64,000 bases of DNA, taken from contig JAUNBG010000006.1 of NCBI GenBank assembly GCA_030527205.1, positions 62,001-126,000 on the forward strand, written 5' to 3'. Of this stretch, positions 1 to 64,000 are shown piece after piece; position 1 is the first letter of the stretch, and every line of letters starts with the position of its first letter. The translations under genes were made by a program, and so were the position numbers. Under the pieces are notes generated by a model. It made no database searches and was not told the DNA's origin. It worked only from the letters and a program-made list of their open reading frames with translations. This DNA comes from Planctomycetia bacterium (lineage in GTDB: Bacteria > Planctomycetota > Planctomycetia > Pirellulales > Thermoguttaceae).

Positions 1-82
1 TTTTGACCGCTTGTCCCTCTTGAGGCTGTTCGCCGGGAACATATCCGCCCATTGCTGCTATTTCTGGTCTGACATATTTCAT
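1..82 (-). CDS. hisC: Histidinol-phosphate aminotransferase, N-terminus (partial)
   Basis: Reading leftward from the ATG at 82, the open frame begins MKYVRPEIAAMGGYVPGEQP and runs off the window edge after 27 codons. The RPEIAAM-GYVPGEQPQE pattern is the usual start of HisC, the PLP enzyme that converts imidazole-acetol phosphate and glutamate to histidinol phosphate in histidine synthesis. Only the N-terminal arm is visible; the catalytic lysine lies outside. The assignment rests on recognising this short conserved start, so it is good but not certain. Confidence 0.72.
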   Translation of the reverse strand, partial: MKYVRPEIAAMGGYVPGEQPQEGQAVK

Positions 83-147
83 TTAATTGATCCAATGACT
101 GTTTCTTTGTTTGGAAAATGATTCATTGTCGTTAAAAGATGCCCAAA

Positions 148-250
148 GGAAGTTAACCCCTTAGGAACGCCGACGTCTCGTCCGCAAAAACTGGTTTTAA
201 CGACGTTATCCGAAATGCGTTTATTGATAATCAAGGGGTTTAGAACTTCC
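148..250 (+). repeat. MITE-like intergenic repeat, copy A
   Basis: A 103-bp element opens with GGAAGTTAACCCCTTAGGAA and closes with AAGGGGTTTAGAACTTCC, which are imperfect inverted repeats of each other. Inside are GACGTCTCGTCCGC, AACTGGTTTT and CGACGTTATCCGAA, shared with the other copies at 842, 9345, 24339, 31671, 42640 and 54168. No coding capacity is seen. Confidence 0.75.
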
Positions 251-841
251 TCAAAACTGGCATGGACGACAGACTTTGCCGTTATTCATTCGTCTGACGT
301 TGACAGGCTTGAAAACCAAATGAATACAAATATAATATCTTTTATGATTTTATAGGAAAATCGGAATGAGCGGCTGTTTTGCGTTTTTCTGATTCGCCGT
401 TCGCTTGCTGGCTGTTGACCCAACGATCTCGAATTTTCAATTGGTTTGAGTCTTTTAATGGGTTGCCCTCTTTTTAACAAATCCTCTTTTATCGATTGTA
501 AGAAACTTCTTCTTTTTGACAAGTCGATTTAAGTTGTTTAGAGAAATATTATTGACTCAAATCGTCATTTTCCGTTTGAGTTATTTTTATCATTATTTTG
601 TTAGCGGGAGCCAAAATGAACGACAGGTTTTGCTTTTTCGGAATCTGGCCGCTGTCCGAGTTTGTCAACCGAATCATTCAGATTTATCATCAAACTTGAA
701 TCTATTTGGATTTTATGGCTTTCTTTGATCGAATTCCCATTGACGAATGATTTAAGTTTATTGGTTTTTTCGTTAAAAAGAATATAATCGTTACTCGTTA
801 TGGACAACCGGGCAAAGGGAATATTGAACAATAAATACTAA
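251..841. other. Intergenic stretch with no convincing gene
   Basis: About 590 bases between two repeat copies. Two minus-strand open frames (286..522 and 601..831) both start with TTG, lack a clear ribosome binding site and resemble nothing I know. The sequence is AT-rich with several T runs. I see no RNA gene. Confidence 0.5.
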
Positions 842-951
842 AAGGAGTTCTAAAAACTGTTTTTTACAAAAAATCAATTTGGAAAACGTCACGAAAACCA
901 GTTCCTGCGAACAAGACATTCGCGCTTCCAGCGGGTTTTTAGAACTTCCTT
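842..951 (-). repeat. MITE-like intergenic repeat, copy B
   Basis: The element is bounded by AAGGAGTTCTAAAAAC at the left and GTTTTTAGAACTTCCTT at the right, an almost perfect inverted pair. Read on the minus strand, the interior contains GCGAATGTCTTGTTCGC and AACTGGTTTTCGTGACGTTTTCC, matching copy D nearly base for base. It ends 37 bases before the gene at 989, so it lies in that gene's 5' region. Confidence 0.78.
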
Positions 952-988
952 AAAACCAAAACCAAATTATTGAACGTTAAGGTTTCTT

Positions 989-3457
989 ATGATTAACAAG
1001 AACAATTTTGCAAAAGACATTTTTTCATTTTGGGGACAAAATCTGATTTTATTTCTTGTCATTTTATCAACAAACGGTTTGTTTGGAGAGGAATGGCAAC
1101 TCGATTCGCAGTCGCCGATTTGGTCTCGAGATCAAAATTCGATTGCCATTTCCGAAGAGCCAGCAGAAATGTTTAAGAATCAACCGTCCACAAAAATCGT
1201 TCATTGGGGAAATCAAGATTGGGCGGTTCGACTTCCGCAACAGATCAAGGTTCAGCCGGGGGACGTTTTTGAACTCTCTTGTTCTGTAAAATTAGAGGGA
1301 AATGGTTCAACGGAAACCGGCGTTATTCTTTATGACGGCGAAAAACCGATTCATTGGAATTATGGCGGAAAAGGAATCAGCTCAACAAACGATCAATGGA
1401 CGCATCTTCAATCGACCTTTATTGTTCCGCAAAACGTTTCCAAAATTGAACCGCGACTTATCGGTTATCAACCGGCGACAATTTGGTTTGCCCATTATCA
1501 AATCAAACGAACCGGAAGGTTGGAGTTCATAACCGAAAATCAAGAATTCAATCTTGAAAATGACTTTCTCAAATTGTCGTTTCAAACGCAAGACGGAAGT
1601 TTTTCTGTCTTTGATAAACGAACAAAACGCCTTTGGACGCAAACAAATCAAACGCAGAACGGTTTCATTCTTTCTGCTCAACAGCTGTCAAAAAATCAAA
1701 TTTCTTTCGAAATGCTTGACGGGCAAACAATGATTCGCCTTAAGATTCTATTGACGCTCTGTGACGATAAACCAGAATTGACCGTTTCCCTTGACGGCGA
1801 TCCAGAAGCGGAAATGAATGCCGCCCTTTTTTATCCGAATTCGTTTGCCAGTCGGAAAGGAGACCGCATTATTCTGCCGATTAATGAAGGAATTTCCTTT
1901 CCTGTTGAAGAAACATCAAATCCTGGCCCTGGCGTCAATTGGCTTTATACTTATGGCGGACACGGACTTTGTATGGCATTTTGGGGACAAATTGAAGATC
2001 AAATTGGAACAACCGGAGGACCAGGATTTTTGGGAATCATTGAAACGCCTGACGATGCTGCGGTTTTACTTAAGGACAATCCTCTGAATTCCCGGCAAAT
2101 TTCGTCCGATTCATCAAATGCAAGTTCGCAAAACGAAACAAGTCAGCCGCTCCTTGTTTCTGCCCCAATTTGGGAAGCTCAGAAAGGACGCTTCGGTTAT
2201 CAACGGCGTCTTCGATTCATTTTCTTCGATCAAGGCGGTCATGTCGCTCTTTGCAAACGATATCGAGAATACGCAAAAGAAATTGGGCTTTATGTTCCGT
2301 TTACCGAAAAAATTCGTAAGAATCCAAATTTGAAACAGGGAATTGACCTTCTCATTGGAGCTGTTAATATCTGGAATTGGGACGCCAATAAAATCAAACT
2401 CGTTCAAGAACTCCAGGAAAACGGCATCGAACGCATTCTTTGGAGCGCAAATGGAACCGCAGAAGAAATCAAGGCATTAAATGAAATCCCCAATGTTTTG
2501 ACGAGTCGTTATGATATTTATCAGGATATAATGGATCCGGCTCGATTTGACGAAATTACTGAAGTTCATGGCGATTGGGTTACCGAAGCCTGGCCGCAAG
2601 ATATCAACTGGCAATTTCCCAATGGCGTTTGGCGAAAAGGTTGGGCAATCGACTCAAAAGATCCAACTCAACCGCGAGTTCCTTGCGCCGTTATCTGCGA
2701 TCGACAGGCGATCCCCTATGCGGAAAAACGAATCGAAAAAGATCTCGAAACAAAACCGTTTCGAGCCAGATTTCTCGATACAACGGTCGCCTCTCCCTGG
2801 CAGGAATGTTGGCATCCGGATCATCCAATGACAAGATCAGAGAGCAAATTCTGGAAAATGCAACTTCTGGCGCTCATCGGTCAACGGTTCAATCTCGTTT
2901 GCGGAAGCGAGACCGGTCATGAAGCGTCCGTTCCCTTTTGTGACTTTTATGAAGGAATGATGAGTTTGGGCCCCTATCGCGTTCCGGAATCGGGACGAAA
3001 TATGATTGAACGTTGGGATTCCGTTCCTGAATTGGTTGAAAAATATCAAGTTGGCGAGGCGTTTCGGCTTCCGCTTTGGGAACTCGTTTATCATGATTGC
3101 ACAGTTTCTTATTGGTATTGGGGCGATTATAACAACAAGCTTCCGCCGATCTGGAAAAAACGGGATTTGTTCAACGCTCTTTATGGCGTTCCGCCTATGT
3201 ATCTGTTTGAATATGATTTTTGGAACAAAAACAAAGATCGTTTCATCGAAAGCTATCGAATTGCGGAACCGGTTTCAAGAGCAACCGGTTATTCTGAAAT
3301 GACCGATCATCAGATTCTAACGTCAGACAGAACCGTTCAAAAAACGGTCTTTGCCAACGGCGTTGAAGTTGTTGTCAATTTTGGGTTGCAACCTTATCAA
3401 CTTCCCAATGGCGTTGTTTTAAAGCAAAATGAGGTTTGGAACAATCTTGACCAATAA
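989..3457 (+). CDS. Secreted glycoside hydrolase, GH101/GH129-like
   Basis: This 822-residue protein has an N-terminal hydrophobic segment (about residues 17-33, ending NGLFG before EEW) that looks like a signal peptide. Residues about 45-175 resemble a beta-sandwich carbohydrate-binding region. Residues 180-400 look like the beta-rich front part of GH101/GH129-related enzymes, and the rest resembles their barrel. Conserved-looking acidic patches are FLDTT (about 597), SETGHE (about 641) and YWGDYN (about 710), candidates for catalytic or metal sites. Family members cleave alpha-linked galactosamine or related sugars, but the substrate here cannot be read from sequence. The start is an ATG after AAGGTTTCTT. 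Existence is certain; the family call is from pattern memory. Confidence 0.75.
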   Translation: MINKNNFAKDIFSFWGQNLILFLVILSTNGLFGEEWQLDSQSPIWSRDQNSIAISEEPAEMFKNQPSTKIVHWGNQDWAVRLPQQIKVQPGDVFELSCSVKLEGNGSTETGVILYDGEKPIHWNYGGKGISSTNDQWTHLQSTFIVPQNVSKIEPRLIGYQPATIWFAHYQIKRTGRLEFITENQEFNLENDFLKLSFQTQDGSFSVFDKRTKRLWTQTNQTQNGFILSAQQLSKNQISFEMLDGQTMIRLKILLTLCDDKPELTVSLDGDPEAEMNAALFYPNSFASRKGDRIILPINEGISFPVEETSNPGPGVNWLYTYGGHGLCMAFWGQIEDQIGTTGGPGFLGIIETPDDAAVLLKDNPLNSRQISSDSSNASSQNETSQPLLVSAPIWEAQKGRFGYQRRLRFIFFDQGGHVALCKRYREYAKEIGLYVPFTEKIRKNPNLKQGIDLLIGAVNIWNWDANKIKLVQELQENGIERILWSANGTAEEIKALNEIPNVLTSRYDIYQDIMDPARFDEITEVHGDWVTEAWPQDINWQFPNGVWRKGWAIDSKDPTQPRVPCAVICDRQAIPYAEKRIEKDLETKPFRARFLDTTVASPWQECWHPDHPMTRSESKFWKMQLLALIGQRFNLVCGSETGHEASVPFCDFYEGMMSLGPYRVPESGRNMIERWDSVPELVEKYQVGEAFRLPLWELVYHDCTVSYWYWGDYNNKLPPIWKKRDLFNALYGVPPMYLFEYDFWNKNKDRFIESYRIAEPVSRATGYSEMTDHQILTSDRTVQKTVFANGVEVVVNFGLQPYQLPNGVVLKQNEVWNNLDQ

Positions 3458-3500
3458 TCTTGCCGAATAAAACTTATCGAATGAAACTTGCCCAATAAAA
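3446..3500 (+). repeat. Degenerate 14-nt tandem repeat
   Basis: Four head-to-tail units overlap the stop codon of the preceding gene: CTTGACCAATAAT, CTTGCCGAATAAAA, CTTATCGAATGAAA and CTTGCCCAATAAAA. They sit between two convergent genes. No stem-loop terminator is evident. Confidence 0.6.
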
Positions 3501-3537
3501 CGCTGTTTTTCTCAAATGATTATTTTAACTTCTTATT

Positions 3538-4671
3538 TCAGCTTTTATTCAATAAAACGGCAACGCGAACCGCTTCAACCAAACTGGAAACCTCAGCGGT
3601 TCCTTGCCAGGCGCGATCAAATGCCGTTCCATGCGCGACGCTTGTTCGAATAATCGGGAGGCCGAGCGTTATATTGACCGCTTTATGCATTCCCAATAAT
3701 TTAATGGCAATATGTCCCTGATCATGAATCATTGCAACAATGCCGTCAAAACGCCCATTTTTCGCGTCGACCATTAAAGTATCGGAAGGAAAAGGTCCTT
3801 CGATCAGAAGTCCTTCCTTTTGGGCTTGTTCAACCGCAGGACGAATCGTTTTGATTTCTTCGTCGCCAAACAGACCTTCTTCGCCGTTATGACAATTTAA
3901 GGCGCAAACGCCGATTTTCGGTTCTTCGCCTTTGATTTTGCGCATAAAATCCCGGATTAAATGACTTTTTTCCAAAACGCCTTCTTGAGTTATTTGTTGA
4001 AAAACGTTGCGCATTGCTGTGTGAAGCGTTACATGAACGACCGCCAAACCGGATTCTGAAGCGATATTTGGCTGAGAGCCCAAATAAAGCAACATTGCGT
4101 AATCGTCAACGGCGCAACGAGACGCCAGGATTTCCGTATGGCCGGGGAAATTATGTCCAGCCAAATTTAACGATTTTTTGTGCAACGGGGCTGTTACAAT
4201 TCCGTCAACAGTTTGATCTAAAGCCAAATCAATCGCTCGATTCAAGCAATTAAACGCCGCTTCTCCCGCGATCGGATCAATTTGGCCTTCATGAATCCCC
4301 AAAACAGAATCGTCGCAGCAATTGACGCAAGGAATTCGAGTCGGACCAAAGCGATCAAAATAATGATCTGCAACCTTCGCAACGGATTCAAGCGAAATTG
4401 TTTCGAGTTCGAGGGGCAAGTTTCGTAACTGAATCGCTTTTTGCAAAATCGTTGGATGTCCAAAGACAAAAGGGCGGCAAGTTGGAAAATCTCTTTTTGT
4501 TTCCTTATTTGAATTTGAAGAAAGATTAATGCCGCAGCTTTCTTCTTGGGAGTTGGTTCGTTTTAAAGGATCGTTAAAAAGAAATGGCCAGGCTCCAACG
4601 ACAACTTCCGGTCCGACTCCGGCCGGATCGCCCATTGTCAATGCCAGTTTAGGATTTTGCTTTTTCATCAT
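3538..4671 (-). CDS. pdxA: 4-hydroxythreonine-4-phosphate dehydrogenase
   Basis: PdxA oxidises 4-phosphohydroxy-L-threonine in the DXP-dependent route to pyridoxal phosphate, in the cytoplasm. The start MGDPAGVGPE and the metal-binding histidine motifs GHTEIL, HDQGHIAIKL and RTSVAHGTAFD are present. The protein is 377 residues against about 330 usual; most of the excess is a Ser/Asn/Lys-rich insertion near residues 32-60. Two ATG codons lie in tandem at the start behind GGGAG; either may be used. It is divergent from panC across about 230 bases and convergent with the gene at 989, so it is probably transcribed alone. Confidence 0.95.
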   Translation of the reverse strand: MMKKQNPKLALTMGDPAGVGPEVVVGAWPFLFNDPLKRTNSQEESCGINLSSNSNKETKRDFPTCRPFVFGHPTILQKAIQLRNLPLELETISLESVAKVADHYFDRFGPTRIPCVNCCDDSVLGIHEGQIDPIAGEAAFNCLNRAIDLALDQTVDGIVTAPLHKKSLNLAGHNFPGHTEILASRCAVDDYAMLLYLGSQPNIASESGLAVVHVTLHTAMRNVFQQITQEGVLEKSHLIRDFMRKIKGEEPKIGVCALNCHNGEEGLFGDEEIKTIRPAVEQAQKEGLLIEGPFPSDTLMVDAKNGRFDGIVAMIHDQGHIAIKLLGMHKAVNITLGLPIIRTSVAHGTAFDRAWQGTAEVSSLVEAVRVAVLLNKS

Positions 4672-4840
4672 TTTCTCCCGCTCTTATCTCTTGAGTCTAT
4701 TTAAAGACATATTATAATGAAAATAACTAACTTGTTAAGTTGGATTGGGACGCAAAAATTGTTCATATCAACCAACAACGCAAAATATTTTTTCGAGCAG
4801 TTTGACTTTCCTGTCCGTTTCGATTTCTGATCTTCAATTT

Positions 4841-4882
4841 GTTGATTCAGGAAGCATTTTGGTTGACTCAGGAAACATTAAA
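4841..4882 (+). repeat. 21-nt direct repeat upstream of panC
   Basis: Two adjacent units, GTTGATTCAGGAAGCATT plus TTG and GTTGACTCAGGAAACATT plus AAA, lie 20 bases before the panC ATG. They could be a duplicated control site or chance duplication. Confidence 0.5.
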
Positions 4883-4901
4883 TCAGAAACAATAATCAAA
4901 A

Positions 4902-5765
4902 ATGACCGAAAAAAAACCAGAAATTATTCGTGATCCGCAAGAACTTCAGCGGCGCTTGACTGAGCTTCGCAAACAGGGCAAAACAATTGGTCTCGTTCCA
5001 ACAATGGGCGCTTTGCATTATGGCCATTTAAGCCTTGTCATTGCCGCTAAGGAAGAAAGCGATATTTCTGTTGTTTCTATTTTCGTCAATCCAACGCAAT
5101 TTGCGCCAAACGAAGATTTTGACAAATATCCTCGAACTTTGGATGACGATGTCGATCTTCTTAGCCAAATTGGCGTCGATTTTATTTTTGCGCCAACGCC
5201 GGAAAAAATGTATCCGCGAGGGTTCAAATCGACTGTTCAGGTCGGAGGCCTGAGCGAAGTTCTTGAAGGATCGTTTCGCCCGACTCATTTCAACGGCGTT
5301 ACAACCGTCGTTTTAAAACTGTTTAATATAACGGGCGCTGATTTCGCTTATTTTGGTCAAAAAGATTATCAACAGGTCGCGGTCGTTAAAAAAATGGTTC
5401 GCGATTTGAATTTGCCGATCGAGATTATTTCTTGTCCCATTATTCGAGAAGAAGACGGACTTGCTTTGAGCAGCCGCAATCGTTATCTTTCGCCGACCGA
5501 TCGCAAAAATGCGATTATTCTTTCGCAGTCTTTACAAAAGGCCGAAAAGCTCATTCATTCCGGAGAGCGAAATGCTCAAACGGTTCGCGATGAAATTCGT
5601 CGAATGATTGAAACGGTTCCGAACGCTCAAATTGATTATATTGCTATTGTCGATCCTGATTCGCTTATCGAACTCGAAAATATCGCAGGAAATGTTGTTA
5701 TTCTTCTCGCGGTTCGAATCGGTTCAACTCGTTTGATCGATAATTGGATTGTTCGACCCAAATAA
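4902..5765 (+). CDS. panC: Pantothenate synthetase (pantoate--beta-alanine ligase)
   Basis: PanC joins pantoate and beta-alanine with ATP to make pantothenate, the coenzyme A precursor. The full 287 residues match the usual family length. Visible signatures are PTMGALHYGHLSL (HIGH-like nucleotide motif, residues about 33-45), SIFVNPTQF, YFGQKDYQQ and SSRNRYLS. The ATG at 4902 follows an AT-rich leader without a strong Shine-Dalgarno sequence; it is chosen because the family starts shortly before PTMGAL. No panB or panD is adjacent in this window. Confidence 0.96.
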   Translation: MTEKKPEIIRDPQELQRRLTELRKQGKTIGLVPTMGALHYGHLSLVIAAKEESDISVVSIFVNPTQFAPNEDFDKYPRTLDDDVDLLSQIGVDFIFAPTPEKMYPRGFKSTVQVGGLSEVLEGSFRPTHFNGVTTVVLKLFNITGADFAYFGQKDYQQVAVVKKMVRDLNLPIEIISCPIIREEDGLALSSRNRYLSPTDRKNAIILSQSLQKAEKLIHSGERNAQTVRDEIRRMIETVPNAQIDYIAIVDPDSLIELENIAGNVVILLAVRIGSTRLIDNWIVRPK

Positions 5766-5923
5766 CGAACTTAACGAATTCGTTTCGCATTCGAATTCTT
5801 TCGTTAAAATCAAAATGAAGAAAAACTTGAACTTGCCCCCAATTTTAACTTGAAATATAACTCGAACTGAAATCCGATCAATTTGCCATTTCACAAAATC
5901 AGCTAACCCGGAATTCCTAATCT

Positions 5924-7414
5924 ATGAAACAAACATTATTTTATATTCCGTCACAAATTTTCGGAATTGAGCTATTCGGGGTCGGCATTTTATTTTGGCT
6001 GATCATTGCGATAACCGGAATTAATCTGATTCGTTCCGTTTTGCAAAAGGGGAAATCAAATGACGTCGGGGGAACGATTTTGATGGGGCTGATCGCGGCA
6101 ATGATTGTCGTTTTCGTTGTCCCGAACGTTTTGGAAGCTGACGGTTTTCCGATTCGCGGTTACGGCGTCTTTTTAACGATTGCGATAACGTTGGCTTCGT
6201 TTTTGGTTATTGTTCGAGGCAAGAAATTATGGAATATTCCGGCCGAAATATTGTTGTCGATTGCCGTTGTTGGCGTTATTTTTGGAATTATTGGCGCAAG
6301 AATATTTTATATTGTTGAATATTGGGATCAGGTTTCAACAGGAGAATTTCGTTCAACTTTTATCAATATGATCAATATGACAAGCGGCGGTTTGGTCGTT
6401 TATGGTTCAATTATTGGCGGCATTCTGGCGATTTTTGTCTATTTATTGATTAAAAAGATTCCGATTTGGGCAACCCTTGATCTTTTTGCGCCTGGGCTTA
6501 TGCTTGGAATTGCTATTGGCCGAATCGGTTGTTTGATGAATGGTTGTTGTTTTGGGAGCGTTTGCGATCTTCCTTGGGCCATTCAATTTCCGACTGAAAG
6601 TCCAGCTCATTTTTATCAAATGGAACACGGAGAAGCGTCTCTTTTTGGTTTGACCTTAAAAATGCCCGAGTTGGAAAAATCGAAAACGCTTCTTGCCTTA
6701 AAATCGAATGAATCGCTTTGGAGCTTCGAAAATGCTCCGGTTATTATTGAGTCCGTTGATCTTGGAAGCAACGCCGAAAAAGCTGGACTCAAACCGGGAA
6801 TGCAAATCAAAGAACTCGGATTTGAATATCGCGATCCTTCAGAAACATTGTCCCCCAATAACGCGGTCAATAATAATTCTCGTCCGGAAAATCAAGTTGC
6901 TCAAAATTCAAATTCTGTTTCCGTTCCCAAACGCGGCGTTTCAATGTTTGCCGTTCAAAACAACGCTCAAGTTTTTAACTTCTTTTTCAATGTTTGGAGA
7001 GCGTCTCCGTCGGAAAACGTTTTAATGGTTGCAGAAGAAATTTCCTCAGAAAATAATCAACCCGAAACAAAGATTATTGCCTTTCATCCCGAACCGTCAG
7101 CCGTCCGACCAGTTCATCCGACGCAGATTTACAGTTCGCTTTCCGCATTTTTTATCTGTTTGATTCTTATTGGATCCGCAAAATATTTCCAAAAAGACGG
7201 AATGGTTTTTGTGCTTCTGCTTGTTCTTTATCCGTTGAATCGATTTTGCCTCGAACTCATACGAACCGATGAAGCTTCTTTTTGGGGAACTGGCTTGACG
7301 GTTTCTCAATGCGTTAGCATTTTAGTTATCTGTTTTGCTTTTTGTTTATTTTGCTATTTAAATACTCAGCCCGCCAAACGAGCCTTTGAGGGAAGATTTC
7401 CTTCAAAAAATTAA
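5924..7414 (+). CDS. lgt: Prolipoprotein diacylglyceryl transferase with PDZ-like insertion
   Basis: Lgt transfers diacylglycerol from phosphatidylglycerol to the lipobox cysteine of prolipoproteins in the inner membrane. Several membrane helices precede the signature GRIGCLMNGCCFG (about residues 200-212), and HPTQIYSS (about 397) starts the C-terminal core, followed by two helices. At 496 residues it is nearly 200 longer than typical Lgt. The excess sits between these two motifs. It includes a stretch like a PDZ domain (about 268-305, VDLGSNAEKAGLKPGMQIKE) followed by a Ser/Asn-rich linker. The insertion should face the periplasm, where it could bind substrate or a partner; that role is inference. 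Confidence 0.92.
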   Translation: MKQTLFYIPSQIFGIELFGVGILFWLIIAITGINLIRSVLQKGKSNDVGGTILMGLIAAMIVVFVVPNVLEADGFPIRGYGVFLTIAITLASFLVIVRGKKLWNIPAEILLSIAVVGVIFGIIGARIFYIVEYWDQVSTGEFRSTFINMINMTSGGLVVYGSIIGGILAIFVYLLIKKIPIWATLDLFAPGLMLGIAIGRIGCLMNGCCFGSVCDLPWAIQFPTESPAHFYQMEHGEASLFGLTLKMPELEKSKTLLALKSNESLWSFENAPVIIESVDLGSNAEKAGLKPGMQIKELGFEYRDPSETLSPNNAVNNNSRPENQVAQNSNSVSVPKRGVSMFAVQNNAQVFNFFFNVWRASPSENVLMVAEEISSENNQPETKIIAFHPEPSAVRPVHPTQIYSSLSAFFICLILIGSAKYFQKDGMVFVLLLVLYPLNRFCLELIRTDEASFWGTGLTVSQCVSILVICFAFCLFCYLNTQPAKRAFEGRFPSKN

Positions 7415-7835
7415 TGAATTTGTCCCGTTTTCATTTCTGGACTCCTTTCTTGACGGGCGGCTTCGGGGATATTTGATTTTGAAAAACAGGTTTTCCCAAT
7501 AACAAAAGGTCTTGGGAACCCTTTGTTATGCATTTCTATTCGAGCTAAAAAAACCAAGATTTCAAAGTTCGCAAGCCTGTCAATGATTGGCGGAACAGGA
7601 AAGCTCAAAATCGGATGCCCATTAAGCCCGCCCGTTGTTGCAGAATCTGAAACGCCAAAAGTCAAGAATTTTCAAACGACTTGAGTTTACATAAAAGATA
7701 AAACGGATTCAATATCGTTATATTCGTTAAAAAGAGTTTGCCTGGAATTGTCGATCAATTGAGTTCCTGTTGATTCAACATTTTTATCGAAGATTAATGC
7801 TGAGTAATCCTTTCTATATGAATAAAACGCGATTA
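7415..7835. other. Intergenic stretch, no gene supported
   Basis: About 420 bases between the convergent lgt and spoVG genes. An 84-codon minus-strand frame (7411..7665) begins with TTG, has no ribosome binding site and overlaps the lgt stop; I do not accept it. No terminator hairpin with a T run was found. Confidence 0.5.
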
Positions 7836-8231
7836 TCAATTTGCGCAACTTAAAGATTTGTCGCGATTCCTGGCTTTTTCAAAAGCTTGAAGAATATGAG
7901 ATTGAATCATTTCTCGACAGGCGGGATTAATTGGATGCGCAACATCAGTATACATTTTTTCTTGATTTTGTTCATTTTCCAGTTCCATTGAAGAATCAAG
8001 TTTCGTGCCGCAATTATTACAAAAGTTTGATTGAATTGCGTTTTTATGTCGACATTTTGGGCAATGAAATGATCGTTTCCGACTCGGCATTGCGACAAAC
8101 GGCCCATTGGGCCCTTCAATAATTTTCAAATCGCGAATAATAAAGGAATTATCAATTGTAATAGCGCAAAACGCTCGAAGTCGTTCCTGGGATTCATCAA
8201 CAAGTTTGATTTGAATTTCCGTAATAATCAT
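7836..8231 (-). CDS. spoVG: SpoVG family protein with zinc-ribbon insertion
   Basis: SpoVG proteins are small RNA/DNA-binding regulators. The N-terminal half (MIITEIQIKLV, then LRAFCAITIDNSFIIRDLKI and FVAMPSRK) and the C-terminal half (DVAHPINPACREMIQ, then a helix) match the family. Between them sits a four-cysteine ribbon, CPKC-(11)-CNNC, followed by an acidic linker, raising the length to 131 from about 90-100. I place the start at the ATG at 8231, since the longer frame depends on a TTG at 8273 and the family begins at MIITE. It lies about 80 bases downstream of ispE on the same strand, the ispE-spoVG order seen in many bacteria, so the two are probably cotranscribed. Confidence 0.88.
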   Translation of the reverse strand: MIITEIQIKLVDESQERLRAFCAITIDNSFIIRDLKIIEGPNGPFVAMPSRKRSFHCPKCRHKNAIQSNFCNNCGTKLDSSMELENEQNQEKMYTDVAHPINPACREMIQSHILQAFEKARNRDKSLSCAN

Positions 8232-8309
8232 TTGTTGTTTTCCGTTGAGGTTGCAAAATTCTGATTCCAGCAATTGTCAAAAAAAACAATAAAATCAAAA
8301 TTCTTTAAG

Positions 8310-9287
8310 TTATTGCGAACAACTTTTTGCAACAATTATTTGCCCCATATTTTCCAATTTGAGAAGAAAAGCAATTTGATTCGCAGTTTCTCTGTTAGGA
8401 CAAATGGCAAAAAGACAGCTTCCGCTTCCTGTCATTTGAACCCCCAGAACATTCAAAAGTTTCATCTTTTTTTTAATTTTTTCAATATTTTCCCAAATCA
8501 ACGACGCCGCTTCTTCAAGTCGATTAAAGATCAGAGAAGGCCAATTATCGGATAAACCTGTTTGAGACTCGTTTAAAAGGGAATTTGCCTTTTTTATTTG
8601 ATATTTTTCTGAATTTCGGATTTTTTCGCTTTGAGCATAAACAGCCGCCGTTGACAATCCCAAAGGCGGTTTTAAAAGAACAAAATAGCTTTCCTGGATA
8701 TTATCAAGCGATTTGACGATTTCTCCGCGTCCTTTTCCTAAAACAATTCCAGAATCAACAAGAAAAAGAGGAACATCGCTGCCAAGTTTCGCGCCCAATT
8801 CCTGCAAATCCGGCTGACTTAATTGAGTTTGAAAAAGTTTGTTTAATCCCCAAAGCGTTGCCGCTGCGTCACTCGAACCGCCGCCCAAACCCGCTTGAGA
8901 CGGAATTCTTTTAATTAACTGGATTGAAAGCGGTTCGATTCGACCTGTCTTTTTTTGGAAAAGTTCAACGGCCTTAAGAACAAGGTTTTTCTCATTTTTC
9001 GGAATTCCCAAATCAAGTTCCAAGCCATTGGAATCTTGGCAACGAAAATCAATTTTGTCAATTTTTGGATTGGACTCGCTAATAATCCTTGAGTTCTTAT
9101 CCCTTATTTTGAAATTTTTATCCGAGTTTTGTTTTGTGATTCGCAATTCGTCATAAAGATCAATTAATGTCGTTATTGTTTCAATTTCATGATAATTATC
9201 CGAACGTTTATGAAGAACTTCAAAAAAAAGATTCAGTTTTGCTGGCGTTTGAATAATCAAACCATTTTGAATAATATTTGATTTCAT
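8310..9287 (-). CDS. ispE: 4-diphosphocytidyl-2-C-methyl-D-erythritol kinase
   Basis: IspE phosphorylates CDP-methylerythritol in the MEP route to isoprenoid precursors. The GHMP-kinase ATP loop SQAGLGGGSSDAAATLWGL (about residues 145-163), the N-terminal AKLNLFFEVLHKRSDNYHE and the C-terminal MTGSGSCLFAI glycine motif are intact. It is 325 residues, slightly longer than usual because of a polar insertion near residues 55-75. spoVG follows on the same strand. The region upstream holds a repeat element (copy C). Confidence 0.95.
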   Translation of the reverse strand: MKSNIIQNGLIIQTPAKLNLFFEVLHKRSDNYHEIETITTLIDLYDELRITKQNSDKNFKIRDKNSRIISESNPKIDKIDFRCQDSNGLELDLGIPKNEKNLVLKAVELFQKKTGRIEPLSIQLIKRIPSQAGLGGGSSDAAATLWGLNKLFQTQLSQPDLQELGAKLGSDVPLFLVDSGIVLGKGRGEIVKSLDNIQESYFVLLKPPLGLSTAAVYAQSEKIRNSEKYQIKKANSLLNESQTGLSDNWPSLIFNRLEEAASLIWENIEKIKKKMKLLNVLGVQMTGSGSCLFAICPNRETANQIAFLLKLENMGQIIVAKSCSQ

Positions 9288-9344
9288 AAATCTCTTTCAA
9301 AAAAATAAATAGGCACAAAGTTCAAAAAAACCGGATTTTGCAAA

Positions 9345-9421
9345 AACTCCAATTCGTTAAACGTTGTTAAAATGGGTCTTGCTGATAAGACGTCGCTCCA
9401 AAGGGGGGGTTAGAACTTCCT
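9345..9421 (-). repeat. MITE-like intergenic repeat, copy C (one clear end)
   Basis: Read on the minus strand it begins AGGAAGTTCTAACCCCCCCT, then carries GACGTCTTATCAGCAAGAC, CATTTTAACAACGTTTAACGAA and TTGGAG, in the same order as copies A and D. The far end is degenerate. It lies upstream of ispE. Confidence 0.62.
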
Positions 9422-9939
9422 AGGCAATAATATCATTTTTAAAATGTAACCAATTTGAACAACAGCTTTCCGTTTCAACGATTCGTCTGTAATTTTGCCC
9501 TTAAACTTTTTTCTCGTTGATCTGTTTTCAATATTTTGAGGGGAAAAACAATAATAATCAAGCTGCTGAAGCCAGAATTCTGTTGTTTTTTGCAAAATAG
9601 AGCGATTGTAACGATTGAATCGTCATTATATTTCTTTTTATCGTTAAAACTAAAAATCATTCTCCTTTTTTTTTCTGGATTTATTCGATATAATATAACA
9701 AACAGATTGTCATGCTAGCTCGCTTTGTTGAATTAAAATGTTTTTTGATCTTTAATTGCAGATTTTATATTCGAGTCCATTGAACTCTTCTAATCCGCTG
9801 ACGTTGTCAAACTGGCCGCCCGGCGATTTGGGTTTTTCAACAAGATTGAATAACAGAATAATTTTTAACAACGAAGCGACATTATTAATGACAATAATTA
9901 TAAAATTGTGCGCTATATTCTATTATTTTCATTAATTCA
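9422..9939. other. AT-rich intergenic stretch between ispE and queA
   Basis: About 520 bases containing only short frames without recognisable products. TATA-like boxes (for example TATAATATAAC near 9695 and CTATATTCTATT near 9913) could serve the queA promoter. I see no RNA gene. Confidence 0.45.
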
Positions 9940-11403
9940 ATGAATGAGTCAATCGAGTTAAAACAAGGTTCTGTCTTTTCTGAAGAAATGTTGCTTTTGT
10001 CGTCTTATGACTATGAATTGCCGCCGCGCTTGATTGCGCAATCGCCAACGGTTCATCGGGAAGACGCGCGATTAATGTTCATTGATCGTCAAACGAACTC
10101 AATTCGTCATTTATTCATTCGCGATTTTCCGTCGTTATTGCAACCAAACGACGCGATTGTTTTGAATAATACAAAAGTTCTTCCGGCTCGTTTAATCGGT
10201 TTTCGAACGGCAACACAAGGTCAATGGGAAGGGCTGTTTTTGCGTTTTCTTCCAAATGGCAATTGGGAAATTATGTCAAAAACGCGAGGGAAACTTCGAA
10301 AAGGCGAAACAATAACCCTGGAACTTCCGAAATCAAATTGCCAAAATCCTAATGATTTCAACAAATCCAAACAAAAAAATAAATATCTGACTCATAAATC
10401 TGACAACTTCAGTCCAATAATTGCGAACAAAACCTTAAAAAAACAATCGGAAACAACTTTTTTCAAGGATTATCCGGAAAATGCGAACGTTGAATATTAT
10501 CTTGAAATCGTTGAAAGAACAGAAGAAAAGACGCTTATTGTCAAACCGATTTTGCAAAAGTCAACTTTCTTGCCCGATCTTATCGAACAAAATTCATTGA
10601 AACAAGATATTTTAACAACAAAATCGGATGGTTCAAAATTCAACGATTTTGCAAATGGGACTCATCCAAATGTTTCGCCGCAAGGAAGTCACTCCGAAGC
10701 CGTTTTATCTGATTTTTTCCCTCATTCCAATCAATTGGAATCGTCATTGCTTTTTTTGGAAAAGGTTGGTTGGGTTCCGATCCCCCCTTATATTCGAGCC
10801 GGTCGAATGATTCCGTCAGACAGAAACGATTATCAGACCGTTTTTGCTCAGGAACCAGGCGCTGTCGCTGCTCCAACAGCCGGACTTCATTTTTCTGAAG
10901 AAATGCTTGAAACGATTCGTCAATCGGGCGTCGCAATCTGTTCTCTAACGCTTCATGTCGGAGCTGGAACCTTTAAACCGATCTCTGCCAAGCGTTTGGA
11001 TGAACATCAAATGCATTCGGAATTTGCTTCCATTTCTGATGAAACGGTCAAATTATTAAAAGAACGTCGTCAAAAAGGGGGACGAATTATTGCGATTGGA
11101 ACAACGTCTGTTCGAACTTTGGAGTCGGCCAGCAATTGCGATTCCGAAGGAAATATCGATTCAACAGGTCAAAACGATTTCTCTTTAAATGCGTTTCGGG
11201 GATATACAAATTTATTTATTCGACCTCCTTATCGATTTAAGTCGGTTGACGCAATGTTAACCAATTTTCATTTACCGAAATCAACCCTTCTTGTTTTGGT
11301 TCGAACATTTGGCGGAAATGAACTTCTCAAAAAAGCTTATCGGGACGCGATCGAACAAGAATATCGGTTTTATAGTTATGGCGACGCAATGATTATTTTT
11401 TGA
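9940..11403 (+). CDS. queA: tRNA ribosyltransferase-isomerase QueA with long insertions
   Basis: QueA uses S-adenosylmethionine to build epoxyqueuosine from preQ1 in tRNA. The N-terminal YDYELPPRLIAQSPTVHRE, VLNNTKVLPARLIG, the core GAVAAPTAGLHFSEEML and HVGAGTFKPI, and the C-terminal NFHLPKSTLLVLV are all present. The protein is 487 residues against about 345. The extra length is polar, Asn/Lys/Ser-rich sequence around residues 128-178 and 210-272. The ATG at 9940 has a weak ribosome site; an internal ATG at 9988 lies just before the conserved YDYELP and could be the true start. Confidence 0.94.
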   Translation: MNESIELKQGSVFSEEMLLLSSYDYELPPRLIAQSPTVHREDARLMFIDRQTNSIRHLFIRDFPSLLQPNDAIVLNNTKVLPARLIGFRTATQGQWEGLFLRFLPNGNWEIMSKTRGKLRKGETITLELPKSNCQNPNDFNKSKQKNKYLTHKSDNFSPIIANKTLKKQSETTFFKDYPENANVEYYLEIVERTEEKTLIVKPILQKSTFLPDLIEQNSLKQDILTTKSDGSKFNDFANGTHPNVSPQGSHSEAVLSDFFPHSNQLESSLLFLEKVGWVPIPPYIRAGRMIPSDRNDYQTVFAQEPGAVAAPTAGLHFSEEMLETIRQSGVAICSLTLHVGAGTFKPISAKRLDEHQMHSEFASISDETVKLLKERRQKGGRIIAIGTTSVRTLESASNCDSEGNIDSTGQNDFSLNAFRGYTNLFIRPPYRFKSVDAMLTNFHLPKSTLLVLVRTFGGNELLKKAYRDAIEQEYRFYSYGDAMIIF

Positions 11404-11519
11404 TTCATAAAACAATCTTTTCGCTTGAAATTCTTCGAGTTTGAACTTAACCTATTCGATATAAATAATAAACGAATTTCCGATCCTTTTGAAATATCGG
11501 AATAGATAGAAAACAAACA

Positions 11520-12749
11520 ATGACAAAAGAGACAAAATATCAAAGCAAACAGGAAAAGACCTCTTCAAAAAGCTTTTCCATATTTTCAATCTTCCGAATA
11601 ATCATTATAATCGGATTGCTAATATATCTCGGAATGGTCTATTGGTTGCCCAAAAAGCCAAAAATGGAAAACAATTTGATGATTGCAACCAATGGAACCT
11701 GTATGGGAACGACTTGGAATGTCTCAATTTGCGAATCTTCGTTTCAAGACGAGGCCAAACTCTTTGAGATCGTTCAAACCGTTTTGGATAACGTTGACGC
11801 AACAATGTCAACTTATAAATCTGATTCAGAAGTTTCGCGTTTCAATCGATCCCTTTCAACCGATTGGTTTCCTGTTTCGCCGCTGTTATTTGAAGTTGTT
11901 CAAAAGTCGCTCGAAATTTCTCAAAAAACCAACGGAGCCTTTGATATTACAGTTGGCCCCTTAGTTAATCTCTGGAAATTTGGTCCCGATAAAACGCAAA
12001 TCTCGCAACTTCCAACAGAAGAAGAAATTGAATCAACCAGAAAATTTGTTGGTTATCGAAATTTGCAAACGGATTCGACGACTTCGGCCATTAAAAAAAC
12101 GATTCCCGAACTTTATATTGACTTATCCGCCATTGCCAAAGGTTATGCTGTCGATCTGGTTGCTCGCGAACTCGAAAAAAATAACATTAACAATTATCTG
12201 GTCGAAGTTGGCGGAGAAACCCGCTGCAACGGCGAAAAAATGTTAAAAATTGAGTCAAACGAAACGGAAAAAAATCAAACGACAGACGATTCGATCGAAA
12301 AACGGCCTTGGGTTCTGGGGATTGAGAAACCTTATATTAAAAAAGACTTTGATGAAACGCCCATTTTCCTATATCGAAAAGTTATTATGAAAGACGGGCT
12401 TTCTCTTGCAACAAGCGGCGATTATCGCAATTATCGACTGGTTGACTCAACCCGTTTTTCTCATCTGATTGATCCAAGAACCGGAAAACCGACGATTATG
12501 ATTAATGAAAACGCAAACGTTCCGATGAAACGCCTTGGATCTGTTTCGGTTATTCTCCCAAACTGCCTTGAAGCTGACGCTTACGCAACCGCTTTCTTTG
12601 TTTTGGGAGAAAATGAGGGAATCGAATTGGCCAATCGGCTCTATATTCCCGTTCTTTTCATTATAAGAAACGAACAAACGGATCCGCCTCAATTTGAAGA
12701 AGTTGCTTCGGATTCTTTTCTCAACAAAATCGAATCAACAAAATTTTAA
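11520..12749 (+). CDS. apbE: FAD:protein FMN transferase, membrane-anchored
   Basis: ApbE attaches FMN covalently to threonine residues of flavoproteins such as Nqr/Rnf subunits, outside the cytoplasmic membrane. The N-terminus has one membrane helix (about residues 25-44) and no lipobox. Family motifs are MSTYKSDSEVSRFN, AFDITVGPLVNLWKFGP, DLSAIAKGYAVD, EVGGETRCNG and LATSGDYRNYR followed by HLIDPRTGKP. Length 409 is slightly long owing to a polar segment after the EVGGE motif. No Nqr or Rnf genes are in the window, so its target protein is elsewhere. Confidence 0.94.
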   Translation: MTKETKYQSKQEKTSSKSFSIFSIFRIIIIIGLLIYLGMVYWLPKKPKMENNLMIATNGTCMGTTWNVSICESSFQDEAKLFEIVQTVLDNVDATMSTYKSDSEVSRFNRSLSTDWFPVSPLLFEVVQKSLEISQKTNGAFDITVGPLVNLWKFGPDKTQISQLPTEEEIESTRKFVGYRNLQTDSTTSAIKKTIPELYIDLSAIAKGYAVDLVARELEKNNINNYLVEVGGETRCNGEKMLKIESNETEKNQTTDDSIEKRPWVLGIEKPYIKKDFDETPIFLYRKVIMKDGLSLATSGDYRNYRLVDSTRFSHLIDPRTGKPTIMINENANVPMKRLGSVSVILPNCLEADAYATAFFVLGENEGIELANRLYIPVLFIIRNEQTDPPQFEEVASDSFLNKIESTKF

Positions 12750-12870
12750 GCCCAAACAAAATATGATTTTCCTTGCTGTAATCAATGTTTGTTTCAAATA
12801 AAATTTTTCGGCATCCCAAACGTTTATTGTCGACATCGAGAAATGAATATTGGTTGAACTTTAAGCCATT

Positions 12871-12888
12871 GATCCAAAAGTTTGGATC
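12871..12888. repeat. Perfect 8-bp inverted repeat between apbE and the helicase gene
   Basis: GATCCAAA-AG-TTTGGATC is a perfect palindrome 68 bases before the GTG start of the downstream gene. It may be an operator or the remains of a hairpin; no T run follows. Confidence 0.45.
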
Positions 12889-12955
12889 GACAATATCCTT
12901 TTCGCCCTTCGCAAAACATTATTGCAATCGAAAACAATAACCAACGGGGAATTTA

Positions 12956-15900
12956 GTGACAAATAACGATCCTTTTTCAAACGTTGTTATTCGAGCTTCA
13001 GCGGGGTCAGGCAAAACTTATCGTTTGACCAATCGCTATTTACAGCTTGCGCTTTGCGGCGTTCCGTTGGAAACGATTCTTGCAACAACATTTACGCGAA
13101 AAGCTGCCGGCGAAATTCTTGCTCGAATTCTGCTCCGATTGGGAAAGGCGGCATCCGATCCGAATGAATGTTCTCAACTTTCTGAAACCCTTTTCGGAAC
13201 GAATTCGGCTATTTCGCTTTCGCAAGTTAACGAAGTTCTGACCAAAGCGGTTAAAAATATGAACCGCTTGCGAATTTGTACACTCGACGCCTTTTTTATG
13301 CAAATGGCAGGCAGTTTTTGTTTGGAATTGGGGCTTCTTCCCGGTTGGAAAATTATTGATGAAATTGAGAATCAACGAATCTTAACCCAAGCGACTCAAC
13401 TTTCCTTTTTAAATACGAAAACAAATGACGCTCTTCGTTTGATGAACCTTCTTTTCAAGGGAGAAGTAAATCGTTCTGTTGCTCAACAGGTTAATGATAT
13501 TGCTCAAAATTTAATGAACGTTTATCGTCAAACAAACGAATCGGCCTGGTCAAAACTTTCCCATCAAAAAGGACTTTCCAAAGACGAACTTCAAAAAGCG
13601 ATTTTCCTTTTGAAATCGGCGAAACTTCCAGAAACCAAATCGGGAAAACCGCATGCCCTTTTTTTAAAATCATATAATAAAATCCTTGCTCTTGCCCAAA
13701 ATGGCAGTTGGTCCGATTTCATTCATGAAAAGATTGTTCTCAATGTTGTAAACAACGAAAAAACTTATTATCAATTTTCGATTGAAGGAAATTTATTAAC
13801 GTCCATCGAAGCATTGGCCAGGCATGCCAAAGCGGAAGTTATCAACCGAATTGTCGATCAAACAAAAGCGACTTGGACAACCTTGGATCATATAACGCAT
13901 TATTTCAACGAAATCAAAAAAAATGAAGGTCATTTTCGGTTTGAGGATATAACCGATTTATTAGCCAACGAGAATTGGGAATCGCGACTTCAACAAATTG
14001 TTCAACGGCTCGATGCCCAAACGCGTCATCTTTTGCTCGACGAGTTTCAGGATACTTCATTTGCTCAATGGAATATTTTAAAACCGTTTGCCCATTCGAT
14101 TATCAAAAAAACGAATCAATCTTGCTTTCAACCAACGATTCAACCGACATCTTTGACCGTTGAGTCATCGCCGGAAAAAGAAGAAACGAATTCAAAATCA
14201 GACTTATTACAAAACGATTTATCCTTTGGGGATCAGGCCGATCAACCTTTTGATGACGATTCCCTGGATTGGAATGAGCCGTTCGGGGTTGAAAATGAGT
14301 TGAATTCGCATAAATCTGTTGCCAACTCCGAATCGTTATTCCGCAAAACAAGCAATCCGATTATGAAAACCGAAGCGACAAACAAAGTTTTGACGCCTCA
14401 TTTCGAACAAGATTTTTCAAAATCTGATTTCTTTAATCAAGAATTGATTGAAAACGGTTTGATATCGAATCGCCCTTATTTATCGAAAGAAATAAAATCG
14501 AAATCTTCTTTTTTTTGCGTCGGCGATGTTAAACAGGCTATTTATGGTTGGCGAGGCGGCGTTGCTGATATTTTTGACGCAATCGAACAAACATTTCCGC
14601 TCGAATCGGAAGAGCTCTCCTGCAATTTTCGCAGCAGTCCGGTTATAATGAATGTTGTCAATGAACTGTTTTCCAATATTTCCGAAAATGCCCTTTTTGT
14701 CATTGACGATTCGACTTCTGCGAACGGTTTTGAATTCAGAAAAAAAAAGGCAATACGAAAAGCGGTTCAACTTTGGCAACGCCGTTTCGTTAAACATATT
14801 TCCGCTCCCGAACGGAAAGAAATGCCAGGGTTTTGTTCCTTGGAACTTGCTCCGCTTTATGATAAAGAAGAATCGGAAAATCCTGATTCTCAAACCAGAC
14901 AATCGATTATTCCTCAAGTTTCGAAACATTCAACCGACGTTCAAAAAAACGAAAAAGACAATAAATTTCAAAATCAGGAAAAAATCAGCGATTTTCAAAA
15001 TCAACAGAAAACAGACAGCGAAAACAATCATTTTCGTTCGATTTCTGCTTTTGACGACATTGATTTTCTGGAGAACGAATCCGATTCAACGGAAAACGAC
15101 TATTCCGAAGGAAAATCGCAACAGCAATTAACGCTTTCCTATGCGGTTCGACGCATAATTGAAATTCATCGTCAACATCCGGAAGAATCAATCGGCGTTT
15201 TATTTCGAACCAATAAATTGATCGGCAAAATGGTTGCGGCCCTTCGAAAAAAAGGAATCGAAGTTAGCGAAGAAGGGGGAACGCCCTTAACAAACGCGGC
15301 TTCTGTTGAAGCAATTCTTTCGGTTTTAACGCTGGCAGAACATCCAGAGAATATAGTTGCCCGTTTTCATATTGCCAATACGGAACCTTTTTCAAAATAT
15401 TTTGGATTAACTTCCGATAATTATCGGGAAGATTCCTTATGTTGTTGCATTGCTCGAATTATTCGTCAACGAATAACAACTTTGGGATTGGGAAGAGTTC
15501 TGAATGATTTAAGTCAACTTTTATTTCCTATTTGTGACGCGCGGGAATCAGAGCGTTTGGAGCGACTTTTGGAATTGGCTTTTGTTTATCAGGAACAACA
15601 GCAAACAAATCGTTTGGATTCCTTTATCGAAATCGTTCGTCAAACCAAAATTGAGTCGCCAACCGCTTCTCGAATTCGAATCATGAGCATTCATAAATCG
15701 AAAGGACTTGAGTTTGACATTGTCGTTCTTCCTGAACTTGACGGTTATTTGGATCGCTTTCGAACTTCAGTCGTTGTTCATCGAAACGAACCAACCGCTC
15801 CGATTGATATGGTCATTCGAAATGTCAACAAAGAAGAACAGCAATTGCTTCCCGAAGCTTATCAAACAATGTTTGATAATTATTGGACGGCTCAATTTGA

Positions 15901-16147
15901 AGAATCGCTTTGCGTTTTATATGTCGCAATGACTCGAGCGGTTCGAGAACTTATTCTGATTGTTTCGCCCAAAAAAAAGAATTTATATCAAAGTTTAACC
16001 TGGGGACATCTTATTATTAACGGTTTATATGGAAAATCCTCAATTGACGAAGACGTTTCCGAATCGTCGAATACTTTTGACGTTTCCCGGAAAACAATAA
16101 GATATCCCAAAGTTATTAAAACCTGGAACCTGGCTGATTTCTCCTGA
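12956..16147 (+). CDS. UvrD/AddA-type ATP-dependent DNA helicase, nuclease end absent
   Basis: A 1063-residue superfamily 1 helicase of the AddA/RecB type. Motifs in order: Walker A SAGSGKTYRL (about 15), TFTRKAAGEIL, DEFQDTSFAQW (about 362), GDVKQAIYGWRGG (about 520), CNFRSS, IRIMSIHKSKGLEFD (about 906) and LYVAMTRAVREL (about 987). AddA and RecB normally continue about 250 residues with a PD-(D/E)XK nuclease after the last motif; here only about 75 remain. Long Ser/Asn/Glu-rich insertions occur at about 385-515, between DEFQDT and GDVKQ, and at about 637-720. Translation starts at GTG. No AddB-like gene adjoins, so a partner must be elsewhere or absent. Likely role: double-strand break processing. 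Confidence 0.88.
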   Translation: MTNNDPFSNVVIRASAGSGKTYRLTNRYLQLALCGVPLETILATTFTRKAAGEILARILLRLGKAASDPNECSQLSETLFGTNSAISLSQVNEVLTKAVKNMNRLRICTLDAFFMQMAGSFCLELGLLPGWKIIDEIENQRILTQATQLSFLNTKTNDALRLMNLLFKGEVNRSVAQQVNDIAQNLMNVYRQTNESAWSKLSHQKGLSKDELQKAIFLLKSAKLPETKSGKPHALFLKSYNKILALAQNGSWSDFIHEKIVLNVVNNEKTYYQFSIEGNLLTSIEALARHAKAEVINRIVDQTKATWTTLDHITHYFNEIKKNEGHFRFEDITDLLANENWESRLQQIVQRLDAQTRHLLLDEFQDTSFAQWNILKPFAHSIIKKTNQSCFQPTIQPTSLTVESSPEKEETNSKSDLLQNDLSFGDQADQPFDDDSLDWNEPFGVENELNSHKSVANSESLFRKTSNPIMKTEATNKVLTPHFEQDFSKSDFFNQELIENGLISNRPYLSKEIKSKSSFFCVGDVKQAIYGWRGGVADIFDAIEQTFPLESEELSCNFRSSPVIMNVVNELFSNISENALFVIDDSTSANGFEFRKKKAIRKAVQLWQRRFVKHISAPERKEMPGFCSLELAPLYDKEESENPDSQTRQSIIPQVSKHSTDVQKNEKDNKFQNQEKISDFQNQQKTDSENNHFRSISAFDDIDFLENESDSTENDYSEGKSQQQLTLSYAVRRIIEIHRQHPEESIGVLFRTNKLIGKMVAALRKKGIEVSEEGGTPLTNAASVEAILSVLTLAEHPENIVARFHIANTEPFSKYFGLTSDNYREDSLCCCIARIIRQRITTLGLGRVLNDLSQLLFPICDARESERLERLLELAFVYQEQQQTNRLDSFIEIVRQTKIESPTASRIRIMSIHKSKGLEFDIVVLPELDGYLDRFRTSVVVHRNEPTAPIDMVIRNVNKEEQQLLPEAYQTMFDNYWTAQFEESLCVLYVAMTRAVRELILIVSPKKKNLYQSLTWGHLIINGLYGKSSIDEDVSESSNTFDVSRKTIRYPKVIKTWNLADFS

Positions 16148-16410
16148 CTCTTTGACTTATTTCTTCGAAATAAAAAAAGATTGGGACGTTTGTTTTTTGT
16201 GTTCCGAATAATGACGATATTTCAAAAAATTTTTTCTGTAATAATCAATCCTTAAAAGAGGTTATATGCAATTCTATTGAGAATCCCTGATTGTTGGGGA
16301 CGCAAACTCGATAACGACGGACGGATATAAGGAAAGAGCAAAAGTTGTTGCTCGTTCCGAATTCGGCATAAAAACAACTGTTTGAATGGCGAAAATAAAG
16401 GAGTATTAAG

Positions 16411-18720
16411 ATGAGAAAGCATTGGACAAGCTTTTTATGGATTATATTGGGCGTTGCCATCGGAATCGTCTTTGGCAAAGCATTACTCAATTCTTTATTA
16501 CGCAATAACAGCAACTCCGTTTCTTTTGTTCAAACTGAACGATTAACTGAAGCGGCTTCCATTCCGCCCATTAATATTTCTTCTCAAAATCAAACAATTG
16601 CCCCTCATTCCGCTTTTTCATCAACATCAGAATTCGATCAAACTTTGCCGTTAACTCCTTTATCATCGTCGTCCAATTCGGACTCCTTAACGGATAATTT
16701 GAACTTGTCTTTGGATCATTCAACCTCTTTGGTTACAGAAGCGAAAACGCAAGCAAATCAAACGGCAGATTTCGAGGATATGAAAAAAAAGTTGGAGTCG
16801 TTGCAGGCAACCTTTTTAAAGGAGAGCAATCAAAATCTCTTGAAAAATCCGCCCAATTCGAGAAATATGATTGAAAATTTAAAAAACGCTGCAAAAACTG
16901 CGGACGAATACAAAACAGCTCTTGAGATTGAAAAACAATTTGAGCAATTGAAAACGGAGTTATTTCAAAGACGGCATAATCATATTATTAATGAAATGCA
17001 ACGCATTCAACTCAAATTTGATGAATTGAAAAGCGTTCGCGCTAATTTGCCGGAATCGATTTTAGAACCGCTCAAATTATTGATTAGCGATTCTAAAATT
17101 TTGACAACAATTCCCGTTAATTTGCCTGAACTTGCCTGGAAACGCGAATCGCTTGTCAACGAATTAAATGGCTTTCTCAAACTTGTTCAAAATCGATCTG
17201 CTTTATTCAACGCTTTGAATAAATATGATCTCGTTTGTTTACGAACGCTTGAATCGCAAAAAAAACAACTTGATCTTGCCAAACGTTTTCCTGGAACTCC
17301 TTATGCGGCCGATTTTATCAATGTCGCTAATTCTATCGATTTTTATAAGGCTTTAGACGATTGGAATGATTTTATTATTGAGAACGGCAACGGCTTAAAT
17401 CGTTTTGCCGTTTCTGATGAAATCGCTTTGAAATCTGTTTTGTTTTATCAACAACATAAAAACAATCTTTATTATATTGCGGAATGGTCGATATTGACCC
17501 AACGAATGCCGCAATGGACGATTCAATCCAAACAAGTTCCCATTCAAGAGCGAGTTTTAAAACTGATCAATCATTTATCGAAACAAGATTATTGGGGTTA
17601 TAAAGAAAAAGATCAATGGTTTTATTTAATAAAAGCGCCAGTCGTTGGAGTCAATGAATATCAATCGGATTTGTTGGGCAATCGAAAGTCAATTAATATT
17701 GCGGAAAAAAATCTTGCTTCGATTGAACCGATGAAGCAAATTAATTTTTTTCGCGAACTGAAAAACGAAATATTATTGATTGACAATTCCCTGCGTCAAA
17801 ATGATATCGGTCAATGGTATGCGAAATGGGGGAAATGCCTTGAAACCATTCGAGCCAATAAAGAGATTGATCCCATTGTTCAGTTTTTAGTTTTAAAAGA
17901 TATTTGTTCGACGCTTGCAAACGGAGACGTTTTTTTTCAAAAACAACTTGTTCCCTGGTTAAAAATCTTGGAAAGTTCAAAATTTGATGCCAGAATCGAC
18001 TGGTTTGAGGCTTCCAATTCTAACGTTCCAATTCAACGGAATATTGCGAAAGAACTGATGACGTTTCTTCCGGTCCAATATTTTGAGGTTAATAAAACGA
18101 CCCAAGAGCTTGACGCTTCGATAAAAGCGTTGAATCATTGTTATCAACGCGTTGGTTGGCTTGATCTTGATTTGGCTGGTTGTTGGTTTTGTCGTCCGAA
18201 AATCGAATTCTGGGCATCAAATCAAACGGCAACGCGCCGATATTCATTGTTTCCGGAAAATGATTCAGTCGAACAGAACAACTTGTCAACCAATCAGGAA
18301 ATTCAACCAAAGATTTCTTCTCAACGAAAAACGGGCAAAGCCGATTCGGAAGAATCGGTTATCAAACCGGCGTCTTATGATTTGCTCGGAACCGCAGGCG
18401 ATTCTCAAAATTCCCCTTTTTTGCCTTTTCAGAATCGGGAAATGTCAGGCGATCTTTTTGTTCTTTTGGGCGAAACGTCAAGCAACAAAGTTCAATGGAT
18501 TCGGGTCGGGCAAATGAATCGAAATCAAGCCGAAATTGAAATTGCGTCCTCGGAATTAAAGCGAGGAATGCCAGTTTTTTGTCGCGTTCCTATCATCCCA
18601 TTCGAATCAAGGGAATTCTCTTCAAACCTTTCGGGAATTCCGTCTCTTGTTTCGGAAAAAAGCGGCCAACATTCAATTGAAGCCGAAGCGACAAGCAAAA
18701 GATTTTTCTCGAAACCTTAA
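16411..18720 (+). CDS. Membrane-anchored hypothetical protein with helical region
   Basis: I do not recognise this 769-residue protein. It has a short basic N-terminus and one membrane helix (about residues 8-27). A Ser/Asn/Thr-rich linker follows to about 110, then long charged helical stretches (about 120-600) that may form coiled coils. The C-terminal part (about 600-735) contains a small WVRVGQMN-like beta region. This layout suggests a single-pass protein with a large periplasmic or cytoplasmic arm. The start is ATG behind AAAGGAG. It is transcribed towards the convergent gene at 18739 with only 18 bases between stop codons. Function unknown. Confidence 0.8.
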   Translation: MRKHWTSFLWIILGVAIGIVFGKALLNSLLRNNSNSVSFVQTERLTEAASIPPINISSQNQTIAPHSAFSSTSEFDQTLPLTPLSSSSNSDSLTDNLNLSLDHSTSLVTEAKTQANQTADFEDMKKKLESLQATFLKESNQNLLKNPPNSRNMIENLKNAAKTADEYKTALEIEKQFEQLKTELFQRRHNHIINEMQRIQLKFDELKSVRANLPESILEPLKLLISDSKILTTIPVNLPELAWKRESLVNELNGFLKLVQNRSALFNALNKYDLVCLRTLESQKKQLDLAKRFPGTPYAADFINVANSIDFYKALDDWNDFIIENGNGLNRFAVSDEIALKSVLFYQQHKNNLYYIAEWSILTQRMPQWTIQSKQVPIQERVLKLINHLSKQDYWGYKEKDQWFYLIKAPVVGVNEYQSDLLGNRKSINIAEKNLASIEPMKQINFFRELKNEILLIDNSLRQNDIGQWYAKWGKCLETIRANKEIDPIVQFLVLKDICSTLANGDVFFQKQLVPWLKILESSKFDARIDWFEASNSNVPIQRNIAKELMTFLPVQYFEVNKTTQELDASIKALNHCYQRVGWLDLDLAGCWFCRPKIEFWASNQTATRRYSLFPENDSVEQNNLSTNQEIQPKISSQRKTGKADSEESVIKPASYDLLGTAGDSQNSPFLPFQNREMSGDLFVLLGETSSNKVQWIRVGQMNRNQAEIEIASSELKRGMPVFCRVPIIPFESREFSSNLSGIPSLVSEKSGQHSIEAEATSKRFFSKP

Positions 18721-18738
18721 AATGTCGAAAGTCTGCTT

Positions 18739-20931
18739 TTAATGAGTCGACGGTTTGGGCGGCAAAACAGAACGCGAATTGGGACGGGAAGTTGAGTCTG
18801 GTTGCGGCAGGGAATGAAGCGAGTTCGAAGAATAATTTTGCCCATATTGATTGTTTATTGACGCATTTTGAGACAAATTTGAATCCTGCGGATAATCGCC
18901 ATAATATAACGGCAAATTCAACGGTTGATTAAAAGTCCCTTGGCTGAATCCTTGATCGAATCCGGAATAATTTGAATATTCGGCGTTTTGCCCCAAATAG
19001 CTGTTTTCATTCAAAGTCCCGTTGAACATCGGATTGAAAGAATTATTGGGGATAAAGGAAGCTCCGTCATTTAAATTCATTGTCGTTCCGTTCATTGATC
19101 CGGTTAATTGTTGTCCAATTTGAGAAGGATCAATTTTAACGCCGTTGGCATCGAACAAATTGCCTTTGCCGTCATCATAATATATTGGCGATCCGTCTTC
19201 TGCTATTGCTGAGCGTTGACCTGGCGGAAACGCATTCATTTGGGTCTGATAACCCGTTGTTGGAATGTTTTTGACAGAATTATATGCATTGGTTTGCTGC
19301 GAAACGATCTGAGATTCTTGTTGTTTGTTGAACAGGGCAAAGATTGATCGTCGTTTGGGCGGATCGGGAGTTTTATTGACCGAATTGAGTTCTGGATCAA
19401 CGTTGGGAGACTGCGACGAATAGTTGCCCGATGACGGACTTTCAATATATCCGTTTGGATTTCTTGCCTGTTGCGCCTGAAAAATGACTCCCAATCCTTG
19501 CGTAAAAAGCGGATTGACGGAAAACTGTTGCGGATTCGTTGGCGGAGGAACGTTCGGTCGAACTTGTTGCGTTTGTTGGGAAAATTTAATATCAAATAAT
19601 TTTCGTTTCGCGTTTTCCAAAGAATTCGTTGACGCAGAAGTCTTTTTCGAAACCGTTGTTGTCGTTTCGGAAGAATCGTTCGGTTCGCCTGATTGACTTT
19701 CTTCTAAATTTGAATGATTTTCCGGCGCTGGGATATCAGGAGGATCGCTCCAAGCTTGAATTTGATTCGGACGCTGACTTTCTTCCGTTTGGAGCGGAAG
19801 ACTCAAACCGGAAATATCTGTTTGGGGTTGATCTGTCGATGTCTCATTGGAATTCGATTCGTCCAATGGCGATTGGGCTGTTTCGTTTCCAAACTTAAGA
19901 ATTGATGCAAGTTCAATCAATTTGGGAAAAATATAAGTCCAATCTTTGCCATATTGATCTGTTGTTATGCTTTTCAAATAAAAAGGTTCGGCGTCATATT
20001 GGGTCGCAACCCATTGATAACCGGCTTCATTGCAATCGAGTTGATTGGCAATGATTTGCCAGGGACCTTCGAGAGATTTGGCGCGTTCGAGTTGAACAAC
20101 TTCGCCATTTCCTTTTTCTTCGCCCATTTCTTGCGGCGTTATCCAACGAATTTTGATAACCGTTTGATTGTTTTGCGTGTATTCGTAAGCTATTGTTTTG
20201 ATTGCCCCCGGAAAGGGTTCAATTGCAGTTGAATTTTCTAACTTGGACGCATTATTATCATTTGAACTGATTTCAAACGAATTAGACAAATTTTCTGATT
20301 TTGATTGATTGTTGATTGAATTATCTTTTAGCAATGAATTATTCTGAGCGATATTCAAAAGCGGCAACGGATTCTTTGACGGGTCGATTTCTTTTGCTTT
20401 TTCTGATTCAATTCTCGCAATATTAATTTTTAAAACGGGGCAAAAACGTTTTGATCCGTCTTTAAATGTCGTTTGTAAAACAAACGCAAATTCCCCGTCT
20501 TCCTGACTTTTAAAATGAAATACTTTTTCGGGGCTTCCTGTTTGGATTTTCCCAAAAGAAATCCAATTTGGATTTTGAACTTTTGTATAGAAAAGTTCTA
20601 TTTCAATCGGCGGATTGATTGTATTTTCAGACGAAAGATCGAATGGAATTGGAAACTCATTTCGTTTAACAACAATCGCCGGAGAAGAAGGGATCGCTAA
20701 TTGGGAAAGATCGTCTTTTATTGATATTTCCTGATCTTCTGATTTTGATAAATCTTCTGAATAATCTGGAATATTATTCAAATTTAATGCGATCAAGTTC
20801 TTGCTTATTTGTTCATTATTGATTATATTGGATGTTTGACTTAGACATTTATTATAATTTAGGCAAAACAGAACAGCAATTGAACTAGATAAAACGAAGT
20901 TAAAATATGTTTGATTTTTTTGGGGGGACAT
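18739..20931 (-). CDS. Secreted Gln/Asn/Ser-rich hypothetical protein
   Basis: I do not recognise this 730-residue protein. Residues about 12-32 form a signal-like hydrophobic segment. Residues about 85-170 and 230-345 look like two beta-sandwich units with similar phrasing (EIELFYTK...GEFAFVLQT and IRWITPQE...QYDAEPFYLKSI), reminiscent of fibronectin-like domains that planctomycetes place on exported proteins. The C-terminal 300 residues are low-complexity Gln, Asn, Pro and Ser and include YYDDGKGNLFDANG. It is probably cell-surface or periplasmic. The convergent neighbour at 16411 is also lineage-specific and exported. Confidence 0.78.
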   Translation of the reverse strand: MSPQKNQTYFNFVLSSSIAVLFCLNYNKCLSQTSNIINNEQISKNLIALNLNNIPDYSEDLSKSEDQEISIKDDLSQLAIPSSPAIVVKRNEFPIPFDLSSENTINPPIEIELFYTKVQNPNWISFGKIQTGSPEKVFHFKSQEDGEFAFVLQTTFKDGSKRFCPVLKINIARIESEKAKEIDPSKNPLPLLNIAQNNSLLKDNSINNQSKSENLSNSFEISSNDNNASKLENSTAIEPFPGAIKTIAYEYTQNNQTVIKIRWITPQEMGEEKGNGEVVQLERAKSLEGPWQIIANQLDCNEAGYQWVATQYDAEPFYLKSITTDQYGKDWTYIFPKLIELASILKFGNETAQSPLDESNSNETSTDQPQTDISGLSLPLQTEESQRPNQIQAWSDPPDIPAPENHSNLEESQSGEPNDSSETTTTVSKKTSASTNSLENAKRKLFDIKFSQQTQQVRPNVPPPTNPQQFSVNPLFTQGLGVIFQAQQARNPNGYIESPSSGNYSSQSPNVDPELNSVNKTPDPPKRRSIFALFNKQQESQIVSQQTNAYNSVKNIPTTGYQTQMNAFPPGQRSAIAEDGSPIYYDDGKGNLFDANGVKIDPSQIGQQLTGSMNGTTMNLNDGASFIPNNSFNPMFNGTLNENSYLGQNAEYSNYSGFDQGFSQGTFNQPLNLPLYYGDYPQDSNLSQNASINNQYGQNYSSNSLHSLPQPDSTSRPNSRSVLPPKPSTH

Positions 20932-21360
20932 GATAATATTCCTTCAGGAGATATTCCTTTTTCCGTTATTGCTGTTCTCAATAAAATCCAATTCATTCTC
21001 AAAACTATTGAAAATTCCGGATCGTTGAGGTCGGCAAACCCGACAAAATTGATGAACTCGAAACTTGCTGTCCATTTCGGATTCGGAATAAACGGACTCA
21101 TTTGGGCATAAAAAAGAACTCAATAAAAATCTTCTGTTTGGCAAAAATACAGAATCCTCATAAAATAAAACGAACGGGAGGAAACTGTAATTCAATTGAA
21201 ATTATCGACCGACTTTATTGTCAATAATAAGTTTTGACCTAAAATTAACGTTCGTAACAATTAAAAAAAGTTTAACGATTTAGAAGACGGGAAATTGTTT
21301 CTTATTTTCATAAAATAAAAAACGGCTTCTATAATAAAAGAAGACTCAAGGAACGTTCTC
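20932..21360. other. Divergent intergenic region
   Basis: About 430 bases between two divergent hypothetical genes. It must hold both promoters. An AT-rich section from 21230 to 21345 is the likeliest site for the rightward one, and CAAGGAACG just before 21361 gives the ribosome site. No other feature is recognised. Confidence 0.45.
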
Positions 21361-21747
21361 ATGAACAGCTTGACTTTTTCAATTGATTGTTTGTTATGGC
21401 TCTATTCCTTTGCAAATATTGAACAATTGATCCTCTCAATTGTTATCGCATTAATTATTATTGCGATTATGTTTTATATAATCATGTTAATTCGAGATTC
21501 AGCCAAACGGGAAACCTATTCAAAAGGATCTCATAAAAATTTGATTAATTTTGAAAAGATTTATGAAAACGGCGAATTGTCAAAAGTTGAATTTCAACGA
21601 ATTAAACGATTATTGGCAGAACAATATCTTGAGGATTTACAAGAAAAAGAAGAGCAAAAAGAGTTGAAGAAGTCTGTTGGAATCAAAATACAAGATTCTG
21701 ATTCCATTTTAAAAAAACTGCTTGCCGGAGCGGAAAAACGAGATTAG
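21361..21747 (+). CDS. Small single-pass membrane protein with SHOCT-like tail
   Basis: A 128-residue protein with a strongly hydrophobic stretch at about residues 20-43, followed by a basic segment. A charged helical tail contains FEKIYENGELSKVEFQRIKRLL (seen in parts: YENGELSKVEF then IKRLLAEQYL), similar to the short oligomerisation motif called SHOCT. A second helix rich in Glu and Lys follows. AAGGAAC precedes the ATG at good spacing. The role is unknown; SHOCT-tailed membrane proteins often act as small scaffolds. Confidence 0.75.
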   Translation: MNSLTFSIDCLLWLYSFANIEQLILSIVIALIIIAIMFYIIMLIRDSAKRETYSKGSHKNLINFEKIYENGELSKVEFQRIKRLLAEQYLEDLQEKEEQKELKKSVGIKIQDSDSILKKLLAGAEKRD

Positions 21748-22130
21748 GAATTGTCCTTTCTTTCGATTGTTACCAATTGTTTAGAAAAGAGTACAAAACA
21801 TTTTATCGGGGAAAAAACTCGATAAAACTCCCAGTTTGCTTTCCGATTTTAAGCGACTTGTTCGATTGAATGTTTATTGGCGAACCGTTGGCTTTAAAAT
21901 GGGGGATTTGTGAAAAAATTAAGTTTTTGGGGGTTTATGTCAGGATTTAACGTTTTGTGAATAATAACGAATCAAATGACAGAATCAATTTTCCCAAAGA
22001 TATTGCTTGTTTTGTTTCGATATAATTTATAATAAAATTTTTATATTGTTCCTTTTATTATGAATCTTTTTTGTTGGAGCAATCAACGGAATGAGACATT
22101 ATTATTTAATGATTATCGAAAGGATTTATT
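21748..22130. other. Leader region of clpX
   Basis: About 380 AT-rich bases before clpX. TATAATTTATAATAAAA near 22021-22037 is a likely promoter -10 area, and GAAAGGATTTATT precedes the ATG at 22131. No small gene was found. Confidence 0.45.
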
Positions 22131-23429
22131 ATGCCGACTGATCGGGATTATGCTTCAGAGAAACGGGGAGGGGAAAAAAAGAATGCTTTTTGTTCTTTTT
22201 GCCGCAAAAGTTATCGAGAAGTTGGTCCTTTGGTTGAGGGCCCCGGCGAAGTTTATATTTGCAGCGAATGTATTGATCTTTGTCATTCGATTTTGGAACA
22301 GGAACGAAAACGACGCTCTTGCATGAAACCGCCATTTGCCCGCGTTCCGACTCCGCGCGAAATTGTCAATAAACTAAATGATTATGTTATTGGTCAAGAT
22401 TATGCTAAAAAAATCCTGGCGGTTGCGGTTCATAATCATTATAAACGACTCATTTGCGATATTGAGAATGAATCCGTTTCCATCGACAAATCGAATGTCT
22501 TGCTTCTCGGTCCGACTGGTTGCGGCAAAACTCTTTTAGCGCAAGCGTTGGCAAAAATTTTGGATGTTCCGTTTGCTATTGGCGACGCGACAACGCTTAC
22601 CGAAGCGGGATATGTCGGCGAAGACGTCGAAAATCTTTTGTTAAAACTTCTTTTTGCCGCTGATTTTGATATTGAAGCGGCGCAACGCGGCATTATTTAT
22701 ATTGATGAAATAGATAAAATAGGAAAAACAAATCAAAACGTTTCCATAACCCGCGATGTTTCCGGCGAAGGCGTTCAACAAGCGCTGTTAAAAATGTTGG
22801 AAGGAACCGTTGCCAATGTTCCTCCGCAAGGCGGACGCAAGCATCCAGAGCAACAATATATTCAGGTCAATACATCGAACATTCTCTTTATTTGCGGCGG
22901 AACTTTTGTTGGAATGGAAAACATTATATCCAATCGGCTCGGCAAAAAATCGATTGGCTTCAACATTAAACAAACGAATGAGGAAGATTTGGAAACCAAA
23001 ATGCCAGTTGATTATCTTTCGATGGTTACTGCGGACGACATCAATCATTTCGGATTGATTCCGGAATTGGTTGGACGGCTTCCCGTTATTGCTTCGCTGA
23101 AAGAATTGGACGAAAACGATTTGATTAATGTTTTGCAACAACCGAAAAATGCCTTGATCAAACAATATCAAAAACTGTTTCAAATGGAATATGCGGAACT
23201 TGAATTTACTGATGACGCTCTTCATGCCATTGCTCAAAAAGCGTTGGAGCGAAAAACCGGCGCGCGGGGTCTTCGTTCGATTGTTGAATCGCTTATGTTG
23301 GAAACAATGTTTCATTTGCCCGATCATTCCAGCGGCGAACGATATATTATAACTGATGAAATGGTTCGCGGAACCAAACCGATTCTTCCGCTTCCTGAGT
23401 CCGTTCTACCGCAAGCGGCCAGCGCCTGA
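22131..23429 (+). CDS. clpX: ATP-dependent Clp protease ATP-binding subunit ClpX
   Basis: ClpX is the AAA+ unfoldase that feeds tagged proteins to ClpP in the cytoplasm. The N-terminal zinc-binding domain has CSFC and CSEC pairs (about residues 21-50). The AAA+ core shows GPTGCGKT (Walker A, about 126), GYVGEDVE (pore loop), [10 protein letters not shown] (Walker B), the sensor region FICGGTFVG, and GRLPVIASL followed by the C-terminal [12 protein letters not shown]. Length 432 is normal. clpP and tig are not adjacent here, unlike in many bacteria. The ATG follows AAAGGATT. Confidence 0.97.
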
Positions 23430-23768
23430 AAACGTTTTTTGAAACGACAATTCCAGAATGATATCTGATAAGTTATCAACGAGCTTAAATGATATTCCCT
23501 TGTTTGCCTGTTTTTAAAAGCTGTTTCGTAATCGGTTTTCCGACGATAAGTCAAATTAAATTGAATTGAAAAATTCAATGTTTAAAAATGAAGAACGGGT
23601 TATGAAACGATTTCTGGAACTTTCTTATTCGAATGAACAACGGGACGTTCCAGAGTTCTTTTGAGATAGTCTCAGGACTTTTGAACATTCTGATCGTTGA
23701 ATTCGCAAATCCAGGCGGTTGGAATCCGGATTATTAAGGCTGTTGTTGCTGATTCCTGGCCAATTGGG
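23430..23768. other. Intergenic region with an 8-bp inverted repeat
   Basis: TCTGGAAC (23613-23620) and GTTCCAGA (23647-23654) are perfect inverted repeats separated by 26 bases, in the space between the convergent clpX and ferredoxin genes. No T run follows, so a terminator role is uncertain. Nothing else is recognised. Confidence 0.4.
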
Positions 23769-24047
23769 TTAGGATATAACGTTAATTGCGTCCGGCTCTG
23801 GGCAAGAATAGAAACAGAGTCCGCAACCTGTACAATCTTCTGGCGAGGCGATTATTGTCGCTTCGTAACCCATTGAATTGATATGCTCGCCGCGGATCAA
23901 AACCTTTTTGGGGCAATGCGCAATACAAAGTCCGCAGGCTTTACAGTTTTCGCCATTTATTTGGACTTTTCGTTGACTTTGTTGACGTTTGGTTATATTA
24001 TCCGTTTGACTATTCAAAACAACAGAATCTGAGGTCGAATAAATCAT
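23769..24047 (-). CDS. 2[4Fe-4S] ferredoxin, KorD-like, orphan
   Basis: A 92-residue protein with two four-cysteine cluster motifs, CKACGLCIAHCPKK (about 36-49) and CTGCGLCFYSCPEPDA (about 73-88). The arrangement matches the delta subunit of 2-oxoacid:ferredoxin oxidoreductases, which passes electrons from the TPP-bound intermediate. The alpha, beta and gamma genes usually follow directly, but here the gene stands alone facing clpX. It may therefore be a free ferredoxin, or its partners lie elsewhere. Residues 1-30 are Ser/Gln/Asn-rich and not conserved. Confidence 0.88.
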   Translation of the reverse strand: MIYSTSDSVVLNSQTDNITKRQQSQRKVQINGENCKACGLCIAHCPKKVLIRGEHINSMGYEATIIASPEDCTGCGLCFYSCPEPDAINVIS

Positions 24048-24338
24048 AATAAAGCTTTCTTTGAGGTTCAGGTCGATTGAAAATCCCGATTCTTATTTCC
24101 GCAAGAACTGAATAACAAACGATATTTAAGACAAAGCTCAAATTGCCTGTTTCAACGCAAAGCGTCAGAAACGGTCTGGCATTTTCGATTGATTTTTCTA
24201 TTCGAAAAGGCAAATTAATTGATTAATTAATAACAGTGCGTTTTTCGAAAGAATCGTTGCTTATTCCTACAGAACAGATAAAAATTATAATCGCTTTGGC
24301 AAAATAAAACAAGAGGGATTGATCTCAATACAATTTCA

Positions 24339-24449
24339 GGAAATCTTAAAAATTTGCCGGAAACGCGGACGTCTTGTCCGCCTGAACTGGTTTTCGTGAC
24401 GTTTTCCGAATTGGGGTTATTGTAAAAAACAGGTTTTCAGAACTTCCTT
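24339..24449 (+). repeat. MITE-like intergenic repeat, copy D
   Basis: About 111 bases containing GCGGACGTCTTGTCCGC (a perfect 6-bp inverted repeat around five bases) and AACTGGTTTTCGTGACGTTTTCC. The right end is AGGTTTTCAGAACTTCC. The left end (AGGAAATCTTAAAAATTT) is a weaker inverted partner. The centre matches copy B almost exactly. Confidence 0.76.
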
Positions 24450-24694
24450 TTTGTTTTTCCCGGAAAACTTTATTGGCCTCTTTGGGCGATTTTTTGAAAC
24501 GGAAACGTTCCTCCAAAAAAGCAAAATGTTATCATTGTCAACAATAACGACTTGAGCCTTTATCAATTTTAACATTTCAAACAATCAGGGAAAATCAAGA
24601 CATATTTCAATCCCGTTGGATTTTTAAACCCATTCTTTAATCCCTATTAAATTATTGACAAACATTAACTCAAAGACAGCAGAACAATTCAACA
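24450..24694. other. Leader region of xerD
   Basis: About 245 AT-rich bases between repeat copy D and xerD. I see no clear gene, RNA or strong promoter box. Confidence 0.4.
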
Positions 24695-26071
24695 ATGATG
24701 AATTCTCATTTTGATTCTTCTTTTTCGAATTCAGAACAGAACCCCAATCGTTCAAATCGCCGTCGACGGCTCATTCCGCGCGAAACAGGTTTCTTGGATC
24801 GTCAGCATTCCTGGTTCGACTCTTTTTTGCAATATATAAGAATAGAATGCCAATTATCGACGAATTCCTGTCAGGCTTATCAACGGGATTTAAATCGTTT
24901 TTTTCAATGGTTGAATCAAAGAAATATTATTGACTTAACGATCCAGGAACTTTCCGATTATCTCTCCTGGCTTTCTCAATTTCAATTTGCTTCGGCAACT
25001 TTAGCGCGTCATATTGTCTCTTTGCGAATCTTTTTTCGTTATCTGCAATTGGAAGGAATCATTTCGTCAAACTTAGCGGAACTTCTCGGAAGTCAGCGAC
25101 TATGGGACCGCCTTCCTTCGGTTTTGTCCGTTCAACAAGTTACTCAACTTCTTTCTGCGCCTCAAGACGGAACTGATCCTTATTCGATTCGAGATCGCGC
25201 TTTGCTTGAAATGTTATATGCAACCGGTTGTCGAGTTTCGGAAATCGCCAATATGAAATTGCAAGATATTCATCTTGATCAGCATTATTGCCGTTGCTTC
25301 GGAAAAGGAAATAAAGAGCGCATTGTTCCGTTGGGAGAAAATGCTATTGTCGCCTTTCGACGTTGGCTTGAAGAAGGACGTCCCAAAATCCTTTCTTTAA
25401 TTGTTCGCGCTCAACACAAAAACCTGATTCATTCTCAGCAGATTTTCTCTTCAGACGCAAATGATCTTCGAGCCAAAACGGATTCTTCAGACGCTCCAAA
25501 TCAAATCGATTATTACTTCAATAAGAATAATATTCATGAAATCAACGAAAAATCAAAAAATAATATCAAAATATATCGGGAATCAACCTTGGACGCTCCG
25601 ATAAAAAACAATAAAGTTGAGGCGTCTGAAAAGCCTGTTTTTTTCAGTCGAAAATCGAACGAAAAGTCGCGCATTTTTAAAAACGATTCATTAAAGAATC
25701 CCCAAACAGCAAGAGTTCGAATAAGAAAAAATTCAAAAGAAACCGATTTTTATAAGACAATATTATCTCAACAATCTCCCCAATATTCTCAGGAAGATTG
25801 GGCTTTCATTTCTCGAACCGGCAAACAACTTCGTCGAGAGGCGATTTGGGAACTTGTTCGAAAATATGCGTTGCGCATTGGAGCTCCTTCGACAATCAGT
25901 CCGCATACGTTAAGGCATAGTTTTGCGACTCATCTTTTGACTGGCGGCGCTGACATTCGTCAGGTTCAAGAAATGCTTGGTCACGCAAGCATTGCAACGA
26001 CTCAAATTTATACTCATGTCGATATGTCAAGACTTAAAGAAATCCATAAAAAATATCATCCGCGCGATTGA
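24695..26071 (+). CDS. xerD: Tyrosine recombinase XerD-like with internal insertion
   Basis: Xer recombinases resolve chromosome dimers at dif. The N-terminal core-binding (SAM-like) domain spans about residues 30-125. Catalytic residues are visible: Arg in ATGCRVSEI (about 183), His and Arg in [12 protein letters not shown] (about 405), the second His in [12 protein letters not shown], with the nucleophile Tyr in IYTHVD (about 440). The family is about 300 residues; this has 458. The extra 130 (about 232-362, after LEEGRPKI and before [10 protein letters not shown]) are Asn/Lys/Ser-rich and fall between the lysine-hairpin region and the C-terminal catalytic half. XerD rather than XerC is judged from overall phrasing and is less sure. 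Confidence 0.9.
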
Positions 26072-26088
26072 TTGTTAAGGAGAAATCA

Positions 26089-27024
26089 ATGATCTTTTAT
26101 TGGGCGTTTGTTTATGAAAACGATGTTGAAAACTATGCAAAATCATTAACTCTCCCTTGTTATATGTCCCATTTATCAATGGAACCTTTTCGTTTTGAAG
26201 ATCAGGTTCGAAATACAACAGGCAAAGAGTTACTTGTTATTCGATATGTCAGCGATGGTCGTTTGGAAGAATATTCGCTTCATCCCTTTGATCATGCAAA
26301 TTCAATGATTGCCTCTCTTGATCCCAAAATTGATCCTTCCAAAATCAAAATTAATTCGGAAGACGCCATTTGGAATTGGGGAATTGCCAATCAGGAAAAC
26401 GGTAACGAATTCGATGACGCAAAAAAAATTGGTATTGAAAAAGCGGTTTTGGAAGAAAAAAGTTCTTCTTCGATAGAAAAAAAAGCGGTTAATAAAAGAA
26501 CAATGCGAATCTTTTTTGAACCGATTCCGAATCTTTTGTCCAAAGTTTCTTCTTATTCTTTTTCTCCTCAAGAAGCTTATGTCAGCGTTTCGCGATCTGA
26601 GCTTTTTATTTCCTTATTTGTTATCCGCCATTATTTATTGATGGGATGTTTGTCCATTCAAAAAAACGATCAAAATGTTCGTCCGTCCAATTTAACTGAC
26701 GAACGGCCGACTTCAAAGGTTTCGCCGTTTCGACATTCGTTTCTCAAAACGGAAACCAGTTTAGAAGCTAATTCGAATCAGGATTCCAATCTCCTTTTAT
26801 CCCAATTAAAACTGAAACAGACCAACGGCGGTTTTTGTTTTCGTTTTGGAAATATCGGCGGAAAATATCTTGTTGGCGACGAAAGCGTCTTTAATGATTT
26901 AATTGTTTTTGCGGGGTTGGATCGTTCCTTAAATTATGTCTCGGAATTCGTCAAAATAGATTTTTCAAAAGGAAAACCAAAGTTGGAGGCTGACGGTCTT
27001 CATTTTCGCCTTTCGACCATTTGA
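26089..27024 (+). CDS. Hypothetical protein downstream of xerD
   Basis: This 311-residue protein has no domain I can name. It is soluble-looking, with alternating beta-like segments (FYWAFVYENDVENYA, ELLVIRYVSDGRLEEY, LFISLFVIRHYLLMGCLS and GGFCFRFGNIGGKYLVGDES) and polar Ser/Asn/Lys linkers. I choose the ATG at 26089 because AAGGAG ends six bases before it; a longer TTG frame would overlap the xerD stop. The 17-base gap to xerD indicates one transcript. A T-rich run follows its stop. Function unknown. Confidence 0.8.
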   Translation: MIFYWAFVYENDVENYAKSLTLPCYMSHLSMEPFRFEDQVRNTTGKELLVIRYVSDGRLEEYSLHPFDHANSMIASLDPKIDPSKIKINSEDAIWNWGIANQENGNEFDDAKKIGIEKAVLEEKSSSSIEKKAVNKRTMRIFFEPIPNLLSKVSSYSFSPQEAYVSVSRSELFISLFVIRHYLLMGCLSIQKNDQNVRPSNLTDERPTSKVSPFRHSFLKTETSLEANSNQDSNLLLSQLKLKQTNGGFCFRFGNIGGKYLVGDESVFNDLIVFAGLDRSLNYVSEFVKIDFSKGKPKLEADGLHFRLSTI

Positions 27025-27546
27025 TTTTTTTGAAAAATGGACTATTTCGTAAAATAGTCAAAAAAAATGACATCGAAAAAACTCAATCTTCAACAATAAA
27101 AATCTTTATTTTCCTATTTACTTGATTCTGGGGGCTCGACAATATTGAGTAAATCGTTCATAATAATAAGGATTCTTTTTATCTTTTCGGAAGCAGACCA
27201 AGACAAAACGCCAAGATCAATATTGCGAAAAAACATTGGTCGACAAGTTCGTTGTTTTCTTGGGATTGTCGATGTTGTTCCCTTGCGAAAAACTTGACCC
27301 CGCTTTGGAATGCAAACGCTTCTGGAAAAAACGTTTTAAAAGAATATAATATTGAGACTTGATAATATTTCGTCCTTATCGACTCAAACCAGCCAAATCC
27401 CATTCGTTGCATTCACAACTCTGTTGGCCAACGGAAGGATTACGAAAGGACGACGCCTGTTGTCTCGTTCGGCTTCGGTTTTCCCCCCATTTTTAGCTAT
27501 GAAAATTATTTCAGTGTTTGTCTTTTGATTTAAGGAGATTGATCCG
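27025..27546. other. Intergenic region, one small hairpin
   Basis: GACTATTT-CGTA-AAATAGTC (near 27041-27060) can form a short stem followed by an A run, so on the minus strand it would be preceded, not followed, by T. A 77-codon minus frame (27179..27412) resembles nothing known. TAAGGAGATTGATCCG before 27547 provides the next ribosome site. Confidence 0.4.
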
Positions 27547-28311
27547 TTGAAAAGGGCCGTAATCAGTGATATTCACAGCAATCTTGAAGCATTTGACGCT
27601 GTGCTTGTTGATATGAAAAATCAAGGCATTGAAGATATTATTTGTTTGGGCGACCTTGTTGGATATGGCCCCAACCCCATTGAATGTATCGATAAAATGA
27701 TGAATCTGGATTTTTCACAAAAAGTTTGTCTCCTTGGCAATCATGATCAGGCGACTCTTTTTGATCCCGATGGTTTCAATACTGTTGCCGAACAAGCTAT
27801 TTTCTGGACTCGAGAAGTTCTCGAAACAGCCCGTGACCGAAACGCTCAAGAACGTTGGCAGTTTTTGGGGGAACTCCCTCGATATTATCGCGATAAAGAG
27901 TTCCTGTTTGTTCATGGGTCGCCGCGAAATCCTCTCAATGAATATGTCTTTGCGGAAGATATTCATGAACTGGAAAAAATGGAAAAACTCTTTGCTATCA
28001 TTCCGCAATACTGTTTTCAGGGGCATACTCATGTCCCCGGCATTTTTACGGAAGATCTGAATTATTATGCCTTTGCTGATCTTGAGGATCATTGTTTCGA
28101 GCTCGGTCAGCAAAAATTAATGATTAATGTCGGATCCGTCGGTCAATCCAGAGACCGCGATCCGAGAGCTTGTTATGTTATTATTGACTCAGAAAAGGGA
28201 TATATTGAATATCGTCGCGTTGAGTATGACATTGATATTACGCATAATAAAATTTGCGCTATTCCTGATCTGGCCGACTTTCTTGCCGAGCGAATTAAAC
28301 TTGGAAAATAA
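27547..28311 (+). CDS. Metallophosphoesterase of the YfcE/MPP type
   Basis: A 254-residue calcineurin-like phosphoesterase. Metal ligands are visible in order: SDIHSN (about 7), GDLVGYGP (about 36), GNHDQ (about 65), FVHGSPRN (about 120) and QGHTHVPG (about 158). Such proteins hydrolyse phosphomono- or diesters; the substrate here is unknown. The start is TTG at 27547, supported by TAAGGAG seven bases upstream and by the need to keep SDIHSN near the N-terminus. yidC follows after 32 bases, so they are probably cotranscribed. Confidence 0.9.
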   Translation: MKRAVISDIHSNLEAFDAVLVDMKNQGIEDIICLGDLVGYGPNPIECIDKMMNLDFSQKVCLLGNHDQATLFDPDGFNTVAEQAIFWTREVLETARDRNAQERWQFLGELPRYYRDKEFLFVHGSPRNPLNEYVFAEDIHELEKMEKLFAIIPQYCFQGHTHVPGIFTEDLNYYAFADLEDHCFELGQQKLMINVGSVGQSRDRDPRACYVIIDSEKGYIEYRRVEYDIDITHNKICAIPDLADFLAERIKLGK

Positions 28312-28343
28312 CGATTAACGCTTCTGATTTTTTAGAAAACGAT

Positions 28344-31300
28344 ATGTCCATACCAAAATTGCCCCCAATGCAACCGCCTCCGATTCCGTCCCGAAAAACC
28401 GCCCCCCCTGAAAAAAAAGGCGGAAGTTTTTGGACGGTTATGTTCATGACTTTTTTGATTCTCTGGCTCTTTCAGATTCTCAATCGAAAGCCGGAGCCGC
28501 CGCTTGTTCCTTTAGAAAATGAGCCAACCGTTTCCGAGATTGATTCGGATTCGGTCATTGATTCCAATGAAATCGAAAATCTTCCCGATGAGATTATTGA
28601 AGCGGCTCAAAAAAAGCAAGATTCTCAATTTATTTCTCTTGGTTCAATGGATCCGAAAAGTCCTTATCGAATGCTGATTACTTTGACAAATCGAGGGGCG
28701 GCTGTTGCTCGGATTGAATTAAACGAATTCGATTATAAGGATTCTCAAGATAAAACCGGTTATTTAGGTCAAATTGTTGTCGATGAATCGCTTGTTGAAC
28801 AGGAAAGTTCAAGGGAATATCCTGGCTCGTCAATCAAATTAGGCGAAAAAGTTTATGAAAAGGGTCTGCCTGGCATTGGAGTTCAAGTTGTCGGACAGGG
28901 AACCCCTGCTCAGAAAGCCGGGTTAAATGTCGGCGACCGCATTATTGCTGTTGAACGTTCAAAGCAACCAACGGTTTGGATTGATTCTTTTGCGTCTTTG
29001 CGAAACGAACTTCTTCAAACCAGTCCAAATGAATCGATTGTTTTTAAAGTCATTCGCAAAAATGAGTTTGAAAAGGCAATGGACGCTTTTCTTTCTTCCG
29101 TTGAAAAAACAACAACGGATTCAGATACTGAAAGCTCGTCCGCAATCGTTTCGGAAATCTCTGTTGCTTCGGATTCTCAAAAGCTTGCTGAGTCGACGAA
29201 TTCTTCGGAAAGTCAAGCATCTGATCTTTCGAATAACAAAACTGAATCCCAAAACGAACCGCTTGCGACAAACAACAATCAAATCGATTGGTCAACGCTT
29301 CCTCTGGAGTCCGTTGAAGTCGAATTGGGACGCGCGCCCATCAATATTGTTCGACCGGAAGGGATTATCCGAAACTATAACGATTATACAAATTTAAATG
29401 GTTTGCAAGGCGCTGTTTATAATGACGATCAGGGCGTTTATGAGCTTCTGGCTGATTATGACGATTCTGAACGCAAACATAATTGCGATCCGCTTTCTTT
29501 TTTAATGACTTTAGGAAGTTATGACGGAAACGAACAGCTTGATTGGACCCCTTCGACTGCAAAAAAAAGCTCAAATATTGATTTGCCTCGCAACAAAGAT
29601 TTGCAAAAAGAGCTCAAAAACGTTGATTTGCGTAGCGGATTTTGGGAATATATTCCCGATCAATCAAATGAATCGCAAGCTGTCTTTCGTAAAATTCTGC
29701 TTCGTCGAAAGCTCGAAGTTCGAAAAATATATTCGTTGGTTGCTGCAAAAGATTTTGATCCGGAGAAGAAAAAAGGGAAAAACAATCCCGAATATCATTT
29801 GTCTTTGAAAATCGTGTTAAAAAATCTTGATCCAGACAATAAACATCAAGTTTCTTATCTTCTCGACGGTCCAACTGGTCTTCCGATCGAAGGCGGTTGG
29901 TATTCCGCTGGCCGCAAAACAGGACCTGGCTGGGGAAGTTATGGGTTGCGCGATTTAGTTCTGCAAATGAAAGGCAAAACGCCTCTTGTCCTTAAATGCT
30001 GGAATATTGCAAACGATCAATCCGAAGCAAGCGAACAGGTCAATTTGGATTATATTGGCGTTGATACTCAATATTTTCAGTGTACTTTTCTCCCGATTAA
30101 AAAAGACGAAAAAGAAGTTTGGCATGATTCTTATATTCCGATTCGCGTTGGAGCCAAAACCAAAGATCATCCAACGTTTACAAACGTTTCCTTTCGGCTG
30201 AAAAGTCTGGAAAAGGAACTTGCCCCTGCCGGTCAGGTCGGAGATTCCTTAGTTCATGAATATCAAATCTATTCCGGCCCGAAAGTTCCTAAAATTCTCG
30301 ATCATTATGGCTTGGAGGATACAATCGTTTATGGCTGGTTTTGGTTTGTTGCGAAACCGCTTTTATGGATTCTGCATTTCTTCCATAATTATCTTCTTTT
30401 TAATTATGGACTGGCGATTATTTTGCTGACGATTCTTGTTCGACTTCTCATGTTTCCTTTGAGCATGAAACAGGTTGTCAGTTCGTTGAAAATGCAGAAG
30501 ATTCAGCCGGAATTGGCCGCTTTGAAAAAACGTTATGAAGGGAAACCGCAGGAAATGATGCAAGCGCAACAAGCGTTATTCAAGAAGAATGGCGTTAATC
30601 CGTTGAGCGGTTGTTTGCCCATTTTTATTCAGCTTCCGATTTTCATTGGACTTTACAAAGCCCTGTCGCTGGACGTCAATCTTTATGGAGTTCCTCTATT
30701 TTCCGACAGCGTTCGTTGGTGTTCGAATTTAGCTGCGCCCGATATGCTTTGGGATTGGAGCGGTTTTTGGAATTCGATTGGTTGGCCTGGATTCAATTTC
30801 AGCGGACAGAGTTTCATGGCAATGTTTTGTTTGGGCCCTTATTTCAATTTGTTGCCTCTTTTGACAATCGCTTTATTTCTTTTGCAACAAAAGTTCTTGA
30901 TGCCGCCTGTTGTCGGAGATGACGAAGCTGCTCAACAACAACGAATGATGCGTCGAATGATGACGTTTATGATGATTTTTATGGGTTTCATGTTTTTCAA
31001 GGTTCCAAGCGGTTTATGTATTTATTTTATCGTTTCGAGTCTTTGGGGAATTATTGAACGCCAGTTTCATCCGAAATTGGATGCGACTCCGGTTTCCAAT
31101 GACGTCATTGATATTCCTTCCAGGCCGGTTCTTCAAACGAGCGCTGCCGTTTCTTCGACCGGAAAAGTCGGTTCCGTTTCCTCAACATCCGGATCGCCCA
31201 AACCCGCCGGAAAACATTCGAAAAATCGTCGAGGGAAGGGCAATTTAGTTCAAGAAGGACAAAAAAAGGGAAAAATCCGAGCTTGGTGGGACAATCTTGT

Positions 31301-31391
31301 CGAAAAAGCCAAGGAACAACAAAAATTGGCCAAAGCCGAAATGGAACGCCAAAAGAAAAAACAGGAAAAATATCAAAAACGTTGGAAATGA
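28344..31391 (+). CDS. yidC: Membrane protein insertase YidC with PDZ-like domain
   Basis: YidC inserts and folds inner-membrane proteins, alone or with Sec. After an N-terminal helix (about 32-44) and an acidic linker, a PDZ-like unit (about 170-235; GVQVVGQGTPAQKAGLNVGD) is followed by a polar linker. A long periplasmic beta domain (to about 655) comes next. The C-terminal core of five helices (about 670-900) includes the family stretch LLTILVRLLMFPLSMKQ and GVNPLSGCLPIFIQLPIF. The tail (about 905-1015) is strongly basic, KKK/RR-rich, fitting ribosome contact. At 1015 residues it is far longer than the 550 of E. coli YidC. The PDZ unit is not part of standard YidC and parallels the insertion in Lgt. 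Confidence 0.94.
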   Translation: MSIPKLPPMQPPPIPSRKTAPPEKKGGSFWTVMFMTFLILWLFQILNRKPEPPLVPLENEPTVSEIDSDSVIDSNEIENLPDEIIEAAQKKQDSQFISLGSMDPKSPYRMLITLTNRGAAVARIELNEFDYKDSQDKTGYLGQIVVDESLVEQESSREYPGSSIKLGEKVYEKGLPGIGVQVVGQGTPAQKAGLNVGDRIIAVERSKQPTVWIDSFASLRNELLQTSPNESIVFKVIRKNEFEKAMDAFLSSVEKTTTDSDTESSSAIVSEISVASDSQKLAESTNSSESQASDLSNNKTESQNEPLATNNNQIDWSTLPLESVEVELGRAPINIVRPEGIIRNYNDYTNLNGLQGAVYNDDQGVYELLADYDDSERKHNCDPLSFLMTLGSYDGNEQLDWTPSTAKKSSNIDLPRNKDLQKELKNVDLRSGFWEYIPDQSNESQAVFRKILLRRKLEVRKIYSLVAAKDFDPEKKKGKNNPEYHLSLKIVLKNLDPDNKHQVSYLLDGPTGLPIEGGWYSAGRKTGPGWGSYGLRDLVLQMKGKTPLVLKCWNIANDQSEASEQVNLDYIGVDTQYFQCTFLPIKKDEKEVWHDSYIPIRVGAKTKDHPTFTNVSFRLKSLEKELAPAGQVGDSLVHEYQIYSGPKVPKILDHYGLEDTIVYGWFWFVAKPLLWILHFFHNYLLFNYGLAIILLTILVRLLMFPLSMKQVVSSLKMQKIQPELAALKKRYEGKPQEMMQAQQALFKKNGVNPLSGCLPIFIQLPIFIGLYKALSLDVNLYGVPLFSDSVRWCSNLAAPDMLWDWSGFWNSIGWPGFNFSGQSFMAMFCLGPYFNLLPLLTIALFLLQQKFLMPPVVGDDEAAQQQRMMRRMMTFMMIFMGFMFFKVPSGLCIYFIVSSLWGIIERQFHPKLDATPVSNDVIDIPSRPVLQTSAAVSSTGKVGSVSSTSGSPKPAGKHSKNRRGKGNLVQEGQKKGKIRAWWDNLVEKAKEQQKLAKAEMERQKKKQEKYQKRWK

Positions 31392-31670
31392 TCTCCCTTT
31401 TTTCGGGATTGCCGTTCATAATTCGATTAAAAACGAGAATCGGGCGAGCAAAACCGGAATGATCCAAACGGTCAACGAAGCGGCAGCTTTGGAAAAACGC
31501 AAGTTTTTTCAACAAAAAAGTTCGAAAATTGCAGCGTTTTTCGAATTAAATATCTTCTGGGCAAAAACGACATTTTTCAACAGTTCTGTCGTTTTGCCTG
31601 ACCTGAATTAAAGAACATCCCCTTTTTTTAAACCCGCCCGGATGCAGAGAATAAAAGGTTAAAAAAGAAA
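31392..31670. other. Intergenic region after yidC with a hairpin
   Basis: GCAAAAACGAC (31561-31571) and GTCGTTTTGC (31588-31597) can pair with one bulge around a 16-base loop. It may help end the yidC transcript, though no strong T run follows until TTTTTTTAAACC near 31622. No gene recognised. Confidence 0.42.
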
Positions 31671-31737
31671 GAAAGTTCTAAAAACCCTTAGGAACGCTGA
31701 CGTTTCGTTCGCAAGAACCAGAGTTTTAGAATTTCCT
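31671..31737 (+). repeat. MITE-like intergenic repeat, copy E (short form)
   Basis: A 67-bp copy with near-matching ends GAAAGTTCTAAAAACCCTTA and GTTTTAGAATTTCC. It keeps GGAACGCTGACGTTTCGTTCGC and AAGAACCAG but lacks the right half found in copies A and D, so it looks internally deleted. Its left end agrees with copy A's CCCTTAGGAACGC. Confidence 0.7.
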
Positions 31738-31772
31738 TCAACAATCAACTTTCAACTTCCAATTATCAACTA
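31738..31772 (+). repeat. Heptamer repeat array before metY
   Basis: Five consecutive 7-base units: TCAACAA, TCAACTT, TCAACTT, CCAATTA, TCAACTA. The array ends five bases before the metY ATG, where the ribosome binding site should be, so metY has no Shine-Dalgarno sequence. Related heptamers occur at 44209 and 52767. Confidence 0.65.
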
Positions 31773-31776
31773 AAAA

Positions 31777-33069
31777 ATGTCTGAAGAATTCAATAAAAAA
31801 TATGGTTTGGGAACGCTTGCCATTCATGCAGGTCAAGTTGCCGATCCTGTAACGGGGTCAAGAGCGTTACCGATTCATCAAACGACCTGTTATACTTTTA
31901 AGAATGCTGAATATGCGGCTGAAATTTTTGCCTTAAATATTCCCGGTTGGATTTATACGCGATTGCAAAACCCGACCAATGACGCTTTTGAGCAACGAAT
32001 GGCGGCGCTCGACGGCGGAATCGGCGCTGTTGCAACGGCCAGCGGAATGCAGGCCATTCTCGTTTCTTTATTAAATCTGGCCCGTTGCGGCGAACATATT
32101 GTTTCGGCTGCGGCTCTTTATGGCGGAACCGTTACATTATTGACCCAAACCTTTCCAAAATTTGGAATCCAATCGACTTTGGTTAACGCGACCGATCTTG
32201 CTCAAATCGAACAAGCGATTCGTCCCAATACTCGAGCGATTTATCTGGAATCGTTGGCCAATCCCAAAAACGACGTTCTTGAATATGACAAAATTGCCGA
32301 TCTTGCCCATCAATATGACATTCCCGTCGTCATTGACAATACGGTTTTAACCCCCGCTCTTTTCAAACCATTTGATTACGGTTGCGATATCTCCGTCTCA
32401 AGCTGCACAAAATATATTTGCGGACACGGAACGTCGATGGGCGGCGTTATTGTTGATAGCGGAAATTTCGATTGGTCGAAAAATCCGGATAAATGGTATC
32501 AGTTTATGAAACCGGATCAAAGTTATCACGGATTGGTTTTTCATGAAAAATTTGGACAAAACTGTTATCTGGCAGCTTGTCGAACAAATTGGATGCGGGA
32601 TTTAGGCGGCTGTATTAGTCCGTTCAATTCCTTTTTAATGCTTCAAGGACTAGAAACCCTTCATTTAAGAATGCCGGTTCATTCGCAGAATGCTCAAAAG
32701 CTTGCCGAATTTCTTGAGAGGCATCCCAAGGTTTCAACGGTCAATTATCCGGGTCTTCCGTCGCATCAATTTCATAATTTAGCGGCAAAATATTTCCCGA
32801 ACGGATGCAGCGGAGTTTTAGGTTTCAATATTGTTGGCGGACGAGAAGCCGGTCAGAAGTTTATCGAGAACGTTAAATTGGCCTCTCATGTCGCTAATCT
32901 GGGCGATGCCAAAACGTTGGTCGTTCATCCCGCTTCAACAACGCATTCGCAATTGACCGACGAAGAGTTGATTCAAGCGGGCATTGGTCCCGACTTTGTT
33001 CGCGTCAGCGTCGGGATTGAAGATATTAATGACATTATTGCCGATATGGATCAAGCGCTGAACGCCTGA
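31777..33069 (+). CDS. metY: O-acetylhomoserine aminocarboxypropyltransferase (sulfhydrylase)
   Basis: A 430-residue PLP enzyme of the Cys/Met metabolism family that makes homocysteine from O-acetylhomoserine and sulfide. The start GTLAIHAGQVADPVTGSRA, YTRLQNPTNDAFEQRMAALDGG, the PLP lysine in SCTKYICGHGTSMGG (about residue 212) and the ending VHPASTTHSQL with VRVSVGIEDI are typical. Length fits MetY (about 430) rather than the shorter MetB or MetC. No SAM riboswitch is seen in the 400 bases upstream. Confidence 0.95.
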   Translation: MSEEFNKKYGLGTLAIHAGQVADPVTGSRALPIHQTTCYTFKNAEYAAEIFALNIPGWIYTRLQNPTNDAFEQRMAALDGGIGAVATASGMQAILVSLLNLARCGEHIVSAAALYGGTVTLLTQTFPKFGIQSTLVNATDLAQIEQAIRPNTRAIYLESLANPKNDVLEYDKIADLAHQYDIPVVIDNTVLTPALFKPFDYGCDISVSSCTKYICGHGTSMGGVIVDSGNFDWSKNPDKWYQFMKPDQSYHGLVFHEKFGQNCYLAACRTNWMRDLGGCISPFNSFLMLQGLETLHLRMPVHSQNAQKLAEFLERHPKVSTVNYPGLPSHQFHNLAAKYFPNGCSGVLGFNIVGGREAGQKFIENVKLASHVANLGDAKTLVVHPASTTHSQLTDEELIQAGIGPDFVRVSVGIEDINDIIADMDQALNA

Positions 33070-33086
33070 TTTCAAACCGTTTGAAA
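33070..33086. terminator. Palindrome after metY, possible terminator
   Basis: TTTCAAAC-C-GTTTGAAA lies directly after the metY stop and is followed by ATTTCTCTTT. It is a short AT-rich stem between the convergent metY and xylanase genes, a weak terminator candidate. Confidence 0.4.
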
Positions 33087-33213
33087 ATTTCTCTTTCGAC
33101 TTTTAATAATCGTTCATTGTCTTCCCAAGTCAGAAAACGAGGAACGATTATTGAATTCCGTGCCGCTTAATTCTAAAAAACGGTTCTAGGATCGCTGATT
33201 GATCGTTAAAAAA

Positions 33214-34662
33214 TCAATGGACAATCATTTCCATTGACTTTTCTGTTCCGTCCCGATTGATCCAACGAATCCGATAAGTTCCTTTAAATCCCCGAAATCG
33301 ATATTCAACGGAATCGCTTTCCGCTTGAAATGAAAGTCGCGTTTTCCATTCTTCATTAATCAATTGATTGAGAGCAAAAAAGGACGGTTTGGGTTCCATT
33401 TGACGCGTAAAGAGGCCGGAAGTCGAAGGTTCGCCGGGCGCTCCGCAATCGTCAACGACGTTCCACCAAGTTATCCCGATCATACTCGGCCAGGAAAACC
33501 AGTATCGATAAAGATTTCGAGCAACTTCCGCCTGAATGGCCCGACCCTTTTCGTTGTCATTTGGGGCTGTAATTGTTATTTCGCTTAAATGAAGCGGTTT
33601 TCCTGTTTGATCGGCTGCGGAAAGTCGTTTCTTCTGGATTTCAGGCGTTTGAATATTCTTGCCTGCCGCGATATCCAACGTTTCTTGAGGATTGAACAAA
33701 TGCATTTGAACGCCGACAAGATCAATTCGGCAACCGCGATCAATCAGATTCTGAACCTGATCTGCATAAAAGTCATCGACCGCATATTCATTAATATTGA
33801 ATTGAACCGTTTCCGGAAAAGCGGCTTTCGCGGTTTGAAAGGCTTGGAACGCATAATCGGCAGGCATTAATCCATAGCTGCTGTTTTGATGAAAAGCGTC
33901 ATTTTGTTCGAGTTTGCCGGTTTTTTGAAGTCGATAATCGGTTGCGCTTTCGTTGACGACATCCCAGCGATTCAAACGTCCTTGATAATATTCGGCGAGT
34001 TCTTTGATTCGTTTTTCGAACAGTTTTTCCATTTCCGCTATTTGATCCGGGTCTTTCGGAAGCCAGTCGGGATGTTGCCATTTACGATTTCCCCAAATGA
34101 TTGTATGCCCATTCATTTGAATCCCTTTGGATTCACAAAATGCGACAACAGGATCGGTTGCCGGCCGACGCCAATGCGGTTGACTCTTCGGATCGCTTTG
34201 TTGATTCCAGAATTCGGCTGAATCTTCATAAGCCCCCTGAAAGCGAGTTTTTCCTGGTTCCGGTTCAAAGGTCTTCCAATAGAAAGCAATCGTTGCCGAA
34301 TTGAAAAGTGTTCCATAAAGTTCTTTGTATTTCGCGTTTAAGTCATCGGAACCAAGTTGATCAAAGTTAAAAATATGGGCGCCGAAAAGAAATTCATGCC
34401 CAATCTGTTCGATTTGAACTTCGCTTCCCGGTTTGACATTCGTTAAAACAACCGTTGCGTCGGCTTTACGAAATTTTTCGATGCGAGCATCAATTTCGGA
34501 TTGAATCTGGTCATTCCAAAATGCCCGATATTCTGAACTCATAACGTCTGGTTTCTCGATGGGCTTTGGAATGTCTGCGTCTTCTGCGGACACCGATTCC
34601 GAGAAACAGGTTATTGGAAGAGAGAGCAACAAAAACAGTATTAAAAAATGTAATGGGGACAC
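33214..34662 (-). CDS. Secreted endo-1,4-beta-xylanase, GH10
   Basis: GH10 enzymes cut the xylan backbone with retention. The 482-residue protein has a signal peptide (about residues 1-22, leucine-rich, ending SVSAED-like). Its barrel contains NGHTIIWGNRKWQHPDWL, the acid/base glutamate in WDVVNESA (about 236) and the nucleophile in HLSEITI (about 358). ITWWNVVDDCGAPGEP near the end is also typical. A short C-terminal beta segment follows. The start is GTG, with AAAGGA seven bases upstream. It begins 27 bases after the stop of the large fusion gene (38697..34690), so both are probably one operon. Confidence 0.93.
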   Translation of the reverse strand: MSPLHFLILFLLLSLPITCFSESVSAEDADIPKPIEKPDVMSSEYRAFWNDQIQSEIDARIEKFRKADATVVLTNVKPGSEVQIEQIGHEFLFGAHIFNFDQLGSDDLNAKYKELYGTLFNSATIAFYWKTFEPEPGKTRFQGAYEDSAEFWNQQSDPKSQPHWRRPATDPVVAFCESKGIQMNGHTIIWGNRKWQHPDWLPKDPDQIAEMEKLFEKRIKELAEYYQGRLNRWDVVNESATDYRLQKTGKLEQNDAFHQNSSYGLMPADYAFQAFQTAKAAFPETVQFNINEYAVDDFYADQVQNLIDRGCRIDLVGVQMHLFNPQETLDIAAGKNIQTPEIQKKRLSAADQTGKPLHLSEITITAPNDNEKGRAIQAEVARNLYRYWFSWPSMIGITWWNVVDDCGAPGEPSTSGLFTRQMEPKPSFFALNQLINEEWKTRLSFQAESDSVEYRFRGFKGTYRIRWINRDGTEKSMEMIVH

Positions 34663-34689
34663 AATTCGTTCCTTTCTGTTTATTTTTTT

Positions 34690-37600
34690 TCATTCAACAC
34701 ACATAACGCGAAAACCGACGTCATAAATATTATAATAAGCCGGAAAATGACGGTTCTGATCTAAAGAAGCCCGACGAATTGGCGTATACCAGGAGCCGCC
34801 GCAAACAACTTTTCGAACTTCGGATTCCGATTTCGAATCCTTTCCGTCTGACCCAATAACTTTTTTCGTTAAAAGAACTTCAGAGTCCGTCCATTCCGAA
34901 ACATTTCCCTGCATATCGAACAGTCCAAACGGATTCGGAGAATAACTTCCAACCGGCGCTGAAACTCGACTTCGATCGTTGCGGTTCATATCGGCGGGAC
35001 GCCAGGCGGGAAGAGTTTCAACGCGACCGGTCCAACCAAAGGGATCAATTGCTGCCAATGAAGAATCGCCAAGATTTTCGTGCGTCGAATAATCAAAATT
35101 CTCATCGCCAAACCAAAATGCCGAGTCCGTTCCGCCTGACGCGGCAAATTGCCATTGATCTTTGGTTGGAAGTTTGAACTGTTTTCCTGTCTTTTCTGAA
35201 AGCCAGACGCAAAACGCCTGGGCTTCATTCCAGGTTACTCGAACAACAGGCTGTTGAGCCCGAGACAGCAACCAGCCTTTTTCGCCTGGACTAAATTGAA
35301 TAAAATCGCCATATTCAATCCCGCTGTCATGCGAAGGGTCATAAATCCGATATTGTTCATTTGTTATTTCAAATTGGCCAATGCTTATTGTTGTTCCTGG
35401 AATCGGAACCATTTTCAACTCAACTTTGTCTGAAAGCGGAACGGAGAAAGGCGTCCGATTTGTTTCTGCGCTTCCCTGACTGAGTTTCCAATTATTTGAA
35501 TCTTCGTTCTGGGCTGCCGTTAAGGAAAAGGCTATTTTTTCTTCTGAATCGTCGAAAAGGGAAGGGGAACGTTCAAGCGTCGGATCATCGTCGAGAGGAA
35601 TATCCAGGCCTGTATAGAGTTGACGCAATTCTTCTCGACGCGACCATTGTTGTTCAACATGATCGGCAATCGCATAATTGCGGATATCGCCCCAATTTCC
35701 GTAATACGGAGCGTTCAAGTCGATCCAGCTGATAAGTTTATCCCAGGATTCCTGATCAAGAGTAACGCCAAAATGATCTTTTTCAAGCAGTTGGATTAAA
35801 TAATCGGTATCGGCATGAAATTCATAGGGGCGATGAATCGGCATTTGACTTTCTTTCGTTTGGGTTCGAACAAAACGGCGAAGTTGATAATAACTCTCGG
35901 AAAAACGAGAATTCTGATTGATATAATTATTCGTTTCCAAAAGCGGTTTGGGAGCCGTTTGGCGAAAATCGGGAACTCGATAAGTCGAAGAAACTGTTTC
36001 CTTTAATTCGTCTTCCGCGCTGTTATTGATCTCGTTTTTGATAAGTCCTTCCGTTATTAGTTTTTGAATCGTCGGACTGTTCGGCTGATGACAGTCGACG
36101 CAATAATGATCAAGAATCGGTTGAATTTCGCGATCAAAACTGAACCCGCGAGTTGATCCATAAAAAGGCGTTATTTCGACGGGAGCCGATTGCGCGCCGA
36201 TTGTTCGTCCGATGGTTGGCGATGTCGAATTCTGTTTTTCGTGACATCCAATGCAAGAGACCGATTCGCCGGGCATTGCCGTTATCCAACTTCGCATGAG
36301 TTGAATCGCTTTGCCGTTTTTGTCCAACGGCTGAAGAGCGATCGGCGTATAAGCCGGGATTTTAAACGCGGCTGAACCGTCCTCATAAACGGGAACGGTT
36401 CCTAAAATCCGTTTCGGATCCCAAGGGCCATCCAAACCGACGCTATGAGGTTCGGCTCCCATTTCCTGATAACTGAATTGATAGCTGAAAATCCGAATGG
36501 ATTTAACTTCCCCGCGAGGAACTCCGATTAAACCTTCGCCTTCATAAATGTCGGCAATAAAAACATCGGCCTCATTTTCTTTCAAACGAACTCGATCCGG
36601 AATAATCGGCTGACACTCGGTTTCCCGAAGCGGAATCGGTTCAAGTAACGCAAAATCCGATTCTTTCAGCAACGTTACAATATTATCAAACGAATCGACC
36701 AGACAAATTTCCCAGGGCGAAGTCTTGGAACGTTGACAGGAAACAATAAAATAATTTTCCGATAAAGGGAACGGATGAAGAAATTTCGGCCAGGTTTGCG
36801 CAATTGGTAAATCGATCATAACCGGTTCGACTTTTTTATCGAAACCGGGAATGCGTTGAATCGCGCCTTCCGCTTCGAAGCGGCCTAAAGCGGGGTCGAA
36901 AAGAACAAGGTCGCCCCGACGTTCAAGTTCATGATGACCGCCAACAATCGCAACGAACTTCGTTGGATGATCGGGAATCGGTCGCGCATAGAACATTGTT
37001 CCAGGCCAATAAGAGCCGCTTCCATAAAGTTCCGACTGATTTGTCCCGTCGGGATTGGCATGAAAAAGAATTCGGGAAAACGCGTGCGGCAAATCGGTAT
37101 ATTCCCAACGCAAATACATGATTCGGCCATTATTCATAACCGTTGGACACCAATCATGATCTTGTTCCAACGTCAACTGACGAATTGAGTTATCATGCTC
37201 TTTCAAATAAAGATTGCAAACATGCCCGGTTCCGTCAATACAGGGAACCCCGGTTTGGCAGGCTGTTGAGCAGAAAACGATTCGATCATCGGGAAGATAG
37301 CAACCGTCATAATTGTCGATATCGGGGTCATTAATCAGCGGAAGCAGAACAGGTTTTTCGGGCGAGTCGAGAAAAAGTTCCCAAAGTCGCCAACGGTTGC
37401 CGTTTTGAACGTCGGGCATAGAGAACATTAATTTATCGGCGTCATAATAAAGTTCGAGATCGCCGACAAATTCGTCGTTTTTCGGCTTATAAACAACCGA
37501 TTTCGCTTCGGTTCGCAAATTAAACCGACAAACTTCATTTTGATAACCTGTCGGAGAAATAACCGAGTTGCTGTTATAATTCTGCGGAAGTCCTAAATGA

Positions 37601-38697
37601 GAAGGATGGCGACGCAAAAAAAGAATTTCATCAAAATCAACGATCGGATTCGCCAGCAAGGCTTCCCGTTGAAGTTGAGCAAAATCGGCGTCGAGTTGAG
37701 CCGCAGCCTCGGATGTTTCGATTTCCTGCGCTTGGTTTTGTAATTCTTCCAAACGTTGTTGAAATTCGTTGCCGCGCGGATAATCTTCCGGATCAAAATT
37801 CCCGATCATCCAGGAAAGGGAACGTTGAAGAGCATCAAAATCGGGAAGACGATAAGCCGGGGCGACAAAATCCTGGGACGCAATCGTTTGACCGGTTTGA
37901 TTTAAAAGGTTGACAAAAAGCGTCTTCAGATTATTTTGAAAAAAGGTCGCTGCGTGATCGAATAACAGCGAAACTCGCCAACCAAACGCAATAACTTTCG
38001 CTCGAAGCTCTGTTCCTTCTTCGGCAACGCCAACCAGAAGCGGATTGGCCGGAGCTTCCGGCGTTTCAGCCAGGGTTTTAACAAGCGGCGACGTCGATTG
38101 AAAATGATTGAAAGCGGGAAAAGCGGCATTGGTTATCCAAAGAGTTCCCCGATCTTCCTGAACATTTTGAAAAGACGATGCTTGCGGTTGAACGGGAATC
38201 AATCCCGCCTGCGCTCGATCTTCGCCAAAAGTAACCGGAGCCGTCTGAATCGGCCCATAACCAAGCGAATCCATTAGGGCAACTGATCCGCCGCTGAGCA
38301 AAATGCCGCGATTCGAACGGGATTCGTTGAACTTTTGCAAGTCCAATCGACTTTTTTCGCAAAACAGAGGACTATTTTGAACGATTTCGTCTCCCTGATG
38401 AATCCAGAGCAGATCGAAAGAATCCAACGAAACCGGTTCGCCGTTCCTTAAAACGAAACCTTTTTCGGACGGATTCAAAATTGTTATGGCAAACGAATCA
38501 TTTTGACGATCCAGTTCTGTGGCTATTTCCGCAACAATATCGGACTCGGTCAACATAACAACTTTTGCTGGCTGATCAAGAATCAACCCGATTTGTTTCT
38601 CAAATATCTCTTGCGAATAGACTTTCTGTTCTATTTTCTCGATGAATCCACAAAAACAAAAAAGAAAAACGCCGCAAAATATCATTAATCTCTTCAT
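34690..38697 (-). CDS. Large secreted fusion: HzsA-like, dihaem motifs and FGE/SUMF1 domain
   Basis: A 1335-residue exported protein (signal segment about residues 3-18). Residues about 25-270 look like a ThuA/glutamine-amidotransferase-like fold (IHQGDEIV, ILLSGGSVALMDSLG). Residues about 380-810 resemble the middle domain of hydrazine synthase alpha-type planctomycete proteins, with beta-propeller phrasing and PVYEDGSAAFKIPAYTPI. Two haem-c motifs follow, CIGCH (about 814) and CVDCH (about 865). Residues about 1085-1335 are a formylglycine-generating-enzyme-like domain (KLPTKDQWQFAASGG, GLFDMQGNVSEWT, GGSWYTP, VGFRVMC). I choose the ATG at 38697 because AGGAAGG precedes it. It is likely a periplasmic redox or sugar-related protein; hydrazine synthesis itself is not implied. 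Confidence 0.82.
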   Translation of the reverse strand: MKRLMIFCGVFLFCFCGFIEKIEQKVYSQEIFEKQIGLILDQPAKVVMLTESDIVAEIATELDRQNDSFAITILNPSEKGFVLRNGEPVSLDSFDLLWIHQGDEIVQNSPLFCEKSRLDLQKFNESRSNRGILLSGGSVALMDSLGYGPIQTAPVTFGEDRAQAGLIPVQPQASSFQNVQEDRGTLWITNAAFPAFNHFQSTSPLVKTLAETPEAPANPLLVGVAEEGTELRAKVIAFGWRVSLLFDHAATFFQNNLKTLFVNLLNQTGQTIASQDFVAPAYRLPDFDALQRSLSWMIGNFDPEDYPRGNEFQQRLEELQNQAQEIETSEAAAQLDADFAQLQREALLANPIVDFDEILFLRRHPSHLGLPQNYNSNSVISPTGYQNEVCRFNLRTEAKSVVYKPKNDEFVGDLELYYDADKLMFSMPDVQNGNRWRLWELFLDSPEKPVLLPLINDPDIDNYDGCYLPDDRIVFCSTACQTGVPCIDGTGHVCNLYLKEHDNSIRQLTLEQDHDWCPTVMNNGRIMYLRWEYTDLPHAFSRILFHANPDGTNQSELYGSGSYWPGTMFYARPIPDHPTKFVAIVGGHHELERRGDLVLFDPALGRFEAEGAIQRIPGFDKKVEPVMIDLPIAQTWPKFLHPFPLSENYFIVSCQRSKTSPWEICLVDSFDNIVTLLKESDFALLEPIPLRETECQPIIPDRVRLKENEADVFIADIYEGEGLIGVPRGEVKSIRIFSYQFSYQEMGAEPHSVGLDGPWDPKRILGTVPVYEDGSAAFKIPAYTPIALQPLDKNGKAIQLMRSWITAMPGESVSCIGCHEKQNSTSPTIGRTIGAQSAPVEITPFYGSTRGFSFDREIQPILDHYCVDCHQPNSPTIQKLITEGLIKNEINNSAEDELKETVSSTYRVPDFRQTAPKPLLETNNYINQNSRFSESYYQLRRFVRTQTKESQMPIHRPYEFHADTDYLIQLLEKDHFGVTLDQESWDKLISWIDLNAPYYGNWGDIRNYAIADHVEQQWSRREELRQLYTGLDIPLDDDPTLERSPSLFDDSEEKIAFSLTAAQNEDSNNWKLSQGSAETNRTPFSVPLSDKVELKMVPIPGTTISIGQFEITNEQYRIYDPSHDSGIEYGDFIQFSPGEKGWLLSRAQQPVVRVTWNEAQAFCVWLSEKTGKQFKLPTKDQWQFAASGGTDSAFWFGDENFDYSTHENLGDSSLAAIDPFGWTGRVETLPAWRPADMNRNDRSRVSAPVGSYSPNPFGLFDMQGNVSEWTDSEVLLTKKVIGSDGKDSKSESEVRKVVCGGSWYTPIRRASLDQNRHFPAYYNIYDVGFRVMCVE

Positions 38698-38852
38698 AAT
38701 CAAAACCTTCCTGCCAAATTGGGAAATGTTGATTTTAGCAAAATAATAGTTTTCTATCATTTTCAATAAAGAGAATTATATCAAAAGGCAAGGGCGTTTT
38801 CAACAGAAAAAAAGTTTTTTTCTGTTGTATGTGTGTTGAATTCCATTATCAA

Positions 38853-39359
38853 CTATTTTAAAGGATTGGGAAGCTCTTTCTTAATGGCATCGCCGACATC
38901 GAATTCTGTAATTGGATTCTCTCCCGCTTGAACTTCGAGCGATAATGGACTTGAAAATCGATCTTTAAATTGTTCATCAATAAGCGTATAGGTTATTGTT
39001 TCGCCCAAATCTTCGCCTTCCATTTGACGCTTGGCGTCTTCCTGATTTTGAACGCCCCCTTCTCGATCGGTTTTAGCAATGGTTACTTTGAACTGTCCAG
39101 CCGGGACGCCTGGAAAGCCATAAGTTTGCAAATGAGCGATTCCGTCCGCGCCGGTATTGCCTCCGATGGGCCAGCGGGCAAGCGCTGAATCCTGAGGAAT
39201 CAAGGTAATATTTGCCTCTGCCAGAGGAGCTCCTCCTTGAATCACTTTGACCGGACAAGGATAAAGTTCCGGCAATCCGTCGGGACGACTCTCTTTTTTA
39301 CAACCGCAAAAAAATAAAACAACCAATAATATCGATATAATTCCGGCAATTCGGCTCAT
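38853..39359 (-). CDS. Small lipoprotein with transthyretin/carboxypeptidase-regulatory-like domain
   Basis: A 168-residue protein with an N-terminal hydrophobic segment ending LFFCGCKKE, a lipobox-like site with the lipidated Cys at about residue 20. The rest is a beta-sandwich of the carboxypeptidase-regulatory type (GGAPLAEANITLIPQD, GADGIAHLQTYGFPGVPAGQFKVTI). Planctomycetes often place such a gene directly after a DUF1559 gene, as here (gap about 255 bases on the same strand). It probably sits in a membrane leaflet and binds a partner; the exact role is unknown. Confidence 0.85.
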   Translation of the reverse strand: MSRIAGIISILLVVLFFCGCKKESRPDGLPELYPCPVKVIQGGAPLAEANITLIPQDSALARWPIGGNTGADGIAHLQTYGFPGVPAGQFKVTIAKTDREGGVQNQEDAKRQMEGEDLGETITYTLIDEQFKDRFSSPLSLEVQAGENPITEFDVGDAIKKELPNPLK

Positions 39360-39615
39360 TGGACCCTCTTGAAATAGAATAAGATTAATTGAACTCTTTC
39401 AAACTGTAAACAAACAACGATTCGTGTCGCACAGATGCGCAAAAGTCACGAAGAAAAGAAGGTTAAAATGATCCATTCCTGGTCGAACAAAACAAGAAAA
39501 ACGATTCTTTGTCTTGATTTCAACTTTCTTTTTCCGCGACTTTATGGCGTTCTGTGTGAGAACAAAAAAACTTTTTGACCCTTTGAATAATCAAACCGTT
39601 ATCCAAAGAAACGTC

Positions 39616-40779
39616 TTATAAAGCAACGCTTTCGCCGCCGGACGGAGTTGAAAGACCGCCCCAAATGCCCCAGGGACTTTTGCCGTCTTTAAGCTGAAAC
39701 GCGTTGAGATCGCCGCAGTCAACCGTATCCGAAACAAAATGAACAGAACCGTCCATCATAGCGACATTAACGCCGCCCGAATGATAACTTTGGGCTCCGC
39801 CAGCGATCCAACGGTAAGAATCTCTCCAAATACAGGTCGGGGAATTCGGCGGAATGTTCGCAGTAAAAGCATTATTTTCCGTTCGTCCGTCATACCAGAG
39901 ACCTCCTCGAATCGTATTCGAACCGCTAACGAGCATGGTTCGATCCGTTGGGCTGATCGCGCTGGTCAAACAGACGCCGGGGAAAACGCCGACTGTTCCG
40001 GGAGCGGCCGCAACGGTTGCCGCCATTCCTTCAACGATCGCAATTCCGCCTTTGACGCTTGTTGAATAATTATCGCCTGTACAGCCTTCGGCAAGTCCCA
40101 TTGTATTGCTGGTTCCGTCGCTGCAAGCGGAGAAATTCTTCCATTCTTCCGGACGAAACATTCCGCGTTTCGCCGTTTTGCCATAAACGTTTCCTTCTCG
40201 AAGATCCGAACCTTGACAAGCCCAGGGAGCGTCTCCATAACAGAAGAAGATATTGGCTTTGCCCGTTTTAAGATAGGGAGTTGCCGAAAACGCGTTTTCC
40301 ATGGTCGCAGCCCAGGAATCCGAAGGGCAAATGAACGATGTTATTTTGACTCCCGCGTTCCATTCCGCTCCTCCGTTGGCTAACGTTCCGATCCAGGGAT
40401 AGGAATTGTTGGGAACCGCTTTCGATTCTGTGCAGAACAAATCCCAAATGGCTGATTGTTCAATATAGGGCAAGAGGGCAACTTTGCCGTCACACCAAGG
40501 CGTTCGCTCGATCCAATAGAAATTATAATTTCCATAATTGAAGCTGGCCGCGTTACAGGCATTATTGACGTCATGATAATTATGAACGGCCAACATAACC
40601 TGTTTCATATTATTTGTGCATTGCATTCGACGCGCTGCTTCTCGGGCTGCTTGAACTGCCGGAAGAAGAAGACCAATTAAAATACCAATAATGGCAATAA
40701 CAACAAGAAGCTCAACAAGAGTAAAACCTTTTCGGATGATTTTACCCCCTCCAAAAAATTTAACATTGATAACTGACAT
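39616..40779 (-). CDS. DUF1559 protein with type IV prepilin-like N-terminus
   Basis: The N-terminus [19 protein letters not shown] is a class-III signal peptide (cleavage before the Phe), followed by [21 protein letters not shown], the hallmark of the planctomycete DUF1559 family. The remaining beta-rich body ends with [19 protein letters not shown], the usual C-terminal H-X9-DG-type signature. The family is hugely expanded in planctomycetes as pseudopilin-like extracellular proteins. I choose the ATG at 40779 (387 residues): AAAGGAG lies eight bases before it and only two before the alternative at 40785. Confidence 0.95.
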
Positions 40780-40949
40780 AAGCATTCTCCTTTAAAAAAC
40801 ATTCAGCATAATTGAATTAATATTATACTGCCTTAATAGAGTAACAAATCCTATTACGAAAGGAACTTGAAAAAATCCCTTAAAACAAAAAAATTCTGAT
40901 AACCAAAACATAAAACATAAAAAACAGCAACAACGAATTAAGGTTGTTA

Positions 40950-42146
40950 TTAATCCGTTTCGTTCAAATTTCGAACCGTTTCGCCTTCGACGAAATGAGA
41001 GGGCAAAACAATTTGTTGAGGTTTATTTCCTGCTTCTTCAACGAGTTTATGAACGGAAGTTGCCAGGGTTTGACCGATATCCCGAATGGGAAGTTGAATT
41101 GTTGTTGGACGTTTTCCGCCCAAATAAAACGAAACTTGCGTTGCCTGATCAAAAGTAATGAGCGAAAGATCACGCGGAATTGATAATTCTCCTGAAATGA
41201 TCAATTCTCGAAACCAGCTTACTGAATGATAGGATCCGCAAAGAACGGCGGTCGGTTGCGCTCGTTTCAAATAATGGCGAACGATTTCGGTTATATTTTG
41301 CGTTTGCAGAGGAAGCCAAAGCGCAAGCGATTCATCCTGATCGGCCCCTTCTAACTCTAACGCTTCTCGATAATATTCAAAACGGTCGATGCTCCACCAA
41401 CCGGACTGACTCAAAATTTGAAAAAAACCGATTCGATGATGACCTCGTTCTGTGAGATAACGAATCGCTTCTTGACAAGCATTTCGCGAATCTTCATAAA
41501 TATTGATCAAGCCATATTCTGGCGAACGAACAACAAGAATAACAACAATAATTCCCTGTCGTATTGCTTCGCCGATCGTTGTCATATAATTAATGGCTGG
41601 ACCAATGCAGACGAGAAGATCAGGAGGCGAGACCTCGAAACGTTGTCGTACCAGTTCCGAATCAGCATTGATTTCGCTCATGATTTCAACCGTATAATTT
41701 TCTTCCAGCGAATAGTAACTCAGCTCTTGAAGAATCGTATCATAATACCAATGATTCAAACGTCGTTCTCGACTGTCTTGAGTGACCGTTATTCCTCCCA
41801 TGATAACAGTCACTTTCAACAATTTCTTTTCTTTTGTATCGATTTTATGCGATGAAGATTGTTGATCCGGGATAATGGGACGCTTTTTAAGGTTTTTATA
41901 GTCGACAATTCGCTGGCCGACAAAAGTTCCGATTCCTCCCCGTCGTTCGATCAGACCTTTGTCTTGAAGAAGTTTGAGGGCTTGGCGAACTGAATAACGG
42001 CCTCGACCTATTGCTTTCATGATATCGCGATCTGAGGGAAATGTTTCTCCGGGATTCATGTCGGCTTGAACCATATATTCAATAAGACCCTGACTCAGCT
42101 TTTCGGCCGCTGCATATTTCGGAAGGGGGATATTCAATTCAAGCAT
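40950..42146 (-). CDS. GntR-type transcription regulator with LacI-like sensor domain
   Basis: Residues about 1-75 form a GntR winged helix (FPSDRDIMKAIGRGRYSVRQALKLL, GLIERRGGIGTFVG). Residues about 105-395 form a periplasmic-binding-like sensor (VTVIMGGITVTQ, YLTERGHHRIGFF, LCGSYHSVSWFRE, DLSLITFDQ) as in AraR. Such proteins release DNA on binding a sugar. Two copies of AACATGTCYGGTTT upstream (42223 and 42371) are its likely sites. It precedes DUF1559, lipoprotein, fusion and xylanase genes on the same strand, so it may control carbohydrate use there; that is inference. Confidence 0.9.
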   Translation of the reverse strand: MLELNIPLPKYAAAEKLSQGLIEYMVQADMNPGETFPSDRDIMKAIGRGRYSVRQALKLLQDKGLIERRGGIGTFVGQRIVDYKNLKKRPIIPDQQSSSHKIDTKEKKLLKVTVIMGGITVTQDSRERRLNHWYYDTILQELSYYSLEENYTVEIMSEINADSELVRQRFEVSPPDLLVCIGPAINYMTTIGEAIRQGIIVVILVVRSPEYGLINIYEDSRNACQEAIRYLTERGHHRIGFFQILSQSGWWSIDRFEYYREALELEGADQDESLALWLPLQTQNITEIVRHYLKRAQPTAVLCGSYHSVSWFRELIISGELSIPRDLSLITFDQATQVSFYLGGKRPTTIQLPIRDIGQTLATSVHKLVEEAGNKPQQIVLPSHFVEGETVRNLNETD

Positions 42147-42219
42147 AAACGTTCTTTCGGAAAATGAAAATGTTGTTTTCCCATATTAAAAGGGACAGAA
42201 GCAAAGGACAATACTAAAA

Positions 42220-42238
42220 CCAAACATGTCCGGTTTGG
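42220..42238. promoter_or_regulatory. Candidate operator 1 of the GntR-type regulator
   Basis: CCAAACATGTCCGGTTTGG has perfect 6-bp inverted ends (CCAAAC and GTTTGG) around ATGTCCG. It lies about 75 bases upstream of the regulator start. Its core AACATGTCCGGTTT recurs at 42371 with one change. Confidence 0.55.
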
Positions 42239-42370
42239 TAAGTCTTGTTCGAATAACCGCATTGATGATTTCTCATTATAATTGAAAACGCTGCTTATGT
42301 CAAGAAAATTTTTAAATTTTTATCTGTTTTTATAAAAAAATATGGATCAGAGAACAAGGTCGAACAACAG

Positions 42371-42384
42371 AACATGTCTGGTTT
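42371..42384. promoter_or_regulatory. Candidate operator 2 of the GntR-type regulator
   Basis: AACATGTCTGGTTT matches 13 of 14 bases of the core at 42223, 148 bases away, in the same orientation. The spacing would allow looping between two bound dimers; that is speculation. Confidence 0.5.
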
Positions 42385-42483
42385 TTTAAACGGCGATATC
42401 GCGATTGATTTATTGGGGAAAAGCTGAATAAAAGATTCAAGTTGCAAATATCTTCGCTTCTTCGATTCTAATTTGTCAACTGT

Positions 42484-42534
42484 AACGCTTTAGGGAGCGC
42501 AATGCTTTGGGATCGGCGATGCTTTGGAGTTACC
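42484..42534 (+). repeat. Degenerate 17-nt tandem repeat, three units
   Basis: AACGCTTTAGGGAGCGC, AATGCTTTGGGATCGGC and GATGCTTTGGAGTTACC follow head to tail, sharing the core RAYGCTTTRGG. It lies in the divergent gap between the regulator and the gene at 42919. Confidence 0.55.
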
Positions 42535-42639
42535 CAAACGATTCCGGTCGATGTTTTTGTCCTGTTGGATTTTGACAATCAGAATCGTTCTTCTTAAATC
42601 CGAAATGGGAGGCGTCTTTCCGTTTCGTCGCAACAAAAG

Positions 42640-42782
42640 GATAACCTCGAAAATGCCTGATCAAAACGGGATTAGGACTGGACGCAAACGTCTTGTCCGC
42701 ATTTCCTTTGAAGGAAAGACGCGACTCTTTGAATCTGTTGCGACGAGATATCCGCGTTCCAAGGGGGGTTAAGAACTTCCTT
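42640..42782 (-). repeat. MITE-like intergenic repeat, copy F
   Basis: Read on the minus strand it begins GGAAGTTCTTAACCCCCCTT then GGAACGCGGATATCTCGTCGC, matching the left half of copy A. The rest diverges but includes ATGCGGACAAGACGTTTGCG. The clear end is at 42780, just before the promoter of the next gene. Confidence 0.62.
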
Positions 42783-42802
42783 ATATAATTCCTGATATAA
42801 TA

Positions 42803-42831
42803 TTGACAGTCGCGTTGATTGATGCTATCTT
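42803..42831 (+). promoter_or_regulatory. Promoter of the gene at 42919
   Basis: TTGACA (42803-42808) and TATCTT (42826-42831) are separated by 17 bases, a near-consensus housekeeping promoter. The expected start point gives a leader of about 80 bases. Confidence 0.65.
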
Positions 42832-42918
42832 TTTTGCTGAATGACGGACTTCTGAAAGAAAAACTCAAACGATAAACGTTTTTATCGAAAGAAACGAGAA
42901 ACTCAAATGGAGCAAAGC

Positions 42919-44166
42919 ATGAAAAAGAATTCAGCGAAACTTGCGGTTCTGGTTTTATTATTAATTGGAGCAATCAGTTCCTGTTTTGCTCAACAGAACA
43001 GCTCAAACAATCTTTTCGATAAAATGGAGATTGCCTGGCAAACAATCTGGACCAAATTTTATTCTTCCGAAACAAAATTGTTTTATGATTTTATCGAAAG
43101 TTACGAAACGGGGCATGAACTGGATCATCTTCCAACCGAAGCGGAAGTTCAGGAGCAAAATCCAAACGAATGCGGATACGGAACCGCTATGGAGGACTGC
43201 ATGATTTCTGCCGGAGTTCTTCTTTCCATGGTCATTGATCGTTATGCGGTAACTCAAGACGAGTCATTGAAAACAGCGGCGCGGGATATTTTTGAGGGAA
43301 TTGAGCTTTGCGCTACAGTTCATGGAGCCTCCGGTTTTATTGCAAGGGGAGTGAGTCCCAAGGCGCCGAAACTGGTTTATATCAACTCGTCTCGAGATCA
43401 GGTTACTCATGCCGTTTATTCTCTTTGGGAGTATTATCACAGTTCCCTTGCCGATGACGAAGTCAAACCGCGTATCCGAAAACTTCTTTCCGAGGTCGCT
43501 GATCGAATGATTCGAAATGTTATTCCGGAAAACAATTATGATTTTCTTTGTGTTGACGGAACGCCCTGTCGTCGAGGAATCTGCAAAATGTATAATGTTA
43601 TGGGACATGAAGCGGCCCGACTTCCGATGATTTATGCCGCCGCCTGGGATGCTACTGGAAAAACTCTTTATTTCGATCAATATCGCAAATATATTAACGA
43701 AGCGGTTGACATGTCCCTCAATTTGGAAAAAAATACTCCGTCGGTTACGACTTACGGACTTTTGCAAATGCAGTTATCGCTCAATCTTTTGCTGCAGCTT
43801 GAAACGGAAAACGAATTGAAAGATTCGATTCGGCAGGCAATGCAGATCGTTTGTCGTATTGCTTCCGAACGAAGCGCTGGCGTTCTCGAAACGATGAAAA
43901 CAAGAGATTTAACCGAAGTTGCCCCCAATTGGCGAAAAGCGGGCGGACTCAATGGCGAATATCGTAAAACCTGGTATGCCGTTCGGGAAGCTGGAGAACT
44001 CGCCCTCATTCAACTCCTGGCAACCGAAAACCGTTCTTTTGACGAGAAACAAAAAAGCATTTTAATCGACTCACTCCTGATGCCCGATTACAAAAAAATA
44101 TCAACCTGCGGCGTTTACGATCTCCTTGGCGCTTACTGGAAAGCCCGACGCCTCGACGTTTTGTAA
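42919..44166 (+). CDS. Secreted all-helical protein, possible (alpha/alpha)-barrel enzyme
   Basis: A 415-residue protein with a clear signal peptide (about 1-26, ending SCFA before QQN). The mature part is mainly helices in pairs with motifs such as NECGYGTAMEDCMISAG, NSSRDQVTHAVYSLWEYY, MGHEAARLPMIYAAAW and EYRKTWYAVREAGELALIQ. This resembles (alpha/alpha)6 toroid enzymes acting on uronic acids or glycans, but I cannot name the family. The ATG at 42919 is chosen over 42907 because GGAG lies six bases before it. The strong promoter at 42803 and the divergent sugar-type regulator suggest carbohydrate-responsive expression. Confidence 0.82.
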   Translation: MKKNSAKLAVLVLLLIGAISSCFAQQNSSNNLFDKMEIAWQTIWTKFYSSETKLFYDFIESYETGHELDHLPTEAEVQEQNPNECGYGTAMEDCMISAGVLLSMVIDRYAVTQDESLKTAARDIFEGIELCATVHGASGFIARGVSPKAPKLVYINSSRDQVTHAVYSLWEYYHSSLADDEVKPRIRKLLSEVADRMIRNVIPENNYDFLCVDGTPCRRGICKMYNVMGHEAARLPMIYAAAWDATGKTLYFDQYRKYINEAVDMSLNLEKNTPSVTTYGLLQMQLSLNLLLQLETENELKDSIRQAMQIVCRIASERSAGVLETMKTRDLTEVAPNWRKAGGLNGEYRKTWYAVREAGELALIQLLATENRSFDEKQKSILIDSLLMPDYKKISTCGVYDLLGAYWKARRLDVL

Positions 44167-44635
44167 GAGTTGAAGGGGGAAGGGGGAAACTGTTTCTCCT
44201 TCTCTCTATCAACTCTCAATTATCAACTTAACTAAAAGCAGTCTTTTTCCTCTTCAAAAATGGAATCGAAGAGTCGGGCTGTTTGAAAGGCGGAAGTCGC
44301 TTCAGGGACAAAGGTTGCGGAAACAAATGTTGCGCGAACGAAGCGGAATCTTTCGAAAAAGGAACGAACATTCCCAATGGCAACGATTTGTTGTCAATTG
44401 CCAAATCTTTGGGGTATTCATAAAACAAAATTCAAAACATAAACAATAAATAACTAAAATTTTCAAAAATTTGATTTCTCGCGCAATTATCCTGATACAA
44501 TTAAATTAAAATTTGGAAAAAATTTCAATATTTTATTGCAAAAAGAAATAAATCGAGTATATTATATAGAGCATACGAAAATCATGCGACAAATATTTTT
44601 ATAAAATCCTGTTCTTTAATTTTATTTTGGGAGAA
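44167..44635. other. AT-rich intergenic region at the accessory-region border
   Basis: About 470 bases. A short heptamer array lies at 44209..44229. A 66-codon minus frame (44228..44428) starts with TTG and is not convincing. The rest is very AT-rich, with TATATTATATAG near 44557 as a possible promoter -10 area. Confidence 0.45.
44209..44229 (+). repeat. Heptamer repeat array, three units
   Basis: TCAACTC, TCAATTA and TCAACTT lie head to tail 43 bases after the stop of the preceding gene. The same heptamer family occurs at 31738 and 52767. Confidence 0.6.
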
Positions 44636-44857
44636 ATGATGAATTTTTGCGAAATGTTAAATTGGGGGGGGGGGTAAGATAGTCTCTCGTGAAAATGATG
44701 AATTAACCCCTAAAAACAATTTTTACGTCGAATCTCGCAAGCAATATTCTTTTGTTCTTGCCTATAATCTTAATGTGAATTACGCACAAAATTTGCTCTT
44801 CGCTCTTTTTCTCTTCTTCAAGCATAAAAGGCAAATACTCTTTCAGTTTTGTTAATG
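44636..44857 (+). pseudogene. Short reading frame split by an 11-G tract
   Basis: After GGGAG, tandem ATGs (44636, 44639) open MMNFCEMLNW, then the run of 11 G (44664-44674) and an immediate TAA. If the tract had 10 or 13 G, the frame would continue as GKIVSRENDELTPKNNFYVE and on to a TAA about 60 codons later, ending with a hydrophobic stretch (NLLFALFLFF). This may be a phase-variable small gene, a dead gene or an assembly error in the homopolymer. No homologue is recognised. Confidence 0.35.
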
Positions 44858-45049
44858 ATTTCTCATTCTTAACGAAATTTAAGGAACGATAATTTATTAA
44901 CGCTTTATTATTCTTGTTTTTTTGTTTTATACGATTTTATTTATCAGATATCAATCTATTACAAATTTTCTTTCATAAAACGTTTGTCAATTTTTTACTT
45001 TTATCGACAAAGGAGATTTATTATGAGTCTTGGTTACCGGGTTTTGTGG

Positions 45050-45306
45050 AGCGGGCTAATCTTTCCTGTCCTACGCGTGTGGGAATCCAATATTTAGAAT
45101 CACAAGGCTTTTCATTTTGGGGGACTGTTGGGTTCTTCATTATGTTCGCCTTGTTTGCCTGCGATTTTTATCCGGCGCTTTCGGCGAACAATATCGGACG
45201 GCTGCGGCTTTGAAGAATTCGACGAGTTCTTCGAAAACCGTGCTATGATCGCTTTAAGTTTTTGAATTTCCGCCCAGTTCGGCGATGAGTTTGTCTTTTG
45301 GGTCAT
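45050..45306 (-). pseudogene. IS66-family transposase remnant
   Basis: On the minus strand the frame from 45306 reads EIQKLKAIIARFSKNSSNSS then KPQPSDIVRRKRR and a degenerate GKQGEHNEEPNSPP. KNSSNSSKPPSSDIVKP...GGQPGH is the N-terminal signature of IS66-type TnpC transposases. Only about 60 residues survive; the catalytic part is gone. It lies about 200 bases before terD, so the locus has been reached by mobile elements. Confidence 0.7.
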
Positions 45307-45514
45307 CTATACGATTTAAATCGGCTGCTATCAATCGATTTGTTGACTGTTTTTCGGACTTTTTTCATTCGATGGAAAACTTTCGATACAATCGTTAATG
45401 CCGCCGATTGTTTCTGGTATACAGTGGTTTGAGAATCGCGGTGTCTCTTTCGCGTGAAAGGGAAAATTCGCCGTGAACGGTTACTTTTTACATATTTAAG
45501 AAAGGATAAGTTTG

Positions 45515-46090
45515 ATGGCAATATCGTTGGTAAAAGGGGAAAATGTTAAGTTTTCTTCAGGGTTAAAAGTTGTGCAGGTCGGTTTGGGTTGGACCGTTCG
45601 AGAGACAAACGGCGCTGATTTCGATCTTGACGCGTGTTGCTTTCTTGTCGGTGAAAACGGTAAAGTACGCAGCGATGACGATTTCATCTTTTATAATCAG
45701 CTCAAATCGAAGTGCGGAAGTGTTGAGCATATGGGCGACAATCAGATCGGCGGAGACGGCTGTTCGGACGCCGAAATGATCATGGTTCATCTTGAAAAAG
45801 TGCCGACCGACGTTGTGCGGCTCATTTTTACGGTTGCGATTCACGAAGCTCGCGAAAGAGGGCAGAATTTCGGTATGGTGAACGCGGCCTTTATTCGTGT
45901 GGTCGACAGTGAAACGAAAGAGGAAATCGCCCGTTTTGATCTTTCTGAAGACGCCAGTACGAATACGTCGATGATTTTCGGCGAAATCTATAAACGAAAC
46001 AACGAATGGAAATTCAAGGCGATTGGTCAGGGATTTAATAATGGACTTTTAGAAGTCGCGCAGGGATTTGGTGTTCACGTCAGCAACTGA
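45515..46090 (+). CDS. terD: TerD-family calcium-binding stress protein
   Basis: A 191-residue TerD domain: MAISLVKGENVKFS, GLGWTVRETNGADFDLDACC, SDDDFIFYNQLKS, HMGDNQIGGDGCSDAEMIMV and IRVVDSETKEEIARFDLSED. The acidic clusters are those that bind calcium in characterised TerD. TerD-type proteins act in tellurite, phage and oxidative stress responses, often with TerY-like VWA proteins as here. The ATG at 45515 is preferred over the TTG just before it; AAGGATAAG lies upstream. It starts a plus-strand series of signalling genes. Base use is richer in GTG, CTG and ACG codons than the housekeeping genes, fitting acquisition. Confidence 0.93.
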   Translation: MAISLVKGENVKFSSGLKVVQVGLGWTVRETNGADFDLDACCFLVGENGKVRSDDDFIFYNQLKSKCGSVEHMGDNQIGGDGCSDAEMIMVHLEKVPTDVVRLIFTVAIHEARERGQNFGMVNAAFIRVVDSETKEEIARFDLSEDASTNTSMIFGEIYKRNNEWKFKAIGQGFNNGLLEVAQGFGVHVSN

Positions 46091-46122
46091 AGAGAGTAAC
46101 CGAAAAAGGAAAAAGGGGTTTC

Positions 46123-46767
46123 ATGAGAAAATTACCTGTATATCTTTTAATTGATATTTCCGGATCGATGATGGGGGATCCTATTGAAGCTGTAAAAAAT
46201 GGGATGCAGATCATGCACTCCGCCCTTCGAAAAGATCCTTACGCACTGGAATCCGCTTATATCAGCATTATCACATTCGCTGACGATGTTGTGCAAGTTG
46301 TTCCTTTAACAGAAGTTGCAAGTTTTCGGCCACCAACAATTTCCGCCGGGGGAGGGACTTCACTTGGCGGAGCGTTGAGCAAAGTTTACGAATGCGCCAC
46401 GAGGGAAGTTCAAAAATCAACCTCCTCAGAAAAAGGGGACTGGAAACCGCTGGTCTTTATCATGACCGACGGCGTTCCGACCGATGATCTGACGAAAGGG
46501 CTGAACATATTTAAACAGTATAAATGGGGAATTGTGGTTGCCTGCGATGCCGGAAACGGCGCTGGATTGTCCGCGCTTCTGCAGATTACTCAAAACGTTG
46601 TCTCGCTGGATATGACGGATTCAAGTTCGATTCAGGCCTATTTCAAGTGGGTCTCTTCGAGTATTTCGGCGAGCAGTCAAAAAGTGGAAGACGCCAATTT
46701 TGACGACAGCAGCGATTTGAACGAACTTCCCCCGCCTCCGCCGGAAATTTCCCTGATTATACCGTAA
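46123..46767 (+). CDS. TerY-like VWA protein 1
   Basis: A 214-residue von Willebrand A domain starting MRKLPVYLLIDISGSMMGDP. DISGS supplies the metal site, completed by the threonine in GGGTSLGG and the aspartate in MTDGVPTDD. TerY-type proteins partner TerD and kinase/phosphatase pairs and probably assemble complexes through metal-bound acidic ligands. The C-terminal Pro-rich end (LPPPPPEI) is shared with the second copy. It begins 32 bases after terD, consistent with one transcript. Confidence 0.93.
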   Translation: MRKLPVYLLIDISGSMMGDPIEAVKNGMQIMHSALRKDPYALESAYISIITFADDVVQVVPLTEVASFRPPTISAGGGTSLGGALSKVYECATREVQKSTSSEKGDWKPLVFIMTDGVPTDDLTKGLNIFKQYKWGIVVACDAGNGAGLSALLQITQNVVSLDMTDSSSIQAYFKWVSSSISASSQKVEDANFDDSSDLNELPPPPPEISLIIP

Positions 46768-46986
46768 CCTTAGATATTGTGACCATTGCGAATAATTTGC
46801 GCCTGGTATTTCGTTCCGTCCTCGTTACTCGCCGACCTTATTTTTTTCGCTTTTTCCCCGTTTATCTCTGGGAAACAGGGGAACCGTTTAACGAAAAAAC
46901 TCATAAGGAATCGGCATACTTCGGATAATGGGGAGCAAGTACTTAACAAAAAAATCAAATAAAATTATTGTACATTGGTAAGAATT

Positions 46987-47619
46987 ATGAGACGCCTTCC
47001 TATTTATATTCTCTTAGATACATCCGGCTCTATGCAGGGCGAACCGATTGAAGCGGTCAAGACCGGTCTGTTGTCGTTGTTATCAAGTTTGCGGAAAGAC
47101 CCATACGCGCTGGAAACAGTTTGGGTGAGTATTATAACCTTCGATTTAGAGGCGGTCGTTCGAATCCCCTTGACGGAAGTGAGCGAGCTGACGCTCCCGG
47201 AAATTCCGGTTCCGGAGACGTCTCCCACTAATTTGGGAAGCGCAATCGAATTGCTCTGTGATCAATATCGGAAGGAAATCGTTATCTCAAACGCTCAACA
47301 CAAAGGGGACTGGTTGCCGCTGGCGATTATCATGACCGACGGGGCGCCGTCCGATACGCAGCATTACAACCGAATGCTGGAACAGTTGAAAAATTACAAA
47401 TTTGCTCGAATTATCTGTTGCGCCGCAGGTCCAAAAGCAAAAGTTGAACCGCTGAAATGTATGACAAAAGACGTTTTTACGCTCGACACAATGGACAGCG
47501 GCACGTTCTCAAAATTTTGGGTTTGGGTTTCAACTGCCGTCGAACGTCAAAGTCAGTTGGTCGATTTGCAGCCGAATGAACTTCCTCCGCCCCCAGAAGA
47601 AATCAAGTTAGTGATATGA
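46987..47619 (+). CDS. TerY-like VWA protein 2
   Basis: A 210-residue VWA domain (MRRLPIYILLDTSGSMQGEP) paralogous to the gene before it. The metal site DTSGS, SPTNLG and MTDGAPSD are intact, and the end ELPPPPEEIKLVI matches. I start at the ATG at 46987 because the family begins MRRLPIY; a TTG 12 bases earlier is less likely. A 220-base gap separates it from copy 1. Its stop overlaps the start of the phosphatase gene by four bases (ATGA type), so these two are translationally coupled. Confidence 0.92.
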   Translation: MRRLPIYILLDTSGSMQGEPIEAVKTGLLSLLSSLRKDPYALETVWVSIITFDLEAVVRIPLTEVSELTLPEIPVPETSPTNLGSAIELLCDQYRKEIVISNAQHKGDWLPLAIIMTDGAPSDTQHYNRMLEQLKNYKFARIICCAAGPKAKVEPLKCMTKDVFTLDTMDSGTFSKFWVWVSTAVERQSQLVDLQPNELPPPPEEIKLVI

Positions 47620-49442
47620 AAATTGATTCATTCTATTGGTTACCTTATTCATCATTATTACTTTTGTTCGTTTTATTTTCATTCCTTTTGTTCGTTCTTT
47701 GGAGAAAACGTAAAATGAATCCCTCCCCCCAAAAAAATAGATTTGATACGACGTCATTAAATAAAAACAATATTAACCCCAAAAAGTCGCCCCCTTACGT
47801 TAACGACCCGTTGAAAGAAGGAAAAAATATTCCGTCTTGTGACCCAAGAAAAACCGTGCGGTCTAACCCCGGGTCGGTCGATTTTTCCAAGCAGACACAA
47901 AACGTGCCCCCTATTTCTGCGCCTCCAAAAGAGAGCAGAACAGACATTGCCGAAGAGGCGTCGCTTTGGTTGAACGTTGAATCTTCTCCGTTAGACAACT
48001 GTTATCAAATGCTGGAATCTCTTCGAAACCTGAAATTACATAATGGAAAAGTCGGTGAACCTTACTCCTGTGACTGTAATTTATTTCCTAACCGACATAA
48101 TTTGAACAAAATCGTAAAGTTGGATATCTTAAAGGAACCTTTTCGAGAGTACGGTATTTCTGTTTCCTATGAGGATGGTTATCTGAAATTTAGGGGCGAC
48201 CCCCACAAACCGTTCAGCGGTTCTCTGAAGATCAGCGTCGAGGCAGGGGTTTTAGATGCTGAGACGACAGCTCGCTTTTCTGGCTTACAAGGGGGGAGAA
48301 AAATCGAAATTTACGATAAATACGATAAAATTGAAGTTTGTGGTAGATTCGAAGGACGTTTTGAAGCAAAAGATTTGTTTCAAATTCAATTTTATATTAT
48401 GCCCGACCCGTGGACTTTATGGAAAGAGTTGCCCCCTCCCCAGGACGCTCCTTATCAAAAAGAGGATACCGCTTCTGCCTGCATGACTTTTGCCGGAGAG
48501 GCAAAATCGGTTTGGGCGGCCAGTCGACGGGGACGTTCGCACGCCCAAGACGCAAAATTTCGCGATGATCACTTCGCGATTAAAATTTCCGAACAATCTG
48601 AAAACGCCTGGAATATCTTCGCTGTGGCTGACGGTGCCGGTTCAGCCCGTTATTCGCGGGAAGGATCAAAAATCGCCTGTGAAACCGTAACGCGAGAATT
48701 ATCTGAACTTTTGAATAGCCCAGAATATTCCGTTCAAATTGATAAAGAAGTTGGCTGCATAACAGAACAAACCGCAGAGCAAACCGCAGAGCAAACGCCG
48801 GGTGAATTTGGAGAAATGAAAATCGTTTCGGAAACGATGACAAGAGCTTTTTATACAGCACTTTACGATGCGTGGACTGCGATTCACAAAGAAGCGCAAA
48901 AAGTTAATGATCGCAAAATCCAGGATTTCCATACAACGCTTTTATGTGCAGCAGTCAAAAAATATCCGGAATTTTGGGCGATCGCATCGTATTGGATCGG
49001 CGACGGGGGATTGGCTGTTTATCAGCCGAACAACAACAACGGCGTTCTGGTTTTGGGGAAACCGGATGGCGGGGATTACGCTGGACAAACTAAATTTTTC
49101 ACAGTAACAGAGGAAATCAAAGCCGATCCGTTCCGACAACGTTTTTGTTTTTATCGACTTTCTGATTTCAGGGCTCTTTTTCTGATGACCGACGGGATTA
49201 CGGATCCCTTTTTTCCAGCAGAATCGAAACTGCCTGACGTTACGTGTTGGAATAAATTTTGGAATGAGACACTTCCGAAAGAGTTTCCCGGGTTTTTTGA
49301 ATCAACAACATTGGAAGAGAAGGAGAGTGCCCTATTGCAGGGATTGAATTTTAAAGTGGCTGGAAATCATGACGACCGCACATTAATGATTCTCGCCAAT
49401 CCGCAAGATTTGAAAGCCGATAAAGCGGGAGAAGTTCAATGA
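47616..49442 (+). CDS. Membrane-anchored PP2C-type protein phosphatase
   Basis: A 608-residue protein with one N-terminal membrane helix (about 8-29), a proline-rich linker, and a beta-sandwich-like region (about 130-270; GEPYSCDC, GYLKFRGDPHKPFSGS). The PP2C domain (about 297-600) has metal and catalytic motifs ADGAGSA (about 337), FHTTLL (about 438), IGDGG (about 461), LMTDGITD (about 525) and HDDRT (about 585). It should dephosphorylate Ser/Thr. A 12-base repeat (GCAGAGCAAACC-type, 48764-48799) encodes EQTAEQTAEQT between helices. It overlaps the kinase start by four bases, so kinase and phosphatase are made together. This is the TerY-P arrangement. Confidence 0.92.
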   Translation: MKIDSFYWLPYSSLLLLFVLFSFLLFVLWRKRKMNPSPQKNRFDTTSLNKNNINPKKSPPYVNDPLKEGKNIPSCDPRKTVRSNPGSVDFSKQTQNVPPISAPPKESRTDIAEEASLWLNVESSPLDNCYQMLESLRNLKLHNGKVGEPYSCDCNLFPNRHNLNKIVKLDILKEPFREYGISVSYEDGYLKFRGDPHKPFSGSLKISVEAGVLDAETTARFSGLQGGRKIEIYDKYDKIEVCGRFEGRFEAKDLFQIQFYIMPDPWTLWKELPPPQDAPYQKEDTASACMTFAGEAKSVWAASRRGRSHAQDAKFRDDHFAIKISEQSENAWNIFAVADGAGSARYSREGSKIACETVTRELSELLNSPEYSVQIDKEVGCITEQTAEQTAEQTPGEFGEMKIVSETMTRAFYTALYDAWTAIHKEAQKVNDRKIQDFHTTLLCAAVKKYPEFWAIASYWIGDGGLAVYQPNNNNGVLVLGKPDGGDYAGQTKFFTVTEEIKADPFRQRFCFYRLSDFRALFLMTDGITDPFFPAESKLPDVTCWNKFWNETLPKEFPGFFESTTLEEKESALLQGLNFKVAGNHDDRTLMILANPQDLKADKAGEVQ

Positions 49443-50929
49443 GCAATGAAATCAATCCAAATGATATCGTAAAAACGAAAGCGAAAGACGGGTCGAACGT
49501 CGAATTTGTCTTTAAGGACCCGAAACAGGGAGGCGTCAAAGACGTCTATTTTGCGCCGGATCGAAGCGAAGTGGTCGCATTTTTTCGGAATCCTCTTGAC
49601 GTTTCCGGTCGAGAACGCATCGAAAAAATAGTAACCGATTATCGGAGTAGAATTTACGAACAGGCCGGGGGGGAATACTGGAAAGAATGTTTTTGCTGGC
49701 CGGAAAAAATTGTGGAATACAACGGAATGACGGGAATCGTCGTTCCGACTTATCAAAACTGTTTTTTCTTCCAGACAGGAAATCTCGCCGGAACGGAAAA
49801 AGAGGGAAAATGGTTCGCTTCGCCCAAAATTTATAATCGGTTTGTTCCGATGGAAGAAAAGGGATCTCTCTTAGGTTATCTGCGACTCTGTCTTAAACTC
49901 AGCCGTGCCACGCGTCGTCTTCATGCTGCCGGATTGGCGCATAGCGATCTGTCATACAAAAACTGTCTTGTGGATCCGCAAAGCGGAAATGCCTGTATTA
50001 TCGACATTGATGGTCTGGTCGTCCCAGGCGTTTTTCCGCCGGATGTGATTGGAACGCCTGATTTTATCGCGCCGGAAGTCGTGGCCTCGACGGGACGGCA
50101 GCGGGAAGACCGGATTTTACCGTCTCAAGCGACAGACCGTCATGCGCTGGCGGTTCTTATTTACCAATATCTTTTTCATCGGCATCCGTTACGTGGCGGG
50201 AAGATTTACAGCCAGGACAACGACGTTCAGGAAAAAATGGAAATGGGTGAAAAGGCTCTTTTTATCGAACATCCAAATGACAAGAGCAACCGTCCCATAC
50301 TTGATGACAACGACGATATCTGTATGCCGTGGGTTGACGTCGAAAAGATTCCGTATACAACCGCCGGACCGATGTTAAAGACTCTTTTTGATCGCGCTTT
50401 TATAGAAGGTCTGCATGACCCGGCACAACGTCCAACGGCAGACGATTGGGAAGACGCTATTGTTAAAACCTCGGATATGATTCAACCTTGCTCGAATGAA
50501 AATTGCGTTAAAAAATGGTTCATTTTTGATAACTCAACCCGTCCCGTTTGTCCTTACTGCGGAACGCCTTACAAAGGAATTTTGCCGCTGCTCGATTTTT
50601 ATTCCAGCCGTAACGGCAAAGATTATCGCCCGGACAATCATCGCTTGATGGTTTTTAGCGGTCAGTCGTTGTATCAGTGGCATACGAATCGTTCCGTAAT
50701 TCCGAACGAAAAAATCAAAAAGGAACATACAACGCGAGTTGGTTATTTTTCCTTTTTTAAAGGAAAATGGCTGTTTGTTAATCAAACGCTTACTTCAATG
50801 AAAAATCTGACGACCGATCAGCCGGTTCCAATCGGAACAGGAGTGGAACTTGTGGATGGGCTGAAACTCCAGTTCTCGTCTGACACAAACGGACGAATTG
50901 CCTATATTCAAATTGCGAAAGGAACGTAA
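49439..50929 (+). CDS. Atypical Ser/Thr protein kinase with zinc ribbon
   Basis: A 496-residue protein kinase-like domain (about 20-345) with catalytic loop HSDLSYKNCL (about 166), metal motif IIDIDG (about 188, in place of DFG) and APEV (about 211). The expected ATP-lysine position (VVAFFR, near 45) lacks lysine, so ATP binding may be altered. A zinc ribbon follows (CSNENC...CPYCG, about 350-375), then a C-terminal beta domain that may read phosphopeptides. These kinases pair with TerY and PP2C proteins and probably phosphorylate a partner. The gene is coupled to the phosphatase by a four-base overlap. An IS5 remnant lies just downstream. Confidence 0.9.
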   Translation: MSNEINPNDIVKTKAKDGSNVEFVFKDPKQGGVKDVYFAPDRSEVVAFFRNPLDVSGRERIEKIVTDYRSRIYEQAGGEYWKECFCWPEKIVEYNGMTGIVVPTYQNCFFFQTGNLAGTEKEGKWFASPKIYNRFVPMEEKGSLLGYLRLCLKLSRATRRLHAAGLAHSDLSYKNCLVDPQSGNACIIDIDGLVVPGVFPPDVIGTPDFIAPEVVASTGRQREDRILPSQATDRHALAVLIYQYLFHRHPLRGGKIYSQDNDVQEKMEMGEKALFIEHPNDKSNRPILDDNDDICMPWVDVEKIPYTTAGPMLKTLFDRAFIEGLHDPAQRPTADDWEDAIVKTSDMIQPCSNENCVKKWFIFDNSTRPVCPYCGTPYKGILPLLDFYSSRNGKDYRPDNHRLMVFSGQSLYQWHTNRSVIPNEKIKKEHTTRVGYFSFFKGKWLFVNQTLTSMKNLTTDQPVPIGTGVELVDGLKLQFSSDTNGRIAYIQIAKGT

Positions 50930-50974
50930 TGCGAAAATTTGTTATGCGGGTTAGGAGCGTCTCAATCGTTTGAA

Positions 50975-51180
50975 GAAAATGGCTTTACGCCGCAGATTAG
51001 CGAACGGTCCTGTCGAAATCATCCGTTGTCCGAGAAACAGAAAAAATTGAATCGAAAAAAATCGCGCCAGCAAATCCGGATTGAACACATTTTTTCGTTT
51101 TACTGCGGTTTGGGAAACCTCTTATTGTTTTCCTGTAAATTTCATGACAAAATTATATCACATTTTGAAACGAGTGTAAA
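50975..51180 (+). pseudogene. IS5-family transposase C-terminal remnant
   Basis: In frame with 50939, the translation includes CRNHPLSEKQKKLNRKKSRQ followed by QIRIEHIFSF. This matches the C-terminal IS5 pattern R-HPL-E-QK--NR-KS--RARVEHIFGF that carries the last catalytic glutamate. Only about 60 residues are recognisable and no start or ends are visible. It separates the kinase gene from the third VWA gene, so an insertion probably split a continuous operon. Confidence 0.72.
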
Positions 51181-51231
51181 ATCAATTTCTCTATTGCGTC
51201 AACGTGACCTGTCAAAAGGAATTAACCATAT

Positions 51232-51354
51232 ATGAGAAAATTTATTACAAAATTGTTTTCTTACGAAATGGAAATCGGTTTGTTGACGGCAACGATAATT
51301 CCGGTGGCCAGGCAGGGACGAAAACTCGCATTTTGGCTTGGTTGCGGACAATAA
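51232..51354 (+). CDS. Possible 40-residue open frame, unassigned
   Basis: An ATG at 51232 opens MRKFITKLFSYEMEIGLLTA, running to a TAA at 51354. AAAAGGA lies about 11 bases upstream, a marginal ribosome site. It sits between the transposase remnant and the third VWA gene and resembles nothing known; it may be debris. Confidence 0.25.
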   Translation: MRKFITKLFSYEMEIGLLTATIIPVARQGRKLAFWLGCGQ

Positions 51355-51420
51355 ATGTTGTCTGTTTTTTCAAAAATACTTCAAGAATATCATATCAAAA
51401 TTATCAGGAAAGGATTGTTT

Positions 51421-52449
51421 ATGAGACGACTTCCCATTTACTTTGTTTTAGATTGTTCAGAATCGATGGTCGGCGAAGCGTTTGACGGTATGAAAAAGGG
51501 GCTCAAGTCACTTTTGGCTGAATTGACCCGTGATCCGGCTGCGATGGAGTTGGCCTATCTCAGTGTCATCTCGTTTGCATCGTCTGCCAAACAGGTGGTT
51601 CCGTTAACCGAATTGTGTCAGTTTCGAGTTCCGGAATTGACTTTAGGGTCGGGAACAGCCCTCGGTGCGGCATTACAGCTTTTGGAGAACAAAGTTAATC
51701 AGGAAGTGGTTCGCAGCACGATGACTCAAAAAGGGGATTATAAGCCGATTGTCTTTTTGATGACGGATGGAGAACCGACGGATTCATGGCTTCCGGTTGC
51801 CGGACGCTTGATGCATAATCATCATATACAGACGGTGGCCGTCGGCGTTGGTCCCGATGTGAACCTTCAAAGCCTGATGAGAATTTCGGAGAACGTCATT
51901 CATGCCCGTGTGCCGGAAGAAGAAAATTTTTCCCGATTTTTCAAGTTTGTGAGCAGTTCCGTTTCGACCGCCAGTCAACAGATTGATTCCGGCAACGAAG
52001 GAAAAATCGATTTACGCAAACTTCCTGAATCCGATAGTATTGTTATCGTGGACAATACGACTCCCATTCCGGAAGTAATTCCTGGTCGTTTGCTTTTCCT
52101 GCATCTGAAATGTTCCAGTAGTGACAAGTATGTGTTAATAAAATATGAGAAACGAGAACAATCCGGGTTCTTTTCCAGTAAAACATATTATGAACTGGTC
52201 GGCTCATTTCCTGTCGATGATTTCGACTTTTCAGGAAATGATAAGAAACTGACAATCTCGACGGAACAACTTCAGGGCGATTTTATCTGTCCTTACTGCG
52301 GTAACGAGTCATGGGCTCGTTGCAGTTGCGGCAGTATTTTCTGTTGTTGCGAAATTATCAACAACCAAGCCTGGTTGGAATGTCCTTGGTGCAACCAAAC
52401 AGGCTATTATGCGCCGTCCAGTTTTAATCTTGGCGGCGGGGCTGGTTGA
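51421..52449 (+). CDS. TerY-like VWA protein 3 with C-terminal zinc ribbon
   Basis: A 342-residue protein: VWA domain (about 1-200) starting MRRLPIYFVLDCSESM, with metal site DCSES, GSGTALGAALQ and MTDGEPTDS. A second beta domain (about 225-290) follows, then a cysteine-rich ribbon (CPYCGNESWARCSCG, CCCEII, CPWCNQTG) at about 295-335. TerY of the tellurite system likewise carries a C-terminal ribbon. The start is the ATG at 51421, preceded by AGGAAAGG. This is the most diverged of the three VWA copies and may carry the target-binding role. Confidence 0.92.
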   Translation: MRRLPIYFVLDCSESMVGEAFDGMKKGLKSLLAELTRDPAAMELAYLSVISFASSAKQVVPLTELCQFRVPELTLGSGTALGAALQLLENKVNQEVVRSTMTQKGDYKPIVFLMTDGEPTDSWLPVAGRLMHNHHIQTVAVGVGPDVNLQSLMRISENVIHARVPEEENFSRFFKFVSSSVSTASQQIDSGNEGKIDLRKLPESDSIVIVDNTTPIPEVIPGRLLFLHLKCSSSDKYVLIKYEKREQSGFFSSKTYYELVGSFPVDDFDFSGNDKKLTISTEQLQGDFICPYCGNESWARCSCGSIFCCCEIINNQAWLECPWCNQTGYYAPSSFNLGGGAG

Positions 52450-52477
52450 GTTGAAATCTCCTGTAAATTCCTGTGTG

Positions 52478-52508
52478 CTTTTACGTTGGAAATTCTCTGA
52501 CGTAAAAG
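52478..52508. terminator. Inverted repeat after the TerY locus, possible terminator
   Basis: CTTTTACGT and ACGTAAAAG pair perfectly around a 13-base loop, 29 bases after the third VWA stop. No T run follows, so Rho-independent termination is not assured. Confidence 0.45.
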
Positions 52509-52538
52509 GCAAAAAATAACAAGCGTGTCGCCTTGATT

Positions 52539-52703
52539 TTACGTTAAATGTGGCAGTCCAGGATATTCAAAGAATTCGTGTATGAATTCCCCCGAATATT
52601 CCAACGATTTGATCTGACGAAAATTCTTAAAACCAAAATGAATTGACCGGCTTTGTTCGACCAGCGTATTTCGTGTCAACATGCTGAATCCCAATAAAGT
52701 CAT
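52539..52703 (-). CDS. Small open frame or gene remnant, unassigned
   Basis: A 54-codon minus frame, MTLLGFSMLTRNTLVEQSRS onward to a TAA at 52539, containing FGFKNFRQIKSLEYSGEFIHE. Its amino-acid mix looks protein-like. It has no ribosome site and no recognised family, so it may be the tail of a decayed gene in the gap between the TerY locus and the FG-GAP gene. Confidence 0.28.
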   Translation of the reverse strand: MTLLGFSMLTRNTLVEQSRSIHFGFKNFRQIKSLEYSGEFIHEFFEYPGLPHLT

Positions 52704-52766
52704 GGACTTATTTCAAGAGTTGATTGACAGAATCCGACAGGAAAGTTGAAAGAGGAAGGTTGAATC

Positions 52767-52794
52767 CAACTCGCAACTCTCAACTCGCAACTCT
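52767..52794 (+). repeat. Heptamer repeat array, four units
   Basis: CAACTCG, CAACTCT, CAACTCG and CAACTCT follow exactly, then CAAACG. It is nine bases from the stop of the FG-GAP gene. A sister array lies at 44209, so the two bracket the TerD/TerY locus. Confidence 0.68.
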
Positions 52795-52802
52795 CAAACG
52801 AA

Positions 52803-53996
52803 TTATTTGCTTAAAAAGACGAAGGTTCCTTTTTTGTTGCCAACGATAATATCAGGAACGTTATCGCCGTTAAGATCATGAACGGTAACCTGAGTTCCAA
52901 CGCCGGAATCGTCGTCGATAAGATGAGGAACGAATTCAACCGATCCGTCTGCTTTGCGTTTATTTTCAAACCAGAGTAAAAGCGCCGGGTCATTGGCAGC
53001 GATATCGCCTTTTGATCCGTGAGCCCAAAATCGTTTACCGGTCACAAAATCCAGAACGCCGTCGCCATTGAAATCGGCAAGTTCCATTGAGTGAAGCTGA
53101 CTGACCTTAGGAAAGAAATCATCGTCCGGCTCTGTCGGAATGATGATATTTTTGACGAAATCAATTTTGCCGGTTTCATCTCGAACCTGTTTGAACCAGG
53201 CCAGTCCATACAAATGGCAGTGAAGGGCAGTAATGATATCATTCAAACCATCGTTATCGACATCGTAAACAAGAATATTGGAAGCGGCATCAGAGAATTT
53301 AAATGGATGAAATGGCCATTTGTCATTGACATTTTCCGGTTGTTCAAACCAGCCATCCATTTCGATAAGATCAACTCGGCCATCGCCATTGAGATCGCCG
53401 CAGCCGTTTCCGTGATAATAGCGTTGATATTTGTCGTTATACTCGCTGACGGGATGAAATGTCCAAGGCTCGGTTGCCTTATTTTGATCGAACGTTGCGA
53501 AACCGTAAAATCCGATTCGATTAAAAATGAGATCGTTTTGACCGTCGCCATCAATGTCCCGCCAAGTTTGAGATTCATTGCCAAGTTCGATTGATGCTTC
53601 ATGAGCGGTCCAAAGTTTTTCTGCGTTTTGCGGATTCTCATACCAATAACCGGTAACGCCTGGATGAGGACAAATAAGAACGTCGGTCCAACCGTCGCCA
53701 TTGAAATCGTCGGTAAAAAGAACAAATGAATTGGAATAGCCCTCTGGATCGAAATTGTCTTCCGCTTCGTAAATCTGATGTGACTTTTGGAAGTCCGGGC
53801 CTTCATACCAATAATGGCCGGAGACAATATCGAGTTGATTGTCTTGATTGAAATCGCCGACCGCTGCTCCTTCGCTGTGAAATTTTGTGCTGACAATAAT
53901 TTTTTGATATTGGGGCTCTGAAGAAAATCCGTTCAAAACGCTTGAAAAAATCAATGTCGCTCCAAGGAGTAAAATTAAGTAATTTTTTTGAGTCAT
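52803..53996 (-). CDS. Secreted FG-GAP/VCBS repeat protein
   Basis: A 397-residue exported protein with a signal peptide (about 1-26; start MTQKNYLILLLGATLIFSS). The rest is a beta-propeller of FG-GAP repeats with calcium loops of the type DFNQDNQLDI, DFNGDGWTDV, DIDGDGQNDL, DLNGDGRVDL, DVDNDGLNDI, DFNGDGVLDF and DLNGDNVPDI. Such proteins occur widely in planctomycetes on the cell surface or in the periplasm; the ligand is unknown. The ATG at 53996 is chosen because AGAGGC precedes it and the signal peptide starts there; the longer frame adds 16 unlikely residues. Confidence 0.92.
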   Translation of the reverse strand: MTQKNYLILLLGATLIFSSVLNGFSSEPQYQKIIVSTKFHSEGAAVGDFNQDNQLDIVSGHYWYEGPDFQKSHQIYEAEDNFDPEGYSNSFVLFTDDFNGDGWTDVLICPHPGVTGYWYENPQNAEKLWTAHEASIELGNESQTWRDIDGDGQNDLIFNRIGFYGFATFDQNKATEPWTFHPVSEYNDKYQRYYHGNGCGDLNGDGRVDLIEMDGWFEQPENVNDKWPFHPFKFSDAASNILVYDVDNDGLNDIITALHCHLYGLAWFKQVRDETGKIDFVKNIIIPTEPDDDFFPKVSQLHSMELADFNGDGVLDFVTGKRFWAHGSKGDIAANDPALLLWFENKRKADGSVEFVPHLIDDDSGVGTQVTVHDLNGDNVPDIIVGNKKGTFVFLSK

Positions 53997-54167
53997 GGTT
54001 TGCCTCTGATTAAAATGTGAAACAAAATGCGAATCATTTGGCATGATTCTTGATCGTTACTCAATATTATAACCTCGATCCATTGAGTTGTAAATAAAAG
54101 TAAATCGATAATGAAATATTGAATTCTTTTGTTTGACGTTTCTTTTGATTTCGAGCATATATTTTCA

Positions 54168-54270
54168 GAAAGTTATAAAAACCTGTTTTGGGGAATAAAC
54201 TCCATTCGTGAATGTCGTAAAAACCAGTTTAGCGGACGAAATTTCAGCGTTCGGCGTTCTAAAACTTCAA
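54168..54270 (-). repeat. MITE-like intergenic repeat, copy G
   Basis: Read on the minus strand: TTGAAGTTTTAGAACGCCGA, then TTTCGTCCGC, AACTGGTTTTTACGACATTC and ending AACAGGTTTTTATAACTTTC. The ends are inverted repeats and the order matches copies A and D. It lies upstream of the FG-GAP gene. Confidence 0.68.
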
Positions 54271-54565
54271 TTATTTATATGAAATTATGAAATAGAGCAG
54301 GGGAGTATCTGTTGATCAAATCCCAAAATCTTAAAAATTGAAAATAATGAAAAATCAGTTTTTTTATATTATCTTATAAATAATTCCCAAAGTCAAGAAT
54401 TAACCCAAATCAATTATTCCGTATTGTTTTAAGTTAATTCAGATAGAAATAGCAAACTTTTTTGATTGTCTCAATTTCATTGGTTGAAATAATAATTTCT
54501 TTTAGAAAAAAAGAGTTGTCCAGGCAGGAAAGAACCAGAAATGACTTGCATACGAACGTCCGATA
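54271..54565. other. AT-rich gap before the small protein gene
   Basis: About 295 bases with no recognised gene. An ATG at 54541 with AGGAAAG upstream opens only 19 codons (MTCIRTSDNVSYVRFRGRS) before a stop, in another frame from the gene at 54566. Confidence 0.4.
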
Positions 54566-54949
54566 ATGTTTCTTATGTTCGGTTCAGAGGACGATCGTGA
54601 AACAATCGACCGTGAAACGTTCGAATTTGCAGAAATTGAATTTCGAAGTTGGGCGATGATGAATAAGATATATAGTCATTTACTTGACGCGATAGACGAT
54701 GAAATGGCTTATCGCGGGGTTGCGTCGGAAGAACTTATTGAGATGCTGCCGTTCGATCAATCGGGCGACTTTGAAGAATCGGACAAGCCGGCGGATACCT
54801 TCGCCTTTGAAGGTGCCGGCGCGTCCGATTCGTTTGATCCCCCGATTACTAACAGGGGGTTAAAAAACGACCAAAAATCCCAATTGAACCGGAAAAAAAC
54901 GAGTTCAACCCGCGAAATAGAAGATATTGAGTTGTTACGGTTGTGTTAA
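54566..54949 (+). CDS. Small acidic hypothetical protein
   Basis: A 127-residue acidic protein (MFLMFGSEDDRETIDRETFE) with a helical N-terminal half and a polar tail ending RKKTSSTREIEDIELLRLC. The codon pattern looks coding and a well-formed terminator follows 40 bases after the stop, which supports a real gene. No domain is recognised and the start is uncertain: an upstream ATG at 54541 in another frame has the better ribosome site, so a frameshift cannot be excluded. Confidence 0.5.
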   Translation: MFLMFGSEDDRETIDRETFEFAEIEFRSWAMMNKIYSHLLDAIDDEMAYRGVASEELIEMLPFDQSGDFEESDKPADTFAFEGAGASDSFDPPITNRGLKNDQKSQLNRKKTSSTREIEDIELLRLC

Positions 54950-54988
54950 ATCATTCGCGCCGCGACTCGTTCGGGGGCCCCTCCCCTT

Positions 54989-55024
54989 GCCGCTTGTTGC
55001 ATGGATTGCTCAAGCGGCTTTTTT
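54989..55024 (+). terminator. Rho-independent terminator after the gene at 54566
   Basis: GCCGCTTG (54989-54996) pairs perfectly with CAAGCGGC (55011-55018) around a 14-base loop, followed by six T. Confidence 0.85.
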
Positions 55025-55088
55025 GATTATGTAACTAAAATAATGATAATAAAATATTTAATAAAATAATAACTAAATATCAAATAAG

Positions 55089-55119
55089 CTCTTGACAAAA
55101 CAAGAGTTAACGCTATAAC
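55089..55119 (+). promoter_or_regulatory. Promoter with overlapping inverted repeat before the PIN gene
   Basis: TTGACA (55092-55097) and TATAAC (55114-55119) are 16 bases apart. CTCTTG-ACAAAA-CAAGAG (55089-55106) is a perfect inverted repeat covering the -35 box, a plausible repressor site. Confidence 0.62.
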
Positions 55120-55148
55120 ATACTATATAAATCAATGAGATTAAAATC

Positions 55149-55176
55149 TTGATTTTTTCGCTGTTCGTGCTATAAT
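55149..55176 (+). promoter_or_regulatory. Second promoter before the PIN gene
   Basis: TTGATT (55149-55154) and a consensus TATAAT (55171-55176) with a 16-base spacer sit close to the ATG at 55192. AAAGGAAAACGCC provides the ribosome site. Confidence 0.5.
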
Positions 55177-55191
55177 AAAAAGGAAAACGCC

Positions 55192-55713
55192 ATGCAAAAG
55201 TTGAAAGTCTATCTGGATACCAGCGTATTCGGTTATTTGTACTTGACAAAATCTTCGGAAATAATGCAAATAACCCGGGATTTTGTTGAGTTACTTAAAA
55301 AAGATGATCATTATATATTGTGTACGTCTATAATAACGATACGCGAAATTGATTGTGCCCCGGAACCTCTTAAATCATATTTAAAGTGTGATTTGAGTAA
55401 ATTAGGAACTATGCTATTAAAAGAGTCTAAAGAAATCAATCAATTACAAGCCGAATATCTTGAAAATAAACTTTTGACTCCCAAATCAATTGATGATTTA
55501 ATGCATATATCCTTTGCCGTTTATTATCAGTGTGATATAATCGCAAGTTGGAATTTCAAACATTTTGTTAATGAAAATACAATTTATCATCTTAAAAGAA
55601 TAAACCAACGTCTTGGATTGCCAATTGTTGATATTGTGTCTCCAAGAACATTTATGGAAAGGTTGACTGATGGAAACGGAATGGATGACATTATTAAGAG
55701 AAATCCGTCTTAA
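55192..55713 (+). CDS. PIN-domain protein, VapC-like ribonuclease
   Basis: A 173-residue PIN domain starting KVYLDTSVFGYLY, with the first acidic residue in YLDTS. REIDCAP supplies the second, and LTPKSIDDLMHISFAVYYQC plus IASWNFKHF the further acidic and polar sites (Asp in IDDLMH, then SWNFKHF). PIN domains are metal-dependent RNases and are often toxins. It differs from typical VapC (about 130 residues) in its longer C-terminus. The start of the next frame overlaps its last 44 bases. Promoters and an inverted repeat lie upstream. The toxin role is inference from context. Confidence 0.88.
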   Translation: MQKLKVYLDTSVFGYLYLTKSSEIMQITRDFVELLKKDDHYILCTSIITIREIDCAPEPLKSYLKCDLSKLGTMLLKESKEINQLQAEYLENKLLTPKSIDDLMHISFAVYYQCDIIASWNFKHFVNENTIYHLKRINQRLGLPIVDIVSPRTFMERLTDGNGMDDIIKRNPS

Positions 55714-55867
55714 GAATCAAGAAGAAACAAAAGATATGACTATTGAACAACGGGTTGAGTATGATAATCGAAGAGCTTATGAAATCCTTAAAAGTTGGGG
55801 AATGGAATACATGATTGATTATCAAGACAAAAAACAAGATCAAGAAAAAGAGCTTGTTGAAGCGTAA
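55670..55867 (+). CDS. Small partner of the PIN protein, overlapping
   Basis: A 65-residue protein, METEWMTLLREIRLKNQEET to RAYEILKSWGMEYMIDYQDK and a charged tail. It starts 44 bases inside the PIN gene in another frame, typical of translational coupling. It is helical and charged, with no DNA-binding fold visible. It could be the antitoxin (though toxin-first order is unusual) or an accessory subunit. The strong terminator at 55866 ends the unit. Confidence 0.7.
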   Translation: METEWMTLLREIRLKNQEETKDMTIEQRVEYDNRRAYEILKSWGMEYMIDYQDKKQDQEKELVEA

Positions 55868-55897
55868 AAAAAGGCGGTTTAATTACCGCCTTTTTTT
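55866..55897. terminator. Strong bidirectional terminator after the PIN unit
   Basis: AAAAAAAGGCGGT and ACCGCCTTTTTTT are perfect 13-bp inverted repeats around TTAATT. The A and T runs on both sides would allow termination in both directions. It overlaps the stop codon of the partner gene. Confidence 0.92.
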
Positions 55898-55929
55898 ATT
55901 GGAGTATAGGAGGGATACTGTTATTTTTT

Positions 55930-56151
55930 TTGACGATCTCTTCTAATAATTTTTTTGTGTTCATTTCTGTTTTAATGAGAGCTTATGGGACTTGTAGGAT
56001 CGTCTTGCGCAATGGTTTGATTATTATCGATACAAGCGACGCCACAGCGCACTTGATTATCGAAGACCGGCGGAAGTTTACTTTAAGACTTGAGACGGAC
56101 AGTCAGGTTTGCGAGGAAAAATTTCGTCAAAACGGAAAGCCTCTATTGTAA
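55930..56151 (+). CDS. Possible small protein of unknown function
   Basis: A 73-codon frame from a TTG, or 58 codons from the ATG at 55975 (MRAYGTCRIVLRNGLIIIDT). The middle reads as alternating beta strands (VLRNGLIIIDT, AHLIIEDRRKFTLRL). No ribosome site is clear. It may be a fragment carried with the accessory region. Confidence 0.32.
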   Translation: MTISSNNFFVFISVLMRAYGTCRIVLRNGLIIIDTSDATAHLIIEDRRKFTLRLETDSQVCEEKFRQNGKPLL

Positions 56152-56381
56152 TCGTCGGGAGGTTGACGATAATAGGAGAAGTGGGTCAAGAGAAGAGGAA
56201 AAGTATTGATTTATGAGTAATGTTTTTGCTTTGACCTGAGGAAAATGTCCTATAAAAACTCTCAGTGTTAGAAAACAGCACTCGTTTCAAATGCCCCCAT
56301 GGAGGGCATGATTCAATCAAGAATCCTCTACGATACAACTCTATTTTTTGTCCAACAAACCAGAACCACCTTAATATTTCA
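56152..56381. other. Debris region next to the transposase remnant
   Basis: About 230 bases. ATGCCC-CCATGGA-GGGCAT near 56290 is an inverted repeat followed by GATTC-AATCAA-GAATC, a second small hairpin. They may be the end of a lost element. No gene recognised. Confidence 0.35.
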
Positions 56382-56704
56382 AAAACAATTAAACAGGAGG
56401 GAATAGATTTTCTGCTTACTGGTTTTCGTTTGCTGCAATAATATTTCACACAGATTCAAAAACTGTTTCTGATTCTCATCCTCTTGTTTCGATCCTTTTT
56501 GGCATTCGCGAACAAGACGACCGAGTCCGTTTTTCAGATTGCAAATTTCCCGGTCTCGACGTTTATGTTTTTGTGCATGCGAATAACGTCCCGCCATGAT
56601 CATTGCCTGTTTGGCTTTGCGCAAAGAACTCTGGCGGATGCGAATTCCGTATAACCGGGGCTGTTTTCCCGCTTTGACAATCGTTTTGTAAAGCTGTTTT
56701 TCAG
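56382..56704 (-). pseudogene. IS5-family transposase N-terminal to middle remnant
   Basis: The minus frame reads QLYKTIVKAGKQPRLYGIRI, then AMIMAGRYSHAQKHKRRDRE, NLKNGLGRLVRECQ and finally TKTSKQKIYSL. These match the RYAHAKQFKRARRELRKLKTMLGRVIRDI and DKNKLYSLHAPE phrases of IS5-type transposases. It is cut off after KIYSL, before the catalytic C-terminus, and begins immediately after the stop of the GTPase operon. So an insertion abuts the operon's 3' end. Confidence 0.78.
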
Positions 56705-56710
56705 GAGCGA

Positions 56711-57835
56711 CTATTTAATCACGTTTGAAATGAAATAGGCAACAGCCAGAGCGGAAACAAGTCCAAGGGAAACATAAAAAAGCAACTTGATAACAAACTT
56801 CGTTGTAAACGACTTCAGTTTTTCCTCGACATATTGTTCTATTTCAGAAGAAACAGGCAAATTCAGAGATTGAATTTTAATGTTATATTCATTGTAAAGG
56901 TTTTTCAATTCTTCTTTTGTAGAGCAAGAATCGATGTTCTGAATAAAATCTTCTGTTGCGCTATTATATATTGAGATGTTTTTGCGATCTTCCGCAATTA
57001 CAGTTATCCAGTTTTTCGCTTTTTGAACAATGATTTGCGTGTTCGCCGGAGGAATTAAATCCGTTTTGGACGCAATACATGAATCCCATTTTTCCAAACA
57101 TTCTTTGACTTTCATTTCGTCAGAGTCATACAAGGAATCTTGAAGCTCTTTTCCAATCGAACAAAGTTCTTGATAAACCTTTTCGTTTTCGAGTTTTGAA
57201 ATTTCCTTGGCACATTTTTTGGCTAAAGAAGAAGCAGCCCATTTCGGACGGCGACTTAGAATCTGGCTGAGTTTTTGCATTTCATCTAAGTTGCCCTCTT
57301 GCAGTATTTCTCTTCCTTCTGTTTCCAAAATGGAGAAATAATTTGTGTCAAAAAGATCGATATCTTGTTTCAATAAATTATTTTTTGGTTCAAGATTTAA
57401 TATTTGGCACATGATACCGATTCGATATAAAATCGGAGCGCCAATCAAGGAATAAAATCTTAAGCGTTCATATAAAGGTTTTCTTTCTTGATATTTATGA
57501 CAGGCATCTTTAACAGCCAAATAATAGTCGATAATGATTTCCTCGGGGGCTTTTAATCCCAAAGGGCGAATCATTTTTCGCCAATCATCCAATTCTGGAA
57601 AGAGTAACGCATTTATGAATTCGAACAAATTGGGCTCAATGCATACAAGACGTTCCATTTCAGAATAATTTTGCTTAAGCATGAAAAAGTAACATTTTTT
57701 CAAGCGTTGATTGGCTTGTTCGCATAATTGGGCATATTCTTCCGCTTTGCTACTGATTTCTTCTTCCGTAACAGCAACTTTAGTAATGACCAGAAGTCTC
57801 AATTCATCGATAAAGAGTTGATAGTTTACGGCCAT
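56711..57835 (-). CDS. Tail-anchored helical protein of the GTPase operon
   Basis: A 374-residue almost all-helical protein with a C-terminal membrane helix (about 347-370, LLFYVSLGLVSALAVAYFI). The body contains heptad-like, Glu/Lys/Leu-rich segments that may form a helical bundle. No domain is recognised. AAGGAG lies before the ATG, and the start overlaps the preceding gene's stop by 10 bases, so it is coupled to the GAP1-like gene. It may be the membrane effector or anchor of the GTPase system; that is inference from position only. The 3' end abuts an IS5 remnant. Confidence 0.88.
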   Translation of the reverse strand: MAVNYQLFIDELRLLVITKVAVTEEEISSKAEEYAQLCEQANQRLKKCYFFMLKQNYSEMERLVCIEPNLFEFINALLFPELDDWRKMIRPLGLKAPEEIIIDYYLAVKDACHKYQERKPLYERLRFYSLIGAPILYRIGIMCQILNLEPKNNLLKQDIDLFDTNYFSILETEGREILQEGNLDEMQKLSQILSRRPKWAASSLAKKCAKEISKLENEKVYQELCSIGKELQDSLYDSDEMKVKECLEKWDSCIASKTDLIPPANTQIIVQKAKNWITVIAEDRKNISIYNSATEDFIQNIDSCSTKEELKNLYNEYNIKIQSLNLPVSSEIEQYVEEKLKSFTTKFVIKLLFYVSLGLVSALAVAYFISNVIK

Positions 57836-59217
57836 ATAAAATCTCCTTGAAACGGAATAGAAAACAGAACATTAGATATTGGCTTGTTTTGGGGTTGAAT
57901 GGGATTATCAGCGCAATGTAATGAAACGGAAGACTTTGGGATTTGAATAGATTGTATTTGATGAGAAATAGAATGGTTCAATTGACAGGAAGTAAAAAAC
58001 GAAAGCAAAAGAACAAAAAGAATAACAACAATGGCGATCCAAATAAAAAGAATCAGCGAATAAAATATTTTATTGAATAAAGACTTTTTATTCCTTTTAA
58101 GTTTCAATGACGCTGTTTTTAATTGATCAAAATGATTTTGACCAGGAATCGGCAACGGTTTTGGAATCCTGATGTCGTTGGGGGCGATTTCTGGTTTCAA
58201 TTCGCCAAATGTATTATCCAAATCGTCAGAATACAATTCTTCGTAAGGATTATTGCCATAATCAAGAATACCCGTCAAATTTGAACTCTGTGATTGTTGC
58301 TGAGTCGGTTCTGTAAGAGGAAATTTTAAATGAGCGGAAGGAATGTTCAAAATTTTTGTTTCGTAAATGGAAACGGGATTATTCTCTGTTTTTTCAGGTT
58401 TCTCTACTTTCTCAAAACCGTAGGAATCAAGTCGAATAGAACCAGGAATCAGTTCGGGAGTATGTTGAAAATATTCCGGAAGGGATATGGTCAGATTGAC
58501 AATATTGGCATTGGGAAACCAGGTTCTTTCGATATTCATCGATTCTTTGTAAACTCCCTGCCAAGTACATAATATATCGACAGGGAATTTTATGAAACAA
58601 GTACAAAACGGGATTTTCCAACGATCTTTCGGAACAAGAAGCGTCAAAGATTCGTCAAACAGTTGCAGAAGCGGAATATTTTGATCAATGACGACATAAG
58701 TTTTTCCTTTTTGTTTGAGCTTTTCAAAAAGCGAAAGACTCCAATAAGGATCGCCACTCCATTTTTGCCATAAAGGACAGGAAACCGTTTTTCGTGTTCC
58801 TGTTTCTTGAAAAAAAGACTTGTCTCGAAGCGGAAGATATTTGGGACCGGAGTCCCATTTGCTCAAAAAAGGAGCCGACATGAGAAAGGCCGCAGGGCCA
58901 CAGGAAGGCAATTCGTCTTCGGTCAACACAAAATGATGCGCTAAATAATTGGTTCGACCAGTATAATCGAAACCGCAATCGACTATTCTCGATAAAACAT
59001 GATAAGTCTGTGAACCAGACGAAAACCAAAGATGAAAGTAAACGCTTGGAGAAAACGATTGATCTTCTTCTGTATTGCGCCGAGGATAAAGGCTGAGATG
59101 TTCCAAACGCTGAATCAGTTGCGAACTCATTCCTTCCGTATGAGCTATTGTGCTGAAACCGACTCGACCGGAAACAAAATTTTTGTCTGAAGAAGTATAA
59201 ATTGATTCAAAAATCAT
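57826..59217 (-). CDS. GAP1-like protein (GAP1-N2 type) with C-terminal membrane helix
   Basis: A 463-residue protein whose first half matches the GTPase-associated protein 1 pattern as I remember it: YTSSDKNFVSGRVGFSTIAH, a SYHVLSR-like phrase (TYHVLSRIVDCGFDYTGRTN) and NYLAHHFVLTEDEL. The middle holds PLRDKSFF and WQKWSGDPYWSLSLFEKL. A polar linker leads to one membrane helix (about 385-408) and a 55-residue tail. GAP1 proteins accompany TRAFAC-type GTPases in predicted bacterial conflict systems. I start at the ATG at 59217, since GGGGAAAG lies just upstream. It follows the GTPase by 14 bases. Confidence 0.8.
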   Translation of the reverse strand: MIFESIYTSSDKNFVSGRVGFSTIAHTEGMSSQLIQRLEHLSLYPRRNTEEDQSFSPSVYFHLWFSSGSQTYHVLSRIVDCGFDYTGRTNYLAHHFVLTEDELPSCGPAAFLMSAPFLSKWDSGPKYLPLRDKSFFQETGTRKTVSCPLWQKWSGDPYWSLSLFEKLKQKGKTYVVIDQNIPLLQLFDESLTLLVPKDRWKIPFCTCFIKFPVDILCTWQGVYKESMNIERTWFPNANIVNLTISLPEYFQHTPELIPGSIRLDSYGFEKVEKPEKTENNPVSIYETKILNIPSAHLKFPLTEPTQQQSQSSNLTGILDYGNNPYEELYSDDLDNTFGELKPEIAPNDIRIPKPLPIPGQNHFDQLKTASLKLKRNKKSLFNKIFYSLILFIWIAIVVILFVLLLSFFTSCQLNHSISHQIQSIQIPKSSVSLHCADNPIQPQNKPISNVLFSIPFQGDFIWP

Positions 59218-59231
59218 GTCTTTCCCCAATT

Positions 59232-60596
59232 TTATTCAAGACTTGATGCCATAATAGTTTGTGTGTCGGATGAACAGTCTTGTGAACCGGATCTGCCAAA
59301 CGGAATGATATTTCCTATTTTAGTCAAGGCGTAAAATAAAGGAACTTCAGACCAGATTGGATCGATGGAATTGACGTCGAATTCCAGTTTTTGAACGCCC
59401 TGCTCCATTGTTGTTTCAATCGGCGAACAACCAGTTGCGCTGACGGGAAAATAGGTGACGTCGCTGGACAGATTCTCAATGGCCATAACAAACTCTGGAA
59501 CATATTGGAACAGAATATCTCGAAGAAGATTGGACATATTTTGAATCCGTTGCGGTTTGACCGCATACATATTAACATTGTCGTTGACATTATTGCTCTG
59601 TATTCGCCCATAAGGCGGGTTGAAATTGGCGTCGCCCAAAAAAGTTTTCCAAACATCTGCTTTCGTTGCAATAACAAAAACCGGATTATTGACTTTTTGT
59701 GACGGATCCAGGCCTTTGGACTTTTTAATGCGATGAATCGTTTCGCTTAAAATGGAGTGTTGCAGCAAGGAATCAACCTTTTTTTCAAGTTGCGGATCTT
59801 TGGAATATTGACGGCATACAGTTCGAATGGGAACATATTGAAGCGGATCAAATATATAAAAAAAGACGCCGCATTGTTTCAAATGATCCGTTACCGGTTC
59901 CAGCGAACTTTCGCGTCCGGGAAGAAAGCTTTCCCCGGCGTTATCGTAAAGGCAAAGGACAGAAGGATTTATGCTTTTTGCAAAAATATGATTTTGCGAC
60001 GGCGTCAATGTAAACATATAAGGTTGAGGATAACGCATAATCTGTCCGTTGACAATTGATGTATTATAACCTTCGCCATATTCGCGGGTTTTTTCAATAA
60101 TAACTTTATTAACCCCTTCTTTTCTTAAAAAGAGCGTCTGTTCATAATCATTGATCTGATCGTTCATTTTCGCGTGAGTATCAATGACAGAAGTCTGAAA
60201 ATGGGTCGATAACATAATTTTAGCCCGCCTGAGCATGGAAGCTAAAAAATATGATTTTCCAGAAGACGGAGCGCCAATAATGGAAATAAAGGAAACGGGA
60301 AACTCAATTAAATCCCTCGGAAGGATGAGATGACAGTTCGGACAGGCGTAATCCCGACAGACAATTCCCTCCGGATCCAATGGATGACCTTCTATATCGA
60401 ACCGGCAAGGCAAAAAACGCATTTGAACATCCGTTCCGAGTTGTTCATCTCCGACATATTCTGTCGCAACAGCAATGGACAACAACTCATGCGGCTTAAA
60501 GGTCGTCCAACAATGCGGACAGGTTATCTTTTTTCGAAACTTGAGAAGTTTGGAAGAAAGTTCTTTTTTATAATCAGTAATACTCGTTTTAATCAT
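59232..60596 (-). CDS. TRAFAC-type GTPase with N-terminal zinc ribbon
   Basis: A 454-residue protein. Cysteine pairs CPHC (about 25) and CRDYACPNCH (about 80-89) form a zinc ribbon. The GTPase domain follows: Walker A/P-loop IGAPSSGKS (about 98-106), G3 DNAGES (about 217) and G4 TKAD (about 308). FFYIFDPLQYVPIRT and FVIATKADVW are typical. GTPases of this type sit next to GAP1-like genes in predicted NTP-dependent conflict systems. It is the first gene of a three-gene minus operon, followed closely by the GAP1-like gene. It could be a nucleotide-driven switch sensing invasion or stress; the trigger is unknown. Confidence 0.88.
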   Translation of the reverse strand: MIKTSITDYKKELSSKLLKFRKKITCPHCWTTFKPHELLSIAVATEYVGDEQLGTDVQMRFLPCRFDIEGHPLDPEGIVCRDYACPNCHLILPRDLIEFPVSFISIIGAPSSGKSYFLASMLRRAKIMLSTHFQTSVIDTHAKMNDQINDYEQTLFLRKEGVNKVIIEKTREYGEGYNTSIVNGQIMRYPQPYMFTLTPSQNHIFAKSINPSVLCLYDNAGESFLPGRESSLEPVTDHLKQCGVFFYIFDPLQYVPIRTVCRQYSKDPQLEKKVDSLLQHSILSETIHRIKKSKGLDPSQKVNNPVFVIATKADVWKTFLGDANFNPPYGRIQSNNVNDNVNMYAVKPQRIQNMSNLLRDILFQYVPEFVMAIENLSSDVTYFPVSATGCSPIETTMEQGVQKLEFDVNSIDPIWSEVPLFYALTKIGNIIPFGRSGSQDCSSDTQTIMASSLE

Positions 60597-60816
60597 AATA
60601 ACAGTCTTAACTTTTCCTGTTTTTTCAATGGACGACGTTCTTTTGACCGGTCTCTTTTGAGGTTATTTTATATTCGAAGATTCAATTTTTGCCTCTCTTT
60701 CCTGAAAAATCATGAGAAACGTCATCGTTTGTTTTGATCTTTTTGCTCCGCCCCCCTATTTGGGGGACGGCCGCCTGAATGCAATTGCAAAAATCAAAAA
60801 AACGATGGAATAATGA
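60597..60816. other. Intergenic region with a strong G/C hairpin
   Basis: CCGCCCCCC-TATT-TGGGGGACGG (60748-60770) forms a stem with one mismatch, in the gap between the rhamnosidase-like gene and the GTPase operon, both on the minus strand. There is no T run on either side, so it is not a standard terminator. Confidence 0.45.
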
Positions 60817-62613
60817 TTAACGACTGATTTCAATATCCGAAGGCGCTTTGATGGTCGTTTTGATGGAACCGTCCTTTGCCTTTTCGTGTCGAACAAAAAT
60901 AGGGCCAAATGGCGTTGGGACGTTTCCTTCCGCCCAATCGAGATCGCCGAGAAATGGTTTGACCGACGCGACTTTAAATCCCGGTTCTATCGGATTGACT
61001 CCCAAAATATGAGCGCTGAGCCAAGCCGCCGGCCCAGACGCCCAACCATGACAAAGGGAATGACGAAATCCGATATAACAATAAGCCCCATGATCGCCAT
61101 GCAAGCTCTTCAAACCGTCTGGCGTCAACTCGTCAATGCGTCCCGAACCTTCGAGCCATTTCAAATCGAAATCTTCCCAAAACGTTGTTGCTCCAACATC
61201 GATCATTGCGCCCCAATATTCGCGAATAATATCGAGAGCCGTCTGCTCTTCGCCTCCTGCGGCCAACGCTTCAAGCATATAATAGCCATAAAACGTCGAA
61301 AAATTTTCGCCGCCATTCTTGGCAATAACCGGAATATTGGGCGATTCCTTGCGTTCAAGTCCCGCCAATTCCATTAACGACGCGGCCTGTTTGTTGTTCG
61401 CATGATCTGGTTGGAATGTTCGAACTTTTTGCGCAATTTTGGTCGCTTTCGCCGCTAATTCCGCGTCATTCAAGTCTTGAGCCATTTCTGCAACGCGATT
61501 AAATGTCATCGCAAACATCGCATGAGTTCCCGCATCCAGCGCCGGGCGGTTGTCTGCCGTCGGCCAATCCAGAAACGGGTTAGGAAATCCCGCTTCCCCA
61601 TTGTCCTTGACATAAGGTTCCAATTGATCGACAAGTTGCTTAATATAGGAATGCTGTTCTTTGAGGTCTTCCAAATTCCCTGAATATCGATAAAGGTCGC
61701 TGACGGCCAGGAGCCACCAAAGCGAATAATTCGGCATACTGTTCATCCATTTCGGCAACGGCCAGGTTTCCCGCGCATAATAGCCGAGCGTATCCCGCAG
61801 AACTTTCGGAGCTCCAAAGACTCGAAGCATTGTCATTGTTTGCGGATGAAAATCGCCATACCAAACAAGCCGGTCGCGTTTCGCCCCTTCAAAGACGAAA
61901 TTTTGCATTGTCAAATGTTGCGTATGAGCGGCAACTTTCCAAATTTGATTGAGTCGTTCATCCGAGGATTTAAACGAACCAACCCAGGGAATATCTCGAT
62001 AAGTAAAAACCGCTCGAATGGAATCGACACAAAGAACCGTTTCCGGATCAATTAAATCGAACCGGGCAAAACGAAACGCCGATTCGCCAAATTCAATTGC
62101 GCCAAGCCAGGGAACGTTGACAATCATATCGCGAACGGAATGTTCGTTGACCGATCCTTTTTCCCCTATTTCCGCCATTGCTTCGTCCGCCGATTCGCCC
62201 AATCGAACGCGAACTCGAACCGTTCGTCCGACGCTGTTTTCTCCCGGCTTTAGATCGCGTGCTTCAATTCGAACGCCGCCATGAATTTCCGCTCCAAAAT
62301 CAAGAAGAATGGACGCCGGTTCGCCTTTGTTTTCCATTCGAAAACCGCTCGACATTTCCGAAGTTGACGTTTGTCCGAGCGGCTTTTCCAAAAGAAGTTC
62401 TTCATTTTCCAGGCCATTTTCCGACTTCCAAACGATTCGTTGGGGAATCAAAAACCGCCGAACTCTTTGATCCGCCGTCGTTCTCGCGTTCATTTCCTCA
62501 TCCGCAACCCCTGGCGGCAATAAAGCGTCAATGAGTTCCCGTTCTTCCGACTGTCCCCAGGAAAACGACGTTAATAATAAAACAAACAATCCGGAAATCC
62601 AAAATTGTTTCAT
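60817..62613 (-). CDS. Secreted alpha-L-rhamnosidase-like glycoside hydrolase
   Basis: A 598-residue exported protein with a signal peptide (about 1-20, ending SWGQSEE). Residues about 50-210 form a beta-sandwich (GVRIEARDLKPGENS). The rest is an (alpha/alpha)6 toroid as in GH78: EGAKRDRLVWYGDFHPQTMTM, SLWWLLAVSDLYRYSGN, DWPTADNRPALDAGTHAMFA, FWEDFDLKWLEGSG and SLCHGWASGPAAWLSAHILG. The acid residues in RDRLVWYGD and the WED phrase are likely catalytic. It would remove terminal rhamnose or similar sugars. AAGGAG precedes the ATG. Confidence 0.86.
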   Translation of the reverse strand: MKQFWISGLFVLLLTSFSWGQSEERELIDALLPPGVADEEMNARTTADQRVRRFLIPQRIVWKSENGLENEELLLEKPLGQTSTSEMSSGFRMENKGEPASILLDFGAEIHGGVRIEARDLKPGENSVGRTVRVRVRLGESADEAMAEIGEKGSVNEHSVRDMIVNVPWLGAIEFGESAFRFARFDLIDPETVLCVDSIRAVFTYRDIPWVGSFKSSDERLNQIWKVAAHTQHLTMQNFVFEGAKRDRLVWYGDFHPQTMTMLRVFGAPKVLRDTLGYYARETWPLPKWMNSMPNYSLWWLLAVSDLYRYSGNLEDLKEQHSYIKQLVDQLEPYVKDNGEAGFPNPFLDWPTADNRPALDAGTHAMFAMTFNRVAEMAQDLNDAELAAKATKIAQKVRTFQPDHANNKQAASLMELAGLERKESPNIPVIAKNGGENFSTFYGYYMLEALAAGGEEQTALDIIREYWGAMIDVGATTFWEDFDLKWLEGSGRIDELTPDGLKSLHGDHGAYCYIGFRHSLCHGWASGPAAWLSAHILGVNPIEPGFKVASVKPFLGDLDWAEGNVPTPFGPIFVRHEKAKDGSIKTTIKAPSDIEISR

Positions 62614-62720
62614 AAAATACTCCTTGAATTATTGAGTTAAAAAACGATAACAGAACCAAAAAGATCGCGAAAACGAGTCAATGTTCAAATTTGAATCAAT
62701 TATTAAAATCGAACAAAATA

Positions 62721-63185
62721 TTATTTGGACATTTTTTTCTCATTTCGCCAGACGAAACGACAAATCAGGTCCAAACAAAGCAACAATATTGAACTTGTCG
62801 TTATGATTAAAACCGAAGTGATCGGAAATGTAAAAACCCACTTTCCGTCATGAGTGTCTGGCGTAAAAGTTAAACAGGAAAACAGAATACAATAATAGAG
62901 AAATCCAAGAAAAAACGGAACAATATTTAATATCGATAATCGTTTCATTAACGATTTTAACATAAAAAGCGAAGAAAAAGCATAAAAATAGACGATAAAT
63001 GTAACGATCTCAATAAAAAGCCAAGAATCTTTAAATGCGTAATATATTCCCCGATAACTCGAGAAAGAATCGAATAAATTGCATAAAAAGATAAAGAGTT
63101 GAAGTAATAATGGAAAAAAAATAAAAATGACGTTAATGACGACAAAAAGAATTTTAATGATAAAAGGCTGCTTTTCCCAACTCAT
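62721..63185 (-). CDS. Small four-helix membrane protein, unknown
   Basis: A 154-residue protein with four hydrophobic segments at about residues 8-30, 48-75, 82-108 and 120-145, and basic ends. No motif or family is recognised. AAGGGGA lies before the ATG at good spacing. It is not part of a recognisable operon. Confidence 0.72.
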   Translation of the reverse strand: MSWEKQPFIIKILFVVINVIFIFFPLLLQLFIFLCNLFDSFSSYRGIYYAFKDSWLFIEIVTFIVYFYAFSSLFMLKSLMKRLSILNIVPFFLGFLYYCILFSCLTFTPDTHDGKWVFTFPITSVLIITTSSILLLCLDLICRFVWRNEKKMSK

Positions 63186-63269
63186 GATTCAATCCCCTTT
63201 CTTTAAAGAAGAAACCGTTACGATAACAATTTCTTTTAGAAACATTTCTGTAATTACTGTCGATTGCAT

Positions 63270-63589
63270 TCGCCGCCGTTTCGAATTCGATTATAAACAA
63301 CCTTTGAAGAACGTTAATCGGCGTCTGTTTCAAGAAAAGAAAGTCCCATTCGATCCTTTTTTTTGAACAATCTTTTTCATATTAATGCCAAATCGCCGCG
63401 GCTCCGCAATACATTCATCGGCAACAGCGTTGTCGGGAAGAAGCGTTACATAAGTCGTTTCAAAACCAAAATTGAACCAACAAAATAGCAACGTTCGCCT
63501 CGCTGCCGCCAAAACAAGACTTTGAAAAAATCGCTCATCGCCGGGGAATTTATGTCGAAGCATTATTTCTCAAACGCAACAACATTCAT
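63270..63589 (-). pseudogene. 2-keto-3-deoxygluconate kinase (PfkB) pseudogene
   Basis: Three frames must be joined to recover the protein. An ATG at 63589 reads MNVVAF, then a lost base. EIMLRHKFPGDERFFQS follows in the next frame, then SCFGGSEANVAILLVQF in a third. The frame then returns to FETTYVTLLPDNAVADECIA with RRFGINMKKIVQKKG. Beyond a stop, RSSKVVYNRIRNG is the last recognisable part. These are the N-terminal phrases of KdgK, which phosphorylates 2-keto-3-deoxygluconate. The C-terminal half and ATP site are missing. At least three frameshifts make it nonfunctional. Confidence 0.82.
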
Positions 63590-63696
63590 TTAATTTTTCC
63601 TCAACGATTTCTGAATATTTCCTTATATTCCCCCGAATATGATTTATTGTTTTAAATATCAATAACAAACCTGTTTGATAATCGCTGCATCAAAGA

Positions 63697-64000
63697 TTAA
63701 GAACTTTTTTTGACAACTTCGTCTAAAGTCGGAAGAGACGGTTGAGCGCCAAGTTTAGTAACGCTTAACGCCGCTGCGTCGGAAGCAAAACGAACGGCGT
63801 CCAATAACGATTGACCATTGGAAAGACCAACGGCCAAAGCGCCGGAAAAGGAATCGCCCGCCGCAGTTGAGTCGACCGCTTGAACTTTTTTCGCTGGAAC
63901 TAACGTTCCCATTCCCGACGTTTCAACGACAAACGAACCTTCCGTTCCAAGCGTTATAATAACAGCCTGAACGCCGGTTGCCAAAAGTTTGTCGGCCATT
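63697..64000 (-). CDS. rbsK: Ribokinase-type PfkB sugar kinase, C-terminus (partial)
   Basis: About 100 C-terminal residues of a PfkB sugar kinase that continues beyond the window. [20 protein letters not shown] and the signature [20 protein letters not shown], with the catalytic Asp in AAGDSF, are diagnostic; [19 protein letters not shown] is the usual ribokinase end. The methionine at 63999 is almost certainly internal. Ribokinase converts ribose to ribose 5-phosphate; other pentose substrates cannot be excluded. Confidence 0.88.

What the first reader, a model, noticed from the sequence alone, without database searches (positions are those of the whole stretch)
45515..52449. TerD with three TerY-like VWA proteins, PP2C phosphatase and an atypical kinase in one plus-strand locus
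Six signalling genes lie on one strand with four-base overlaps linking VWA2, phosphatase and kinase. All three VWA metal sites are intact. TerD plus TerY-P (VWA, PP2C, kinase) is a predicted stress or conflict module whose targets are not known. Three VWA copies, a membrane-anchored PP2C and the ribbon-tailed third copy make this a rich version.
Basis: partly seen in the sequence, partly recalled or inferred. Interest (0 to 1): 0.72.

Follow-up and report, generated by a model that had tools for sequence, protein, structure and literature searches.

The report
TerY-P phospho-signalling cassette with TerD
This is a known kind of bacterial stress-signalling gene set (a kinase, its opposing phosphatase, three metal-binding adaptor proteins and TerD), shared with tellurite-resistance plasmids; its unexpected part is a kinase that a recent survey listed as inactive but that may have moved its ATP-binding lysine to a new place.

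Summary
TerD, three VWA proteins, a PP2C phosphatase and a kinase lie on the plus strand, with two ATGA overlaps and all named domains confirmed. It is a TerY-P module and not an unusually rich one. Two short VWA proteins plus one VWA-TerY_C protein is the standard set across six phyla and on enterobacterial ter plasmids (2,332 plasmid records carry the kinase). Each window VWA falls in its own old clade.

Specific to this locus: the genome has one TerD but no TerC or TerB, so classical tellurite resistance is unlikely. The PP2C carries a membrane anchor found only in gut-type relatives. The cassette is patchy in its order and absent from a congener.

(1) In all 41 distinct orthologous kinases the third glycine of the ATP loop is lysine, while beta-3 has no conserved lysine. 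HxD, Asn and DxD are invariant. This resembles the relocated lysine of WNK kinases. A 2025 survey lists the Yersinia pestis family member as a pseudokinase. (2) In relatives the cassette adjoins one of three unrelated cation-transport families, never two together (17 of 33 loci), pointing to a metal- or calcium-linked phospho-switch. Function is inferred; geometry and activity were not tested.

The parts
45515..46090 (+). TerD-family protein (191 aa), the only TerD domain in the genome
   Evidence: PF02342 E=2.7e-74; one match in the whole genome
46123..46767 (+). VWA1, short TerY-like VWA protein with intact MIDAS
   Evidence: PF00092 8.1e-11; clusters with VWA1 of other phyla
46726..46752 (+). 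conserved C-terminal tail motif LPPPPPEI of VWA1
   Evidence: same tail on most VWA1 and VWA2 proteins of the relatives
46987..47619 (+). VWA2, short TerY-like VWA protein with intact MIDAS; stop overlaps the PP2C start (ATGA)
   Evidence: PF00092 4.2e-10; in VWA2 clade of 32 rows, support 100/99
47581..47604 (+). conserved C-terminal tail motif LPPPPEEI of VWA2
47616..49442 (+). PP2C phosphatase (608 aa) with N-terminal membrane anchor, low-confidence linker, small domain with an Ig-like signature, and C-terminal PP2C domain
   Evidence: PF13672 3.5e-36; AF2 model, PP2C part mostly pLDDT above 90, best PDB match PPM1A; active-site residues invariant in 26 homologues
47646..47714 (+). predicted transmembrane helix of the PP2C (residues 11-33), followed by WRKRK, so the catalytic part is predicted cytoplasmic
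   Evidence: 19-residue hydropathy 2.39; segment also in L032, L033, L040 and L042, 5 of 40 homologues
49439..50929 (+). TerY-P kinase (496 aa): kinase domain, zinc ribbon, C-terminal beta domain
   Evidence: AF2 pLDDT 91.4, pTM 0.91; Foldseek to protein kinases E=2e-10; orthologues in six phyla and 2,332 plasmid records
49538..49540 (+). codon of Lys34, at the third-glycine position of the ATP loop, start of beta-2: proposed relocated ATP-binding lysine
   Evidence: 41/41 distinct orthologues; relatives of the same architecture have Gly here
49583..49585 (+). codon of Phe49, in beta-3 where the usual lysine is expected (register uncertain by up to 2 residues)
   Evidence: F 28, Y 13 of 41; no lysine at positions 44-49 in any orthologue
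50489..50560 (+). zinc ribbon C351-C356-C371-C374 of the kinase
   Evidence: all four Cys 41/41
51421..52449 (+). VWA3, VWA domain with C-terminal TerY_C metal-binding domain
   Evidence: PF00092 2.1e-17 and PF15616 3e-18; VWA-TerY_C clade

Best explanation
This is a TerD-linked TerY-P phosphorylation cassette, orthologous to the terY-terX-terY-terY(TerY_C)-PP2C-kinase half of the IncHI2 ter cluster. Most likely it is a reversible Ser/Thr phospho-switch driven by divalent metal or calcium. The VWA proteins, through their MIDAS sites and shared LPPPPPE tails, and TerD act as metal-dependent adaptors or substrates. The kinase adds phosphate, using Lys34 in the ATP loop in place of the usual beta-3 lysine. 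The PP2C, anchored at the membrane in this lineage, removes it. The output in relatives is probably control of membrane cation transport or envelope stress. Here no TerC, TerB or linked transporter is present, so the switch acts alone or on a transporter encoded elsewhere. Shown: gene content, domains, orthology, conservation of catalytic residues. Inferred: activity, substrates, signal, output.
For: Domains and order. Same cassette in 36 loci: PP2C in 34, adjacent to the kinase in 32, short VWA in 31, VWA-TerY_C in 30, TerD in 22, contig ends limiting some (gene orders). Same set on IncHI2 and IncHI1B plasmids, kinase about 54% identical. Kinase fold; HxD Asp170, Asn175, DxD Asp189 and all zinc-ribbon Cys 41/41. 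PP2C fold and catalytic residues. Cation-transport genes in line with the cassette in 17 of 33 GTDB loci and never two kinds together: Na/Ca exchanger in 7, TerC-like DUF475 in 6, P-type cation ATPase in 4. TerD, TerC and TerY-P were proposed earlier as a metal-sensing phosphorylation system (Anantharaman 2012, as cited in PMC11090510), and ter genes are induced by Zn and Mn (PMC12054061).
Against: No substrate or signal is shown. The window itself has no linked transporter, so the metal-output reading rests on relatives. TerY-P modules also occur inside restriction-type systems (CoCoNuTs) and a related OB-fold version is antiphage (PMC11090510), so defence is a live alternative. 491 nt separate the kinase and VWA3 genes, so VWA3 may be under separate control.
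Confidence: 0.6

Rival explanations
1. It is an antiphage defence or conflict module: phage-triggered phosphorylation stops growth or turns on an effector.
For: A TerY-P-like module with an OB-fold kinase is antiphage (Gao 2020) and TerY-P sits in Type II/III-A CoCoNuT operons (PMC11090510). IncHI2 ter genes give phage inhibition (Whelan 1995, cited in PMC12054061). Patchy distribution: 5 of 197 genomes in the order match, one only over part of the kinase, and a same-genus genome lacks it.
Against: No nuclease, helicase or other effector in the window locus; no PADLOC model beyond weak generic kinase hits. No close orthologue in phage records or viral contigs. In relatives the linked genes are cation transporters, not effectors.
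Confidence: 0.25
2. It is a tellurite-resistance determinant like the ter operon.
For: TerD with terY/terX-type neighbours orthologous to the plasmid cluster.
Against: TerC and TerB are not found in the genome ([quoted passage not shown] The genome is about 90% complete, so a missed copy is possible.
Confidence: 0.05
3. The kinase is a true pseudokinase, a scaffold that does not transfer phosphate; the PP2C acts on other proteins' phosphates.
For: No beta-3 lysine; listed as pseudokinase family Yegi1 in PMC12599244 Table 1; the alpha-C Glu at the position of the relatives is E or D in only 24 of 41.
Against: Asp170, Asn175 and Asp189 are 41/41, and a lysine appears at an ATP-contacting position in 41/41. 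Only two extra tandem copies (L041, L042) show real decay, with Asn at the DxD metal-binding position. The PP2C partner keeps all catalytic residues.
Confidence: 0.2
4. The kinase is active but Arg50, at the end of beta-3, does the job of the usual lysine.
For: Position 50 is R/K/H in 41/41, next to the strand.
Against: It is His in the IncHI2 and IncHI1B plasmid kinases, whereas Lys34 is never replaced. An ungapped alignment to the relatives puts their lysine opposite Phe49, and no alignment made puts it at 50.
Confidence: 0.15

Closest known systems
TerY-P triad (TerY VWA, PP2C, STK) of Anantharaman, Iyer and Aravind 2012
   Same: All three components, TerY_C domain, kinase with C-terminal zinc ribbon, TerD neighbour
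   Different: The original paper is not held here. No DNA-processing genes in the window; PP2C is membrane-anchored
IncHI2/IncHI1B plasmid ter cluster (VWA-TerD/TerX-VWA-TerY_C VWA-PP2C-'InaA family' kinase)
   Same: Six orthologous components; kinase about 54% identical, same three VWA classes
   Different: No terZABCDEF or terW, no ATP-grasp/phosphoribosyltransferase/StiP genes here; TerD precedes VWA1; VWA-TerY_C lies after the kinase rather than before PP2C; plasmid PP2C has no membrane anchor
E. coli K-12 yegL-pphC-yegI
   Same: VWA, PP2C and kinase in one locus
   Different: YegI has the usual beta-3 lysine (VAKIY) and third glycine, and a different C-terminal part (membrane segments and HhH, own knowledge) instead of zinc ribbon plus beta domain
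Yegi1 family of bacterial STK pseudokinases (PMC12599244)
   Same: HSDLSYKN catalytic loop and VVA- with no lysine in beta-3 match exactly; DID here against DVD
   Different: Called a pseudokinase there; the ATP-loop lysine is not mentioned for this family
WNK kinases
   Same: Lysine moved from beta-3 to the ATP loop/beta-2 (WNK fact from PMC12599244 and own knowledge)
   Different: No close sequence kinship shown; would be independent; beta-3 residue is Phe/Tyr rather than Cys; anion sensing unknown
GAP1-N2 DO-GTPase systems with kinase-ZnR, PP2C, VWA (PMC7159879)
   Same: Same kinase architecture with PP2C and VWA; a GAP1-N2 locus lies 4 kb away on the other strand
   Different: That theme is described as actinobacterial; adjacency is not seen in relatives and the genome has two more GAP1-N2 loci

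Membership tests
TerY-P triad | TerY-like VWA protein with MIDAS | tested here: met
   three VWA proteins, Pfam above cut-off, MIDAS intact
TerY-P triad | PP2C phosphatase with intact metal-binding residues | tested here: met
   PF13672 3.5e-36; invariant D318, D339, G340, D463, D526, D586, D587
TerY-P triad | Ser/Thr kinase with C-terminal zinc ribbon, next to PP2C | tested here: met
   kinase fold, four Cys 41/41, ATGA overlap with PP2C
TerY-P triad | phosphorylation and dephosphorylation between components | not testable with these tools
   needs biochemistry
ter tellurite-resistance determinant | TerB and TerC present with TerD | tested here: not met
   no PF03741 or PF05099 match in the 90% complete genome
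WNK-like lysine relocation | no conserved lysine in beta-3 | tested here: met
   0 lysines at positions 44-49 in 40 kinases
WNK-like lysine relocation | invariant lysine in ATP loop at third Gly/start of beta-2 | tested here: met
   K34 41/41; start of strand 34-38 in the model
WNK-like lysine relocation | lysine side chain points to the ATP phosphates and the kinase is active | not testable with these tools
   model coordinates not available to scripts
CoCoNuT Type II/III-A | CnuB/CnuC GTPase-nuclease and CnuH/CnuE genes beside TerY-P | tested here: not met
   none among the neighbouring genes scanned
PADLOC defence system | match to a defence-specific model | tested here: not met
   only weak generic kinase hits and one weak PP2C hit

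The most novel reading that the evidence does not exclude
The TerY-P kinase family, filed as pseudokinase Yegi1 and annotated on thousands of plasmids as 'LPS kinase InaA', is an active bacterial kinase that has independently moved its ATP-binding lysine from beta-3 into the ATP loop, as WNK kinases did, and it drives a metal-linked phospho-switch whose membrane output is any of three exchangeable cation transporters.
Probability: 0.5. Interest if true: 0.72.

Novelty: new member of a known kind. Interest (0 to 1): 0.5.

Why it matters
The module itself is known, but its kinase sits on over two thousand sequenced plasmids and in several phyla with no activity reported in the papers read here, and one survey calls it dead. 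If Lys34 is the ATP lysine, that verdict reverses, a second lineage with a WNK-type active site becomes available, and two point mutants can test the role of the phosphorylation arm of the ter cluster. The recurrent, mutually exclusive cation transporters give a concrete output to assay.

Tried and rejected
Local VWA expansion: rejected, the three copies belong to three old clades. Kinship to E. coli YegI as a close orthologue: rejected, YegI keeps the usual lysine. Functional link to the neighbouring GAP1-N2 locus: suggestive by distance, but not seen in relatives and two other copies exist. Phage-borne origin: no close orthologue in phage records or viral contigs. Structured RNA in the gaps: no Rfam match. 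Promoter/terminator scan: counts above shuffles but not decisive.
Full report
Observation. Pfam confirms TerD, three VWA domains, PP2C, a weakly matching kinase, and a TerY_C domain on the third VWA protein. Starts are better placed at 46987 (VWA2) and 51421 (VWA3). Gaps of 32, 219 and 491 nt mean only VWA2, PP2C and kinase are translationally coupled.

Not a rich version. The kinase has orthologues at 51-68% identity in 33 loci from six phyla and at about 54% in 2,332 plasmid records. Gene orders in these loci repeat TerD, VWA1, VWA2, PP2C and kinase, with VWA-TerY_C either before PP2C or after the kinase. Over 36 loci, PP2C is present in 34 and adjacent to the kinase in 32, a short VWA in 31, VWA-TerY_C in 30 and TerD in 22, with contig ends lowering the counts. 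The IncHI2 plasmid of Citrobacter and the IncHI1B plasmid of Klebsiella aerogenes carry the same six components next to each other. In a tree of 93 VWA domains the window's three copies fall apart: VWA2 in a clade of 32 (100/99), VWA3 in the TerY_C clade of 35-37 (99/98 and 100/94), VWA1 in the remainder. So three VWA copies is the ancestral layout.

What is particular to this locus. The genome (90% complete, 3.95 Mb) has one TerD domain and no TerC or TerB match. Because terB, terC, terD and terE were essential for tellurite resistance on pTE53 (PMC8123226), the locus is unlikely to be a classical tellurite determinant. The PP2C has a predicted transmembrane helix followed by WRKRK, which places the phosphatase on the cytoplasmic side by the positive-inside rule (own knowledge). 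The helix occurs in only 5 of 40 PP2C homologues, the window, three planctomycete bins and one deltaproteobacterial bin. The cassette is patchy: 5 of 197 genomes of the order pass 1e-30, one of them over only part of the kinase, and a same-genus genome lacks it. The kinase tree groups the window with planctomycete bins of other families and with deltaproteobacterial bins, which suggests transfer.

The kinase. AlphaFold2 gives a confident model (pLDDT 91.4, pTM 0.91) that matches protein kinases in the PDB (E 2e-10), with beta-2 at 34-38, beta-3 at 44-49 and helix C at 55-73. In 41 distinct orthologues Lys34 is 41/41, Asp170 (HxD), Asn175 and Asp189 (DxD) are 41/41, and the zinc-ribbon cysteines are 41/41. 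No orthologue has a lysine at positions 44-49; position 49 is Phe or Tyr in every one. More distant kinases homologous over nearly the whole length (residues 14-483, hhalign E 1.4e-36) have the usual GxGGxGEVY loop and VAVK/ALKW strand. All alignments put their third glycine opposite Lys34. The beta-3 register is less sure: an ungapped reading puts their lysine at Phe49, hhalign at Ala47. This is the pattern of WNK kinases, whose lysine moved to beta-2 (PMC12599244). The same paper lists the Yersinia pestis member (Yegi1: VVA-, HSDLSYKN, DVD) as a pseudokinase and does not mention the loop lysine for it. A text search for a bacterial WNK-like kinase found nothing in the held library, but subscription papers and the 2012 and 2020 primary papers are not held.

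Metal link. In 17 of the 33 GTDB loci a cation-transport gene lies in line with the cassette, at 6-556 nt: a Na/Ca exchanger (7 loci, typically after the kinase), a TerC-like DUF475 protein (6 loci, upstream of TerD or VWA) or a P-type cation ATPase (4 loci, after VWA-TerY_C or TerD). No locus has two kinds. The families were called by Pfam on representatives and extended by sequence clustering. With MIDAS sites in the VWA proteins and metal induction of ter genes (PMC12054061), this favours a metal- or calcium-linked switch. In the window no such gene is adjacent; a relative of the P-type ATPase lies elsewhere in the genome at 46% identity.

Verdict. A genuine member of a known kind (TerY-P with TerD). 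The claim worth testing is that its kinase is active through a relocated lysine. I put that at about one in two: conservation is complete, but no geometry or biochemistry could be done here.

Noticed in passing
window 56711-60596, - strand: A GAP1-N2 protein (PF20013, 1.8e-21) with a P-loop GTPase-like protein (no Pfam match) and a membrane protein: looks like a DO-GTPase conflict system; two more GAP1-N2 loci exist in the genome.
   Followed up: partly
L041:642-2147 and L042:3999-5504: Deltaproteobacterial loci carry a second, tandem kinase copy that keeps the zinc ribbon but has Asn at the DxD metal position (and Arg for Lys34 in L042): a kinase/pseudokinase pair.
   Followed up: partly
L033:8725-10491 (similar long VWA ORFs in L034, L036, L038): Planctomycete relatives encode a VWA fused to a WD40 beta-propeller (domains checked in L033 only) downstream of the kinase.
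   Followed up: partly
L043, L049, L050, L055, L056, L060 / L045-L048, L053, L057, L064 / L036, L040-L042: Three unrelated cation-transport families (DUF475/TerC, Na/Ca exchanger, P-type ATPase) are linked to the cassette, one per locus.
   Followed up: yes
window 46726-46752 and 47581-47604: Most short VWA proteins of the system end in LPPPPPE[IV]-x-x-V; its binding partner is unknown.
   Followed up: partly
window 55192-55713, + strand: A weak PIN-domain protein (E 0.007, below the Pfam cut-off) stands alone between the two signalling loci.
   Followed up: no
window 44170-45510: About 1.3 kb upstream of terD has no ORF of 100 aa or more and contains a run of about ten G near 44665.
   Followed up: no
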